From Polytrichum commune (lineage: Eukaryota; Streptophyta; Polytrichopsida; Polytrichales; Polytrichaceae), in the NCBI GenBank assembly GCA_950295325.1, contig OX485804.1, positions 6,446,001 through 6,510,000 of the forward strand: a DNA stretch of 64,000 bases, given 5' to 3'. The notes beneath the pieces are model-generated. The model made no database searches. It saw nothing but the letters and a program-made list of their open reading frames with translations, and was not told the origin of the DNA. The translations under genes and the position numbers were made by a program. Positions 1 through 64,000 of the stretch are shown here, piece by piece (the stretch's first letter is position 1; each line of letters starts with the position of its first letter).

Positions 1-1276
1 CTTCCTCACTCTTGTGCGCAAGCTCCATAGTCATTGCTGCCACCTGCGCGGCCAATTGTGCCTTCTCGGTCTCTAGTGTGTCCACTTTTGACTGGTCCGT
101 CTTCTTGGCCAGTTCCCGGAGAATATTTTTGGGTCCGCAGTTGTCTAGTGCCCTGCTTACTCCCCGGATCATGTGCTCCAACCTGAAGTAATGATTCTAG
201 AGGTGGGTTGGCTCCTCCCGGACTCGCTTGAAGGGGGTTTCCGGATACTCAAAGGAGGACAGGTCAATGTCCCTCCAGTGCAGCTCCCTGCTTGGGCCGG
301 CTTCGGTTCGGGGCTGAGGAGTGGCCGCTCTTCTTACTTTGGGGGTGGGTGCGACAGGAGGCAGCTCAGGGACAGCGGGGTCGCTCAATGACTCTTCCGT
401 TCCGGCCTTTGTCAACTCAACCTCCGGCCCGAGTTTGTAGACGACCTCGTCCTCCACAATTGTTAAGGCATCCTCCTCTTCTTCCTTAACGCACCCATTC
501 TACTGATAGAGATGAAGAATGTAGGGGGAGAGGGGAGAGGGTTTCTTTCCAATGTGGGGGATTGACTTCTCCATCAATTCCTGGATGAGTCGCCCCCAGT
601 TGACCGGCCGCGTTCCGGACAAGGCTCCGAAGATGGTATTGGCCATTGTGATGCTCAATCTCTTGGGTTTCTCCGGGTAGAGAATAGGGAGAAGAAATTC
701 TATTACCCTACGTTCCCTAGGGTTTCGGCAATCTCACGGATGGAACCCATCCTTCAGATCATGCTCCGTTCTGAACTTCCCTACAAAATAAGTATCCTTC
801 CGGTTTGCCCACCCTTCGCCCCTCCTCGGTGCGAACCCATAGACATCAACCCAAACTTCCGCAATCCATTGGTCCGGAACCTGCCGCATTGTCCTCTCCC
901 ACTAATTCCCTCTCTCATACAAAAATTCCCTCAATGTGGCCTCGCTCCGCAAATTCCAGGGCTTTGCCAAGAGGCCCTCGCATCCCATCCAGGTGAGGTC
1001 CTCTATCAGTTCCTTCAGCTCTGACTCCCGAGTCGGACTAGCATGCGCTACATTTTTAAGGGAATTGGAACAAGATCCTCGTCCTCCTGCACTTCCGGCA
1101 TTGTGCACTAATCCATGTCTGTTCTAAAGCATAATCTCAGCAATCCAATTGCTAATGATTTGACAAAAAGAAAGCTCCTCACCACTCTTTCTCTCGGCAC
1201 TGTCGCACGACGCAAATGATTCAAGGGGAGGGTTGATTTCCCTTAAGTGCCCCCGTCCTCCTCGAGTTCGGCCCAT
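1..1276 (-). pseudogene. decayed retroelement gag-like ORF
   Basis: One minus-strand reading frame stays recognisable from an ATG at 1276-1274 to the window edge (at least 425 codons). It is broken only by in-frame TAG at 1126, 904, 502 and 199 and TGA at 736 (first base of each codon). Readable segments include an IISNWIAEI stretch, DLTWMGCEGLLAKPW, VDVYGFAPRRGEGWA, an acidic/proline-rich middle and a C-terminal coiled coil (LETEKAQLAAQVAAMTMEL). No frameshift is needed to join them. This resembles the gag or plant-mobile-domain-like ORFs spread through repeat-rich plant genomes, but I see no reverse transcriptase in the window and cannot name the family. All five stops fit C-to-T or G-to-A change. 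The 3' end lies off the window. Confidence 0.6.
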
Positions 1277-4200
1277 AACCGCCTAGGGTAACCATTTATG
1301 GTAACCGCCCTATTCCTGTAGAACTGTCATTACTCCGGCCACTTCCGGAGCTGACAGTTATTTAACGGCATTTTCGGTACGGTTCCGGCTAGGCTAAGAG
1401 GGCCGTTTTAACCATATTATTGCAATTGGACGGACGTGCAAATAGTTATTTCCTAAAACGGCTAAGCTACCCTAAATTCCCTTAACCTAACCAAAACAAA
1501 CTACCTATTCCTACTCTAAAGACCCGTTTGGATGTTAATCCGGACTTCCATGCATTTACCGGCTCCCACAGTGGGGAGAGCTTCGAAGCATCACAAGGCA
1601 CAATTGGAAATGAGTTTGGAGCTTCGGAGCGGTTCCTCATGGTGAATCAACACGAATGATATGGTGATGGAACGTCAGGATCTGGAGTTGGAGATTGCAT
1701 TGGCATGAAATATCATGTTGCAATGTTACCAACCTCCACACATGAGTAGATAGAGGTAAGTATTGAACATTCATTTGCAATCAAGGGAATTTGTGTGTGG
1801 GTTTGAAGCACCATGTGTGTGTATTTGAGGGAAATCATTCTAAATTGAACAAACCTATTTTTGTATTCGAAGAATGTCAATCCCAATTCAAGGAATTTGT
1901 CTCAACATTTGTGGAATATGATTTCAAAGTTGAAGATTTAGTTTTAGTATTTTTGTATTCAATGAATTTAATCTTCTTACCTTGGAAGTTTGGCATCAAA
2001 ATTTGGCTTGATGCTTGGTGGTCAACTGCAAAGGGGGGGGGGGGGGGATGGGTTGAGAGCTTGAAGCCTCCTCTGCCCCCCTCTCAAATTGTAAGGTGGT
2101 TGGTTGGGGTTGGGTTTAATCAAGAAGCCCTTAAGTCCATTGTTTGTTAAACTAGCCTCAAAGTCTTATCAATTAAAATGAGCCAATTGGGCCATTATGA
2201 GACAATCCTTTTGTCGCAATTGATGAGATCTTCCATATTGCAATTGATTATTTGCATGGTTTTATAAACATGTGTGGGTGTATTGGAATGATTGAGTTGT
2301 ATTTTAGAAACCCTCAACGGGTATTCTCTCGTACCAACTACCAAATCATTACATTCCCATCACGTTCCCTACATTAAATTGTTGGACCAATCAGCTCATT
2401 TTAGTTGATAAGGCCATTTATGTTTGAAAGTTGAATGACAACTTGAAAAAATAAAATAAAAATGCATAATGAACATTATTGTGGTTTCGGTGATGAACAT
2501 AATCGTGGTTTTCTTAAAAACTTGTATGGCATTGGTTTAATGTCTATTGGATGTGAGTCAAAGTTTCTAATGCATATATGTGGTATTGTAGGACGTAGTT
2601 GAGACTCTTGAGAAGACAAATTATGAAGATGACACTCGGAGAGATTATAAGTTGTCACCTAAGAAATCAAAGAAAATAGACTTTGATCTTGTTATCTCAG
2701 ACTTGCGGATGTGTCCTCTTTCTAAGCCATGTTTGTCTAATCCTATTTGTTGCTTGGAACCATTCCCACTGGTCGAGCCAATATTGGAGATTGATGTTCA
2801 GTTGCTGAAAAACGAATGTGTTGGTGGGTATAGGGAGGGCAATTGTGTATTGTATATTTCACTTATCAACAACCTTGGGATGAGTGTATTTGTGATGAAG
2901 GAGAAACACAAATCTTAGAGTCCACATTGACAACATTTGAAATATGATTTGACCATATGTTTTCAAGAGATGGATATTTTATGATTCTCAAAGGTAAACT
3001 ATTTTGGTTGTTGGAGGATAACCGCATGGTTAATGGTGTTTTTATTTTATATGTGGCTTCATGGTGTTCATATGTATTCTAATTGTGTGCTTGTTTGCAT
3101 TGCATGTCCATAGAAAATGATCATGTGAAGATGAACTTAGTAAATAAGATCCAATGCATTCATAGTTTTGAAATATTGAGCTTAATGAGTTCAAAACCCT
3201 TCTAACACCCGATAATTACTCAAGATATGAGAAAAAAGGGTCTAAGAAGCACTTAATATCCTCTTATCTTAAATATATTTGCGGCATTTATCTATGAGGT
3301 GATATTACAACCTCCTTTGTGTATGTGGTGTTTTATACATTTTTGAATCTAATGGCTTGGAAATTTTTACATTTATGTTTCTTCGGGTCACCAACATGAT
3401 GCGGTGTAGGCCTTGGAGTAGTCATCTTGTGGTTACATGGACAAAACTATGGTAAAAATGCGATCATCGATTTAGAATTGGAGGTTGTGAATGATGTAAT
3501 TAATAAAATGATTTTAGTGATCAAACAAATTTAATAAATTCATTGCATCGGTGGATCCATCAAATGGTGTTGTTTTTCTCAATAAGGTAAACATGCACAT
3601 AATTTACATACAATTTAAGATTACATGTTTGTGTGAGGTTTATTATGTTTATCGATGGTATTTTTTTTTTGCAACTTAATACACATTGGAGTTGCAATCC
3701 TTAACAAAAAATATGCTTGGAAAATTTGCAAAAGATTGCAACTACTCATGTCGACAACAAGTACAAAGGAAAATGGTTAATGTGGTGGAATTCCACTTCC
3801 ATGTCATGTGAGTGACTATGGTTTCTAATACCAACTTTTAGAGATATTGAACTTGACACATGGTTTGGTAAAGCATCTTTCTAGTTTTAGATATAATAAA
3901 TTATCTTATACACTTCTATATATATATATATATATATAAAATTCATGTTCTTTTTTGTATTGGGACATATATTTTGATATGTGTTTTCTAATGATGCATT
4001 TAAGCTCCCAATTGGAGAAGGCCATCATGGAAGAGTTTGACGTCATATTGCCTAAGCTAGGCATGGTTAATTGGGAGAATGTTCTCAAGCTTACGGGCTT
4101 TGTGGAGCAATGACATTGTCTCTTGTGGGCTAAGGCTTTTATTTCATTTTTTTAATGAGAGACATTATTCACAAAATTCTCATTTATGTTGTCTATGATG

Positions 4201-4467
4201 AAAATTGGTCGTGAGATGCGTGATATACATGTGTATTTTGAATCAAAAGTTTTGTTCTAAATTGAGTTTTTGTGATATGTTATTCTTTGAATGATAATTT
4301 TTTGTATTTTAGGTACCTCACGAGAGAGTTGCTTATTCGGAACGCAATTCTATCGCTAGCTCTTCTTTAATTTTTGAATTCAAGGGTTGACATGTCTAGT
4401 CATATTTGTAATTTCTTAGCCTTGCATTGCTTTTGTAGACATACGACTTATTGGTTTCTGCTCGTGT
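1277..4467. other. AT-rich intergenic, no supported gene
   Basis: The first ~200 bases just upstream of the decayed ORF are moderately GC-rich and may be its old leader or LTR. The rest is AT-rich with short ORFs only, a G15 run near 2033-2047, and a TA microsatellite at about 3918-3939. A lysine-rich plus-strand stretch at 2571-2916 could be a fossil exon but has no recognisable domain. Confidence 0.5.
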
Positions 4468-4758
4468 TGTATTGAGTGTCAAACAAACTACCATCCAATA
4501 GAGGATGATGTTTTGAGATTGTCTACAGTGCCATCACAATAGATCATGGGTAAACCAAAGAAGAATCTAAACCGACTACTAGAGGCGGCATGAAATGCTA
4601 TACAAACACCATTTGCACAACCTAATGTATCTACCACTCTTCCACCATCGCCTCTTCCTCCCACTTCAATTAAAACATATGAAGGCAAGAATGTTTTACA
4701 TCTTCATGACATTGTCATGACTCCTAGTCCATCCAATCCAATCTTCTTCCTACACTAA
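4468..4758 (+). pseudogene. fossil ORF with Pro/Ser-rich tail
   Basis: A plus-strand frame reads through about 96 codons with one in-frame TAG and one in-frame TGA. It contains a basic stretch GKPKKNLNRLLEAA and a Pro/Ser/Thr-rich stretch before a TAA. Composition looks protein-like, but no family is recognised. Like the ORF at 1-1276, its internal stops are TAG/TGA only. Confidence 0.25.
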
Positions 4759-6171
4759 TTTCTTCTATTATTCAATCTCCATAGGTAGCCTCAAAGGTTT
4801 CTAATATTCCCAAAATATGAATGTTTGTGGAGAATTCCTCCATCTCCAACATGATGGAGAATGGCACAATGGAGAATTCATTGTTGGATTATGCTTTCGA
4901 CTTCGTCAAGAATGTTAGTCGAGATGGAAATTTTTAATTACAATACCCTTGTATATTTTACTTTATTTTAATATTTCCTATAAGTATTTGATCATTTTTG
5001 AAGGGGGAGTGCTATCACGTGGGCGGTGAACATTTACATATGAATAACGAGCAAAAAAAATGTCCATGATTTTGCATGCACTAGTATCCTATAACTATGG
5101 TATTTTTTACCTAGAAAGTGTATTTGGACGCACATAAGATGATATATTATACGTTTGTTACAACCTGAAACTTGAGCTTACTATTCATCGAATTTGTTTC
5201 CTATCAAGACCGCGACCCCACCATTTACAATTCAAACATTAGTGGGCACCCTTGAAGATGCTAGATGGTATGTAACACTCATCCTCTTCATAGTAAGCAT
5301 CCAAGGAGGCATACACACAAACACCATCACCAACTTATTTGAAAAATGCTACATCGCTTTAATGCCCATACATGGAACAAATCCACCTAATGCTATCAAC
5401 TATCTCACCTACTCGTGCTTAACAAATGTAAACTAGAAAACCAACAACAACCAATACTCCCCATCTAAGCAAGCACCAAAACCACTTACACATAACAAAC
5501 TCCCAAGAATAAATTCTACATGATGCCTAAACCTAGTCAATTAGCTCAAAACTAAGGGATAGAACAATCTCCTAGATACACCACCGAGAATCAAACCCAA
5601 TTTAGGATGCAACGAGTTAAGACACAATGCCCTCACAACACCCGCTAGACAAAAACCCATATTCCCACTAATGGGCCTACATGCTTGTTGTCATTGGTTA
5701 TTAGGAGGGACCACTCCAACACGAGGCCATAGCACTTGTCCCATAGCCTTGCTTAATAAAACCGCTTTTAATTCACATATGAGCTCACAACTATGATCAA
5801 GGCAAAGTGTCTTTCATTCACGCCAAAACCTGCATTTGGCATCTCTCTCTCTCCCTCTCTCCCTCCTACTCCTATGTTTGTTATATTCACAACTTTTAAA
5901 CATATTTCTTTTAGATGTACAATTTCAAAATAAGGACATTGTATAAGAACTACATAATTAATGAGCCACATTGGATTCAACATTAGCAATTGGAATTCCA
6001 ACACAAATTGCATTTAAACATTGCGGGAGGTTGATCCAAAAATTGAATGAAATGGAGCAATAAACTAGGCTTGAGTTATGGACACAAATGATGTCCACTA
6101 ATCGTTGTTTATTCAAACAAACATGAAAGCAAAAACATCAAAATAAGATCAAAACGAAATCAACAACGTGT
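4759..6171. other. intergenic, nothing supported
   Basis: AT-rich sequence with scattered short ORFs. A CT-rich patch lies at about 5846-5870. I see no gene, RNA gene or terminal-repeat structure here. Confidence 0.5.
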
Positions 6172-6752
6172 CTACGACATGCTATGGTCAATATTGTCTT
6201 CTTTTCCCTCCTCTGCCTCAAAATGTACAAAAGGATTACAAACCCTTTGTCTAGATCTTTGATGGACAGGTGTCAAGGCGGCCTCCATGACCTTAGCAAC
6301 ATTCTCAGTATATGGAGGAAGTAACATCATGTTGGGAGGTGATGAAGCCTTTGCTCTCGTGATTTTGCTCACACCAAAATAAATAGTTAGATGCATGAAC
6401 CACATAAGATTGAACACATAATATTGAAACAAATAACTATAGCAATTACAATGGATTGAATTCAAACACATCAAGAGCATATTGTGCAAACTTTGTCAAC
6501 ACCCAAACACAATGACAACTCCTTGACGTCTCACCAACCCTTTGCATTGCAAAATCATGAGTTTCCGCATATGTCATTACGGTCACCCTAACTTCTTTTA
6601 CTTCAAGTAACGAGACAACCAGACAAGCACCCTTGTGTACGTATGCACTAGCAAAATAAAAAAATACTACGTATTTGGGCACGGTATCATCTATATCCTC
6701 CAATCCTTTTGGGAACTCTCTAGTCGGAATCGTGTCACCATCATCATCATCC
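6172..6752 (-). pseudogene. possible decayed two-exon gene fragment
   Basis: On the minus strand, a 3' splice-site-like TGTGTAG at about 6753 is followed by an open frame starting with an Asp-rich run and continuing through DDTVPKYVVFFYFASAYVHK to a TAG near 6446. A second frame at 6172-6420 carries ITRAKASSPPNMMLLPPY and an acidic end before its stop. The two could be exons of one lost gene. No domain is recognised, and the fragment may be non-coding. Confidence 0.2.
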
Positions 6753-6870
6753 TACACACAAAAGCCAACCACAAAGAACATAACCAACAGAAGGGCATTA
6801 AAATCAATCAACCGCTAATTATTCAATAAAATGTTTTTTTGTTTTTGTTTTTTGTTTTTTTTTGAGTATG

Positions 6871-7411
6871 AAGAATTCTTGAAGCACCCACTTAGTGCCA
6901 TGTAGAGAGGGTGTTTTCAAGAATTATTCATTAAGAAAATTAATACAATTTGCAACAAAATAAATGTCCAAAATGTTGTAAAGCACCCTCTTGGTGCTAA
7001 GAGGGTGTTTTTCAAGTTTTTGGGTATTGCTCAAAAACCCCAATAAGGCCTTAGGAGGCTATGGGGGTGTCATTTAAAGGATTTAAAAATATAAAAATAA
7101 CAATCAACTTAAATTCCTCCAAAATGTTGGAAAACACCCTCTCGGCACCGAGAGTGCATTTTTCAAGTTTTTGGGCATTTTTCAAAAGCCTTGAGAATGC
7201 CCTGGGAAGCACTAAATGCATCATTTTTAAAGAATTTTTAAGAAAATGAATAAAAATTGAAACCAACTTAAATGTCTTTAAAATGTTGGAAAACACTCTC
7301 TCAACACCAAGAGAGTGTTTTTCAAGATTCTTGGGCATTTTTCATAAGCCTTGAGAAGGCCCTAGGAAATTATGGGAGTGTTGTTTTCAAGAAATTCTTG
7401 AAAAAATAAAA
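6871..7411. repeat. four diverged ~150-160-bp units, each with a hairpin
   Basis: Four imperfect units begin near 6885, 6984, 7135 and 7294, sharing the phrases AAATGTTGGAAAACAC and TTTTTCAAG. Each holds a short inverted repeat: 6984-6992 with 6999-7007 (9 bp), 7139-7145 with 7148-7154 (7 bp), and 7294-7301 with 7310-7317 (8 bp). The first unit has a longer foldback (AATTCTTGAA paired with TTCAAGAATT). A MITE or foldback-element origin is likely. Three ORFs cross the units on both strands and look accidental. Confidence 0.55.
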
Positions 7412-8549
7412 TAAAATTGGAACCAATGCTCAATGGTCATTGATGGCATTCAATATTTCTTTATGTTTGTGGCACATTTAGTGAGTTTCAACTTCATATC
7501 ATTCAGCTCATATGTTATACATGTATCAAGGGTGCCCTAACTTAGGGTTACATACTAGTAGTTCAATTTAGGTTGTGTACAATATTCACACTATAATAGT
7601 TTAAGAAGACACATTTTGGTTTGCCCGATTATTTCCCATACTTTCTAATGGCTACCATTAGAATGCATGGATCCTTCAAAAACCCTCCAATGTATACAAT
7701 CTAGATTGTTATGATGCCAAATGTGTGGAAGATTTTCTGGCAAATCATAATTGATTGGATTTGGCTTCAATTACTACCTATTGAGTAATGTGTTCCATTG
7801 TGTAGGTCATGTTTGTGAATCCTAAAGACCATCAAGGGCAACCTAAACCCCATCATTTTGGTTGGAGTTGGGTCCATGCATGGAAATTTGTGGTGATCAT
7901 AAAATCTAGTAGTCATTACCAAAATCTCCTCGATGGCTAGAGTGACTTAGTGAGTGTATGATGCTTCCTCGTATAGGCTAACCCCAATTTTGTTTTTCTA
8001 CTCACTTACTCACATTCAAGAGACATGATTTGGACTCCGGTTTGGGTGTTGGGATAGTTGGGGTTGGGGTGTGGGTAGGTTGGGTGCTAGTTGTTGTTGT
8101 TTGTAGAGGTGGTGGAGGTGCATCACATCGGAGGAGGGGAGAGCGCACAATGAAGGAGCAAAGGTTAATTGAACCTATTCCCAAAGACTTGGTTTACAAC
8201 CTTGTTTTACCATCCTTCTTTAGGCATGTCAATAGCATCACTCCGGATTGTAGCTGAGGCTTTGAGACCCTTAATGATCTTTTGGGGCCATGTACAATTG
8301 AAATATGCACTTGAGCAAGAGCAAAGGATGTTAATTACACATTTAATGTCTCGTTGCTATTTTTGCACAATTCTACAATTTGTAACCAATATGGCCTCTT
8401 TCTACTTGCAATAGGACCATAATTATAATTACTCCTAGAGAATCTCAACAAAGCCAATTACTATAGAATTAGAACATAATAGGGTACATGATAATCCCCC
8501 TACTCCAAGTGTTATTCCTTGGGTAGATATTCTTTGGTCACAAGTATAA
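7412..8549. other. decayed DNA upstream of a SWIM remnant
   Basis: No intact gene. Because a SWIM-finger remnant follows in plus orientation, this stretch may be the eroded body of the same Mutator-like element, but I could not recognise its DDE core. Confidence 0.35.
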
Positions 8550-8846
8550 TGGGAAGTACCAAAGGGTGTACTCCCGGGCAGCACCTCTGAGGAGGACATC
8601 TCCTATTGTGTCACAATTGGCAACATCCCATATTGCACATGCCCAAACTTCATGAAAATGTCCTCTCATGCTTTGAAAAAAGAAAAAAAAGAAAAAGAAA
8701 AGGTAGATGTCAAACATCTTTATTATGTGTTTAGGTTTACGTGCAAGGTGGATCACAATAGTGACAAGTTCATTCATGTTCCAACGTACATCTACAGCAA
8801 GATCATGCGACTACTTAAACTTGTTGGTGTTATAAAGTTTGAGTAA
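8550..8846 (+). pseudogene. SWIM zinc-finger remnant of a MULE transposase
   Basis: The frame from TGG at 8550 reads WEVPKGVLPG, then ISYCVTIGNIPYCTCPNF, a Lys/Glu-rich insertion, VKHLYYVFRFTCKV and FIHVPTY. It aligns with the SWIM end of the intact transposase at 22-25.7 kb (CTCPAF, CKHVYYILLKV, FIHAPTF). The CxC half is kept; the second half has VKH instead of CKH, so one zinc ligand is lost. A TAA directly precedes the segment. This is the C-terminal fossil of an older, distantly related Mutator-like element. Confidence 0.65.
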
Positions 8847-9775
8847 TGTTCCAAGTGTTGTGTTCAACCGCATGTTTGAGAATGTTAGTAAGTGACATGT
8901 ATTGGTGTGAAAATATTATTTAGCAATGCACTAATGGTTTTGTTAAATATCTATGATAATAAGCCACTTTACTATTGTTCATTCAAAATGATAGTATTTT
9001 ACGGCTAAAAAATGCAATTAAAGAAGTGCCAAATTTAAAGTATGAACCCTACAAACCATATGCATTTACTAAATTTGACTTCATTGCTCACATGATATTG
9101 CTCATTGTTCATGTGTTACTACTCACTCCTCATTGTTCATTGCTCATTGCTCACATCTTCGTTTCCCTCATTTTTGAAGCTATGATCTATAAAATCTACG
9201 TTTACATGTTAGCGAGGGTCGGAAAACTTGAGTTTCCTCTTATGTTTGCAAATTTGATGGATTGGATTTGATAATCGTTGACTTGCCAAAGGGTTTGTGA
9301 GTTTTGAACGTTTGATCTCCTTTAACTTTAATTCCATCATGGAATGAGCACATCCCCCAAGGACGTTGAGGCATTGTTTGAATTCGGATATGATATTTTG
9401 ACAAATAACGCGCTATTGTTTTTGTTTTTTCTAGACTTCAAAACTTTAGGGACGATGTGGGAACATACGCTACATCATATGGTTTTTGGTTGGCAAAGGA
9501 ATGGTGGGCAATTAATTAGTTGCCATCATGCTCCCCTACTGTCACAATACTAACAATATGTTTTGTTTCTATAATAATAATAGTTCTTCTTTATTATTCC
9601 ATGTATGCTTGGTTTTTGCTTTGTACTAGAAGGATTGTATTGCTTGCAAACATTACATTTTGTTTTAAAGATGATGTTCTTTGTGAGGAGCCGTGCCCAA
9701 AATTTGCTTTCAACAAAGTGGCCAAGGTGGATTCCTCAATATTTTCTTCAATCACACTTCAATGAAGACAAAAGA
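8847..9775. other. intergenic, nothing supported
   Basis: AT-rich DNA between the SWIM remnant and the LINE tail. Short ORFs only. A CTCATTGTTCATTG-type low-complexity stretch lies near 9121-9160. Confidence 0.45.
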
Positions 9776-10390
9776 AGAAGAAGAAGAAGAAGAAGAAGAA
9801 GAACTCCGGTCTCCGGAGGAAGCCGCAGTGAATAAAATGTTTGTTCGTGAAACATCCTAGGCCATGCCTTACGGCAGTGGCGTTAGATGTAAAACTACTT
9901 CGCCCTTTGCAGGACGTAGACACTATATTTAGTAACCAATAGTAAATTTTGGTAGCCAGTTATTATGTATGGGCCTTGTTTGGGGTAGTTAGTGGGGGGG
10001 GATATGTATTGGGTTGGGAGTTTTATTTATTTATCAGAAGTCTTGGAGATCATTAATAGTTTGTCGATTTTCTAGCCTTCGCTTGTGGACTAAAATGGAA
10101 TGTGCGTATTGTGTGGCAATTATGTTAATTTGTTTAAACGTGTTTTTTTTTCATGATAGGGGGTGTGAACGTTGTTTCCAGTTTTTTCATTGATGGGATA
10201 TGTGTTGTGCCTCTTGCTCCCGCAATTAGTACCATGAGTGGGGCTACTTTCCAACCCTTTGTTATGATGTTGTTTATGAGTGGTTGGTATTTTATGATTT
10301 TTTTGTCTAAGGTTTCAGTCGCGAATCTATCATTGCAATATGTGAATTCGATGAACTGTATGGTGATATCATGTGTAGGGGTCTCTGGGG
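9776..10390 (-). mobile_element. LINE, 3' half, with (TTC)n tail
   Basis: On the minus strand this is the last part of a non-LTR retrotransposon: the end of its ORF (PPPETPTHDITIQFIEFTY ... GARGTTHIPSMKKLETT), a 3' untranslated part, and a terminal (TTC)n run (plus-strand AAG repeat at about 9776-9801). The same 3' sequence and tail recur at 48,657-49,150. The segment stops at GTCTCTGGGG (10381-10390), where the 15.9-kb transposon begins. Its protein resumes at 26,257 in the same orientation, so this and 26,257-28,000 are one LINE split by insertion. Confidence 0.85.
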
Positions 10391-10445
10391 GGGGAAAGTT
10401 AGTATGCGAGCGGAGAGCGGAGAGCGAAGACCGAAGAGCGGAGAA
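10391..10445 (+). repeat. left terminal inverted repeat
   Basis: Starts GGGGAAAG, then GTATGCGAGCGG at position 12 (10402-10413), followed by heptad-like repeats of the type GGAGAGC/GAAGACC/GAAGAGC. The right terminus carries the corresponding GTATGTGAGCGG at exactly the same offset from its own end. The heptads may be transposase-binding sites (inference). Confidence 0.8.
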
Positions 10446-10769
10446 CTCAATTTGAGACATGAAATGAGAGAGAAATTGCACCTATAACCGCGGGATTGAG
10501 GGAAAAATGTTGAACTATTTTTAGAAACTTTGGAGAGTTATGGACTCTATTACCGTGGAAATAAAGTAACATTTCCCTATTCATAAAGTTAATAGATTTT
10601 TGAAACATAGAAATATTAAAATAAAATACAAAATTAGGGCTTACATCACTATGACGTCACAATTATAATTACCAAAATGGTGTACTATATTTTATATTAC
10701 GGTAAATTAAATAATATTTACTATTTGAACGTGACACGAAGGAGGTTGGCGAAAAAAATTCTCCACATA
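10446..10769. other. subterminal AT-rich segment of the transposon
   Basis: Lies between the left terminal repeat and the pogo-like fragment. AT-rich, no ORF of note, no clear repeat. Confidence 0.5.
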
Positions 10770-11205
10770 CAGTCCACCCTCTATTACTGTTACACCTATA
10801 AGTGTTAACCATTTCCAAACGTTCACTTTATTCTACTCCCTACATATTGCACACTATAAATGTTAAACCTGTTAATTGTTAACAAAACGGTGTTCCCTTC
10901 TTTGTAAATTTGACTCTATAAATGTTAACGACTGAAATACATTCATAATTCACCCATGATTTGTAAACTTGATATTGAATAAAGTTTTGATTGGGTTTGC
11001 AATTTTGTGTATGATATTCTCTCACAATTACTCTTCACAATTGCTTATAGTTAGGACATGTTAAGATTTGCATATTGTTCAAAGAAGTAATTTTATAATT
11101 GTTAACTGTTAACACCTTTATACATGTAAAGTTCGATCCACTCCCGAGGGTTAACATTTATAGAGGGTGAACATTTGAGGGTGAACATTATAGATGGTGA
11201 ACAAA
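10770..11205. mobile_element. pogo/Emigrant-like fragment with inverted sub-repeats
   Basis: TA (10768-10769) followed by CAGTCCACCCTCTATTAC resembles the start of plant pogo-type MITEs. The motif CTATAAATGTTAACC recurs in direct orientation near 10795, 10856 and 10914, and in inverted orientation near 11150-11200 (GGTTAACATTTATAGAGGGTGAAC-like). A clean right end with CTG-TA is not visible, so the copy is probably truncated. It lies inside the large MULE, downstream of the methylase-like gene. Confidence 0.4.
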
Positions 11206-11546
11206 AATGAAGAATGCAATGCGGGTAGTATGAATTGGAGTGTGTTGGGTGGTGTGCAACAAGTATTATTGAATACTTATGATTCAAGGAAACAAGGAGG
11301 AGGTGTGTGAGGCAACAACTTTTTATTGGAGTGGGTGGATGCTACATTGTTTTGTGACTAGCGGTTAAGATTGTGAGAAGATGGTGGACTAAATTCTCTT
11401 TGGAGTATGACGACCACCAAGTGAAGCGTGATTTGAGAACAACGAAAAGATGCATTCAATGAGATAATTGGAATATTGAAATCCACACAACACTTTATAA
11501 ATCCAAATACCGATAAATCAAACCAACAAATCAATCAAACCCAAAA
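11206..11546. other. 3' flank of the methylase-like gene
   Basis: Non-coding. Probably holds the 3' untranslated region of the minus-strand gene ending at 11547. A TTTATAAA-type A/T-rich signal is seen near 11495 but I cannot assign a polyadenylation site. Confidence 0.4.
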
Positions 11547-14500
11547 TCAATCAACCATGAGGTCGTCACTACTAGATTCCCTACTTCCAAAGATACTACC
11601 CTCATGGCCGCCCTCATCTGAAGTGGAATCTAAGCTATGGCACTCATTATCCACCTCCGCAGAATGCTCGAAGAAGTCTAAGGCACGGGGGTCATAACGT
11701 GGAGACGGGGAACTAGCTTCGGTAGGAGAAGGTTGTGCCGCTAGTACCATCGCCATATCATGGGCATAGATAGGCAATGTGAATCCCATGGTGGGAGTAC
11801 CCAACACATCCGCTCCAACGCCAAGTCTGAAAAAAAACACGATAAATGTAAGAAAGAGGATGGAAAGTGTAAAAGCTGAATGGACAAAGAAAATAAGCGA
11901 AGAAGGTCATCATACTCACTTACTGCGAGGGCTCTGGCCTCGATCGCTTCAAGGCCGGCGGCCTCTTCTGCGTGCCTTGTGAAGCCTGCGTGGAAGCAAC
12001 AACAATGGATGGAGCCTTCACCGTAGGCTGAACACTCTTAAGTGGCTTAAGGACACGGTTGAAGGTGTCCTCGTCCTCCTCAAGAGCAACGATATGGCGC
12101 CCAAGCTGCCTGCATGCATGGATAGAAGTCCCTGTTGCGGAGGAAAGGTTAGCAAAGGAAAAAAAAAACAAACTTAGAAATTGAAAACTAGGATATGTTG
12201 GCAAGTGAATTAGGACATACCAACGCCTGCATTAATGTCCACCACAACCTGTCCAATGTCCGTAGTGGCCATGATCAAGGAGGACATGAAAGAAATATCT
12301 TTCTCCCGGGGACCACGCCAAGCTTTGGAGCCGTCCATGAGAGGAGTTGCGGTATAATTCATAATCGCATCATCCATGTCGAGCTCAATGCCAAGAGCCT
12401 TGAGCTCATTGGCATCGCGAAGGCGAAATGACGAGTGCCGGGGCCGCTTATCAAGGTCAGATCCAATTGTTTTGGTGGCACGAACAAGTAGTACAACTTG
12501 GAAGAGGTTGGTGGTCTTGTCCTTATGCTTAGCTGAATGTAGGCGAAGACGGTTGACTCCCAGCCACTCCTTGAAGATCGTGAACCCAAAAGCAGCGAAG
12601 TGGTCTTCAATGCTCTCCCTGAAATCACCATTGTCATCTGGATGAAAGAGGAGGAGAGCTCCATCGTCATGCAGGATCTCGTCCGCGAAATCGAAGAGTT
12701 CACCAATAAAATCGGAATCCAATGCATTCCAGGAAGGCACACTATAGGAAGGATCGGAGACATTGGGTACCGGCAGGTTCTCCGGGAGGTCGGCAATGAC
12801 AAGATCAGCCATGCCCACATCTGACCTCGCAACGCCTAGAGCTCTCCGCGGATAGGAGGGTGGAAGAGAAAGAATGAAGTTGGAAACATCCTGAAAATGA
12901 CGACGTTGATGAAGAATAGAGGCATTCAAGATGCATTCTGAAACAACTGGAGGACGCCTAGCAGATGAAAGAACGGGCGGAGGAGGCGGCCTGGAAAGAG
13001 TAGGAACTTGACTAAGAGTTGCAGTGGATGCAACTGCCGCCTCAGGTGAAGCAGGGGGATCATCCTCCACAGTCTTCAGCTTCCTCGCGCGCTTCTTTAG
13101 TGAAGACTCGTCTTGAGTCGCACGCTTCCTCCTCTTGGACTTCTGAGTGTTGGGCTCATCGAGAGTCGCAACAACCTCATCCGCCTCCGGAAGCTGACTC
13201 TCTAGAAGAACAACCTCATCGCTTTGAGAAGGTGGCTCTCCACCGGAGAGCCGAATCTTCAAGGCCGCCTCCTCATCCGGCTGCCACGTCCTCTTACACT
13301 CCAAGTACCAGCAACACTTGCGGAGATGCGGGAGGGAGAAGTTGCGCTTTTGAGCCGGGGAAAAAATGAAGGTGGGCGAAGAGGAATCCGACCATGCATC
13401 CAGAAATGGAGGAAGCTTCTTCAAAGCCTTCTTCTTGAAAAGCTCGTGCTTGATGTACCTTCACAACCAAGGAGTGAGGCCAATAAGCAACTTAGAAAAC
13501 AACTAGTTTGATATAAATGAGAACAAAAGATGGCCCAACTAACTTACCGGAAAATTAAGCGCTTGACAATGTTGTCAGCGCCTTTGACATCCTTCCACCA
13601 CGTCCCCTTTCCATAGATATCTGACCCTGAGAAGTGACCAATGAACGCCTTATCCCAAAGGCAAATTCGCCACTTCTCCAAGTAATCCGGCAACGAATCA
13701 ACTTCCACGTCTCCGTCAAGCCCACCCAATGCACTTAGTATATCCGGTAACTCCTTGACCGCAGCATCCTCTAGCTGTGAAGGAATTCAAGGCGAACATG
13801 AGAATTGGCACAAAATGAAGAATTGAAAGGTAAGCAAAGAAAATAGGATAGACGTACCCCTGCCCAGAACGCTGCTTTATTGAGCCAAGATTTCAAGTTG
13901 TCCTTGCTTGCAGGACTTTTGGGAAACCGGATAGCTTCACGATTGAAACTTCCACTGTTCCACCACTTAAGCCAACGGGCTTTATACTCTGGCTCGACAG
14001 CGGCAGTGGCAATGAGTTGCAATTTCTCCAATGTCATCTCAATCTTTTGAGAATGGTGGGCGCTATAATGCCTAGTAATCTGAAACAAATGCAATCAAAA
14101 TAGAAGGCCAAGTAAATTTTAGAATGTTTACTGAAAAAATGCTGCAAAGAATGCAAGCAATACGAACAGCATAATTCCAAATTGGATGACAAGGAAATTA
14201 CCTCATCTAGGAACTGTTTTCCAAGGGCAGGGTTTGCGATCGACTGTTGTTTGTTGAACTTGTGCCCAAGTTCCTCAGACGTCTTCTTAATTACAGCGTC
14301 CAATACATCACTCAACCCCTTCCCTGACTGCTCATCTAGAGGCACTTCCTCCTTGAAGATTTGGGCCGCCTCATCTACCGCATCGGCTATCTCTTGCTGG
14401 ACATGTATTCTAAATTGTTAGACCATGACTAAAAGTAATGAATGCGAAGTAGGAGCTTGATGAATTTGGAGTGACTTACATTGAAAATGAAGGACACCAT

Positions 14501-15491
14501 AAGATCCTGGGTCAGCGGGTACCAAGGGCTCTTGGGGCCTCTGCTCTTGCACGCTTGGAATTGCTCCTCGGTCAACAATGGCTGGTAGTAGCTAAGATCA
14601 TACGAACCGTATTTTTGGATGCGGTGTAGAGTGTGAACAAGGCTAGTCTTAACGTGCGCAGTCTGGTTAGCCCTGTTGCGGTTGAGATAAATGGCATTAG
14701 ATGAAAATAAAAAAATGAAGGAAAAAATGTTCAAAAAAATAACAAACTTACTTGTTTATGTCGTGCATTGCATTAAGGACGTCTCCACGCCCACCCGTTG
14801 TGTCGAGGATGACACATTCTGGGCAACCATGTTTCTCATACCAAAGTGCATCGTCCTTGTGCTCTGTTTCAATACACTCCTTCCACGCTAGCAAGCAGTG
14901 GTTACCATCATACACAAAGAACATGCATCCACTAAGGCTCATCAAGTCCTTATCCGAGCGCAAAAAAAACTGAAACTTATCATTTTCTGCATTCCATAGC
15001 TCTCCCCATTCACGCTTGTCTTTGGCAGAAATGAATCGATTCTCTCCACTCTCATTTGCAATAGACACATAAAAAGTGGCAGACCCAGCTCGGTATCCAA
15101 ATTGAAATGCTGCCATGAGCTTTGTAACGTCGCTGCGGAGAGTTGGCCGAACCAATGGCATGTGAATCAACCTGCAGAGAGGGATTCTCATAGAGGACTT
15201 TTCGACCGGTTGTATCCTCATGCCCTCAACAACTGAAAAACTATCTTTTTTAAAATTGTGGCGAATCCGATACTCCATTACAAGAACACCCACATCCGAT
15301 TCTGGTGGTGAGCCGGTGAGTGTCATCCCGGGTGTCTGCGGTTCGCCACTACCAGGTGTAAGCCCAGTAGGTTCAGCACATGACAACGGAGACCCTTGCT
15401 CCATATGCTCCTCTACACTAAGGGATGACCCAGCACCAATGCGAACCCCAACATCCAATGACTCTCCATCCGCAACCATCTCAACAATCTC
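11547..15491 (-). CDS. ParB-like / beta-class N6-N4 methylase-like nuclear protein
   Basis: Eight exons with GT-AG introns and continuous phase: 15491-14752 (ATG at 15479), 14672-14480, 14396-14202, 14079-13858, 13774-13548, 13458-12221, 12131-11924, 11826-11547. The product is 1,096 residues. Residues ~96-205 resemble a ParB N-terminal/sulfiredoxin fold, ending in DGNHCLLAW (191-199); the usual Arg of DGNHR is Cys. Basic stretches at 628-650 (KSKRRKR, KKRARKLK) suggest nuclear import. Residues ~739-965 follow the beta-class amino-methyltransferase order: ADLVIADLPEN (739-749) where (D/N/S)PP(Y/F) is expected, FADEILHDDGALLLF, then VDINAGVGTSIHACRQLGR (928-946) matching the SAM-binding FxGxG region and LGR-[HR]-hydrophobic strand. 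DLPE replaces the catalytic motif, so methylation is doubtful while SAM or DNA binding is possible. The C-terminus is acidic/Ser-rich. ParB-methylase fusions are known from phages and bacteria; the seven introns argue for long residence in a plant. A 5' non-coding exon ending at 15577 (donor GAG|GTGAGT) is likely. Confidence 0.85.
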
Positions 15492-15711
15492 CTGAGAATC
15501 AATTACTTACCAACATAAGAACCAATAGAATGAACAATGCCACCCAATATTTACATGATAATACAACCAAACTCACCTCAGCCTCATTGGGAGCTTTCGG
15601 CCATCCACAAAATCCACCTACCTCTAACCTTAGCCTTCTTGTGAGCTTTCAGCTACCCCCAAAATCCACCCGAAATCAGATTATATGCTAGCAAATATGC
15701 CATGTTTCTTT
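15492..15711 (-). promoter_or_regulatory. leader intron and upstream exon of the methylase-like gene
   Basis: On the minus strand TTGATTCTCAG precedes the first coding exon and GCTGAG|GTGAGT at 15577/15576 is a good donor, giving an 85-bp intron. Upstream of the donor the frame stays open but has no ATG before a TGA at 15651, so translation most likely starts at 15479. The sequence upstream of the donor is itself a member of the duplicated repeat family that follows. Confidence 0.45.
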
Positions 15712-16666
15712 CAAATATAATCTGACCTCTAAATCCCCCCCTAGCTATCAATTCGAACCACACTAAGAGCATCTAAACATGACTAAACCCTCACTAACGT
15801 GCACAATCCCCCAACTAATACCTGCCCGAATGAGCATCTGGCCTACCAAAAAGTCCAACAAAAATCAAATTTTGGGTGCACATTTCTGCCCCTAGGGGAC
15901 TGTCGGATCCGACAGTGCCCCTGGGCTTCCATATCATACCTCACAAGCTAAAGCCAGCCACAAATATTCAGGTGCTAACAAACACATTTCAGACCCCTAC
16001 CTCTAACCTTAGCCTCATTGGGAGCTTTCGGCCACCCACATAATCTACCATAATTCACATAATATGCTAGCAAATCTGCCCTGTTTCTCTCCACTATAAT
16101 CTGACCTCTAGTTTGTGCCCCTCCTAGCTATCAAATCGAACCACATTAAGAGCATCCCAAACCCTTAAAGGCCAAACAGATTATAGAGCACCTCTAAATC
16201 CCCCCCTAGCTATCAATTCGAACCACACTAAGAGCATCTAAACATGACTAAACCCTCACTAACGTGCATTAACCCCCAACTAATACCTGTCCAAATGAGC
16301 ATCTGGCCTACCAAAAAGTCCAATAAAAATAAAAAATTCGGGTGCACATTTCTGCCCCAAGGGGACTGTCGGATCCGACAATGCCCCTAGCTCTCACCTC
16401 TAACCTCACAAGGACCATCCAGCCACCCTAAACCTCCACCCCCAGCTCTCACCCTAAACCTCCCGAAAATCAAAAGCGAGGTGCCCATATCTGTCAGTAG
16501 GGGTCTGTCGGATCCGACAGTGCCCCTAGCTCTCACCTCTAACCTCACAAGGACCATCCAGCCACCCTAAACCTCCACCCCCCAGCTCTCACCCTAAACA
16601 TCCCGAAAATAAAAAGCGAGGTGCCCATATCTGCCAATAGGAGTAGGGGTCTGTCGGATCCGACAG
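15712..16666. repeat. 467-bp duplication and first palindrome-bearing repeats
   Basis: The block ending at the palindrome at 15900-15915 is repeated, ending at 16367-16382 (467-bp offset), with shared phrases such as ACCACACTAAGAGCATCTAA and GGCCTACCAAAAAGTCCAA. Two shorter units follow with palindromes at 16505-16520 and 16651-16666. These are longer variants of the 170-bp satellite further right. They lie directly upstream of the methylase-like gene and so probably include its promoter. Confidence 0.75.
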
Positions 16667-16726
16667 TGCCCCTAACGCTCACCTCTAACCTTACTAAGGA
16701 CGATGAAAAAGAAAGCAGAAGAAACG

Positions 16727-16788
16727 CACCTTCACCTTCACCTTCACCTTCACCTTCACCTTCACCTTCACCTTCACCTTCACCTTCT
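16727..16788. repeat. (CACCTT)n hexanucleotide microsatellite
   Basis: About ten CACCTT units, then a CTTCTC-rich tail to about 16830. ORFs on both strands through it (Ser-Pro or Glu-Gly repeats) are consequences of the microsatellite. Confidence 0.9.
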
Positions 16789-16861
16789 CCTTCTCTCCTT
16801 CTCCTTCTCCTTCGTCTTTTTCTTTCTTTAAGGATGCCTAGTGGGTTTGAAGCAAGGGTTA

Positions 16862-16958
16862 TGGGTTCGCCGCTCACATACTTCGCCGCTCCGCTCACAC
16901 AGACTTCGCAGCCTAAAGACGCCGCTCACCCTCGGAGACTAGGAGGCACAAGACTAAG
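16862..16958. repeat. internal copy of right-terminus-like sequence
   Basis: CCGCTCACATAC at 16870-16881 is identical to 26234-26245 in the right terminal repeat, in the same orientation, and is followed by further CCGCTCAC words. A former or alternative element end may be buried here. Confidence 0.5.
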
Positions 16959-17690
16959 GCCATGAGCTATGCGTAGCTCATGGCGTGGTGATTCTAGAAA
17001 GCTGAAGAACACCTCAATCGGAGGTGTGAGCTAGGAGTTATGGCCATTTGAGTGGGGCGCTGTCGCGGGACAGCGCCCTGGTCGAGCATTGCCTGGGAGT
17101 CATTCCCGGGACTGCCAAGGTTCAAACAGGCATAACGTCGTCAATACTTGCATGAATGGGTCAAGTGAGGGTCCATCGGCATCTACGTGAAGCGTAGATG
17201 AAGATGGAGTGGTTGGTTGTTGGAATCAAAAATCATACAAGAAAGTTATGGTGGTCTGAAGCTGTTGGGGGCTTCTAGGCCCAGCAGCTAAAGGAAAATG
17301 TCTACTTGGCCCCAACTCTTGGTAGAGAGACAAGAGGTTGGTTGACGGTGGGGTAGGGGCCCCTCGTAGAGTCCTAGAGGCTTATATGGCTGAGGTGGTG
17401 TGGCCTCACCCACCCGAGGCCGAACGGCACGGCCTCATTGGGCTTTGGCCCATTGTGAGGCCATAGTTGCATAGTATGGTTCGGGTTGTTGTAGTGTTGC
17501 TCCGGCAACGCGATGATCAACATGGGATTGGACTTCCATCGATGGAAGTCCACATTTGGGAATGGGTTACCGATTAAGGGGTGAGTCCCGAAAGCAAAGT
17601 AGGAAGGTTGGTTCCCCTCCTATGAACTAACCGGTCCGGGTAGGAGGAGCTAACCATTAGCTTGGCGGTATGCGAAGGGTTAGTACTCGT
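16959..17690. repeat. hairpin-dense island inside the satellite
   Basis: A 0.7-kb block unlike the satellite on either side, packed with inverted repeats: 16959-16969/16974-16984 (11 bp), 17009-17015/17021-17027 (7 bp), 17055-17064/17069-17078 (10 bp), 17180-17187/17193-17200 (8 bp), 17260-17269/17280-17289 (10 bp, one wobble), GGCCTCA/TGAGGCC at about 17431-17462, a perfect 24-bp palindrome at 17529-17552, and 17648-17653/17657-17662 (6 bp). No ORF of note. It could be a solo LTR, a structured non-coding RNA, or part of a nested element; I cannot decide. Confidence 0.65.
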
Positions 17691-17699
17691 AACCTATGC

Positions 17700-19690
17700 T
17701 AGAAATGCGAATTGGCAAGATTTTTAAGGGGACTAGCAAGGGTTGCGACAATCTAGCCACCCTAGAAAGCCACCAAAAATCAGATAATAACCTTGCATTT
17801 CTGCTCCCAGCTCTCACCTCTAACCTCCCGAAAATAAAAAACGAGGTGCCCATATCTGCCCCTAGGGGTCTATCGGATCCGACAGTGCCCTTAGCTCTAA
17901 CTTCTAACCTCACTAAGGACCATCCAGCCACACTAGGCTGCCACCAAAAATAAGATAATAACCTTATATTTATGCCCCAGCTCTCACCTTGACCCTCACG
18001 AAAATCAAAACCGAGGTGCTCATATCAGTCCCTAGAGGTCTGTCGGATCCGACAGTGCCCCTAACTCTAACTTCTAACCTCACTAAGGACCATCCAGCCA
18101 CACTAGGCTGCCACCAAAAATCAGATAATAACCTTACATTTCTGCCCCAACTCTCACCTTGATCCTCCCGAAAATCAAAACCGAGGTGCTCATGTCTGCC
18201 CCTAGGGGTCTGTCGGATCCGACAGTACCCCTAGCTCTAACTTCTAACCTCACTAAGGACCATCCAACCACACTAGGCTGCCACCAAAAATCAGAGAATA
18301 ACCTCACATTTCTGCCCCCAGCTTTCACCTTGAACCTCCCGAAAATCAAAAGCGAGGTGTCCATATCTGCCCCTAGGGGTTTGTCGGATCCGACAGTGCC
18401 CCTAGCTCTAACTTCTAACCTCACTAAGGACCATCCAGCCACACTAGGCTGCACCAAAAATCAGATAATAACCTTACATTTCTGCCCCAACTCTCACCTT
18501 GAACCTCCCGAAAATCAAAAGCGATATGCCCTTATCTGCCCCTAGGGGTCTGTCGGATCCGACAGTGCCCCTAGCTCTAACTTCTAACCTCACTAAGGAC
18601 CATCCAACCACACTAGGTTGCCACCAAAAATCAGAGAATAACCTCACATTTCTGCCCCCAGCTTTCACCTTGAACCTCCCGAAAATCAAAAGCGAGGTGT
18701 CCATATCTGCCCCTAGGGGTCTGTCGGATCCGACAGTGCCCCTAGCTCTAACTTCTAACCTCACTAAGGACCATCCAGCCACACTAGGCTGCACCAAAAA
18801 TCAGATAATAACCTTACATTTCTGCCCCAACTCTCATCTTGAACCTCCTGAAAATCAAAAGCGAGGTGCCCATATCTGCCCCTAGGGGTCTGTCGGATCC
18901 GACAGTGCCCTTAGGTCTAACTTCTAACTTCACTAAGGACCGTCCACCACCCTAGGAAGCCATCAAAAATTAGATAATAGCCTCGCATTTCTGCCCCAGC
19001 TCTCACCTCTAACCTCCTGAAAATCAAAAGTGAGGTGCCCATATCTGCCCCTAGGGGTCTGTCGGATCCGACAGTGCCCCTAGTTCTAACTTCTAACTTC
19101 ACTAAGGACTATCCAACCACCCTAGGAAGCCATCAAAAATCAGATAATAACCTCGCATTTTTGCCCCTAGCTCTCACCTCTAACCTCCTGAAAATCAAAA
19201 GCGAGGTGCCCATATCTGCCCCTAGGGGTCTGTCAGATCCAACAATGCCCTAGCTCTAACTTCTAACCTCACTAAAGACTATCCAGCCACACTAGGAAAC
19301 CACCAAAAATCAGATAATAACCTTACATTTCTGCCCCCAGCTCTCACCTTGAACCTCCCGAAAATCAAAAGCGAGGTGTCCATATCTGCCCCTAGGGGTC
19401 TGTCGGATCCGACAGTGCCCCTAGCTCAAACTTCTAACCTCACTAAGGACCATCCAACCACCCTAGAAAGCCATCAAAAATCAGATAATAACCTCGCATT
19501 TCTGCCCCTAGCTCTCACCTCTAACCTCCCGAAAATAAAAAGCGAGGTGCGCATATCTGCCCCTAGGGGTCTGTCGGATCCGACAGTGCCCTTAGCTCTA
19601 ACTTCTAACCTCACTAAGGACCATCCACCACCCTAGGAAGCCACCAAAAATCAGATAATAACCTTACATTTCTGCCCCAGCTCTCACCTC
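17700..19690. repeat. ~170-bp satellite with 16-bp palindrome
   Basis: Eleven head-to-tail units with palindrome positions 17870, 18040, 18210, 18381, 18550, 18721, 18890, 19059, 19230, 19400 and 19571 (spacing 169-171 bp). Each has CTGTCGGATCCGACAG or a near copy, flanked by CTAGGGG and CCCCTAG arms that extend the dyad to about 33 bp. 18210-18549 and 18550-18889 are almost identical, a recent 340-bp dimer duplication. ORFs of 60-128 codons on both strands run through several units and repeat with them, so they are not independent genes. The array separates the two divergent genes of the transposon. Confidence 0.93.
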
Positions 19691-20235
19691 TAACCTCACT
19701 AAGGATGCTGAAAATGAAAGCTGAAGAATGAAAGAAACGAAACGAAACGAACGAACGAAGGAACCGAACCGAACCGCACCGCACCGCCCGCTTCAACTTC
19801 CACTTCGAACCTCACTATGACCATCCAGCCACCGAAATTCATATGATCACCTCTCATCTCTGGCCCCTAAGCTATCACATCGAACCACACTAAGAGCATC
19901 CAGCCACCCTACAAAGCCACCAAAATTTCTGCCGCCCCAGCTCTCACCTTGAACCTTACTAAGGATCATCCAGCTCTCACCTCATACCTCACTAAGGAGC
20001 CCTTTGCCAACCCTAAACCAGCCATCTAAAGTCATTTGCGAGGTTCAAATTTCATCCCCCAGGGCTCTCACCTCAAACCTCTCCACGGGGCGACCACTGC
20101 CCTTCCCTCGAGTCACTCCCCCGCTCCAAATCGTGGCTGCAACCCTGCAAGCCTAGTTCAGAGGTCCGTTGTAATGCGGGGAACGATGGTAGGCTACTGC
20201 CGCGGCAGTCTTGTTCCCTTCCACTTGTGACGGTC
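19691..20235. other. satellite edge and simple-sequence patch
   Basis: Degenerate satellite phrases (CCTCACTAAGGA) persist to about 20,000. A GAAACGAAACGAACGAACGAAGG-type simple patch and ACCGAACCGCACC repeats lie at about 19733-19790. No gene is seen. Confidence 0.5.
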
Positions 20236-21655
20236 TCATTGTGATGTCGAGTGCTTCAACGGGCCCACACTTGTTGCCTTCTCTAGCTCACGAATACAAC
20301 CCCTAATTTCTAGTGCATATATGTTAACATCGACTTGAGGTTCATACCTGGGTCTCGCAAATTCTCGATAGATCATGTGATATCTCCACTTGTCTGGTCG
20401 TACCCACTCCAGCTTCCTTGCTAGCAATGTCTTCACCACTGTGAGTCTGGCTTCTCCGTATACGAGACCTTGACCGTGTGCGGTCTGGGGAGAATTCCAA
20501 TGCCTTGACTGTGCTGTTTAAGCTATCATATCGTTGTTTCGGTTGTCTCATCCTAGATGCCCTTAATTGCTTCCTGCTTGAGAAAAATGCCTTCCTCCTC
20601 CTCTTCGCCTTTGGTTTCACTAACTCTATCGGCGAGGACCCTGTCATGTAACTGAACCGGCTTCACAAATTCTACACTTCCCTCCTATGTGAACATCACT
20701 CTATCAATGTATGTGTCTCGCCTGTATTACATCCACACTAATATTCCATCCCATAATCTTTTTCACATAATGTCGATATGTTTTGATTACAGTCAAGTTG
20801 CTATAAACATATAAGGAATCATAAAAATGAACATTAAAATAATGGACACGGATGTCTAATAACATTTATAGAAATAATTCAGAAGTAATCTAAAAATGAA
20901 GAATATCATGTTTTATAAAAATAAAAATGATAGTACAAATGATAATACATAATTCAAACTAAACTAATTAGAAGAAATATTCTGTATAGCCATACCTTGA
21001 CGATACTCTTCCAACTAAACTAACTTATTCTAGCTTCTCCTTAAAGGTTAATGCTCTTCCCTTGCCCATTTCAATCTTCCACTCCAAAAGAAACACTTTA
21101 CTTTAGGGTGTCCCTTATATCCACTAAATGGTTCACGTGGTCTCTGGTGTATTTATAAGTACGTCACTCGGCATCCAGCCTCATGTTTGTTATTAATATA
21201 TCTAATTTGGATTGGCATATGATCATGACTAACTTAAGTAACTGCTCCACTGCATTTTCAATTTTAATTCAAATTGACCCTTACCTTACACACCTTTCTG
21301 GCAAGATGTTCTACGTTTGGGAGGGAAACTTTGTTAATTCCATTTGTCTCGTATCTTTCGTGTTGTGCCTTCTTCCTTCCCATTCTACTTGTCTTCAATG
21401 CCTTAGTGCTACTGAAATACAACTTCCCTCTCTTTTTCCTTCTCTTGATATGATTTTGCATGTCAGGTATCACCCTTCCAGAGCATGTCTACTCCAACAT
21501 TCCCAAAATCCTCCCTTGAACCGAACACATCTTACGGCACTCGAGAGTCCATAACTTATGATTCTAAAACAAAGGAGTTGAGTATCACGAGATCTTATAC
21601 AAGTGTTCGCACGAGGGACAGTCCTATATTTAATGCCCAATTGGGTCTTTGTCAT
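20236..21655 (-). other. possible minus-strand exon pair, unknown
   Basis: Two minus-strand ORFs, around 20342-20647 and 21264-21473, share a pattern: basic run, (F/Y)FSS-x-K-x-L-[KR]-x-SRM, Lys/Gln-rich, RY[DE]. Another frame at 20236-20439 reads LEWVRPDKWRYHMIYREF. They may be eroded duplicate exons of a third element gene, or chance. 20700-21180 is AT-rich without features. The transposase promoter should lie somewhere between here and 22002. Confidence 0.2.
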
Positions 21656-22001
21656 TCGTTCTATTCCTGTCTTGAAACGTCAAGTCTATCTCTAGACCTA
21701 GTTATGATACATGCTTTAAGTCGGCGCCAAATAATCAAATTTAATTGCTTGTCGAGTAGAATGTCTACCATGACTTGCACGCTGTACTTATATATATCGT
21801 GACAGCGTTACCCATCACTTTTAGACCCAAGGGCGGCTGTTTCCATATTGAAAATATTAGTGAAGCTTTCGTTCAGAGTTCATCCATCATGTGGATCATG
21901 TCGTTGTCGTTGGCAGCCCATTTGTAATATATAGATGGCCCACAATGTTTAGAATCCTCTTTCATATTTCCATCTTGCCGCAAGGGCTCATTCCCCTTAT
22001 C

Positions 22002-25000
22002 ATGGCTCATATTCCTGCTATTGGAGACTTGGGGTTGGCTGTCCTCTATGCAGATGGTGTGAGAGTCCCAGTTACCTTTCGGATGCAAGAGGACGGTCTA
22101 GCTTACGTGACGTCCCAACGTCTGAGTATTCGGTTCGGCTTCAGAGAGGATACTATTATTGTTGACGAGGATATTTTTGATGTTGTCACGTCAGAACTTA
22201 CATACACCCTTGGTCGGGTATCGCAGCGAGATGAGAATAATAACTTGTTTTGGAGTCTTCCTCCAGGTAGTTACCGAGTGTATGGCCTCACTGATTCTCA
22301 GATGGCTGCGTCTACTGAGATCCTCACTCCTCGTAATTCCTCTACGTGCACCATTCAAACTCCTCTGCCACGTGATGTGAAGGTCAAGCTCGAGCCCGGT
22401 CTCGACACGCCAATTGTAGAAAACGTTAGAGTTCAGTCTGTAATTACACTTTCTTCAGATGAAGAGGGCAGTCCCACCAAGCCCCCGCCTCAGGTTATAG
22501 TTAGTGGGAATGCTCCTAAAGTATATCCTTTGTCCCAAGAGACTGTTAGCATATTTCCATTGCTAAAACAACTTGCAGGAAGGCCGGGAAAAAAAAATAT
22601 TCTAAAAAAATTAGATTACTCAGTGATTAAACACGAGAGAGTAGAGTACCTTCCTGCTGAGTTCGATGGTGTCGTCATATTTGAGTTGCCACCCGCTAGT
22701 GACACGGCCGCACGGTCACAGGCCAAGTCAATGCAGGGAATGGACAAGCGTTACGACGGCCATGTGTGGACGAAGACCATCACCACCAACATCACAAACG
22801 ACTTTGGTTTGTCCTTCCATTCTTCCGCTTGCGTTGGACACCTGCGTTGCAACAACAAGGAGTGCGAATATTTGATCCGCCGACCTCGTATTTTCGAAGT
22901 CAACGAGACAGAGTTTGAAGGTTGTACCCTCCAAGCCTTTGTAGTGGATCAAACGCCCCCACCTGACTCTACGTTTGTTTGCAAGGTATGTAAAGAACCC
23001 CCAACATGTATTGCTACATGTGGAGCGAAAATTTATTATGTTGCTGGCAAAAACAACCACACAAGAGCGTGCATCCACATTGGAACTCACGATCACCCTG
23101 TCAAGGTGGGCGACTACAGAGACACTAAGGCTGAGATCAGTGGCCTAATTGAAGAACAGATCGAGAAGACTCCTCAGGCTACCAAGAGTGCACTTGTGTT
23201 GGAGGCTAGCAAAGTTCTAATTGGCAACTATCTTCTTCAATCCGATGACGCGCCACCAAAGAAGCTCACTCTGGAGGAACTTGTTCCTGTATTCGACCGG
23301 TGCAAGGACATGGCTTCCCCGAACATCCGCAACAAGGTCATGAGCTTCCGATACCTCAAAAGGTATGGTGTCATGGACTCTATCACCAAACTCCGTGGAA
23401 TCAGTTTATGGGCCTTTGTTCAGGAGAACAAATTCCCTGGTCAAGGGGCTGATCTTGACAAGGTTTTTGTCTTCAAGATGTCGGAAGTCGGGCCTGGTAG
23501 TGGGGTAGACTTGGTGAAGCGTATGCAGCCCGGCGAAGATCTGGAGAATGCTTGGATGATGTTCGACCATGTGAAACGGGTTAGACAATGGACCACAATG
23601 GCATGCCACGTGTATGACTCCACGTATTGTCGTGTCATGACCATTGCAAGTTGTGACATGCAATCGGAGGACTGTGATGCCCAGATCGTTTTTTGGAAGA
23701 ATCTCAATGCTGTGATGGAGAGGAATGGTGTTGTCGATACCAACTTCAAGGGTTTCATGGCCGACAGCGCCCAGGCCAATTGGAATGCAGTTCGGGTCAT
23801 ATATGGCAACGGGAAGAAGGAGGACCGCATGGATGACCGGGAGAGAACCTGTCAGTTTCATTGGACCCAATCTATGGTTAAGTATACCGAGAAATACATT
23901 CCCGAAGAACTCTGGGAGCAGCACAAGAAGATGTGCCACCAATATAGGACCGCGAGGACCATGGACGAAGCGGAAAACCTGTACCACGGGCTACGTGCAT
24001 GGTGGGTATCCGCCGGGGCAGTGACAGAGAAGGCACTTGACAAACTGGAGCTCTGGCTTGCATTCTGGCATTTCCGTTATCGCCAATGGGGAGGCTTCAT
24101 GACCGGGGTATGTTGTCCCAAAACTTGTTGTTTTTTTTTTCTTTCACTGTAATTTTCACAACTCTTCTCCAATTTATAATTGCTTCCACTATGTGCACGC
24201 AGAAATTTACAGAAGGAGAACTAGCAGAAATGCCTTCATGTAATCTCGCCGAATCAATACACAACAAGTGGCTTCAAGCGTCTGGAAATAGCGGCGGCGA
24301 CCTCTATGTTGCTACCGTGGACGACTTCGTTCGAGGCTTCCTACAGGTTGTCAATTACTACCAGTTCCTGAAAGGTGATGTCGGCGGTACAGGCCCTACA
24401 AAGAAAGAGCTCAAGCTAAGGTTGGCAGAGCGCAGGGCGAAGCAAACGGGTAATCCTTTAGTCCTCGAAGACCCCATGATGGACATGCCTGGAGCAGAAG
24501 AGTTCTGTACCCGGGTGCCTTGCATGGCTGGGGAAGAGGTATTCGGGTCCACGAAACGGAAAGCAGATCTACCTCTTGGAGCAGAAGAGGAGTCGCACAG
24601 ACCTGATAAGGTCAACTTCTCACATCCCCGTGGCTCTGGTAGGGCTGTCCGGACTCGTTCCACTAACATGCCCATAATTATTGAAGAGGATGATTCCAAT
24701 GTCCCGGAAGTTGCACCCATGGCGCCATATGCCGACAATGTCGTCCCGTCCCACATCCCCGAGGGACGGATCAGCCACGTCACTGCCGTCGAGGAGACTA
24801 GGGTGAACGTGAAGGAGTGGCACATCGCTCGGTTGCCAAAGACTTCTGCCAAATGTTGTTGGGCACAGAGAGCTGTCACCAAAAAGAAGTGTACTGAGAG
24901 AATCGTAAGGGGTGCAAAATCAACCCCTGCCCCTACGTACACCGGTCTATGGCACAGCACTAGGAGGAATGTGAAAGAGACCACAGAGTTTTTCTTCTGC

Positions 25001-25687
25001 TCAGATGATATCCATAGGTGCGTTAAGGGTAGCAGGCGCAAATGGGTTGTTCAATACTCTGCGGAACAGGAGAGACCAAGCATTCCGGATGTTTGGCCAG
25101 TGAAACTTGGCACTAACCTCAAGCAATGTGAGATCCTGGCCCTCGAGGCGGCCGGATTCCAACTGCCGCAGAAAGTGCCAGTCTCACCCAGAAGGCTCTT
25201 TTCCACTGCACCGTCTCCGGCAAATCTAGACTCCGTGCCGGTGCCAGCAGATGCGGACAGGTATCCTGGGAAGAGAGAAGGGAAGCTCGTTAAGCGCACC
25301 GCAACCCGTCCAAACCCTCAGCAGCGGCTATCCATGGGCTCTTCGGACTCCCTCAAAGCTCAACTCCGCTCGGTCACAATGATTCCTCACCCTGGCCATG
25401 GCTGCATCATTGCGCTAGACTCGATGATGCCACCCGATGTGACACAATACCATATCACCATCAGTTCCCTCCCGGGTTGCACATGCCCTGCGTTCAAGAA
25501 GACAATGACCAACTTTCGAGGGCGGAATCAATTCTCGTATTGCAAGCATGTTTACTATATTCTTTTAAAGGTCTGCCATCGCAATCCTGATGTAGACCTT
25601 TTCATCCACGCGCCAACCTTCAGCTTCAACGAGGTCAAAGTAATTCTCGATAGTGGAATTTTAACTCACCCTTTAGATCGGACCTAG
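22002..25687 (+). CDS. Mutator-like transposase with SWIM finger
   Basis: Two exons, 22002-24107 and 24203-25687, joined in phase 0 across a 95-bp intron (GGG|GTATGT ... CACGCAG|AAA), give 1,196 residues. I chose the ATG at 22002 (MAHIPAIGDLG); the frame is open upstream to 21891, so an upstream start is possible. An acidic VITLSSDEEG (147-156) resembles a SUMO-interaction motif. Residues ~280-365 hold a Cys/His-rich region (C283, C287, CxxC at 327-330, C336, C340, C357, H363, H365) like the WRKY/GCM1-type fingers of MULE transposases. The DDE core shows D539 (VYDSTY), D588 (MADSAQANW) and C617-H620 (TCQFH), the C-x2-H signature of MULEs; the catalytic Glu cannot be assigned by eye. The SWIM finger is C1128, C1130, C1149, H1151. 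It should bind the terminal repeats and move the element. All frames are open, so it may be active. Confidence 0.92.
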
Positions 25688-26189
25688 GATTTACTCTAGG
25701 AGTGTCCCTTTCTCCCATCAACATGATAGATCGATGAAGTAGTGCCTATTCATCCATGTTTCTAATCGAGTACGACATAGACTAAGTGATATAAGATTTT
25801 CATTGAATAATTTAAGATTGTCAGCTCAATAATATAATAAATACAATCGCATGGATTATTTTTATTCAACTCAAAATGTTGGATTACAATACTCAACTGT
25901 ATCATGTGTCTCTATACATCTTGGGATCATCCTTGGTTTTCATCATCTACTTATTTATTATATCACAATTTTACTATCATTTTTGCACTTCACGGTTCCC
26001 AAACTAAATCAGACCATTTCAAATTCAAGGCATTTATTTTATTTAGTGCCTACACATTCCACGGAAATAGGTCCCAACTTTTTTCTATTTCTGGCATAAT
26101 CTGGAATATTCTAAGTATATTCTTGTACTATTTTTAGGAAATTCTAAATTTAATATAGAATATTTCCTATTTTTACACCATTTCTGCTC
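25688..26189. other. 3' flank of the transposase gene
   Basis: AT-rich non-coding DNA between the stop codon and the right terminal repeat. It should hold the 3' untranslated region; no terminal-repeat copy or ORF of note. Confidence 0.5.
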
Positions 26190-26256
26190 TCCGCTCTCCA
26201 AATCGCCACTCTCTGCTCTCCGCTCTCTGCTCACCGCTCACATACAAGTCTCGTCC
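26190..26256 (-). repeat. right terminal inverted repeat
   Basis: Read inward on the minus strand it starts GGACGAGACTT, then GTATGTGAGCGG at position 12, then GAGC-type heptads, mirroring the left terminus. The duplicated GTCTCTGGGG follows at 26257-26266 and the LINE coding sequence resumes in a G12 run. Confidence 0.8.
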
Positions 26257-28000
26257 GTCTCTGGGGGGGGGGGGTGGTTATATGGATGGCCTATGATGCA
26301 TAGTATGTCGGGTTTGAGCCTGGCGTTGCAATGGCATCTTTGGGTATCACATGTACATGGAAGTAGCCATGAAGGGACTATATTTTCTTGGGGTAGTTCA
26401 TTATGCGTTCCTTCATTCATTAATGTATAATGTCTTGATATTCGAGTTGATACAATGAGTTTGCGTATTTCCCATACCGCTTTGTTATGTTTTTTTGTTA
26501 TTAGTGCATGGATGTGTTGTTGTTTGCATTTAAGTAGGACATGTAGCCATGTATCCGCATCTGTTGAGCTGCAGATAGGACATGTTCTCGATGGAAAGGC
26601 TTCTATGCCAAAGAAGAGTTGTTTTCGGGCGTGACCCATATATTGTCCAGTTCGGGATTTTATTAAACATGTTTTTTGTTTATCTGTGATGGCGGGATTC
26701 GTCCAAAAATCATTTGATAGTATTTTATCTATGTCGTCATTTTCTAGCCATTTGTGTAATTGGCTCGGGGAGTTCACTAGACATGTATATATGTGTACAC
26801 GTGCGTGACAAGGGTATTTATTCAAGGGGTATTTAATTATCCATCCTTAATTTTTTGTACCAATTTTTATATAATTTGCTAAATTTTTATTTTTTAAATG
26901 ACCCTATAATTACTTTTAAATTTGATGAAGCTCTAATTTTAAGCTAGGTATGTTCATTATAATTATTCGATTTTGCTCCAAAGGGTTTAAGAGCATTCAA
27001 AGTATTAAGTCACCCAAATCCAAGGCACAACAAGGTTTTACATCAAGAGTGTTCATAAACAGTTTTTCATCCAAAAACTTCCCGCCTCTGAACAAAAAGA
27101 ACACCTTATTTCAAAAAAAAACCTAGGATCCTTAAATCCTACGGTATATTTTTACAAATATTTTTAAAATATGCATTGTTTGTATCAAGCCTATATTATT
27201 TATAATACAAATTTTATCATACATACTCGCCTATATTACTTATAAGAAAATTCTAAGTTTTTCCTTTTGTGAATATAAATTACCCTATATTTTCCCGCAT
27301 GTTGTTTTCTAATATTATCGCAGTGAACTCCCCGAGGTAATTAGTGTGTTTGATTTGCTATAATTGTTAAGTTATGTTCATTGCCATGCTTGAGGATGTG
27401 TTTACTAAGGTGCCTAATGGGGCCCTTGTCAAGTGTTTCTTGCATGGAATGCCACCAATCTTTTTGTAGGTAGTATGGTGTAGGGTGTGCATGCTCGTAT
27501 GGGACTGCGGCATCTCTATGGTCTAGTTCACATCCTTGTTTGGCTAGTGTATCTACTTGGTCATTTCCCCCTATGTTTGCGTGGGCCTTTATTTTGTGGA
27601 GTGTGGTCAATGAAGACACAACTAATGCAGAGTAACGTTCCATGGAGAGGACCATATGAAAAAGACCTAACTCTTTGCACTTTCTCATTAAAGCATCGAC
27701 TAAGCTCATAGGTGTTGTCCTTGATGCTTACACATTTATGGGTGATATATATATCCTGGATTTGAGTTTGAACTCTACCATCAATGGCCACTAAGCTTAT
27801 AGCATCCATGTGTGTCTATGCTCCAGGTGCATTGATTCATACTTGTCGCATTTGAAAGAGATGTTGTCATCTTCAATACCAAATTCACCTTTTTGCAGAA
27901 TCCAATGCCATCTCCTTTGATTGGTGATTCGCAATCCTTGGAAACATGGCCACAAAAAATGACAAAGAGTTTGTTTAAAAAAATCCAAGGAAATCCAATT
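26257..28000 (-). mobile_element. LINE, internal half with RNase H and zinc knuckle
   Basis: This is the rest of the LINE whose 3' end is at 9776-10390. On the minus strand, from about 28,000 down, come an RNase H-like region (SLVAIDGRVQ, HKIKAHANIGGNDQVDTLAK), then after a 573-bp MITE (26764-27336) the C-terminal zinc-binding segment (CPICSSTDADTWLHVLLKC) and HPYNHPPPPET. At least two frame breaks separate the ORFs, so it is dead. No reverse transcriptase core is visible, so the copy is 5'-truncated, ending near a C20 run at 28130-28149. RNase H plus a C-terminal zinc motif fits plant LINEs of the L1 or I type; I cannot choose. Confidence 0.85.
26764..27336. mobile_element. 573-bp MITE, 8-bp target duplication
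   Basis: The terminal repeats CTCGGGGAGTTCACT (26764-26778) and its exact complement (27322-27336) are flanked by GTAATTGG (26756-26763) and GTAATTAG (27337-27344). The uninterrupted LINE copy at 49.7 kb confirms the empty site. No coding capacity; AT-rich. An 8-bp duplication fits the hAT superfamily. Related to the element at 30179-30677. Confidence 0.9.
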
Positions 28001-29576
28001 GAGTGTGTGGGTTTGTTAGTTTAAGTGATTTAATTTTTTTTTGGGCTATTGTTGTAAATCATTTAGTCCTTCGCCCCTAGACCCGAACCTTCTTGGATGT
28101 TCTATGCAAGAAAATGAAGGAAGCAATGTCCCCCCCCCCCCCCCCCCCCAACAACTTCATTCTCCATGTGTATGCTAAGTTTGAAGCAACACATATGGCA
28201 ACCGCCATTACACCTCCAAGGTGAATTAAATTTGCACGTTACAATCTTTGTGTCTTGCTCTTCATGGATAGAGGTAGCGGAACATAATGACCATGTAGGT
28301 AGTAGTGAGGACGATTAGAGTATGGAATACGATTTGGATACATGAGAAGTTCATTGGCATGATTCTTGTGTTTTAATGTGATTGTGCACAAGTCTTTGAT
28401 TTAGTGTGGCAATTGTTTGGTTTCTAAAAAAATAACTACTACAAAGAGTCTGTGATTTGTGTGACCATCGTCTATAATCCCTAAATCTCATGCCTTTCAC
28501 ATTGGATTTTATTGGATTTGTTGTGGGTGGAATTGATTGACATGGATTTTTGGGTTTCTTATAAATTACTACAATCAATGGACATTTATTTGTGAAAGCA
28601 ATCTCTTATTGTACTTCCATCTTTGTCCAAGTGCTTAAGTTTATTTCTTCCACAACGCCTCCTTCAACTCACATTTGAAATCTAAGTGCCATTTTTAGAA
28701 AAATGTATGGAGTATGCCCAATACTTGGTATGTACTTACATGTGTTTGTGGAAGTGGATGTTGAATGTAGCAACGATATTAGATTTCTTTGCTATCCTCT
28801 CATGCCAAGTTTGTTGTTGTTGAATTTCATAGATTAGTTTAGCATTTATTGAGATTACTACACGTTGTTTGAGGTTCTCACTCTTCTTAATACTAAACTT
28901 TAACAATGCCACTATTGATGCCAAATTACCACAATTATAGGATAGTAGTGGTCCTATTATCAAATATTTTATCTCCCTCACCGCTCACAAGTTACCGCTC
29001 ACAAGATAACACTCCTTGGTGGAAAAAGAAGGTCCTAAGAGTTTCACCCAACTCTCAAAAACAAGCTCTGATACACACCAAGCTAAAGAACCTCTTAATA
29101 GAAAACGTTCTCAGAGATGGATCAAACCCACAGTTTCATCCATATTTTAAGGACTTTACATATAACTTCATTCTCTTTAGGACGTCTTATACTAGGACCA
29201 ACAAATAGAGTTATTTTTGCTTGTCACAAGATCTATGTCATGTATACATTCAAACACTGTAGACGAGTAACTTGCTTAAGAAGTTACTTAGTCATAGTAG
29301 GGTACATTATAATCCACCAAGAAACCGATGCCTTGCAAGAGTTTGGGCAAATCAAATTTCAACTCCATAGACATCGTTTTGCCACATTTCACCAAGGGCA
29401 CATCATTGATAGGTGTGGGTAAGCTTGCCCACCCCCTTTCAAGATAATCACCTTTGAAATGAGACGATATTCTTTTGAAGTCCCACCTAGTCTTGTGAGG
29501 CTCGTCATCATGAGCATAGCATATTAAGTTTTGTTTGCCTACTCTAAAATTGTTATTATAATTTAAAAATTCTCAA
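28001..29576. other. intergenic, nothing supported
   Basis: AT-rich with a C20 run at 28130-28149 and a CCGCTCACAAG doublet near 28981-29003 that recalls the large transposon's terminal motif. Short ORFs only. Confidence 0.45.
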
Positions 29577-29691
29577 TAATATGTCACATTATGTTAAACA
29601 AAACTAACCAAGATGAACATTCTCAATAAGATTGGACATTATTGAGAATGTTAATTTTGATTAGTTTTGTGTAATATAAAGTGACATATTA
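29577..29691. repeat. foldback, 53-bp arms, 9-base loop
   Basis: 29577-29629 pairs with 29639-29691 at 47 of 53 positions, with a 9-base spacer. The RNA of either strand would form one long, nearly perfect hairpin. It is either a minimal foldback MITE or a small-RNA source. Confidence 0.8.
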
Positions 29692-30178
29692 CTAAGATTA
29701 TGTCACAAACAATCATTGAATCAATCATTGAAAGATTCATTGCAAACATGTTGAATTTGAATTCCCGTATTTTGGGTTTCCTTTGTTTGCATCAATTAGT
29801 AACAAATAGCATAGTGAACCTCAAAGGCGCAATTGAGGCAATCTTTGGACATGGGTTTTAGAAATGAGTAGGTCATGATGTAAAGGTTGTGAATGGGTGA
29901 ATGGGTTGCAACAACCCACCCACACTACCGTACCTACCAATTGGTGATTGGAAATGACGTACAATATTTCCTTAGGTTTTAGGTGAGCCTTGACTATTTG
30001 GTAAAGTCAAAACTCTTAGTGGTCGATCCATGTGGGGAATCAAATTGGGAGACACAAAACCAATGGATAGACACGACCTCTAAGGCTAGTTGCAATTAGG
30101 GGACACATGACATTTCTCTTTGTGAGCTATTTATCTTCAAGTTATATTGATTTTGTGATTGATAGGCTCGGTTCAAGT

Positions 30179-30677
30179 CACGGGTAGATCACTCTAAGGC
30201 ATTTTTGTGCACCATGTGCGGCTAGGGGTTTTTTTTGTTTTGAGGCTATTTACCTTCAAGGGCTGAATTAGAGCCTCCCTAAAATTACTTAAATTTCAAA
30301 AATGGCCCGTTTGTTTGCACCCTTCCATTACTTATATTGTCCAAGTCACTGCAATTTTTTGTACTCTATATTCCTTTTAAGTAATTTTGGACAGATGGAA
30401 ATCCCAATTATCATCCACCCCTGTGAGTCCTAAACCCATTTACATACCATACTAAACATACCTTCTAGGATCCTTATCTTCAGCCCCTATATTAATTTTA
30501 CAAAAAAATAATGGCCCACGTTTTATGTTCATCTAACTTACTTATAATGGGATTGTCTACATTTAATGGCCCCTTCATTATTTGGAATTCCTTTATAATT
30601 TTTATTTCAAATGATTTTAATCCTCTCTATATTATGCCGCACGTCGTTTTTAAAATGCACTAAGTGATCTACCCGTG
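30179..30677. mobile_element. 499-bp MITE, perfect 8-bp target duplication
   Basis: CACGGGTAGATCACT at 30179-30193 and its exact complement at 30663-30677 are flanked by GTTCAAGT at 30171-30178 and 30678-30685. The 15-bp terminus matches that of the MITE at 26764 at 12 positions, and the right subterminal stretches also match (CTATATTWTSCCGCAYGTYG). No coding capacity. Confidence 0.92.
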
Positions 30678-30685
30678 GTTCAAGT

Positions 30686-31949
30686 GAAGATTAGGAACTA
30701 TAGATTGGATAATCAACAAGAGGAGAGTGCATGACAAGCCGCGGGAGTGGTGAGTCATCTCCTAGTTTAAGCTAGTTATCAGTCCTAATCGAGCAACTCA
30801 TAGACAAAATATGGGAATTATGGATGATATCACACTTTCATGAATAGAAAAATGTGACGACTTTTGATTACCTTGTGCTCTTGGATAAGCAATCGGTTAC
30901 ATTAAATAAATTCTCTACTATTCAAAATATGTAACAACATTACTTCCTTTTCCTTCTCCAAATGACATGCTCACAAACACTGTAAAGTGTCGTGCATTGA
31001 TTGCATGGACTAGATGAGGGCTTTTGCTTTAACACCAATATTGGCATATTTTATTAACAACCTAAGGCGACACATTGGACTACCAAGTCACATTAATCTC
31101 GTTTGTAAGAATAACCACGTTATTTTAATCATGTGATGTTTTGATGATTGCCCATGAGATAATCTTTCTTTGGGTCCACAAGGTACAAGCACCCTATGTG
31201 TATGAACATTTCTAAGATATATAGATAAATTCCATAAGGAGGCCGATGCAATCGAGTTCACGAGATTTTGACATTGTATGATTCAAACATAATCAATGAA
31301 AGTCAAGGTTTATTTACAATCTAAATTGGTTAGACATGTCCTCCTAAACTTAAATAGTGTTGAATGATGACCTTTTGTCACCCTCAACCAATAAGCTATG
31401 ATTTCGATCTTTACAATAATAATAATAATAATACCAATATTTTTTAGTTTAGGTTGCACAACCATAGCATTACTCTCCACGGTGTCAATGTTCATTCATG
31501 CTAGAAATCCTTCCTCCTGATGCATGAACAGATGATTTTCTCAGGATAATCTCATACATGCTAAGGAGCAAACACGCATATCTTCGAGGAACGTGCAATT
31601 CCGAATCTAAATCAAGGGTGTGCATGCTTTTTGGGGGAGGAATCAAGCCCATGAATCAAGGACACCCTAGAACTGTAAACATAATCTATGACACAATGTT
31701 GTAATGTCGTGCATTCGAGAATACTTAAACGATTTCACTGAAAATTAACTAATATATAGATATATATATCTCTTTGTAGCTTCCTTGTAAGTGGGGCCAA
31801 AGCCATGATACACTTAGCAAGAGACAAAAGAGAAGACATGGAGACATGTTGTTTGGTGGGCGTCCTACTAGCAACCTAGCTACCTAGCACCCTTTAGGAA
31901 TATGAGTAATGTAATCCTCAAGTAGGGTCTTGGGCCTTGCCTTTGGACG
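30686..31949. other. intergenic, nothing supported
   Basis: AT-rich; an (AAT)n stretch at about 31413-31433 and a TATAGATATATATAT patch near 31751-31770. No gene seen. Confidence 0.45.
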
Positions 31950-32800
31950 CAATTATTGATTGGGTCGGCGTTGACACCTTCGTCCCTTCGCTTCGAAGTT
32001 CGATTTTCTCTTCGTGGGGGCCTGCCGTTGCTTCCTTTTGCTTGGCTTTGCTTTTACGAAGCCGGCCATCTCTCGCGCCTTTCGTTGCTGGCTGCCCCCA
32101 CCCGGCGAAGCCATAATGCGAAAGCTTGCAGTCCTTGTGTGATGTGACGACCGCCGCATAGCCTGATTCACTCCTGCTCGCATATCTCGCTCACTTTCTG
32201 TCACGTGCTTTCGGACAGCCTTGTTGCGAATGCCGCACGCGCAGCCAACGTTGCGAACCAGAGCAGAGCATGGCATGACTGCGGGCCACCAGCTTACGTC
32301 GGCTTCGCGGGACATGTCTGGTTTGCCGATATCTTGACCGTGGCAAGGGTATATGGTGTGCTGCGAGGGCCGGTAAGTGTCGTTGCGGCTGGTCGGACTT
32401 TGGCATTGCGAGTTTGCGGAATGCTGTGTAGGTTGAGTTTCTTTTGAATCTTTTTTGAGGTTAGGGATGAGTGAGTGAGTGAGTGAGTGAGTGAATGAGC
32501 TTGCGCGCAGAGAAGAGTAGAAGCGTATTACCGTGATGTGGTGCGTTTTTTTTTGGATATTTGCATGTCGCATGTGCTCGGAAGGTGGTGATGAGTGTAT
32601 CTTGGTTACTTGTGGAGCAGCTGTGTCGGCTTTTGATGCAGATTTCGTTGAAGCCTGTTTTGATTCTCTTCTCTTGTTGCATATTATAACCACTGTTGGA
32701 ATGTTAGAGTGGCGACAATGGCCTGTTGGTGAGGTTATTTTTGTGGAGCTAACGATTAAGGATTGTGTTTTGTGTTAGCCGGCTGTTAAGGATTTCAGTC
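31950..32800. promoter_or_regulatory. GC-rich island, possible promoter or leader of the LEA2 gene
   Basis: GC and CpG content rise sharply from about 31,950 to 32,450, followed by a (GAGT)n run at about 32467-32493. ORFs exist on both strands, including 246 codons on the minus strand, but none shows a domain and their length follows from low stop-codon frequency. In a plant this may be a promoter with a first non-coding exon for the plus-strand gene at 34338, or an unrecognised gene start. Confidence 0.3.
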
Positions 32801-33781
32801 CTCGGGCGGGAGGGACAAAATTCTTGATATGAAATTTGGTTATAATGCGTTGTTCATGATGTTAATGCACACAAATGTTATTACCTCATGCAGAAGATGG
32901 TTGAGTAGGTGCACTCGTCGGGCTTTGCATCTTATGCTCAAACGAACCCTCACCGCACCGCTACTTTGTAAGATTCTTAGTGCATATGCCCTATTTTTGT
33001 TTGTTGTCTTACCTCTTACCAAGAGGACTTCCGGTTTATCGAGAGAGAGAGAGAGAGGTTTTCTAATGTACTTATACTCATGCACATTGATAAACTACAC
33101 TGGTGCATAAATTTCTTCGTAACGGGCTTGCAGTCTAGATGTTTAACAGCTTGTACTGTACTGGCGCCCTCGTATTTAGTGCAGGTAAATGTAAGGGGGA
33201 GGTATTGTGAACTGATCGCCTTGTAAAGTTTGAGTCAAAGATGGCCATTGGACACCCTAGGAGTTGCTCGATTACGGACCGCATTCCCCTTTTTTTGTCA
33301 GAAGACGCGAAGTTGTCGAGGAATTCTATAGTGGACTTGCTATAGATGTGACTGTTAGGAAGGGTGCATGCGTTCCTGAACAGGGCTTTGTATGGACCGT
33401 GTGGTGGTCCTGGTTATATTATGCTTTCTGCTGATTTTTTCACAAGTAAATAGTAAATGAATGTACTCTCATGCGTCTCTATTCACAATTGCATAAGTTT
33501 GCGGGCGCTGGAATCTTGTTCCTGTTATAGCTGGTAGATGAATGCAATTTATGCGGTTGTACTCTTGCAACCCGTGCTCGTATTCCTTGCTCATTTCAAG
33601 AGTACATTCATTCGCTTGTAGCGATTGCTACAGAAGTACTTCAGATTGCTTAAGAGGAACTCTTATGCTCACTGTAAATTATTTTCTCAATAATCAGCAT
33701 CCAAAGTATTTTGGCCAATGTTGCATGCTCATCTCACATGTAAAGTCCATATATAGTATAAATCTTCATCACTCAGCACTT

Positions 33782-33818
<37 letters not shown>

Positions 33819-34337
33819 ATCCTCTAAAGTCCTTAGACCCTCTATTCTTGAGGGAGGGAAAGGGTTTAGAGATTGCATCTCTCAATAATTGTGGGCGATA
33901 TGGTTTTGCAAAACATATAGGCTTTTGTGAGTGAAATGAGCATGTGGTCTTGCCCCCCCAAAACCTAGAAAGCCGATTATTGAGACAATCGTATTCCAGT
34001 TACCATAGGAGTTGCTGTAACGCCCGTTCAGAGGGCTCGTAAGAGATGGAGTCATGGCCGTAGCCATACTGTGTTCAGTATGAGCTGCACAATCTTAAGC
34101 ACATCTTGAAACTGGCCCTAATGCACATCTTTCCTACCTTGTTCTTTTCAAGAGTTTCCTCACTGATTGAGTCTAGGCTTTTTATCTTCCGGTAAAAATA
34201 ACAAGTGCCGAGGTCTCTGAGGTTGCGAAACCGAGAATGTGCTGATTTGTGCTGCAACCTCAAATTTAACGTTTTAGTGAATTGATTGCAGGTTGATATT
34301 TGGCTATTTCCCAAGACATTGCCTAGGTTGAGCCATC
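32801..34337. other. upstream region of the LEA2 gene
   Basis: No ORF of note. GA microsatellites lie at about 33041-33057 and 33785-33817. The last ~300 bases before the ATG probably hold the 5' leader. Confidence 0.4.
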
Positions 34338-35144
34338 ATGGCAGGAAGGGACAGAGTGCACCCGACATTCTATCCTGAGATATCCGAGCCTGTAAGTCCT
34401 TCAGAGAGGTCTACTGCAACCGGTTATAGTTACCAACCTAATTTTCAGCCAACAGTGAAGGCATACACAACTCCAGGATTTGTCAGCCCTGCCCGTCCCC
34501 CACCAAGTGTTATTGGCCGGCCCCCGCGTGTGCCTGAGAAGCGCAGGAGAGCCCGGAGTGGCTGCCGGACTTGCCTCCTAGCAAGTTGCTCAATACTGTT
34601 CCTTTTCATATTTGCCATTGGATTGGCCTCACTAGTACTCTGGCTTGTATACAAACCAAAGATCCCTACATATAGTGTACGGGATGTTCATATATCTACC
34701 CTGAATGTCACTACGTCCAGTGCTCAGTCGTATGTCAACACTGACATCCTTTTCACCATCCTTGCCAGTAATCCAAACGAAAAGATCAGAATAGACTACA
34801 AGAAGGTGAATATTTTGACCACATTTCAAGGGTCTAGTGTTGGACAGTCCACTATTCCGGGGTGGTCCCAGGAGCCTGGCAACTCCACAACAATTTATGC
34901 TCATCTCAATGCTAAGAATGCTCCCCTCTCAGTGAGTCAGGGTTCTGCTCTGCAGACACAGATCAGAGGTAACGATGTATCCCTACATGGTAGGATTGAC
35001 ATAAAGGTAGGAATCAAGATTGGTGCTTGGAAAACGCCTGGTGTTTGGATTCACGTAGATTGTGATTTTCAAGTAAGTCCTCCTAGTGCACCTAGTGGTA
35101 CGAAATTGTTGAGCAAGTCTTGTAAATGGAGCTGGAAAGGGTAA
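34338..35144 (+). CDS. LEA2-domain NDR1/HIN1-like membrane protein
   Basis: Single exon, 268 residues. The N-terminal ~75 residues are Pro/Ser-rich and end in a basic patch (EKRRRARSGCR). One transmembrane helix spans about 79-105, followed by YKPKIPTYSVRDVHIS. Residues ~112-245 form an LEA2 domain, with the family's NPN motif (145-147) and N-glycosylation sites (NVT, NST). This is the architecture of the NHL family: cytosolic N-terminus, single anchor, extracellular LEA2 domain at the plasma membrane, often tied to defence or stress in angiosperms. Length fits the family's 200-270 residues. The start ATG follows an in-frame stop and has an A at -3 (CATCATGG). No operon-like context; its neighbours are repeats. 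Physiological role here is not shown by sequence. Confidence 0.92.
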   Translation: MAGRDRVHPTFYPEISEPVSPSERSTATGYSYQPNFQPTVKAYTTPGFVSPARPPPSVIGRPPRVPEKRRRARSGCRTCLLASCSILFLFIFAIGLASLVLWLVYKPKIPTYSVRDVHISTLNVTTSSAQSYVNTDILFTILASNPNEKIRIDYKKVNILTTFQGSSVGQSTIPGWSQEPGNSTTIYAHLNAKNAPLSVSQGSALQTQIRGNDVSLHGRIDIKVGIKIGAWKTPGVWIHVDCDFQVSPPSAPSGTKLLSKSCKWSWKG

Positions 35145-36202
35145 ATTTCCTCTCAATGAGACGAACTTTGACTACAATGTATAAGGCTACAGATAGAGCC
35201 ACTCTTGTGTACAGTATTCTTCAGGAATAAGTCAGACATAAGTTTTTGTTCTAGGCTTCTTGGTCCTGTATTCTTCAGGAATAAGTCAGACATAAGTTTT
35301 GTTCTAGGCTTCTTGGTCCTGTATTCCTTTTTTTGAGCTCCAGGGCAGGATCATTGGCAGTTGGTGGTGAAGGAAGATGATGCTGTATAGCTCAATAGTC
35401 TTTTGTACCATCAGAGACACTCTTATTATCTTAGTGGTATATATCTTGTTAGATTGTGTGTGCCAAGCTCAAGCTATGCTCAGACATGAGCCTAGGTACA
35501 CAAGTTTTGTTCCTGCGGGAGCTGTTGGCTGTCAACTATCTACACCAATAAGGGTATCTTGCCTTGGGTTTTTTTTATGAAATCTAACCTCAGCGAAACA
35601 CTTCACCTGGCTTAACTTTGTTGGTATGTCTGAAGCATTTCAGATACCTCAGTGTTCTGCTCACAGTCACTCTTTTTGAATTCTTGTTATCTTATTCAGA
35701 GTCACGTTTTTTTGTTTTCCTGTTGCTACTTTACATTGTTAATTGATTCATACATCAGAAATGTGTGTGGGAGCTAGGAAACGAATAACAAGTGCAAATC
35801 TTCTTGCAATAAAACATGCAATGTTCTCACCTAAGTAAACATGGCGATTTGTTGTGATACAGCTTCACTAGCATTCTGCAACCTTTTGTCATACTGATTT
35901 CGTATTGAACTACGTCATGTTCTAATGAAGAAAATGATTTTGCTGCTATTCATGCTTTTCATTGTACATCACCACAACCTTTGACAGGAATTAGTGCTTG
36001 TTAGGTGTTAAAACGTCCTTCAGATTAAGGTGGTCTTATGTGGTCTTATGTGGCCTTATACTCCTCTTAACTGAATACCTACACTTAAGTGGTATATGGC
36101 AAAGTTTGTAGTTATGGACACCAAAAGAGACCGTGTTATGATGAGATTCAACTATGTTCTGAAAGTGAGATTTTTCATTTTGGCTTCATATTGGTACAAT
36201 AG
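35145..36202. other. 3' region of the LEA2 gene with 54-bp tandem duplication
   Basis: 35215-35268 is repeated as 35269-35321 (one T shorter), within what should be the 3' untranslated region. The rest has no feature. Confidence 0.6.
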
Positions 36203-36556
36203 ATATGATATTTAGTGTCATTATTTCTAATTGTCTTGCTCAATACTAATTGTAAATTGCAGTGTAGTGTCACCAACACTAAATGTTAACCCAACATTTG
36301 TCATTCCTTGTAATTTTTTTGTGGGGGGTTATAGATTTACAGTGTTGCATTTATTGTCACTTACCAAGTGATTTGTCATTCACATTTCAATCATCCATGA
36401 CAATATTTCATCACAAGTTGTTGACAAGAGAATGTAGGGTTTTGGCCAATGGATAAACTCAGCCATCATCCATGACATAATTTGCTCACTTATTCATATG
36501 TCATTAGAAAAGTTACCATAGTGATAGAAAATACCATACGACACTAAATATCATAT
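36203..36556. mobile_element. 354-bp MITE, 17-bp terminal inverted repeats
   Basis: Perfect inverted termini ATATGATATTTAGTGTC (36203-36219) and complement (36540-36556). No coding capacity. A second copy in inverted orientation lies at about 40258-40620 and a fragment at 43515-43567. Confidence 0.75.
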
Positions 36557-36954
36557 TTAGTATACTGCATCTCAACTCTGACCACTAAACTTGAAATGGT
36601 CCATGTGATTTGGAATCACTAACCAGATGAAATAAATCCTAATTCAACCTCACACTCAAAATTGTTTGAGTTGGGAGTGCCCATTAAGGTATGTGGGTGT
36701 TGTTTGGTTCCTTTTTCATGTTCTTCAAATTGTACCAATTAGATCTACACAAAATTTCTTTTGTTGCATTAGCAAATCCACAATGAAAGATCAACAAAAT
36801 GCAGATTCAAAATTGGACCTCCCATGACTTAGTTTTGGTTATTGGTTTTGTTGATTCCTTGACTAAATTCATAGGTCTTGCCAATTGTGTCCATTATTGA
36901 ATGTGAAGTAGTTAATAAAACTTGAAGACGTAGTCCAATCTCATTCAAACATGT

Positions 36955-39405
36955 CTATTCATGGTGTTTGTTTGTTCTATGATCCTCACCAAACCACACA
37001 CCAATCAAATATAGGGGTCCAATTAAGCAATGTAAGCAAACAACATCCAAGTACCTTACTTCTATCAACCATTGTGTGGAGGTGAGTCTCCTGCAGATTT
37101 GCATTTGTTGAGTTGTAAGTGGTGGTCTTATCACTTTGCATAAAATCCGCATTCTCTAATCTTCATGGAATGTGACGTAGTAAGGTAGAAATAACATAAC
37201 CCGTTAACCACCCTCTAGCTGTGCACTAGACCGCCGTCATAATGGTGAAGTGCCATTTCTAAAACCGATCATGGCTCGGCGGCAACTTCAATGCGTGTAC
37301 ACTTAGTGTAGCCAATGAGAGTCAAGTGTTAATATACTCATGAGGTAACCGATTTAGGCGATGTTTTGCATGGAAATGCGGATTACCATGTTTGGTGTAG
37401 GGAGAATCTAGTGAACGAGTAGGGGTTTGGACAACTTTCCACTTTGAAAAATTGTAGCATTTTTTGTATAGGGCAAAAAAATATGAAACAACTTGCATTC
37501 TTCATGAATCCTACTCGTCTATCTTGGTAAATTATCTCATGATTGTCAGACCAGAGCTTCAATGCGAATCACCTTATTTTCACCGGTTATGGTATTTCTT
37601 AGGGTAATGTTTCACATGAGAAACATCCATGGCTCGTCAGTTCACATGCGCTCCTGACAACATGACTGTTAGTTCGTGCTGTGCAAAGCCTGGTCATGTG
37701 CATCTTGAGTGCAAATAAATTCAATGAAAAGGTAGCCTCCTACACATAAGGAGCTGAGGTCGATGGTGCTAAAACCCACACCCCCACCCAAACTCAACAC
37801 ATTCAATTCTTGCATGAATAAAGTGACTTGGAATTGCTACCCTGATTCAACCCAACAGTCAGAATTTGTTTGGAGTTGGGAGTGGCCACACCAGGGCCAT
37901 GTACCTCAGCATCCAGGAGGCCCCAATGCTTCTATCAACCACTGTGTGTGAAGGTGAGCCTCCTGGAGATTTGCGTTTGTTGAACTGGAAGTGGTGCTCT
38001 CATCCCTCTGCACAGGCTCTGCGTTCTCTCGCTTTCACGGAATATGAAGTAGCGTAATATTTCATTCATGGTCATGAGCTCACAGGCACCTTTCAATTCC
38101 GGAGCCAAGCTGGTGTGCCTGACAACGTCACTGTAAAGCTGAGCTGTGCTGTGCAACCCATTGTAAGTAATCCTGGTCATGTGCATCTCGTTAAGATCAA
38201 GTGTTTCCAAGTTCAACCAGTTGCACATTGATATTTTTTTCGCTTCTAGGCATATGTTGTAGATTTCTCTAGAACGATCAGCGATTTTCCTGAATTTGGG
38301 AACATGAATTGGTTCATTCTCAAACTCAACTGGCCGACATGGAACTAGTAGCCATTGCATTATTCAGTTGAGTCTGTACGTTGGGTGGGGCCGGGAATAA
38401 GTCAGATTCTATTCGGAGTTATGCTTTTGTTTATTCTCACAACTGAGCATTGCACTGGTAGATTCAAGTTGAAAAGTTCAAGTGACTTTTATTGGAATGG
38501 AATGGTTGGTAGCAGCTGAATAATGTTATGGTCGGATCTCTCCGTCCGCAAAGTGCACCTACATTCACTCAAGCGGTAGCCTCCTACACCTAGAGAGCTA
38601 AGCTCGATGGTGCTAAAGCCAACACCCCACCCAAAAAGCAACACAGTCAAGTCTCGCACAAAATAATACATAGCGAGGATGAGTTCATCAGTTTCCCATG
38701 TTGGTTTTGTGTCATCCACGAAATATAACTTTAAACTCTTCTGATTTTTTTGCACCTACAAACTCAAATAAAACATAGTTTGGTGCATTGGAAATTAGAA
38801 TCTCCTGCCACTTACAAACGAGAATCGTTTAGAACTTGTTCAATGTAATACCAGTATATATGCTCAGAGGTTTCAGCACCATCTGCCTCAACACATGGCT
38901 CAACGAAGTCGTCGCATATCAATGGCACCGACGACGCAGTGTCAGTCAGAAACGTGAGGAATGGCCAGGTTCACGGGCCTCTTGCTAAGAGAATTGACGC
39001 TTCTGGATAGGAAAATCACTGGATCCAGATTCCCAAATGCATGTGAAATGACCCCGGCATGTGCTCGCATTGTCTGCTAGTACTACTTCCACAGTTTTTG
39101 TTGTGGCAATGAATTGTGAAGTATCTCATCTTGTTTGTCGTCTCCCTACATACGCTTAGGTGCCAGCTATTAGTACTCAAAAGGTGCTCTTGGAAGTTCG
39201 ATACGTGGAAGTCTACTCTAGTCTCTTGCACTGGTTGATGGTCGCATGATTCTGAAACAACGGAACTTATGTAATGTACGTACACCTTTGTCCTCGAGGG
39301 TTCTGTATTCAATTCTGCAAGTACAGATTGAAGGCTTGAAAAGAAGAAGAGAAAGAAAAAAGGAACATCGATGTTGTACCTTGACGTGCGATGTCCATTC
39401 ACCAC
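36955..39405 (-). pseudogene. tandemly duplicated pseudogene cluster, unknown family
   Basis: At least three partial copies of one minus-strand coding sequence. 37066-37190 matches 37930-38060, 37620-37800 matches parts of 38080-38190 and 38560-38680. The longest open pieces are 37935-38360 (WLLVPCRPVEFENEPIH ... LNLETLDLNEMHM), 38489-38755 (LYFVDDTKPTWETDELILA) and 39016-39405 (VDFHVSNFQEHLLSTNSWHL). Order on the minus strand suggests exons of one lost gene, with stops and frame breaks between them. I do not recognise the family. Confidence 0.4.
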
Positions 39406-39821
39406 CTCTTACCCAGATCAAAGACTTGTCAAAGGAGGATAGCTATGTGTTTTGAGGGGATTAAAGAGATTGGGCCATGCTGATATTGTGGCGAGGTAGT
39501 TGTTGTAATCAAATTACTTTAATAATATTATAATCTTGATAAATTCTTGACATATCTTCATCCACCCCGGAATCCGTATCTGGATTTGAATATCCAAAAA
39601 TTTTGACGTTAAACCACTTTTTCAATTATGACACATGTGAATCCTTTTATTCAACTGTTTAAACTAAGCCTCTCAACACTCACAATCCAAATGTTACTCC
39701 TAGCTAGCCACAAGGGTAGCCGGAAATGTTCCATCAAGGCTAAGTCCAAATCTTAGATTACATACTTACATGTATGCATGTTGTGTATTGATCAACAATA
39801 TGGATCCAAACTTATGGATGG

Positions 39822-39852
<31 letters not shown>

Positions 39853-40257
39853 GCCCAAAACTAAAAATATATCTTTTAGATTATGGCCAAACAAATGTAA
39901 TCGCAATTTCATGTCAATCCCCTTTTTGTAGGGTTTCAAGATGTCTATATTGAGCACCTTATTTAACAATTCACATCCTAAGGCCAAATTAACACAAAGA
40001 TGCTAAAAAAATGTCAATATTATTTTATGTCCAACAATGATTCGTATATTTGGGTCGCAGGTGACCCCAAAATTGCACTAATTTTCCTAAAAGGTTCATG
40101 AATACTTCTAGATAGCCCCAACCTTCTACTATGAGGTTTAAAATATCATACTACACAACTGCAACGCTCATGAGTATTGCTTGCAAATGTAAAAAGCTTG
40201 ACCTCTAAAACCTTTTCAATCTACATGGGTTGGTTGATATGCTGGTGGACTACACTA
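39406..40257. other. intergenic with TA microsatellite
   Basis: TA repeat at about 39826-39852. Nothing else supported. Confidence 0.45.
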
Positions 40258-40620
40258 ATTATCATATTTAGTGTCATATGGTATGCAATGTCACTCTGGT
40301 AATTTTTTGGATGACACTTCTTATGAAGAAGTGAACAAATATTGTCATGAATGATGGATGAGTTCATCCATTGGCCAAAACCCTACCTTTGCTTGTCAGC
40401 AACGTGTGATGAAATATTGGCATGGATGATTGAAATCTTGGATGACAAAATCACCTAGGTAAGTGACAATAATTGCAACACTGTAAATCTATAACCCCCA
40501 AAAATTTTACAAGGAATGACAAATAATGTTGGGTCAACATTTAGCATTGGTGACACTACACCGCAGTTTACAATTAGTATTGAGCAAGACAAATAGAATC
40601 GGTGACACTAAATATCACAT
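40258..40620. mobile_element. second, inverted copy of the 36.2-kb MITE
   Basis: Termini TATCATATTTAGTGTCA and TGACACTAAATATCACAT. The interior is the reverse complement of 36203-36556 with clear divergence (for example the phrases around ATTGGCCAAAACCCTA and TTACAATTAGTATTGAGCAA). Confidence 0.75.
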
Positions 40621-41051
40621 GTAGTGCAGTAAACACACTCAACACATTATGTATATACTATTACCCATTTGCCGACAAACTTTTGGTGGATCCCTCGAAT
40701 GGATTGGGATTGGCAAAACTTTACTATTCTCAAGAACATACGACACTTACTCCCATGCCTCAAGTGGACCCATTTGGTTCTCGAATTTAATGAGGAATAG
40801 TAGCTTTGGGTGTCGCACATAAGTTAAGTTACAACCATGCATGCATGGACGGACAAAGAACACCCTTGCTTCAAAAAGGCAGTGCACAAGGGCCAAGAAT
40901 CTACATGAACAATTCTTTGAGTAGAGTCGACCCACCTATTCCTGATCGGGAATCTACAGGGTGTCATAATTTCGATCACATTGGGACTGATTTTGGTAAA
41001 AAAAATTCATGGGTGGTTAAAATAAGGTTCTGTGTTTCACATTTTCGGAGG

Positions 41052-41169
41052 GTTAGTTTTCATGTAGGTCACTTCGCCCATCAGATTCTAGTGGAAACGT
41101 AGATGCCACCTGGTGACATCTACATTCCACTAGATTCGGGTGGGCTAAGCGGCCCACTTGGAAACTAAC
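41052..41169. repeat. foldback with ~54-bp arms
   Basis: 41052-41105 is an inverted repeat of 41117-41169, about four-fifths identical by eye with small gaps; loop of 11 bases. The best-paired core is ATTCTAGTGGAA with TTCCACTAGAT, and GTAGATG with CATCTAC. Confidence 0.7.
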
Positions 41170-44100
41170 ACTAAGTCTCCAACTTCGGGTATGGTATCAC
41201 CAAGGAATTCATAGTGCCATGACACATGTCCCCGATTTTGAGTGCTAAAGTGAGGAGAAATTCGTCGCAAAATGAGCAGTTATGACATACTCTAGAATTT
41301 GGTAATGTGTTTGGACCAACTTTTGACTTCAAAATTCACAGTAATTTCAATTTATGTGAAAAATTTACCAAAAAATTGGAATCTTCCTACACTTGAAAAT
41401 TTGCTCTGCTGTATACTTCTCCAGATTTGGCATAGAATCTCTTGAAGTAATCAGTTGTGGTCACCCCTGCTCTAGTCAGTAGGAATATTTGAACTCATCA
41501 TTTTCACATGCTTCAAGTGACCCACTGCCTTAAGTTACAGCCTTCAAAATATATGCACTTCATGTAAACTTTTTCCAAGCTTTTTTACTTTCACCAGAGC
41601 CCTTCACCAAGTAAAACTAAGAACATGAGAAAATAACCAGAACATTTCAGCATGCTACTTGAAGCTTTGGAAACAACGGTTTATTCAAGCTTCACATAAT
41701 CATGTTTCAGACACTTTAAAATGCCGTTTCAACAACAACAACAACAACAACAAATCGTTTCTAAAGATGAGTGCGTTCAATCCATGATTGCTTTACAATC
41801 TCAAAAATGAGCTAAACCCATTAGTTAGACTCAATTTCAATGCATGAGTGCATTCAGCTATTAATTTGTTGAACCTCACATTTTCCTCTTTGCTGGAGAC
41901 AGCTATAGTGACTCACCTCATTTATGAAGGGGCCTCTCTTCCAAATTCAACCATGGTCTGAATGAGTTTGCATTGTAATTTTATTATGTTGTGACCTAAA
42001 GAGATTGGAAGAAATTGTTATACATATGAAAATCCCAATCCAAGTATCATCAAACAATGAAAATGTAGAGATTTGAGTATGTATGTACTAAACAATGTAC
42101 AAGTGCAATAGTGGAATGTACATAGAAATTCTTCTTATATTTCAATAAGATGAGATTTGGGTTCACCAAACCAAGGACCCACATCTATGGCTACGTACGT
42201 AGTTGGGAAGATTGATCGTATGTACTATGATGAATAGCTCAGCCGGGGATTCGTGGCACTCGTGTATTTTCATTAGTGAGAGTTCATTCATCTTTGCGGA
42301 TGAGATGAACCACTTTAGACACTACCTCACGTTGTCGGCTCCTTGTCTCAAGGGTTTCACGAACTTTCGGGGGTGTCAAATCCGGGGTAGGGCAACCCTC
42401 TAAAGAAATTTCTGAACCCAAGAAAATTGTTGCCCATCCCGCCCAACTTCGAAAAAAAACATTGCCCTTGCATTCTTGAAGGCTGCTTGACTACAAATCC
42501 CATATTGAGTGCACTTCACTTCAAGGTCTTAAATATAATATATATATATATGTGTACTTCCAATTAGTAAATAAGCAATTGATTGGGATTTCATTCTGGA
42601 AGTGAAACCATCAATGAAGCACATAATTAACTTGGAGGTGAAAAACATTACAAAATCCTCATTAACATTGAGGTTATAATTTTGACTTAAAACTATCTTT
42701 GTCATCCTAATGATAGATTAGTGCAAGTGTTCATAAAATGACCAAAATGAAACAACGAACGTAGAATATAAAACATACAACAAAAAAGTTATATAAAAAT
42801 TAATCTTATTTTTTAGGTAATATAATATGAGCTATAAATAAATGGTATGTTATTTAGAATTAGACTTGTGGGACAACGTTATGGATGGGGTATACTCAAA
42901 AAATCATAACTTTCTGACTATAGCCTTTATCCTCATCAAATATTGTATTATCTTTAAAATCATATGGTATACATTAATTATTTTCAAATAATATTTTATA
43001 TAATATTTATTTTATTTTTGAGTTCACCAATTTACCATAAGTTGATATATATTATTTTGACATATTACAAATGTTTGAGCAATCGCACCCGTGCAAAATA
43101 AATGAATTATGAAAAAAAAATGTCTATGACAACACATCATTATTATATATTGCACACGTTAATATCTTGCGATATTTATCAAAATAACCATGTGGAATTT
43201 AAAGCCACATCATGGCCTTGGAAACAACTTATGAGAGGTTAGAAAATAGGCTTAGAGCATCCAATGCCACATCATTGCCTCTTGCCAACTAATAGATATT
43301 TACAAAATAGCTTGTAGTTCACAATAGTTATGAGGGAGAAAATAGGTCGTACATGCCAACTCGGAGGCGTTTCACTAAAGTAAGCTCCATCCAAGCTTCT
43401 TGATGGACTCACCCAATTTTTGTTACCAGATGACTTTACTTGAGTGGCATGAATCCCCAGCCGAATAGCTCTAAGAAATATTTATGACAAAGTATGTGAA
43501 GGGCTCTGTTACAATTACTATCACTTACCAAGTGATTTGTCATCCAAATTTCAATCATCTGTGACAAGTGGTAATCTTACCTCAGCCCACCTAACTTACC
43601 CAAGTTGTGTATGGCAAGGGCATGTGGAATTGTGCATCCTAGTTCATGATGGGAACTTGCTGCATAAAATAGCTGGAATTTCTGACATTGACCATTTGTT
43701 TAAGAACAATGATGCTATAAAGTTGTGAAATTGCCCAGGACATCTTAACGATAAGATCCAGTGAGTATCACTATCTTATATTTCAGGGCTCTTATGTTTT
43801 TTTCATTTTTACACTAAGGTTTGCAAGTGCTTCGGGCCTGGAAGGGATGCACCTTTGTCAAGATGTATACCACACCTAGAAACTCAGAAACAGGTAGGTC
43901 AATACACACATGTCATGTCAATCTTAAGAAAGAAAATAGGTCAAAACTTGAAGAAAATCTAGCTAAGTGATTCACTTACAATGTTTTCACAAAGCTGAGG
44001 TAGACCTCTTTCATAAAAGATACCATGTTTGTTACATCCATCAAGGACTCTAGAACTGTGCAAGATATACACAAACCATACTTCTCCCTTGACCATGAAT

Positions 44101-44476
44101 GCCACATCTATATATCTGCTTTTCTACATATCAGTCCAAGTATTGGTGTCAACACCTGTACCTGATTCCACAGAGAGATGAATTTTGTCTCCCACAACTA
44201 TTCCTAAACCAACCTCGAGACCCTGAAACTTCAACAAACAGACTCATACGACTCAATCTCAAAAATTTGATCCATTATTTACGTCTGTACGTTGATTAAA
44301 AAAAAAGCAAAAAAAGCAATGCCTCAAATCCATGAAAACAGCAGCTGTTGCTATTTGTAAAATTTCCACCTCAAATCTCTACCAGTCTCCAAAAGATCTC
44401 CGTGCATATAGCTCCTCTTTTCAACTACCTGCTTTACGGTTGTAAAAGTCTGACTTGTCCTGCACGATGCTTTAGT
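41170..44476. other. intergenic, and 3' flank of the B-box-like gene
   Basis: AT-rich. (CAA)n at about 41728-41753, a TA run at 42537-42551, and a fragment of the 36.2-kb MITE at 43515-43567. No gene supported. Confidence 0.45.
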
Positions 44477-47320
44477 TCATATGACAGATATCCATGTTGA
44501 TTGGCCTTGCACTGCCTGCTTCACAACTTCCTCTGGACCAGACATATTGACAGCCCGAGCATGTCTCTCTGTATCCCTGTTTAAGTATAAGAAACTCAGT
44601 TAGATAGAGTTTCAGAATGCAAGACCAGATAAACCACAAACTTTACAGCCTCCTGATGACCAATCTCCCCACACTATAGTCCATCACATTTGCAGAATAT
44701 AAATAAATAAATAATGATGCTAGACAGTTTTTAAGTGCTGACCTGAATATACCAGCTCCAGTTTCGTATTCGGCAGTTTTACTCAAAGAGTCATTCTGCA
44801 TTGCGATACACAAGTCAGATGATTGTCACCAAAAAACTACAAACTACAACTACATATGGAAATAACAAGATTATGTGCACACAGCGAGAGAAAGGTACCT
44901 TGGAAGCTGTCTTGGCAACATGAAGCATGCATGCTAGTGCTTTGAGGCAAGACTCTGGGAAACCAACATCCATAAAATCATCAAGGTTATCTTCAACATT
45001 ATTTGAGGCAGTTGTCTTCCTCTCTTTATCTCCTAGTGCAACTTCAGCTGTCGTTGAAACGGGCGGCTTTTCTTGAACGCTGGTGTTAGCAGGTCGTTCT
45101 AATTGAACATCACCACTCTTTGCTTGGTGAAGTCCATATAAAATAGCCTCTGTTTCTTCTTCAGAGATATCTATAGCTTCCCTGAGATGATCAGACTGTA
45201 AATGTTCATCATAGGATTTCAAGCCCTCACTCATCTTTGTACAATCAGTTTCTGAGGCCACAAGGTGATCATCAGTGGATGAATTTGAGAATTCACTTGA
45301 ATCCTCCTGTAATCCATTCTTTGCTAGAGAATCATAAGAATCGTGAGACCTGTAAGAAACAGCACCAGGTATGGTTCAGTCACCTGACTGGAATATTATA
45401 CAAGGACAACAAAACAATTTTTCTGAATACATATCATTCATCATACATTCAAGTACAAGGAAGACTGAACACTACAGTACAAATAGTAACATGCAGTAAA
45501 CAGACCCAAATTATGACCCACCTTGACTTTGACGGTTCACTCTTCTTCTTGGACTTGTGGGAACTATCCTGTTTCTTTCCACGTCCTTGAGACTTCGAGG
45601 AACCTTTGCTCTTCTGACGTAAATGTTTTTGATAGCTGCGTCTTGAGATGAAAGCAGGCCCAGTCTTGTTGTGTCCCACAGTATGTGACACTGTACTGCA
45701 AATAGGATCGAAAACATCTGGATGCCATTTCACATGCAGCTTTGGACGAGGCCCCAACCCTACTTGTTCAGACCCACCCCGCAATGCTGATCTTTCGGGC
45801 TTTGCCGCGGCCTGCACCAATAACAGAATCACAAATCAACTTACAACGTAAACCACCACATCCTCTACACAGCACAACCAGATCGGAACAAATTAGCCTT
45901 GTTCCAGGTTGCAAATGCGATATCGTTAAAGCAGAACAAATGCAGAACTCCGAGACCCACACTACAAACTTACATGGAGACCAACAGGAAAGCCATTCTC
46001 TATGTAACCCTGTCTAAGAATCCACAGACCGTTTAAGAGAATAATAACTACGTTTGCTTCGACGCAAGCCAGTTCATACGGACACTTACAACCTGAATTT
46101 AAGGCTTCGCTCCACTAAGTACAAACATCATAGGATTCTAGTACATATTCATAGAAGCCATGCACTTTAAAACACTTGGTGTCGGTACCCTTTAAGAGTA
46201 AGATCAAGTGCCGTATCTCCTAGATTTTCTAGCTGATCAGAGGAGAAAGCAACCCATAACTGACTCTACGCACAACCTGCCCAAAATTGACCCATAAGGA
46301 CATAAGAAAAAACATTGCTTACCGACAATGATACAGTCCGGAGAAGTATGGGACTCCCAAGCTCCGGGGAACTGGAAAGAGGGATATCAGATGTGTCCGA
46401 CTCTAGGACAAAAGTATCCACATCCTCGCTTGCAACCACACCACCATCATCACAGGCTAACTTTTTCTGCTCTGTTGCAAATTCGCATGGTGGGACTGAT
46501 TTACTTTCGTTCTTGGCCAACGATTCATAACCCTTGAAGCTTTCTTTTTGGCTCAAAGGCGAAGACGAAGATTTCTCTTTCTTCCTGTTCCTCTTCCTCT
46601 TATCTTTTGATGATGAGATAGATTGGCCAGATATAAGATCATCAAGGCTGCTGGCACTAAGGCCACCCCTTACAGAAGCCCTCCTCCATGCTTGTGGCAC
46701 AAGATGATGGTAATCCTCTCCTACGGTAGGATTGGAACCATGCTCACATCTTGGAACAGATGATGTGCGGGAAGAAGGCAATAAGACACGTAGATGTGTG
46801 CTCCTTGCGTTCTTCGCGTGATGGCAATGACTGTCGCAGTCAAAACATAGAGCTACCCCGCAGTGCTCGCACCATAACAATTGGCTCGCAGTTTCCTCGA
46901 GACCACCGTGGCAGAATTTACCTCCTGAGAGGTGAGTGAACCCTTCATAAACGGACATCTGAGCAACCACATCACCACATTGTGTAAGCGTCATCATCAT
47001 CCTCTCTCTCACCACATGACACAAAGTTCTAGCCCCAGCACTAACATCCAAAAGTCATCGTACTTCCTCGTAACCGTCCACATCGACAAGTGACAAACAT
47101 CGACAACCCCACCACATAAAAACTGCACACACCACTTCACATCTGCAAACCAAAAGACTTCCAAATTCCAACCAAAGGACCGTCTTACAACACATCCACA
47201 ACTGACAATCCTCCTCATATGAGGAGTTTGCCTAACATTCTCCTTTTCAAGACCATGTGCTTGTTCTGCACCCAAGAGCGGCATTACTTCAGGCATTTCT
47301 GATCCTAAAACCTCTTTCAT
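44477..47320 (-). CDS. B-box-like zinc-finger protein, six exons
   Basis: Exons 47320-47189, 46958-46323, 45811-45522, 45349-44899, 44795-44743 and 44576-44477 keep phase across GT-AG introns and give 553 residues. Exon 1 encodes MKEVLGSEMPEVMPLL and ends in RRIVSCGCV. Exon 2 has LLWCEHCGVALCFDCDSHCH through H99 (residues 71-99), matching the C-terminal part of a plant B-box (C-x7-C-x2-C-D-x2-H). The first CxxC pair is missing or replaced by the CGC at the exon 1 end. Exon 3 has the motif GPRPKLHVKWHPDVFDP (from residue 276) and Lys/Ser-rich stretches like nuclear localisation signals. B-box proteins are mostly transcription regulators in light and flowering pathways; here I infer only a nuclear protein. 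The exon 1/2 junction (donor GTT|GTAAGA, acceptor CTCAG|ATG) is the least certain. The stop is TGA at 44479-44477. Confidence 0.8.
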
Positions 47321-48445
47321 TCAACCCTCAAACCAAATCTAAAGAAACCCCATCCACAGGGCTTCCTCCTATACTACTCGAGGCACCTGAAAGATGTAGA
47401 AGGAGATTACTCTCCGAGGTCTCAAACAGGAATGATCCCATCAGGAATCCCTTTGTCCATACAAGACAACAGAAGATCCTCCGCCCATCTTAAAGTCTAC
47501 GCCCTTCCTTGCAATCTCGATCTAAGCAAACTCGTAAATTGTTTGCTCACATTTATATTATCCCTAACACGGGATGCAGTCCCGCACATTCTCTCTTACT
47601 TAAATCAAGTCGATTCCAGAAACAGGTATAACACGAATGAATTGTTGCAGAGGCTTACTTGGATGAGGTGGATTCGGAGGTGGCCAAAATAGCGAAGGGA
47701 GAGGAGTACCAAAACGCGGCACTGGAAGATAAAACCTCACAGAATGATACCAAACCCTGGCTCTGCTTCTCTGTGGCTAAAGCTTTAAGAGCAAATGTTA
47801 TAAGGAATTATCCATGGTCACACAAACGGCAAACAAGAATGTCACCTAGCCGTGTCCCTCCCAAATCCTCTCGAAGACAATGAGAAGGCTCTTGCGAGCT
47901 CGAGGTCTCTTTAAGAAACCCTCCCGCTGGCTATGGCGACGGGCATCCTGCGCCAGGCACACCCCGTCTCACCACGATCCAAATCTCAGATCTACCGAAT
48001 CCGTACATGCTTCGTTGTCCCATGTACACTACAGGAACATATCTCCTCCCCCAGGGTTTGCTATTCGCCTCGGTCCCTGAACTCGGGTCAAAAATCTTGG
48101 AAAAAGGCTGAATCCAGATGACGCCATTATCTCCATTTGGCAGTGGAAAGTTGGCCTAGGGTAATTAATCCGAGGTGGCAATCCGAGGTGGATACGGCCC
48201 ATTGGTAGGAATATTGAACCCGAGGCTGCTGGTGTGACCAGTAAAGCCAGTCGCCCCTTTTGTGCCTTTGTCTGGACGAAGCTGAGTGGGCATGGGGTCT
48301 CAAAAGCTGCCCGCCTGATGTGGCGAGATGTTATCTAGAAGGCTCTTTTCCGTCCACTTTCCAACGAAACCCACGACGAGATGATAGTGCTGCGCCGCCT
48401 CCTTCTACACCCTGTGTGACGAGATGCGGACGATGACTGTCCAGA
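47321..48445 (-). promoter_or_regulatory. promoter/5' leader region of the B-box-like gene
   Basis: GC and CpG content rise from about 47,850 to 48,450, as expected around a plant transcription start. Short ORFs on the plus strand here lack domains. Confidence 0.35.
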
Positions 48446-48656
48446 ATGGACGATTGTGGTACTTTTCGTCCAGGCTATTTTCTCGTCCAGGGGACAAGAT
48501 GCCAAAACTGGCGCTCTGCCAGTTATGGAATGTTGAAAGTTTTGGGGAATTTAGAATTGCATGAAACTTGCCTACTAATGAGGAGAACCAGCAGTCACAT
48601 GGTTACATGCCATCTGAACAAAATGGCAATAAAATCAAATCAAATTTCAAGTCTTA

Positions 48657-49973
48657 AGAAGAAGAAGAAGAAGAAGAAGAAGAACTCCAGTCTTCAGAGG
48701 AGGCCAGAGTGAATAGAGTGTATGTTTGTAGAACATCATCCTAGGGCACGCTCTAGGGTGATGATGTTAGATGCAAAACCACTTCACCCTTTGCAGGGAG
48801 TAGACATTATATTTAATAATTAATGATCATTACTGGTAACCGGTAACATGTAACCGTCTTTAGCTAAAAGACATCCAGTAATCATGGCACTACTTTAGGG
48901 GGTAAGGCAAAGCGGGTTGTAAGCTTATTTGTTTGTTTATGGTAAGTCTTGGAGGTCCATGATGGGTTGTTGGTTCTCTATTCTACGTTCATGAACTAGT
49001 ATTGAGTGTGCATATTGTGTGGCAATTATGTTAATTTGTTTAAATGTTCTTTTAATTTTCATGACAGGGAGATTAAGTATTATTTCTAGTTTATTCATTG
49101 ATGGGATGTGTGTCGTGGCCCTTGCACATGCGACTAATACCATGAGTGGGGCTACATTTCACCCTCTTGTTATGATGTTGTTGATGAGCCGTTGATGTTT
49201 GTGGTTTTCCTATTGAGGGTTTCTGCAGCAAATATGTCATTACAATATGCAAATTGTATAAATTGTATGTGAATTCCGGTGGAGGATGATTGTACGGGTG
49301 CAAGTTTAAGTCTGGCGGAATAGTGACATCATTGGGCACCACATGTGCACAACAATAGCCATGTTGAAATTGTGTCTTCTTGAGGTAATTCATTATGCGT
49401 TCCCGCATTCATAAGTGTATAGTGTCTTGATATTTTAGTTGATAGAATGAGTTTCCATAATTCCCATACATATTTGTTGTGTCTTTTAGTTATTAGTGCA
49501 TGGATGTGTTGTTGTTTGCATTTGAGTAGTACATTTAACCATGTATCCACCTCTGATGAGTTGCAAATAGGGCATGTTTTCAATGGGTAGGCTTCTCTAC
49601 CAAAGAAGAGTTGCTTTTGGGCATGACCCATATACTGTCCAGTTCGGAATTTTATGAGGCACGATTCTTGTTTATCCGTGACGGCGGGGTTTGTCTAGAA
49701 GTCATTTGATAATATTTTATCAATGTCCTTGTTCTCGAGCCATTTGTGTAGTTGGTGTGTTTGACTTGCTATAATTGTTAAGTTGAGTCCTTTGTCGTGT
49801 TTGAGGATGTGTTTTCCAAGGTGCCTAATGGGTCCTTTGTTTGGTGTCTATTGCATGGAGTGCCACCAATCTTTTTGGAAGTAATATGGTGTAGGGTGCG
49901 CATGTTCATATGGTGTTGTGGCGTCTCTACGATCTAGTTCACGTCCTTGTTTGGCTAGTGTGTCTGCATGTTC
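48657..49973 (-). mobile_element. second LINE copy, same family, 5'-truncated
   Basis: (TTC)n tail on the minus strand (AAG run 48657-48683), a 3' region matching 9800-9960, then coding remnants: HPYNHPPPE, CPICNSSEVDTWLNVLLKC and MGHAQKQLFFGREA, out of frame in places. It spans without interruption both insertion sites used by the 15.9-kb transposon and the 573-bp MITE in the first copy (it lacks about 10 bases next to the transposon site), so it serves as the empty-site reference. It ends near 49973, abutting another element. Confidence 0.85.
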
Positions 49974-49984
49974 AGTTCAAGTCT

Positions 49985-50520
49985 TACAAGCTATTTACAC
50001 CGTGGACCATGAAGTCGTCCCAAGGCCCTATAAATTTTGTGATTGGTTGTTGAACTCGTCCTGGAACGACTCTGGTTTACACCAAGAAAAAAAATGTCAA
50101 AGTGACCATCAAGTTCAAGGTCCCCAAAAGGCATATTCTAAGGCCTACATTATCCACTGACATGATTCAACGGCTTTTGCAGTGGGAGAGGCAAAAAAGG
50201 TGCTCTAGTAGAAAAAGGCAAGAGCCCTTGGCAAAGAAATGATGTTATAGAATTTATTTTAAGAACTGCTTTTTGGAGAAGAGAAGATGAAGAAAAGAAA
50301 AGAAAAGAAAAAAGGTCAAACTTGATTTTTTTCTAAAACTGTCCTTTTTGGACATATTAACACATTCACTTTTGGTGCATGGTCATTCCTCTTGGTCCAC
50401 ATTCCGTTTACACCTAGTCAGGGGCCCAAAGGCTTTGTAAATTGACTTTTAAAAAATCAGACCATGAAAAAAGGCCATCTTCCATGGATTGATTTCATGG
50501 TCCATGGTGTAAATGGGCCC
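49985..50520. mobile_element. PIF/Harbinger-like non-autonomous element
   Basis: The right end TGGTCCATGGTGTAAATGGGCCC is followed by TTA; the left end, TTTACACCGTGGACCA, has lost its outermost bases at the LINE boundary. The 63.5-kb relative keeps the outer GGGCCGG. GGGCC-type ends and a possible TTA/TAA target site suggest PIF/Harbinger. No transposase. Confidence 0.6.
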
Positions 50521-53500
50521 TTAGGTAATAATAAAAAGCGGATTCCTTATTGTAATCTTAACCAAAGAAGGCAGGGGAGGGATTCCTTCATACTCTCCAC
50601 TCCCCATTCCCTTTTCCAAACCATGCGTCTATGTCATTGTGCATGCATATATGTATGTTGTACAATCTTGAAACTTGCTTCACCATTCATCTAGTCTCCT
50701 AGAGTAAGAAGATTGTGACATGTGGAGCGAAACTCCGCATATTTTTGAGATTCAACCTAGGGAATTTCTTAACCTTAAATAAATGAGCATCCCCTTGACC
50801 CACAAGAGAGAAGGCTATGGTTGACTAATGTCTATGATTTTCGACGATGGTTATTAGAAAACGTCTCTCTATCTATCTCCAAGCATACTCATCTAAAGAT
50901 CTCATTCATGCTATGACTACATGAGTCTACAGACGATGTCCCCATTTTTCATGTTTTAAAATCTTTACAGTATAGTATTAAGATATGTGACCTTATTGTG
51001 GGCACTTCAAACGTCATAGGCAAATTTAAGTATTGGATTGAATTGGTAATTATCTCATGAACTGTTGCTTGCAAATCACACATATTTCATTTCAAAATTA
51101 TAGGAAATCAAAGTGAGGATTGTCTTTCCCTTCCGATGATTGCACATGCCTCCCAATTATAGTAACAACTAAGTTCATAACAACTCATACATTACGAATA
51201 TCTCATAGTCCAATCTCATTATAACACACATGTCTCTTTTCACCTGTTCCTAACTACAAAGCTTGCCATATACCACTCAAATATAAACGTCCGATCAAGA
51301 AGAGTAACCACATAAAGACCTGCCTACCTTAGTAGAGGGACCAACTATTTTGAGATACGAATATGTTGTATATCCTATGTAGATTCCGTTGGATAAATGA
51401 GTGAACATGGTCTCCTAGATCTTTATTTTTGGTTGCCCCACCTCAATGCCATCGACAAAACTAGGGAATAACTAAGGGACAATCTCACTAAGATATACGC
51501 ATCACGTCACGAGGCGGGCCTCGTGGAGCTTGAACTAAGTTGGTTATGTGATGGTATCTCCAATCATGTCCATCTCCACTTTGTGCCTCGACTAGAGATG
51601 TGCCTTGTGGAGATTTTTTAGTCGGAGGTGTACTTATATGATAGAAAAGGAGGAGGGGTGCAAGAAAGGCATTTATTGTTGTTGGTTACGTAAATAGACC
51701 CTAAGCATGCGAACTATCTTCATGGGTCTTTGTGAAAGCCAAATGCTCGTTTAGTGCACCGGTACGTCAAAATATCTCTTATGAGGCAACCAACCAATTC
51801 ATAACGTCTCTAATGGTGACCCCGACTGAGCTCAATTCCGTGAATTCAATTTTGAAGTAGGGGTCCATTTGACAAGGCCCATAATGTAGACATCATTCCA
51901 CTTATGGCTTGTTTACGATAGTGAGAAGTGATCGTGATCATTGCTTTTAAAAATCTTTCATTGGTTGAGAAATGAGTGGCGGTCTCACTTTTGCTTTACA
52001 CAAGGTCATCAAAAGCAAAAGTGATCATGGATGAGCAAATCATGAACTGGATGAGAGTGTAAGATGAAATGGACATCGAAGAATTCCCCCCTCCCCTCTT
52101 CTTTTTGTTTACATAGAATGTGCATACCGAAGATCATTCACTCGTGTATGTTTTGTACAAACTCATGTGTCTCTACCTTACATTCAAAGTTCCTAAGTGC
52201 ATATAGAAGAAATATGCAATTTCATCTCTTTCACATACAAGTTTGTTTGCTTTTTTTAGTTCTCCGTTCTCATATCATCAACTAAAGCAATCACCGCTCA
52301 AATATAGGTGTCCAATTAATTTTATTTTTTTGATTTAGGTCCCCGTGCTTTACTTTTTGTGCAATGGCAAATGCCATCTGTTCAGAGGATTTTCTTTTGA
52401 AAACATAGTGTTAGTGTCGTCCTTCTTTACTAAGATAATGCCCCCTCCTCACTTGACTTTAGATAAGCCTAAAAGTTGGTTCTTAAAAAACACCCTTCAC
52501 ACCATCGACATTATCTAGTGCCGAGTCTAGTTGGCAAATGATGTGGCATGGTTTAAAAGTGGAGGTTTGAAGCCTCCAACACTGACCCTCCCATTGGTAC
52601 CTAGACATAGGCAAGAATGTAGGACTTTTAAAAGTGTCACCTCCCGCCCTTGTGATTGGTTGCTTTTTAGTCTTAGCTATGAGGGCACAAAAAGCTTCAT
52701 TAACAAAAACTGATGGTAAGATAGATGAGGAGTAAGGGATTTGGGGATGGGACAAAAACTATCCAACATTCATTGTTTGGTAGATAAAACCATGAACATG
52801 TGTGAAAGCTACTTAACTAAAACCTACTTGAAAATCTCCGGAGCAAGTTCTTGTAGGTGCATTAAAATTGCCGGATGCCTCTCCTATAACCGAGGGAGCT
52901 TTACCCGGTTTTTAGGAAGACTTTGGTTATTTTTGGTAAATTCAGGTGGGGAGGAGGCATAAGTTTGACCATGCAACAAAATATCTTATTATCCGAATGC
53001 CATATCATGAGTAATATGAAAATTTGGCCTCAAATGTCGTGCTATCAACGTTTTCAAAAAAATAGCATGTTTCAATAGTAATACACATTTGTATACACAG
53101 TGAATATACATAAACATGAAAGAACGTTTGCATCAAAGAAACATGCTTACAACATTCCCCGACGTTCCCTTGCATGTTCCAAAGCTCTAATCACATATGA
53201 ACCTTGAAAAAATATATGGTCCCACCATGTATGCACATTGATGACCTCTAACATATAGCAAATTGGGCCTTAAAAAATGCCGTATTATGAGCATTGTAGT
53301 AGTTGTAGTATGGAGGTATACTAACACTAGAAAGTTTCGTCAACAGCAAATGCGTGGTATAAGTCAAGGTGTCGCGTAATCTTGAGTGTCGGAATATGGA
53401 ACTGTAGCTGTATGAAATGAGGCGCATGCCATAAACCGTGTGAAGCTTGACTGGTGTGACAATGTCTATGGTTACTTTTTGGTATCTCGAGATGATTTTT

Positions 53501-53877
53501 GTTCTTCAATTCGGTCTCCAATGTGAAATGATTTAAGAATCCTTCACATGTTATGTGGGCAACGACCCCGGAATTGCCAACGATTCTACAACATCATATA
53601 ATAATGTGAATATATATCACAAATCACAAACAAAACAAACTTGATGCTTGGCTCCACTTTCCAAACAATATCGGAGTTGCATATCATGTTCAACATAAAT
53701 TTGAACTATATTACTAAACATAGCATCACTCAACTGAGGAGTTATGTTCACAGGTCTTGTTGTAGATTCAAGAATAAAACTCCCGGATATCAGAATCCCA
53801 ATGCTTGAATTTGAATTTGAAGTCAAGGCAGCTGAACACAACTCATCAACTATGTAATGTTATGAAGAGCTAAAATC

Positions 53878-53915
<38 letters not shown>

Positions 53916-56900
53916 CATTGTTGACTTCTTATAAAACGAAATACATATTTGGCAGCAAAAATGTGTTATTTGTCTCTCTTCATCCACTTATTGTATGATT
54001 TGAAACACGTGATTAGTGTCAAATGATGAGCAAATCCAAATTGCACATGTAAATCATTTGCCTCATCATTTTCGGAGCTCGTATAAACATCTTACTCATT
54101 ATCAAAGTGAGAATTATTGTGCTCATTAAGTGGTCATAGACTACCCCCCCCCCCAAACCCCAATCATGTTGACTATCTGAGCCTAGAACAATTAGTTTAT
54201 TTTGAGCATGTAATCAATTTTTTTTAAAACATGTATTTTATGCCAATGCTTAGATCCACAACTAACCACATACTACTCAAATATAGGTGTCGAATTCATT
54301 TTTTTCTTTAATTTAGGCATGTCTACCTTAATTTGATACTTGCAACTACGATAACTCTTACCAAGCCTATTTCCATATAGTCAACAATATGTTCATTATC
54401 GTTTTCACCACCCCAAAATATTGAGTTGCTATCTCCATGAACTTATGTAGCAAGCCAAGGACATGATTACCTTACTCAAGATATTTCATATTTCATTATC
54501 ATGGGAAGAAAGTGTAGTGATTCACGAACTAACTAGACTGAATATCCCAATTATTGCGCGTGATATACACTATTTTGCAAATCTCAAGATTAGTGAGGGC
54601 TGAAATTTTGATTAAGTGATACTAAATTCATGAATACATGCTCATTTACCGTACATTTCAAGAAAACAATTGCATGTTCAAGGGGCTTGTAGAGTGATTT
54701 TTTAATACAATTATGCGTTTGTCAGTGAATAGTGACAAGATGAATATTATTGGTACTTTCTGTGAATAATGCTATTATGGATAGTACCGTGATGAACAAT
54801 GGCTAGATTTTTTGGTGGCACTAAGTTCATAGCATAATGAAATTTAGTTTCACCTTCATTAATTTCCCACACTCATTATTAGTCATCCCTCACTAATTGG
54901 GATAATCAATATAGCCACAACCATTAATAGACGACGAGGGAAATATGAGAAATCTCATAATGATTAGCTAGCACTAGAGTTAGTAGGGTGGATGGCATCT
55001 TTGTCAAGCTCTCCACCTCTTTCTCTCCAATTTCTGGAAGCACAACAAAGACAAGATATGTGTGTAAAGACAATTCCTTCTCTGGAAGAAGCATATTCAT
55101 ATAAGCACATGTGTAGAGGAGAACATTCTATAGTGACAACCACATCATCATCTATGGCTTCAATTTCCATTGTTGTCTTTGGAACTATTTGTTACCATGT
55201 TTATCTGCACATTCTTGTTGCGCTTTCACCATAGTCCAAGTGTTCACATACCCACTCCTCCTTGCTTGACAACACTTGCATGAAATTCCTCAAAGTGGAA
55301 GTAAGGAAACCTGGCCTTGAGCTCTCCTCCATTTTCTAGAAGCTCCACCTTTGCACCATTTTGTTTGCAGCTTCTAGATCTAACATATTGTAGAAAGTTT
55401 GAGCTTTGCATATGTGTGCAACTTTGAAAGATTATCTATGTCTCATGTATGAAATCATCAATTTCGACATTACAATGTTGCACTTTTTGTTATTCCATAA
55501 TTTCACGTGCACTTTGGTTGCCATGGGCATGATATTACATAGTTTATAATGTATTTAAGAGTAGAAATAACAAGATAATGATTTATGTGAAATTCTATGT
55601 GGAGCTTTGCGGCCTCTAAGGTAGTTGAGCCTAAAAGCGACACTTTAAGGAACATTTTTTAATTTCTAGTAAGTTAGATAGCTTGGAAAATCATAAAAAA
55701 TCCATAGATTAAAAAATCTATACAAAGTCTACATAATTTATTTTTCAAAAAATAATAAATTCATATGTAACTTACAAAATTCGCAAAGTTATTTTAAGAA
55801 ATGAGCCTTTCACTCTCCACTATGGGGGTCCATTGATGTTTGATTGCTAGGTGAGAATCACCACTAAATCTATCTTATTACAAGTGAGGGTCTTCTTTAA
55901 ATGAAGGTGTTCCCCTTTCTTACTACCTCGTTGAGTGGATCGATCCTTGATTAGCCATTGTGATTGGTCACAGTCGGTGCTATGTTGTAAATTGTTCTTG
56001 CATTCTTCTTACACTTGCTATTATGAATGGCCAAAGTGGTGCTAGTAGCTTAATTAGTGCCAAAGTGGTAAAGGTACTGCGGTATTCACTAATAAGGAAG
56101 GTTCCCTTTAGATCACAAAGGAACTTTGACTTTCACAAAATCAGATTCTAAATCGCAAAGTTCTCGAAAATTCACAAACTCAAGTGCATTGGCTTCTTTA
56201 TGGATTTGCTAATTGCAAAATCCCATGAAATATTTGAGCATGATGGTAAGAGTCTCAATTGCTCAAAGTGTCCCTTTCTATTTTAATGAGGTCAAAATTT
56301 TACAATCTTGTGACGTAGATGTGATACAGCAGTGTATAGAGACTGATTCTCGAGGGAAGCAGAGTTGCAGAATTGCAGAGTCACACAAATGATGTGCCTC
56401 TGAATGGCAATTTCGCAATCTTCCACAAATGGCTCACATTTCTCGATGTAGGATTCGGAAGTTAGCAACAACCACGACATTAGAAAAGTTTTAAGTAACA
56501 ACTTTTCCTCTGAAGCTTACTTTTCATTTGGTGACTGAGTGCCACATTCCGGGGAAAGTGGGGCGAACAAATTAAATCAGGTTGGTTTCTCTAACCTACT
56601 TGTGGTTTCCGAATCACTGCAACTTGGGATGAGAGCAGAATAATACTTTTCCAGTGTATCTTAGTGCACAGAATTGAGATTTGCCCAGTGCTGCTATCTG
56701 CGATAATGCTCTGCAGGGTTGTGTTTCAGCAGTCAGCAACTTTCCCCCTCTGATCTGGTAACTGAGTTCCACATGAAGGGTTAAGGAGGGCATCAAAGAA
56801 AGTGAGTCGTTTTGTTTTTCATCATGTTGGGGGTTCGGACGCTCTGTAATTTTGGATGAGAGCAGAAGAAGGATCTCCTGTCTAGCTCCGTTTGTTGTTC
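50521..56900. other. intergenic with small dispersed repeats
   Basis: No gene supported. A dispersed motif (CTCAAATATAGGTGTCCAATTA-like) recurs near 51280, 52297 and 54275 and also at 37003. There is a TA run at 53881-53914 and a C10 run at about 54144-54153. ORFs are short and domain-free. Confidence 0.45.
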
Positions 56901-56904
56901 AGGA

Positions 56905-57545
56905 TTTAGGGTTTAGGGTTTGTGAGTGTTTACATGCAAGTTTGAATTTTATAGCATGCCTGTAGGTGAGATTTGTAAACTCAGGATTGCTGTATTGAAT
57001 TTGCTCAGAAAGCTCTTCATCACTTTGCTGAGGCATATGATCTCCATAGTGGCCCTGGCTCCTTGACTGAGTTCAGGGCAATTGAATCTCAGGTGGCAGG
57101 AAACTTTCTTATGGCACTGGTCGTATGAATGTTCACCTGCAAGAATAAATTTTATAGCTCGCCTGTAAATGAAATTTTTAAACCCGGAATTGCTCTATCG
57201 AATTTGCTCAGAAAGGTCTTCATCATTTTGCTGAGGCATACGATCTCCCCAGTTGCCCTGGCTCCTTGGCTGAGTGCAAGGCAATTGCATCTCAGGTGCC
57301 AGGAAGTCTTCCTATGGCGCTGGTCCCTATATCTGTAGGGCATGCACGTTCACCTGCAAGAATGAATTTTATATAACGCCCTGTAGATGAAATTTGTAAA
57401 CTCAGAATTGCTGTATTGACTTTGCTCAGAAAGCTCTTTATTATTTTGCTGAGATCATGACAAGAGACGTATATACTGAGTTCAGTGCAATTGCATCTCA
57501 GGTGCTAGGAAAACTTTCTTATGGCACTGGTCCCACGTCTGTGGA
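56905..57545. repeat. telomere-type motif and a ~205-217-bp triplication
   Basis: Two and a half TTTAGGG units lie at about 56907-56923. Then three diverged tandem units begin near 56928, 57131 and 57348, each with the phrases CACCTGCAAG, TTTGCTCAGAAAG and GCATCTCAGGTG. No ORF persists through the units. Confidence 0.75.
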
Positions 57546-57703
57546 GCAATAATACCGGCTTGTGCACATGTGTTTGACCGTCCCGACTTAGGAGCAAAAG
57601 CGGGAAAGCGAGAAGAAGGCTGTGCAGGAGACCTTATGGGTAAGCTATCCTAATTATCCACAGGGAATATGGTAAGGATTGGGTTCTACTGACTATCAAG
57701 CCT

Positions 57704-58262
57704 CGTCTTGACTGATAAACGTTATAAAGCTTCTGCAGACAAGTAACTTATGCTTCACAAATGCAGACATAATGGTATCTGGAAATAGAAGCTGGGCAGC
57801 ATGTATGTCTGTCGGTAGGTGCTGGAGTAGTCTCTGTTGATGTGATGCTATGGTGTAGTTGCTGATGTAGAGAATGTGATTGTAAAGTCTTCTGTAGTTG
57901 AGGTCCCCTCGAGAGAGGTCAAGTGTGCAAGAGCCCAGAAGAGGCAATTTGAAAACCATACGGTTTTGTAGCCTCCTCTTGACTGGTAAACTTGTTAAAA
58001 CTTCCATAGAGAAGTATCCGTCACAAATGCAGAGAGGATGGTTTTTCCAGAGGTTGAGGTTAGGTATCTGGAGAACAGAATCTGGGCAGCATCTATGTCT
58101 GCTGGTAGGTGCTGGAGTAGTCTCTGTTGATGTGATGCTTTGTTGTACTTGTTGATGTATAAAGGTGATTGTCAAGTCTTCTGTAGTTGAGATCCCCTCG
58201 AGAGAGGTTGAGTGTGCAAGAACACTAGACTTGCAATATGAAAACTACACGGTTTTGTAGCG
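57704..58262. repeat. ~270-290-bp tandem duplication
   Basis: 57704-57971 and 57972-58262 are diverged copies sharing GTAGGTGCTGGAGTAGTCTC, GTTGATGTGATGCT and CCCCTCGAGAGAGGT, both ending in ACGGTTTTGTAGC. A 159-codon minus-strand ORF spans the junction but has no domain; it may be the tail of a duplicated transcript. Confidence 0.75.
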
Positions 58263-61200
58263 TGGAGGTGAGGTATTAAGTTTAGACTAACTTGATTGAC
58301 AAGTGCAGATCATCCGTTCTCTTGTGAAATACAAGGATTATGTCCATGGTTGGCAACCTAGTACATGTTGGGCTATGACAAAGGGATAGACAGCAATGTC
58401 GATATATTCATGGACAAGCAGAGAATACACTAATTAGTGTAGCCGACACTATTCATGATCAACCCCCACATTTGTTGTCTTGCAGTCATTGGGTGGCAAC
58501 TAGAGAAGGTGTCATATGACACTTGGTGCTACATGACAAGTTATGAAGACCACTCTTATTGACATGACACACCTGTTTGAATGCCACACTAAATCAGATA
58601 TATATCGTAATTATCAAACCAAGTGTAATCGAGCACACTACATGCAACCTGGACAGTCCCTTGTGCATTTGTTCCACAGATTTGTGTCCTTCTATTTGTG
58701 CTGCTGGCCTTTATAGTTGATGAACCTAATTTTGGCTTTAGGTAGAGGTGTGGGGTTCAAGATTCTTCACAGTGGAGTTGTACGATATGAGAATGCCACT
58801 TGCGGGTTTTGAGAAGAGAGCGATGTTTATAATTAAGTTCAAAGTCACGTGCCTTGTAGTTTGTTACACCTGATGATGGAGTTTCCAAGGAAAATGGGAG
58901 GCTGACAATTAGAAAACACACATATTTTCAGAGAGTTAACCCCCCTGCAGTGCAGCCTTCATAAAAATGTCCTTCTACAGTACAAATCTCTGCTTAACCA
59001 TTCAGCTTCTTGCTTGTGCTTTGAAGAAGCTCTCAGAAGCAAAAAGTCATTGACATACTATGCGATTGGTCATTGCTAAATTGTAGATTTCAGCCCTCAA
59101 TGCAAAGCTGCTTAAGTGATTGAAATGGAGAGCTTGTTTCTATGTGTCTGGTGCAAGATCTTCATTCTATGTTGATCACATCTAATTTTATTCGTTTGGG
59201 ATTGTTCTTATTTCCAGGGAAGAATCTTGGCTCAACACCTTGGCAATTTTCTTTCTCACAGGTATGTGTCAGTCATTGCTCTCAAGTATTGAATATCATT
59301 AGATAGTGTCATTGTGTGAACTCCAAGCCATATTCCATGTTCGACAAGGTTGTATAAATACCATAAGACTTGTGGGGAGGATGATGCTAATTCACTTCCA
59401 GCAAATGACATTTACCATGTCTATGTAAATGTGCACTTGTTTGGAATAGCCACTGGGACCATGTATGTAGCACATGGATTATGGGGCTTTGCAGGACACT
59501 TAGTCTTTAAGCTGATGGGTTTTGACATGAGAGGTGATCATTTGTTGACCCCCCGTTATACCCAGAAGATAGAATCTAGCGACCACTCCTTCCAGCATTC
59601 AACATGTAGGCTTTGTGACTAAACCTAAGAAAAGCTGTTCCAGTCCATCATTCTGTTGCTTAATGTGCAACGTTTCAAAAATTCTTCTGCCACACTTTAC
59701 CTCATGAATTCTAGACTTTGTCATCACTGTCTTTATGATCGATAATATAATCCCTCCCTTACAGTAATTAATATGGAGTTTGTAACTAAGAGTCGTGTGG
59801 ATTGTTTGAATCATGTTTGGAGCAATTCGGAAGCAATGCAAAGCGTTTCATAGTCAGGCTTCTCTTTTAAGAATCATCTATCTCTAGCGAAGTGATTCCA
59901 CCAATTCCAGTCTTGTCACTCTTAAATCATTATTACATTAGAGTCGAAAACATTACTTCTTTTTCCAAGAACAAAAAGAAGCAGCTAACACCCAGAACGT
60001 GACAACATTGTAGGAACTCCTAAAGCATTCTCAAGTGAGAAGCTCATAACATTTGCACATCTTAGATTAAGGTCATTGGGTGAACCACCTATTGGAAGAC
60101 CTAAGTGGAATCGTGAACAATTTGCTTATCCCACTCGTAAAAGAGCCAGATGCATTTGCATTGAATATGGTGAATCTCCTCGCACAAGAAATCCTTGGCA
60201 TTGATTTGACACTATCTGTTGGAGACCCTTACTAAAGCCAATATGTTGTGGCTTCCTTTTGAATTGCTAATCAATAATTGTGTCTATCTGTTATTGGCTT
60301 CCTTGATCATCAAGAAATGTCCCCATTGTTGGGAGCTCATGCAAAGTAGGGTTATATACATTAAACAGGTGTCGATCAAGATGAAATCAAGAAACTTAGG
60401 GATTGATTTGTTGAATTGAACCCTTGAGTGTGTAATCTCAGAATATTATTCAAAGGAACATATAGGTGGATCTGAAGGCGTGAAGCCAGTCTCACATGAG
60501 ATAAAGTGGATGTGTCCAACAAAAGAGACGAAGGAAAGGAGAGGAAGAATAGGAAGAGGATTAGCTTTCATTTCCTACCAAAAGAAATTCTCTGTTTAGT
60601 CTTTTTAATTTACTGCACAATTGGATACTACCTATATCTTGGTTCCCATCATTTTGTCCATACTATTGATGTTACTTTTTAAAGTAATGTCACTACGACA
60701 CTAACACATTTTGACTCTCCTTGTTTTTGGACCCTCCTCTAAACCCCTTGGGTCTAGTTTTAACCTCAAAACTAACAGGATTGAGTTCTTTGGTTGGACC
60801 TTTGCCCTTGGAACTGCATCCAAACTGGCACATATGACGAGAGAGAGAGAGAGAGAGAGAAGACGCTAACCCCTGGGTTGGCATGAAAAAGAGACGCTTC
60901 AGCCTTGGTCCTTGTCTCTACTTGTATGCAAGTCTGGGAACCCTTATGACCAAGTAAATGCAAATGTTCCACAAGTTGGCAATTGGTTTGATGTGATAGT
61001 CCCTGTCCAAGGGTGTCTGAATTTGCAACACTTAGAAATTGAGAGGTTCACTTTTTTGATTTGGGGTGTTGAGTATTGATCTAGGTAGAGCAGCTAACCC
61101 TTACAAATTGGTCTGTTTTCAATGTTTTGAAGATTTCTCAAAGGCACAACTTAGAGGCATGCTTGTTCTGTCGGAGTGCACGTCAACTGAACCACTATGG

Positions 61201-63510
61201 TATGCCTCACGGTCTTTTGTAGAAATACCAATCATCACGTCTTTCTACTAGGAGGGGTACTATGTGTATGATATTGGTTACTTTTCTTAATCAGACCCCT
61301 ATACTTGATTGGTGTGTGCTTAGGTGAGGATCAAAGAACAAACATCATAAAGATACATGTTTGGAAGAGATTGGACTATGTCTTCAAATTCTATTAACTA
61401 TCCCACACTCAATAGGGAACACAATTGGGTGGACCTATGCATTCATTTAAGGAGTCAAACAAGCATGCACTTCCAATAAGTATGATGAAGTCATGGGAGG
61501 TCCGATTTTCAATCTGAATTTTGTTGATGTTTCATCGTAGATTTGTTAATGCAACAGAAATTTCGTTTTGTAAATCTTGTTGGTAGAAGTTGGAGAGCAT
61601 GAAAAACAAACTGAATAACACCCACATACCATAACTGAATGAATGTACTTCACACAAAGGGGTCCTTCAAACAGTATGTCACCCATTAGTACACACGCCA
61701 TGTAGGTCTCCCTGCAAATGAACCTGGAATATACAACTATACCTACAATCTTTTGTAACTTTCAAATACCCTTGATGTCTTATTTGCTTAAACAAGCTGC
61801 CAAAACCTTGAGATGGGAAACTATACCCATCTTGGCTTTTGTGATCCCTCAAAATGAAAAGTTGTTACTCTCGGTGTCTGGTGTGTGGCTGTGGCAATCC
61901 TGAGCAAACTAAGGGCCCTGACAATAGAGAAAGATGACATGTCAAGAAAAGATCCCATTTTCAATTAGGCATTAAATTACAGTACTCTAAGGTAGGGAAG
62001 TTGGTTAAGAAACATCTATAGCCTATGAAGTTAAGCCTCCTAAGGCTGAACTAGAACTTTGATGTAGATGAGGCTAATGTGGACACCTCCAGCTCTATGG
62101 AATCATCTAGGTGACGAATTCAAGCATTAGAAGCTTGAGCATGCTGGCAATTGTGAATCAAGACCTAAGGATTTGAAATCGTTGAAATCAGAGTTGAGGA
62201 AGGTGTTGATCTAGGCTCCGAGATCAAAGATTCTCTACTTTCGAGTGTGTTGTTATAGGGGGAACTCTTTTATCATTCCATGTTGTGTAAGTGGACATCT
62301 TTAGCAAATTTTACATGGGTCATTTGCTAATGAAAACCAAGTTTAATGGCAATGTTGGTTGTGTCATGTCTCTAAAGTGGTCACATGCAAGATAATATGT
62401 TGTTGAATTGCCTTTTATTATAAAAAACCACAATACAATTTGGTCAGCACCTCATAGCCATATGTTGCCACCTAATTTGTCCACCTCAGGCACAAAAATC
62501 AAGCATGTCATAGCTTGGTGGATAGCACTCCTTACTATGGAAGATGGTGAGTGTAGTTTGACTTTTGCAAAGGTGACCAACCCAAATATCATCAAGGTGG
62601 TGGCAAATCACCATGTATTACTCACCCATTGAATTAAAGCAATTGTATTGTCAATTAGGAGCCAAAAATAGGTGATTGATTAAGGAAGCTAACCAAATTA
62701 GCCTCATCTACCTTATTCAACCAACCACATGAGTACTTAGGAGCTTGCCCTTGGGATAGAGAATATGTGTGTCGACTTGTCCGTGCCTATTCAAGATGTT
62801 CATCTTTGGAAGGAGGCATTAGTCTTGTGAGGCCCTATGATTCTTGTGATGTCCAATTTGGAAATTAGATATAGATTTAGACCAACTCGAAGACGAAGCA
62901 ACACTATAGTTCATGTTGGTGACACCATCAGAGTCATCTCTTCTTGACATTTATAGCAAACATGTAGACCTACTAGGAATTACCTCACTGGATGTTCCTG
63001 CTCTTAATTTAGAAGTGCTTATTGAATTACAAGAAGAAATAAGTGATCAATGGTTTGTTAAAACTGTGTAGCACTTAGATCTGCAAAACAGATGGCTACC
63101 GGGCAACTGGGCAATATTTTCAGATGGCCACCAGGCAATGCTAGATGACACACTGGGTGTGCTACTGAGATTTATGCAAACATGAATAATTTACAACCTA
63201 AAGCCTGTGACCACCTGATGATCAGCTGCTTTGAATTACCACAACTGACATAAGTATTGTATTTATGGATATCCTGGCAATTTTAAGAGCACACTCACCT
63301 CTTTGCAAAGCTTTTTGAATGGCAGAAATTTAAGCAGAGGCAACTAACCAAGATCAAGCTGTTGTCCTCAATGGACACTATTGGATAACAGCATTCTAGA
63401 AGCAAGTTATCACAGTATCTAATGTCGAGTTATAGCAGTATTGATGTTGTAAAGTCAAAGTATCAATCATACTGTATATATGCAAAATTACAAAGTGAGC
63501 ATCATATTGA
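58263..63510. other. intergenic, nothing firmly supported
   Basis: A perfect 14-bp palindrome GTGTCATATGACAC lies near 58521. A splice-like pair around 59218-59261 (TTCCAG ... CACAG|GTATGT) could bound a small exon but no partner exon was found. A GA run lies at 60839-60860. Other ORFs are short. Confidence 0.4.
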
Positions 63511-63745
63511 GGGCCGGTTTACACTATGGACCAAGTTGGACCAGGGCTCTGCAAGGCGGCTGATTGGTTGTTGAAGTTGTCCTGGGACAACTTTGGTTTA
63601 CACTAAGGAAAAAATGGCAGAGGGACCATGAAGGTTTAGGTCCCCAAAATATAATTTTTAAGGCCTAATAAATGCACTGACGTGGTCCAACAAGAGAGGC
63701 AAGAGAGGTTGTATGGTAGGAAAAAGCAAGGGCCCATGTCAAAGA
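63511..63745. mobile_element. left part of the PIF/Harbinger-like element
   Basis: Begins GGGCCGGTTTACACTATGGA and parallels 49985-50220 (TTGGTTGTTGAA, GGTTTACACYAAG, AGGTCCCCAAAA, AAAGGCAAGRGCCC-like phrases). The right half is absent. Confidence 0.6.
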
Positions 63746-63934
63746 AATGCCGTTTACCCTCTCTGTGCCTTAATTGTATCATAGCCCATGAGACATACCA
63801 TTACTACCTTGCCCTACCCTTAAACCAGTTGCCATGTGTTTCACCAAACAACGTGGGACTTCTAGAACTCAAGAATTCAAGTGCATCTTTGTTTTCTTGG
63901 TTTACCAACTGCAATGTTTGGAATTTGGGGGCTT

Positions 63935-63985
63935 GTAATATACCGTTGGAAAGGCCTTGCAAATAACCTTCCAACGGTATATTAC
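63935..63985. repeat. 51-bp hairpin, perfect 17-bp arms
   Basis: GTAATATACCGTTGGAA (63935-63951) pairs exactly with 63969-63985. Outside the arms the match continues imperfectly (TTGGG...TGTAATA on both sides), so the full stem may exceed 25 bp. Confidence 0.85.
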
Positions 63986-64000
63986 ACATCCCAATGTTTT

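Follow-up and report, generated by a model that had tools for sequence, protein, structure and literature searches.

Structure of the element and its insertion site

The window analysed here is a 64,000-bp stretch of the Polytrichum commune genome (contig OX485804.1, positions 6,446,001 to 6,510,000) and contains a large DNA transposon lodged in the coding sequence of a LINE. The element, a family A copy (see below), occupies window positions 10391–26256 (15,866 bp); its limits are set by a 10-bp target duplication, by tips common to 19 copies, and by LINE empty sites. It carries two divergent predicted genes, a partner gene on the minus strand (11547–15479) and a transposase gene on the plus strand (22002–25687), with tandem repeats and iterated palindromes between them.

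The target duplication, GTCTCTGGGG, lies at 10381–10390 on the left and 26257–26266 on the right, and both it and the element's coordinates agree exactly with an earlier note on this DNA. In this G-rich site the 10-bp duplication can be placed in five ways; the true tips, GGGGAAAG and GGACGAGA, are fixed by comparison with other family A copies. The left tip (10391–10445, plus strand) consists of GGGGAAAGTTAGTATGCGAGCGG followed by GAGCGGA-type heptads whose number varies between copies, and the right tip (26186–26256, minus strand), read inward, of GGACGAGACTTGTATGTGAGCGG followed by GAGC heptads. GTATGYGAGCGG does begin at base 12 from both ends, with GAGC heptads present, as had been described; the termini also align without gaps, as claimed, but their match is imperfect. 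The genome contains 221 occurrences of the end word and 41 of its reversed control. A third end word inside the element (window position 16870) was considered as a nested or composite end and rejected: it is followed by sequence unlike that at the true ends, and in family D no perfect word occurs at this place.

The interrupted LINE runs on the minus strand, with the downstream part of its coding sequence at 10134–10390 and the upstream part at 26257–26846. Deleting the insert together with one 10-bp copy joins the flanks into one open LINE frame, which is broken if both copies are kept. All 40 scored genome matches of the joined flanks (of 1024 candidates) continue across the junction, and the three inspected at base level are continuous except for a G-run of variable length. 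Frame restoration and these 40 matches together show that the 15,866-bp segment was truly inserted into a repeat of which many copies are unbroken, which bears out the proposed interruption for the LINE part from 10134, on which it was tested.

Family A and related families

A genome search with the transposase exons gave 59 scored copies (of 2380 candidates), 19 of which, at 97–100% identity, form family A. All 19 (18 fetched copies and the window) have the same tips at both ends; 16 are flanked by perfect 10-bp duplications, one by a duplication with one mismatch, and two by none. In a control with mispaired flanks, at least nine of ten bases matched in one of 342 pairs, and this pair joins two neighbouring copies at C1:20.2 Mb that have no duplications of their own and look like products of recombination between each other. 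Copies differ in how many GAGCGGA heptads their tips carry. Mean divergence in the first 400 bp inside each tip is 0.4% and 0.8%, which marks a recent burst of a mobile family. The check proposed earlier, for other loci with the same paired termini and different duplications, thus finds such loci, and the outcomes named as contrary were not observed.

Six further families were read, at sizes of 12.6 kb (B), 14.7 kb (C), 14.6 kb (D), 13.6 kb (E44) and 13.3 kb (E45), and in part only for E46. In A, B, C, D and E44 the partner lies on one arm and the transposase, divergent, on the other. The E44 transposase frame is interrupted, E45 has a partner and a transposase match that is a weak remnant, and the E46 transposase match extends beyond the fetched piece. 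A perfect 10-bp duplication fits all six complete elements (A, B, C, D, E44, E45), and in most of them it can be placed in several ways. The tips differ among these six families, yet words of the GAGCGG/GTGAGC heptad type point inward in all of them, with 3 to 12 words in the outer 120 bp against 0.10–0.35 per 120 bp mid-element. A viral-contig scan returned one weak locus, L070.

A partner match upstream of the transposase, on the opposite strand and within 30 kb, was found for at least 50 of the 59 transposase copies, whereas the rate for random positions is 0.5%; this count is a lower bound because the pairing tables took in 81 of 106 partner rows (those left out being mainly second pieces of listed loci) and 65 of 158 B matches (identity at least 76%). 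By type, pairing holds for 19 of 19 A copies, four of four D copies, and 27 of 36 B-type copies. On the proposed test of whether the transposase clade always travels with the second gene, no partner match was found within 30 kb of the other nine copies. Three of the nine were read over 10 kb and have no partner match; one of them carries the B palindrome and one a new palindrome.

Transposase identity to A is 90–94% in B, 77% in D, 51% in C and 42% in E44; partner identity to A, by matched stretch, is 71–98% in C, 42–59% in D, 29–44% in B (methylase part only) and 27–39% in E44. Within family A, the outer left end (bases 1 to ~958) and the transposase arm (11365–15808) match B, and the partner gene with its surroundings (from base 1014) matches C. 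The L041 element combines an A-like left tip with a partner, and two further elements join a B-type transposase to an A/C-type partner. This mosaic structure of A, together with L041 and the two mixed elements, indicates that the partner cassette moved between transposon backbones at least once.

Transposase gene and class assignment

The predicted transposase gene model has two exons (22002–24107 and 24204–25687) and encodes 1196 amino acids in an open, spliceable frame, so that its description as intact was accurate. Candidate DDE residues (D539, D588, E719), a C617-x2-H620 pair and a SWIM-like CxC...CxH motif near the C-terminus can be read in it; D539, D588, C617-x2-H620 and E719 were chosen by eye and are conserved in a five-family alignment. 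MULE transposases have a DDE triad, a C-x2-H between the second D and the E, and a SWIM-type zinc finger, and MULE target duplications measure about 8–11 bp, a range that includes the 10 bp seen here. Comparison of the transposase exons of A and B1, the B element read, gives dN/dS values of 0.23 and 0.30 (own Nei-Gojobori script).

Profile searches add little. The SWIM profile matches the transposase at E=0.14. The Pfam MULE profile PF10551 has no match at E≤1 in the transposase exon ORFs, and none at E≤5 in the spliced A transposase or in the C39 and E44 stretches (HMMER filters lose most matches above ~0.1). Among the 142 PF10551 genome matches listed, none falls on the 59 transposase copies, as compared by eye. 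A Pfam-A scan of the spliced transposase yielded no family at E≤5, thus none of KDZ, Sola, CACTA and hAT, for each of which Pfam has a profile; Sola transposons moreover make 4-bp target duplications. Searches of the exons against Pfam, PDB and phage sequences gave no usable family. An hhalign comparison with MULEs from this genome is uninformative: two known MULE groups likewise scored no more than 6%, since profiles built from few, similar sequences fail to join even such groups. MULE terminal inverted repeats are long, typically over 100 bp, and TIR-less groups exist; the tips here are short, imperfect and accompanied by heptads, unlike those long repeats. Mutator-like identity, as first proposed, is thus plausible but unproven: the 10-bp duplication and the motifs read by eye speak for it, and no profile confirms it.

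Partner gene

The partner gene model has eight exons with GT-AG introns and encodes 1096 amino acids. It comes from splice prediction, and its frame is open and spliceable, in line with the claim of a second large intact gene on the opposite strand. The predicted protein has a ParB-like N-terminal part, a middle region and an N6_N4 methylase-like C-terminal part.

The methylase-like part is encoded by exons 6–7 (11924–13458, minus strand). PF01555 matches the partner at E=2e-5 (25.1 bits, where the curated cut-off is 26.7) and phrog_3008 matches this part at E=1.3e-7; in a PDB search CcrM is its sole match (E=0.12), and a full search lists 74 phage records, all weak (E 3e-4 to 1). Active N6/N4 DNA methylases share the catalytic motif IV, (D/N/S)PP(Y/F/W). 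None of the partners of the seven families carries it. In the window copy the DPPY position, within the stretch that starts at residue 739, reads DLPE; six of seven families (A, C, D, E44, E45, E46) have D(L/I/V)PE, and B has EYAD. In alignment with two phage genes annotated as adenine methylases, DLPE falls on DPPY and DLPF (the E of 1e-9 refers to a two-protein database). Motif I is kept in all four sequences that extend this far: A and C read VxDxxAGxG, and B and E45 have close forms. In the window copy it is VVVDINAGVGTS (residue 926).

The ParB-like part lies in exon 1 (14752–15479, minus strand; residues ~99–243). An N-terminal pattern, PLCR...VR...D...L...GNH...W, is conserved in five families and resembles Box II (GxxR) of the ParB-CTPase fold (PMC12704722). 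The ParB-like profile phrog_1033 matches three of five members weakly (best E 0.042); Pfam, NCBIfam and PDB gave no usable or relevant match to the ParB part, no helix-turn-helix was identified in the partner, and no ParB-like part was found in B1. Of the ParB/methylase-like character first ascribed to the partner, the methylase-like half is borne out, and the ParB half by motif and weak profile match only.

At 48 A/C-type genome sites (27-base pattern, at most two mismatches), the GxxR arginine is present in 46, one of these with the G changed. The other two have H and C, the latter being the window copy, which reads GNHC. GNHR itself occurs at 45 of the 48 sites and in the C, D, E44, E45 and E46 elements. 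The GNHC change is therefore the window copy's own: its arginine has been lost, with a cysteine seen in no other of the 48 copies. For two partner exons compared between A and C, dN/dS is 0.14 and 0.20 (own Nei-Gojobori script), which shows purifying selection on both. AlphaFold models of single exons had mean pLDDT values of 33 and 35 and were not used.

Palindrome arrays

Between the two genes, at 15900–19586, lie 14 sites of the palindrome CTGTCGGATCCGACAG, 11 exact and three with one change. It is 16 bp long, as is parS. Two tandem arrays contain it, one at 16360–16685 (139-bp unit, 2.3 copies) and one at 17747–19697 (170-bp unit, 11.5 copies).

Tandem repeats and an iterated palindrome lie between the two genes in A, B, C, D, E45 and E46. 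A and C share CTGTCGGATCCGACAG (11 exact sites in A, six in C), B has GTGCCGTTAACGGCAC (19 copies), D has TGGTCGGACCCGACCA (10 copies, two centre bases unpaired), E45 has GTCTCGGATCCGAGAC (four copies) and E46 has GTTTCGGTCCCGAAAC (nine copies). E44 has only a three-copy AT-rich palindrome type. GC-containing palindromes exceed first-order Markov shuffles (five each) in all seven elements, with counts of 7–25 against 0–6 in A, B, C, D, E45 and E46, and 6 against 0–2 in E44. By eye, a CG-N4-CG centre is common to nine iterated palindromes, including one at the left end of C and one in L073; it is absent from the E44 palindrome and from a second E46 palindrome.

The A/C word occurs at 374 genome sites and the B word at 268, and the reversed controls of both at none. 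Among the places listed, all on C1, all five B-word clusters have a B partner exon less than 6 kb away; of the six A/C clusters, five are less than 8 kb from an exon of an A/C partner (ParB exons counted) and the sixth is 36–39 kb off. Expectations for five array regions (T1–T5) were set down before their sequences were retrieved, and the outcome was two exact, two near and one failure. T2 and T5 contain the expected word (three and nine exact copies). T1 has no exact expected word and instead eight copies of TTGTCGGATCCGACAA, which differs by a symmetric double change, CTG...CAG to TTG...CAA; T4 likewise has no exact word and 18 copies of TGGTCGGGTCCGACCA, in which the centre now pairs. In T3, where a third type was expected, no iterated palindrome was found, and none was found in L071.

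The palindrome core is more constant than its flanks in eight of eight elements (0.97–0.99 against 0.83–0.96, with units chosen by flank similarity and the flank consensus derived from units with an exact core). Elements of the same partner type have flanks 40–67% alike and cores 88–100% alike; in the close relatives B1 and T5 the values are 95% and 100%. The palindromes of several families thus keep or restore dyad symmetry while their sequence changes, and in mosaic elements the palindrome type follows the partner, not the transposase.

Relation to known systems

VANDAL transposons are MULEs, and their VANC proteins are of another kind than the partner described here. To our knowledge, the element matches no known MULE group, as the earlier note also said. 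ParB-methylase partner genes have, however, already been reported in giant algal transposons (PMC12477816). There such accessory proteins are put forward as possibly a new class, able perhaps to bind and modify the transposon that encodes them; the passages on them mention no target site (PMC12477816). Common to the algal elements and this one are a giant DNA transposon and a protein of ~1100 aa, ParB-like with an N6/N4 methylase part, encoded on the opposite strand to the transposase; the differences here are the land-plant host, the 10-bp duplications, another transposase, the DxPE motif and the palindrome arrays (PMC12477816).

VANC proteins of Arabidopsis VANDAL transposons bind repeated motifs and cause methylation loss, by experiment (PMC5735166). 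Both systems have an accessory protein and a short, repeated, family-specific motif in noncoding parts whose repeats are gained and lost by tandem duplication; they differ in that the sites here are 16-bp palindromes (PMC5735166). Among ParB-CTPase-fold proteins, fusions to N6_N4 methylases are described as frequent in phages (PMC12704722). The partner system shares with bacterial ParB-parS a GxxR Box II-like motif, a palindromic array and domain fusion; it differs in that no ParA is seen in the element and no profile confirms the partner's putative ParB fold (compare PMC12704722). Dinoflagellate and charophyte retrotransposons also carry DNA methylase genes, for which de novo CG methylation was demonstrated, but these encode cytosine (C5) methyltransferases and the carriers are retrotransposons (PMC5890265).

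In a search of the open-licence literature, neither palindrome arrays accompanying such genes nor this element family in a land plant came up. As far as that literature shows, the iterated 16-bp palindromes that follow partner type, the different transposase, the land-plant host and the DxPE motif are new. A LEA_2 gene likewise marks the host as a plant.

Possible function of the partner and its palindromes

The reading preferred here, to which we give nearly an even chance, is that of an autonomous DDE/SWIM-like cut-and-paste transposon with 10-bp duplications whose partner would bind the palindromes in a parS-like manner and keep the element expressed or marked as self, probably without methylating it. 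The transposase would act at the two tips, where the 7-bp repeats found at the tips of six families may serve it. The palindromes would be bound by a dimer, for which the partner is the simplest candidate: as a ParB-like and methylase-like fusion, it could bind the iterated palindromes between the divergent genes as ParB binds parS or VANC its repeated motif. Once bound, it might keep the element accessible and transcribed, or mark it as self. By analogy with VANC, such an anti-silencing or self-marking role seems the most likely one (PMC5735166).

Several observations count against this reading: the ParB part was not found in B1 although B has a palindrome array, T3 and L071 have no iterated palindrome, and nine of 59 transposase copies have no found partner. 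The weak ParB assignment, the arginine lost from GxxR in the window copy, and the iterated palindromes of E44 and E46 that lack CG-N4-CG also speak against it. Its main caveats are the missing ParB part in B1 and the linkage of array and gene, which could travel together by linkage alone because they adjoin.

An active N6-adenine or N4-cytosine methylase that marks its own transposon DNA, with the palindromes as methylation sites, has been proposed in similar form for the algal relatives (PMC12477816). The PF01555 and phrog_3008 matches, the alignment to phage adenine methylases, the retained motif I and a GATC inside the A/C palindrome all fit it, but the B, D and E46 palindromes contain no GATC, and where the phage relatives have DPPY and DLPF the partners have DLPE, DIPE or DVPE, or EYAD in B. 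Because glutamate replaces the DPPY aromatic residue in most families, the partner would chiefly serve to bind or clamp DNA; with this catalytic motif replaced, an active enzyme is less likely, and we consider it unlikely overall.

It is also improbable that partner and palindromes have no joint function, the gene being a passenger, the arrays satellite-like or sources of hairpins or small RNAs, and their co-segregation a matter of linkage only. Adjoining repeats that expand easily would need nothing more, and T3, L071 and the nine copies with no partner found within 30 kb agree with this; purifying selection on the partner exons compared, the symmetric changes, a core more constant than its flanks, and a CG-N4-CG core kept in nine iterated palindromes with different outer arms (by eye; two others lack it) do not. 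Binding of the palindromes by the transposase or a host factor is very doubtful. The arrays do lie upstream of the transposase gene as well, yet A and B have different arrays with transposases 90–94% identical, and A and C share a palindrome with transposases only 51% identical.

The binding role preferred above could be taken further, to a eukaryotic transposon superfamily with its own ParB-parS-like system, in which a nucleotide-switched clamp with a dead methylase would load at family-specific arrays, spread, and keep the element open or self-identified, and in which families would diversify by cassette swap between backbones. From the sequences compared, this extension seems possible but rather unlikely.

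With this element, ParB-methylase partners are now seen in a land-plant genome and beside another kind of transposase, and candidate target sites for these accessory proteins become available. The element also puts methylation in question as their job. Families A, B and C form a natural swap experiment, and with several matched families in one genome the role of the partner becomes directly testable.

Palindromes in the related families

Families C and E46, both related to the family A element, have in common a further palindrome of 26 bp, AAGAGGCCTCGGATCCGAGGCCTCTT, which lies near the left tip and outside the central array of iterated 16-bp palindromes (L039 and L046, respectively). E46 (L046 and L051) also has a second iterated palindrome, TGAAGCCTCGGCTTCA, which lacks the CG-N4-CG core. 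In E44 (L050 and L044), AT-rich palindromes around TTCTGCA..TGCAGAA occur in three copies; the transposase frame of this family is broken up by stops. Beside the B-type transposase at L073 (G000:C7:22977500-22987400), an additional palindrome, GTCTCGGTCCCGAGAC, is present 10 times, and no partner gene match was found in the 10 kb read.

Other genes and domains

The window also carries a LEA_2 family gene at 34338-35144 (E=6e-8), the chief ground for regarding the host as a plant. The Pfam MULE domain has 142 listed matches elsewhere in the genome, and their positions, compared by eye, differ from those of the transposase copies of these families.

End words and adjacent copies

The minus strand of the element has a further, internal occurrence of the end word GTATGTGAGCGG (window 16870-16881), and similar inner words are present in several further A copies. 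At L017-L020 (G000:C1:20216734-20268736), two adjacent A copies lie in opposite orientation without target duplications of their own; AATTGGTATC is shared crosswise between them, a pattern as would be expected after inversion or recombination between the two copies.
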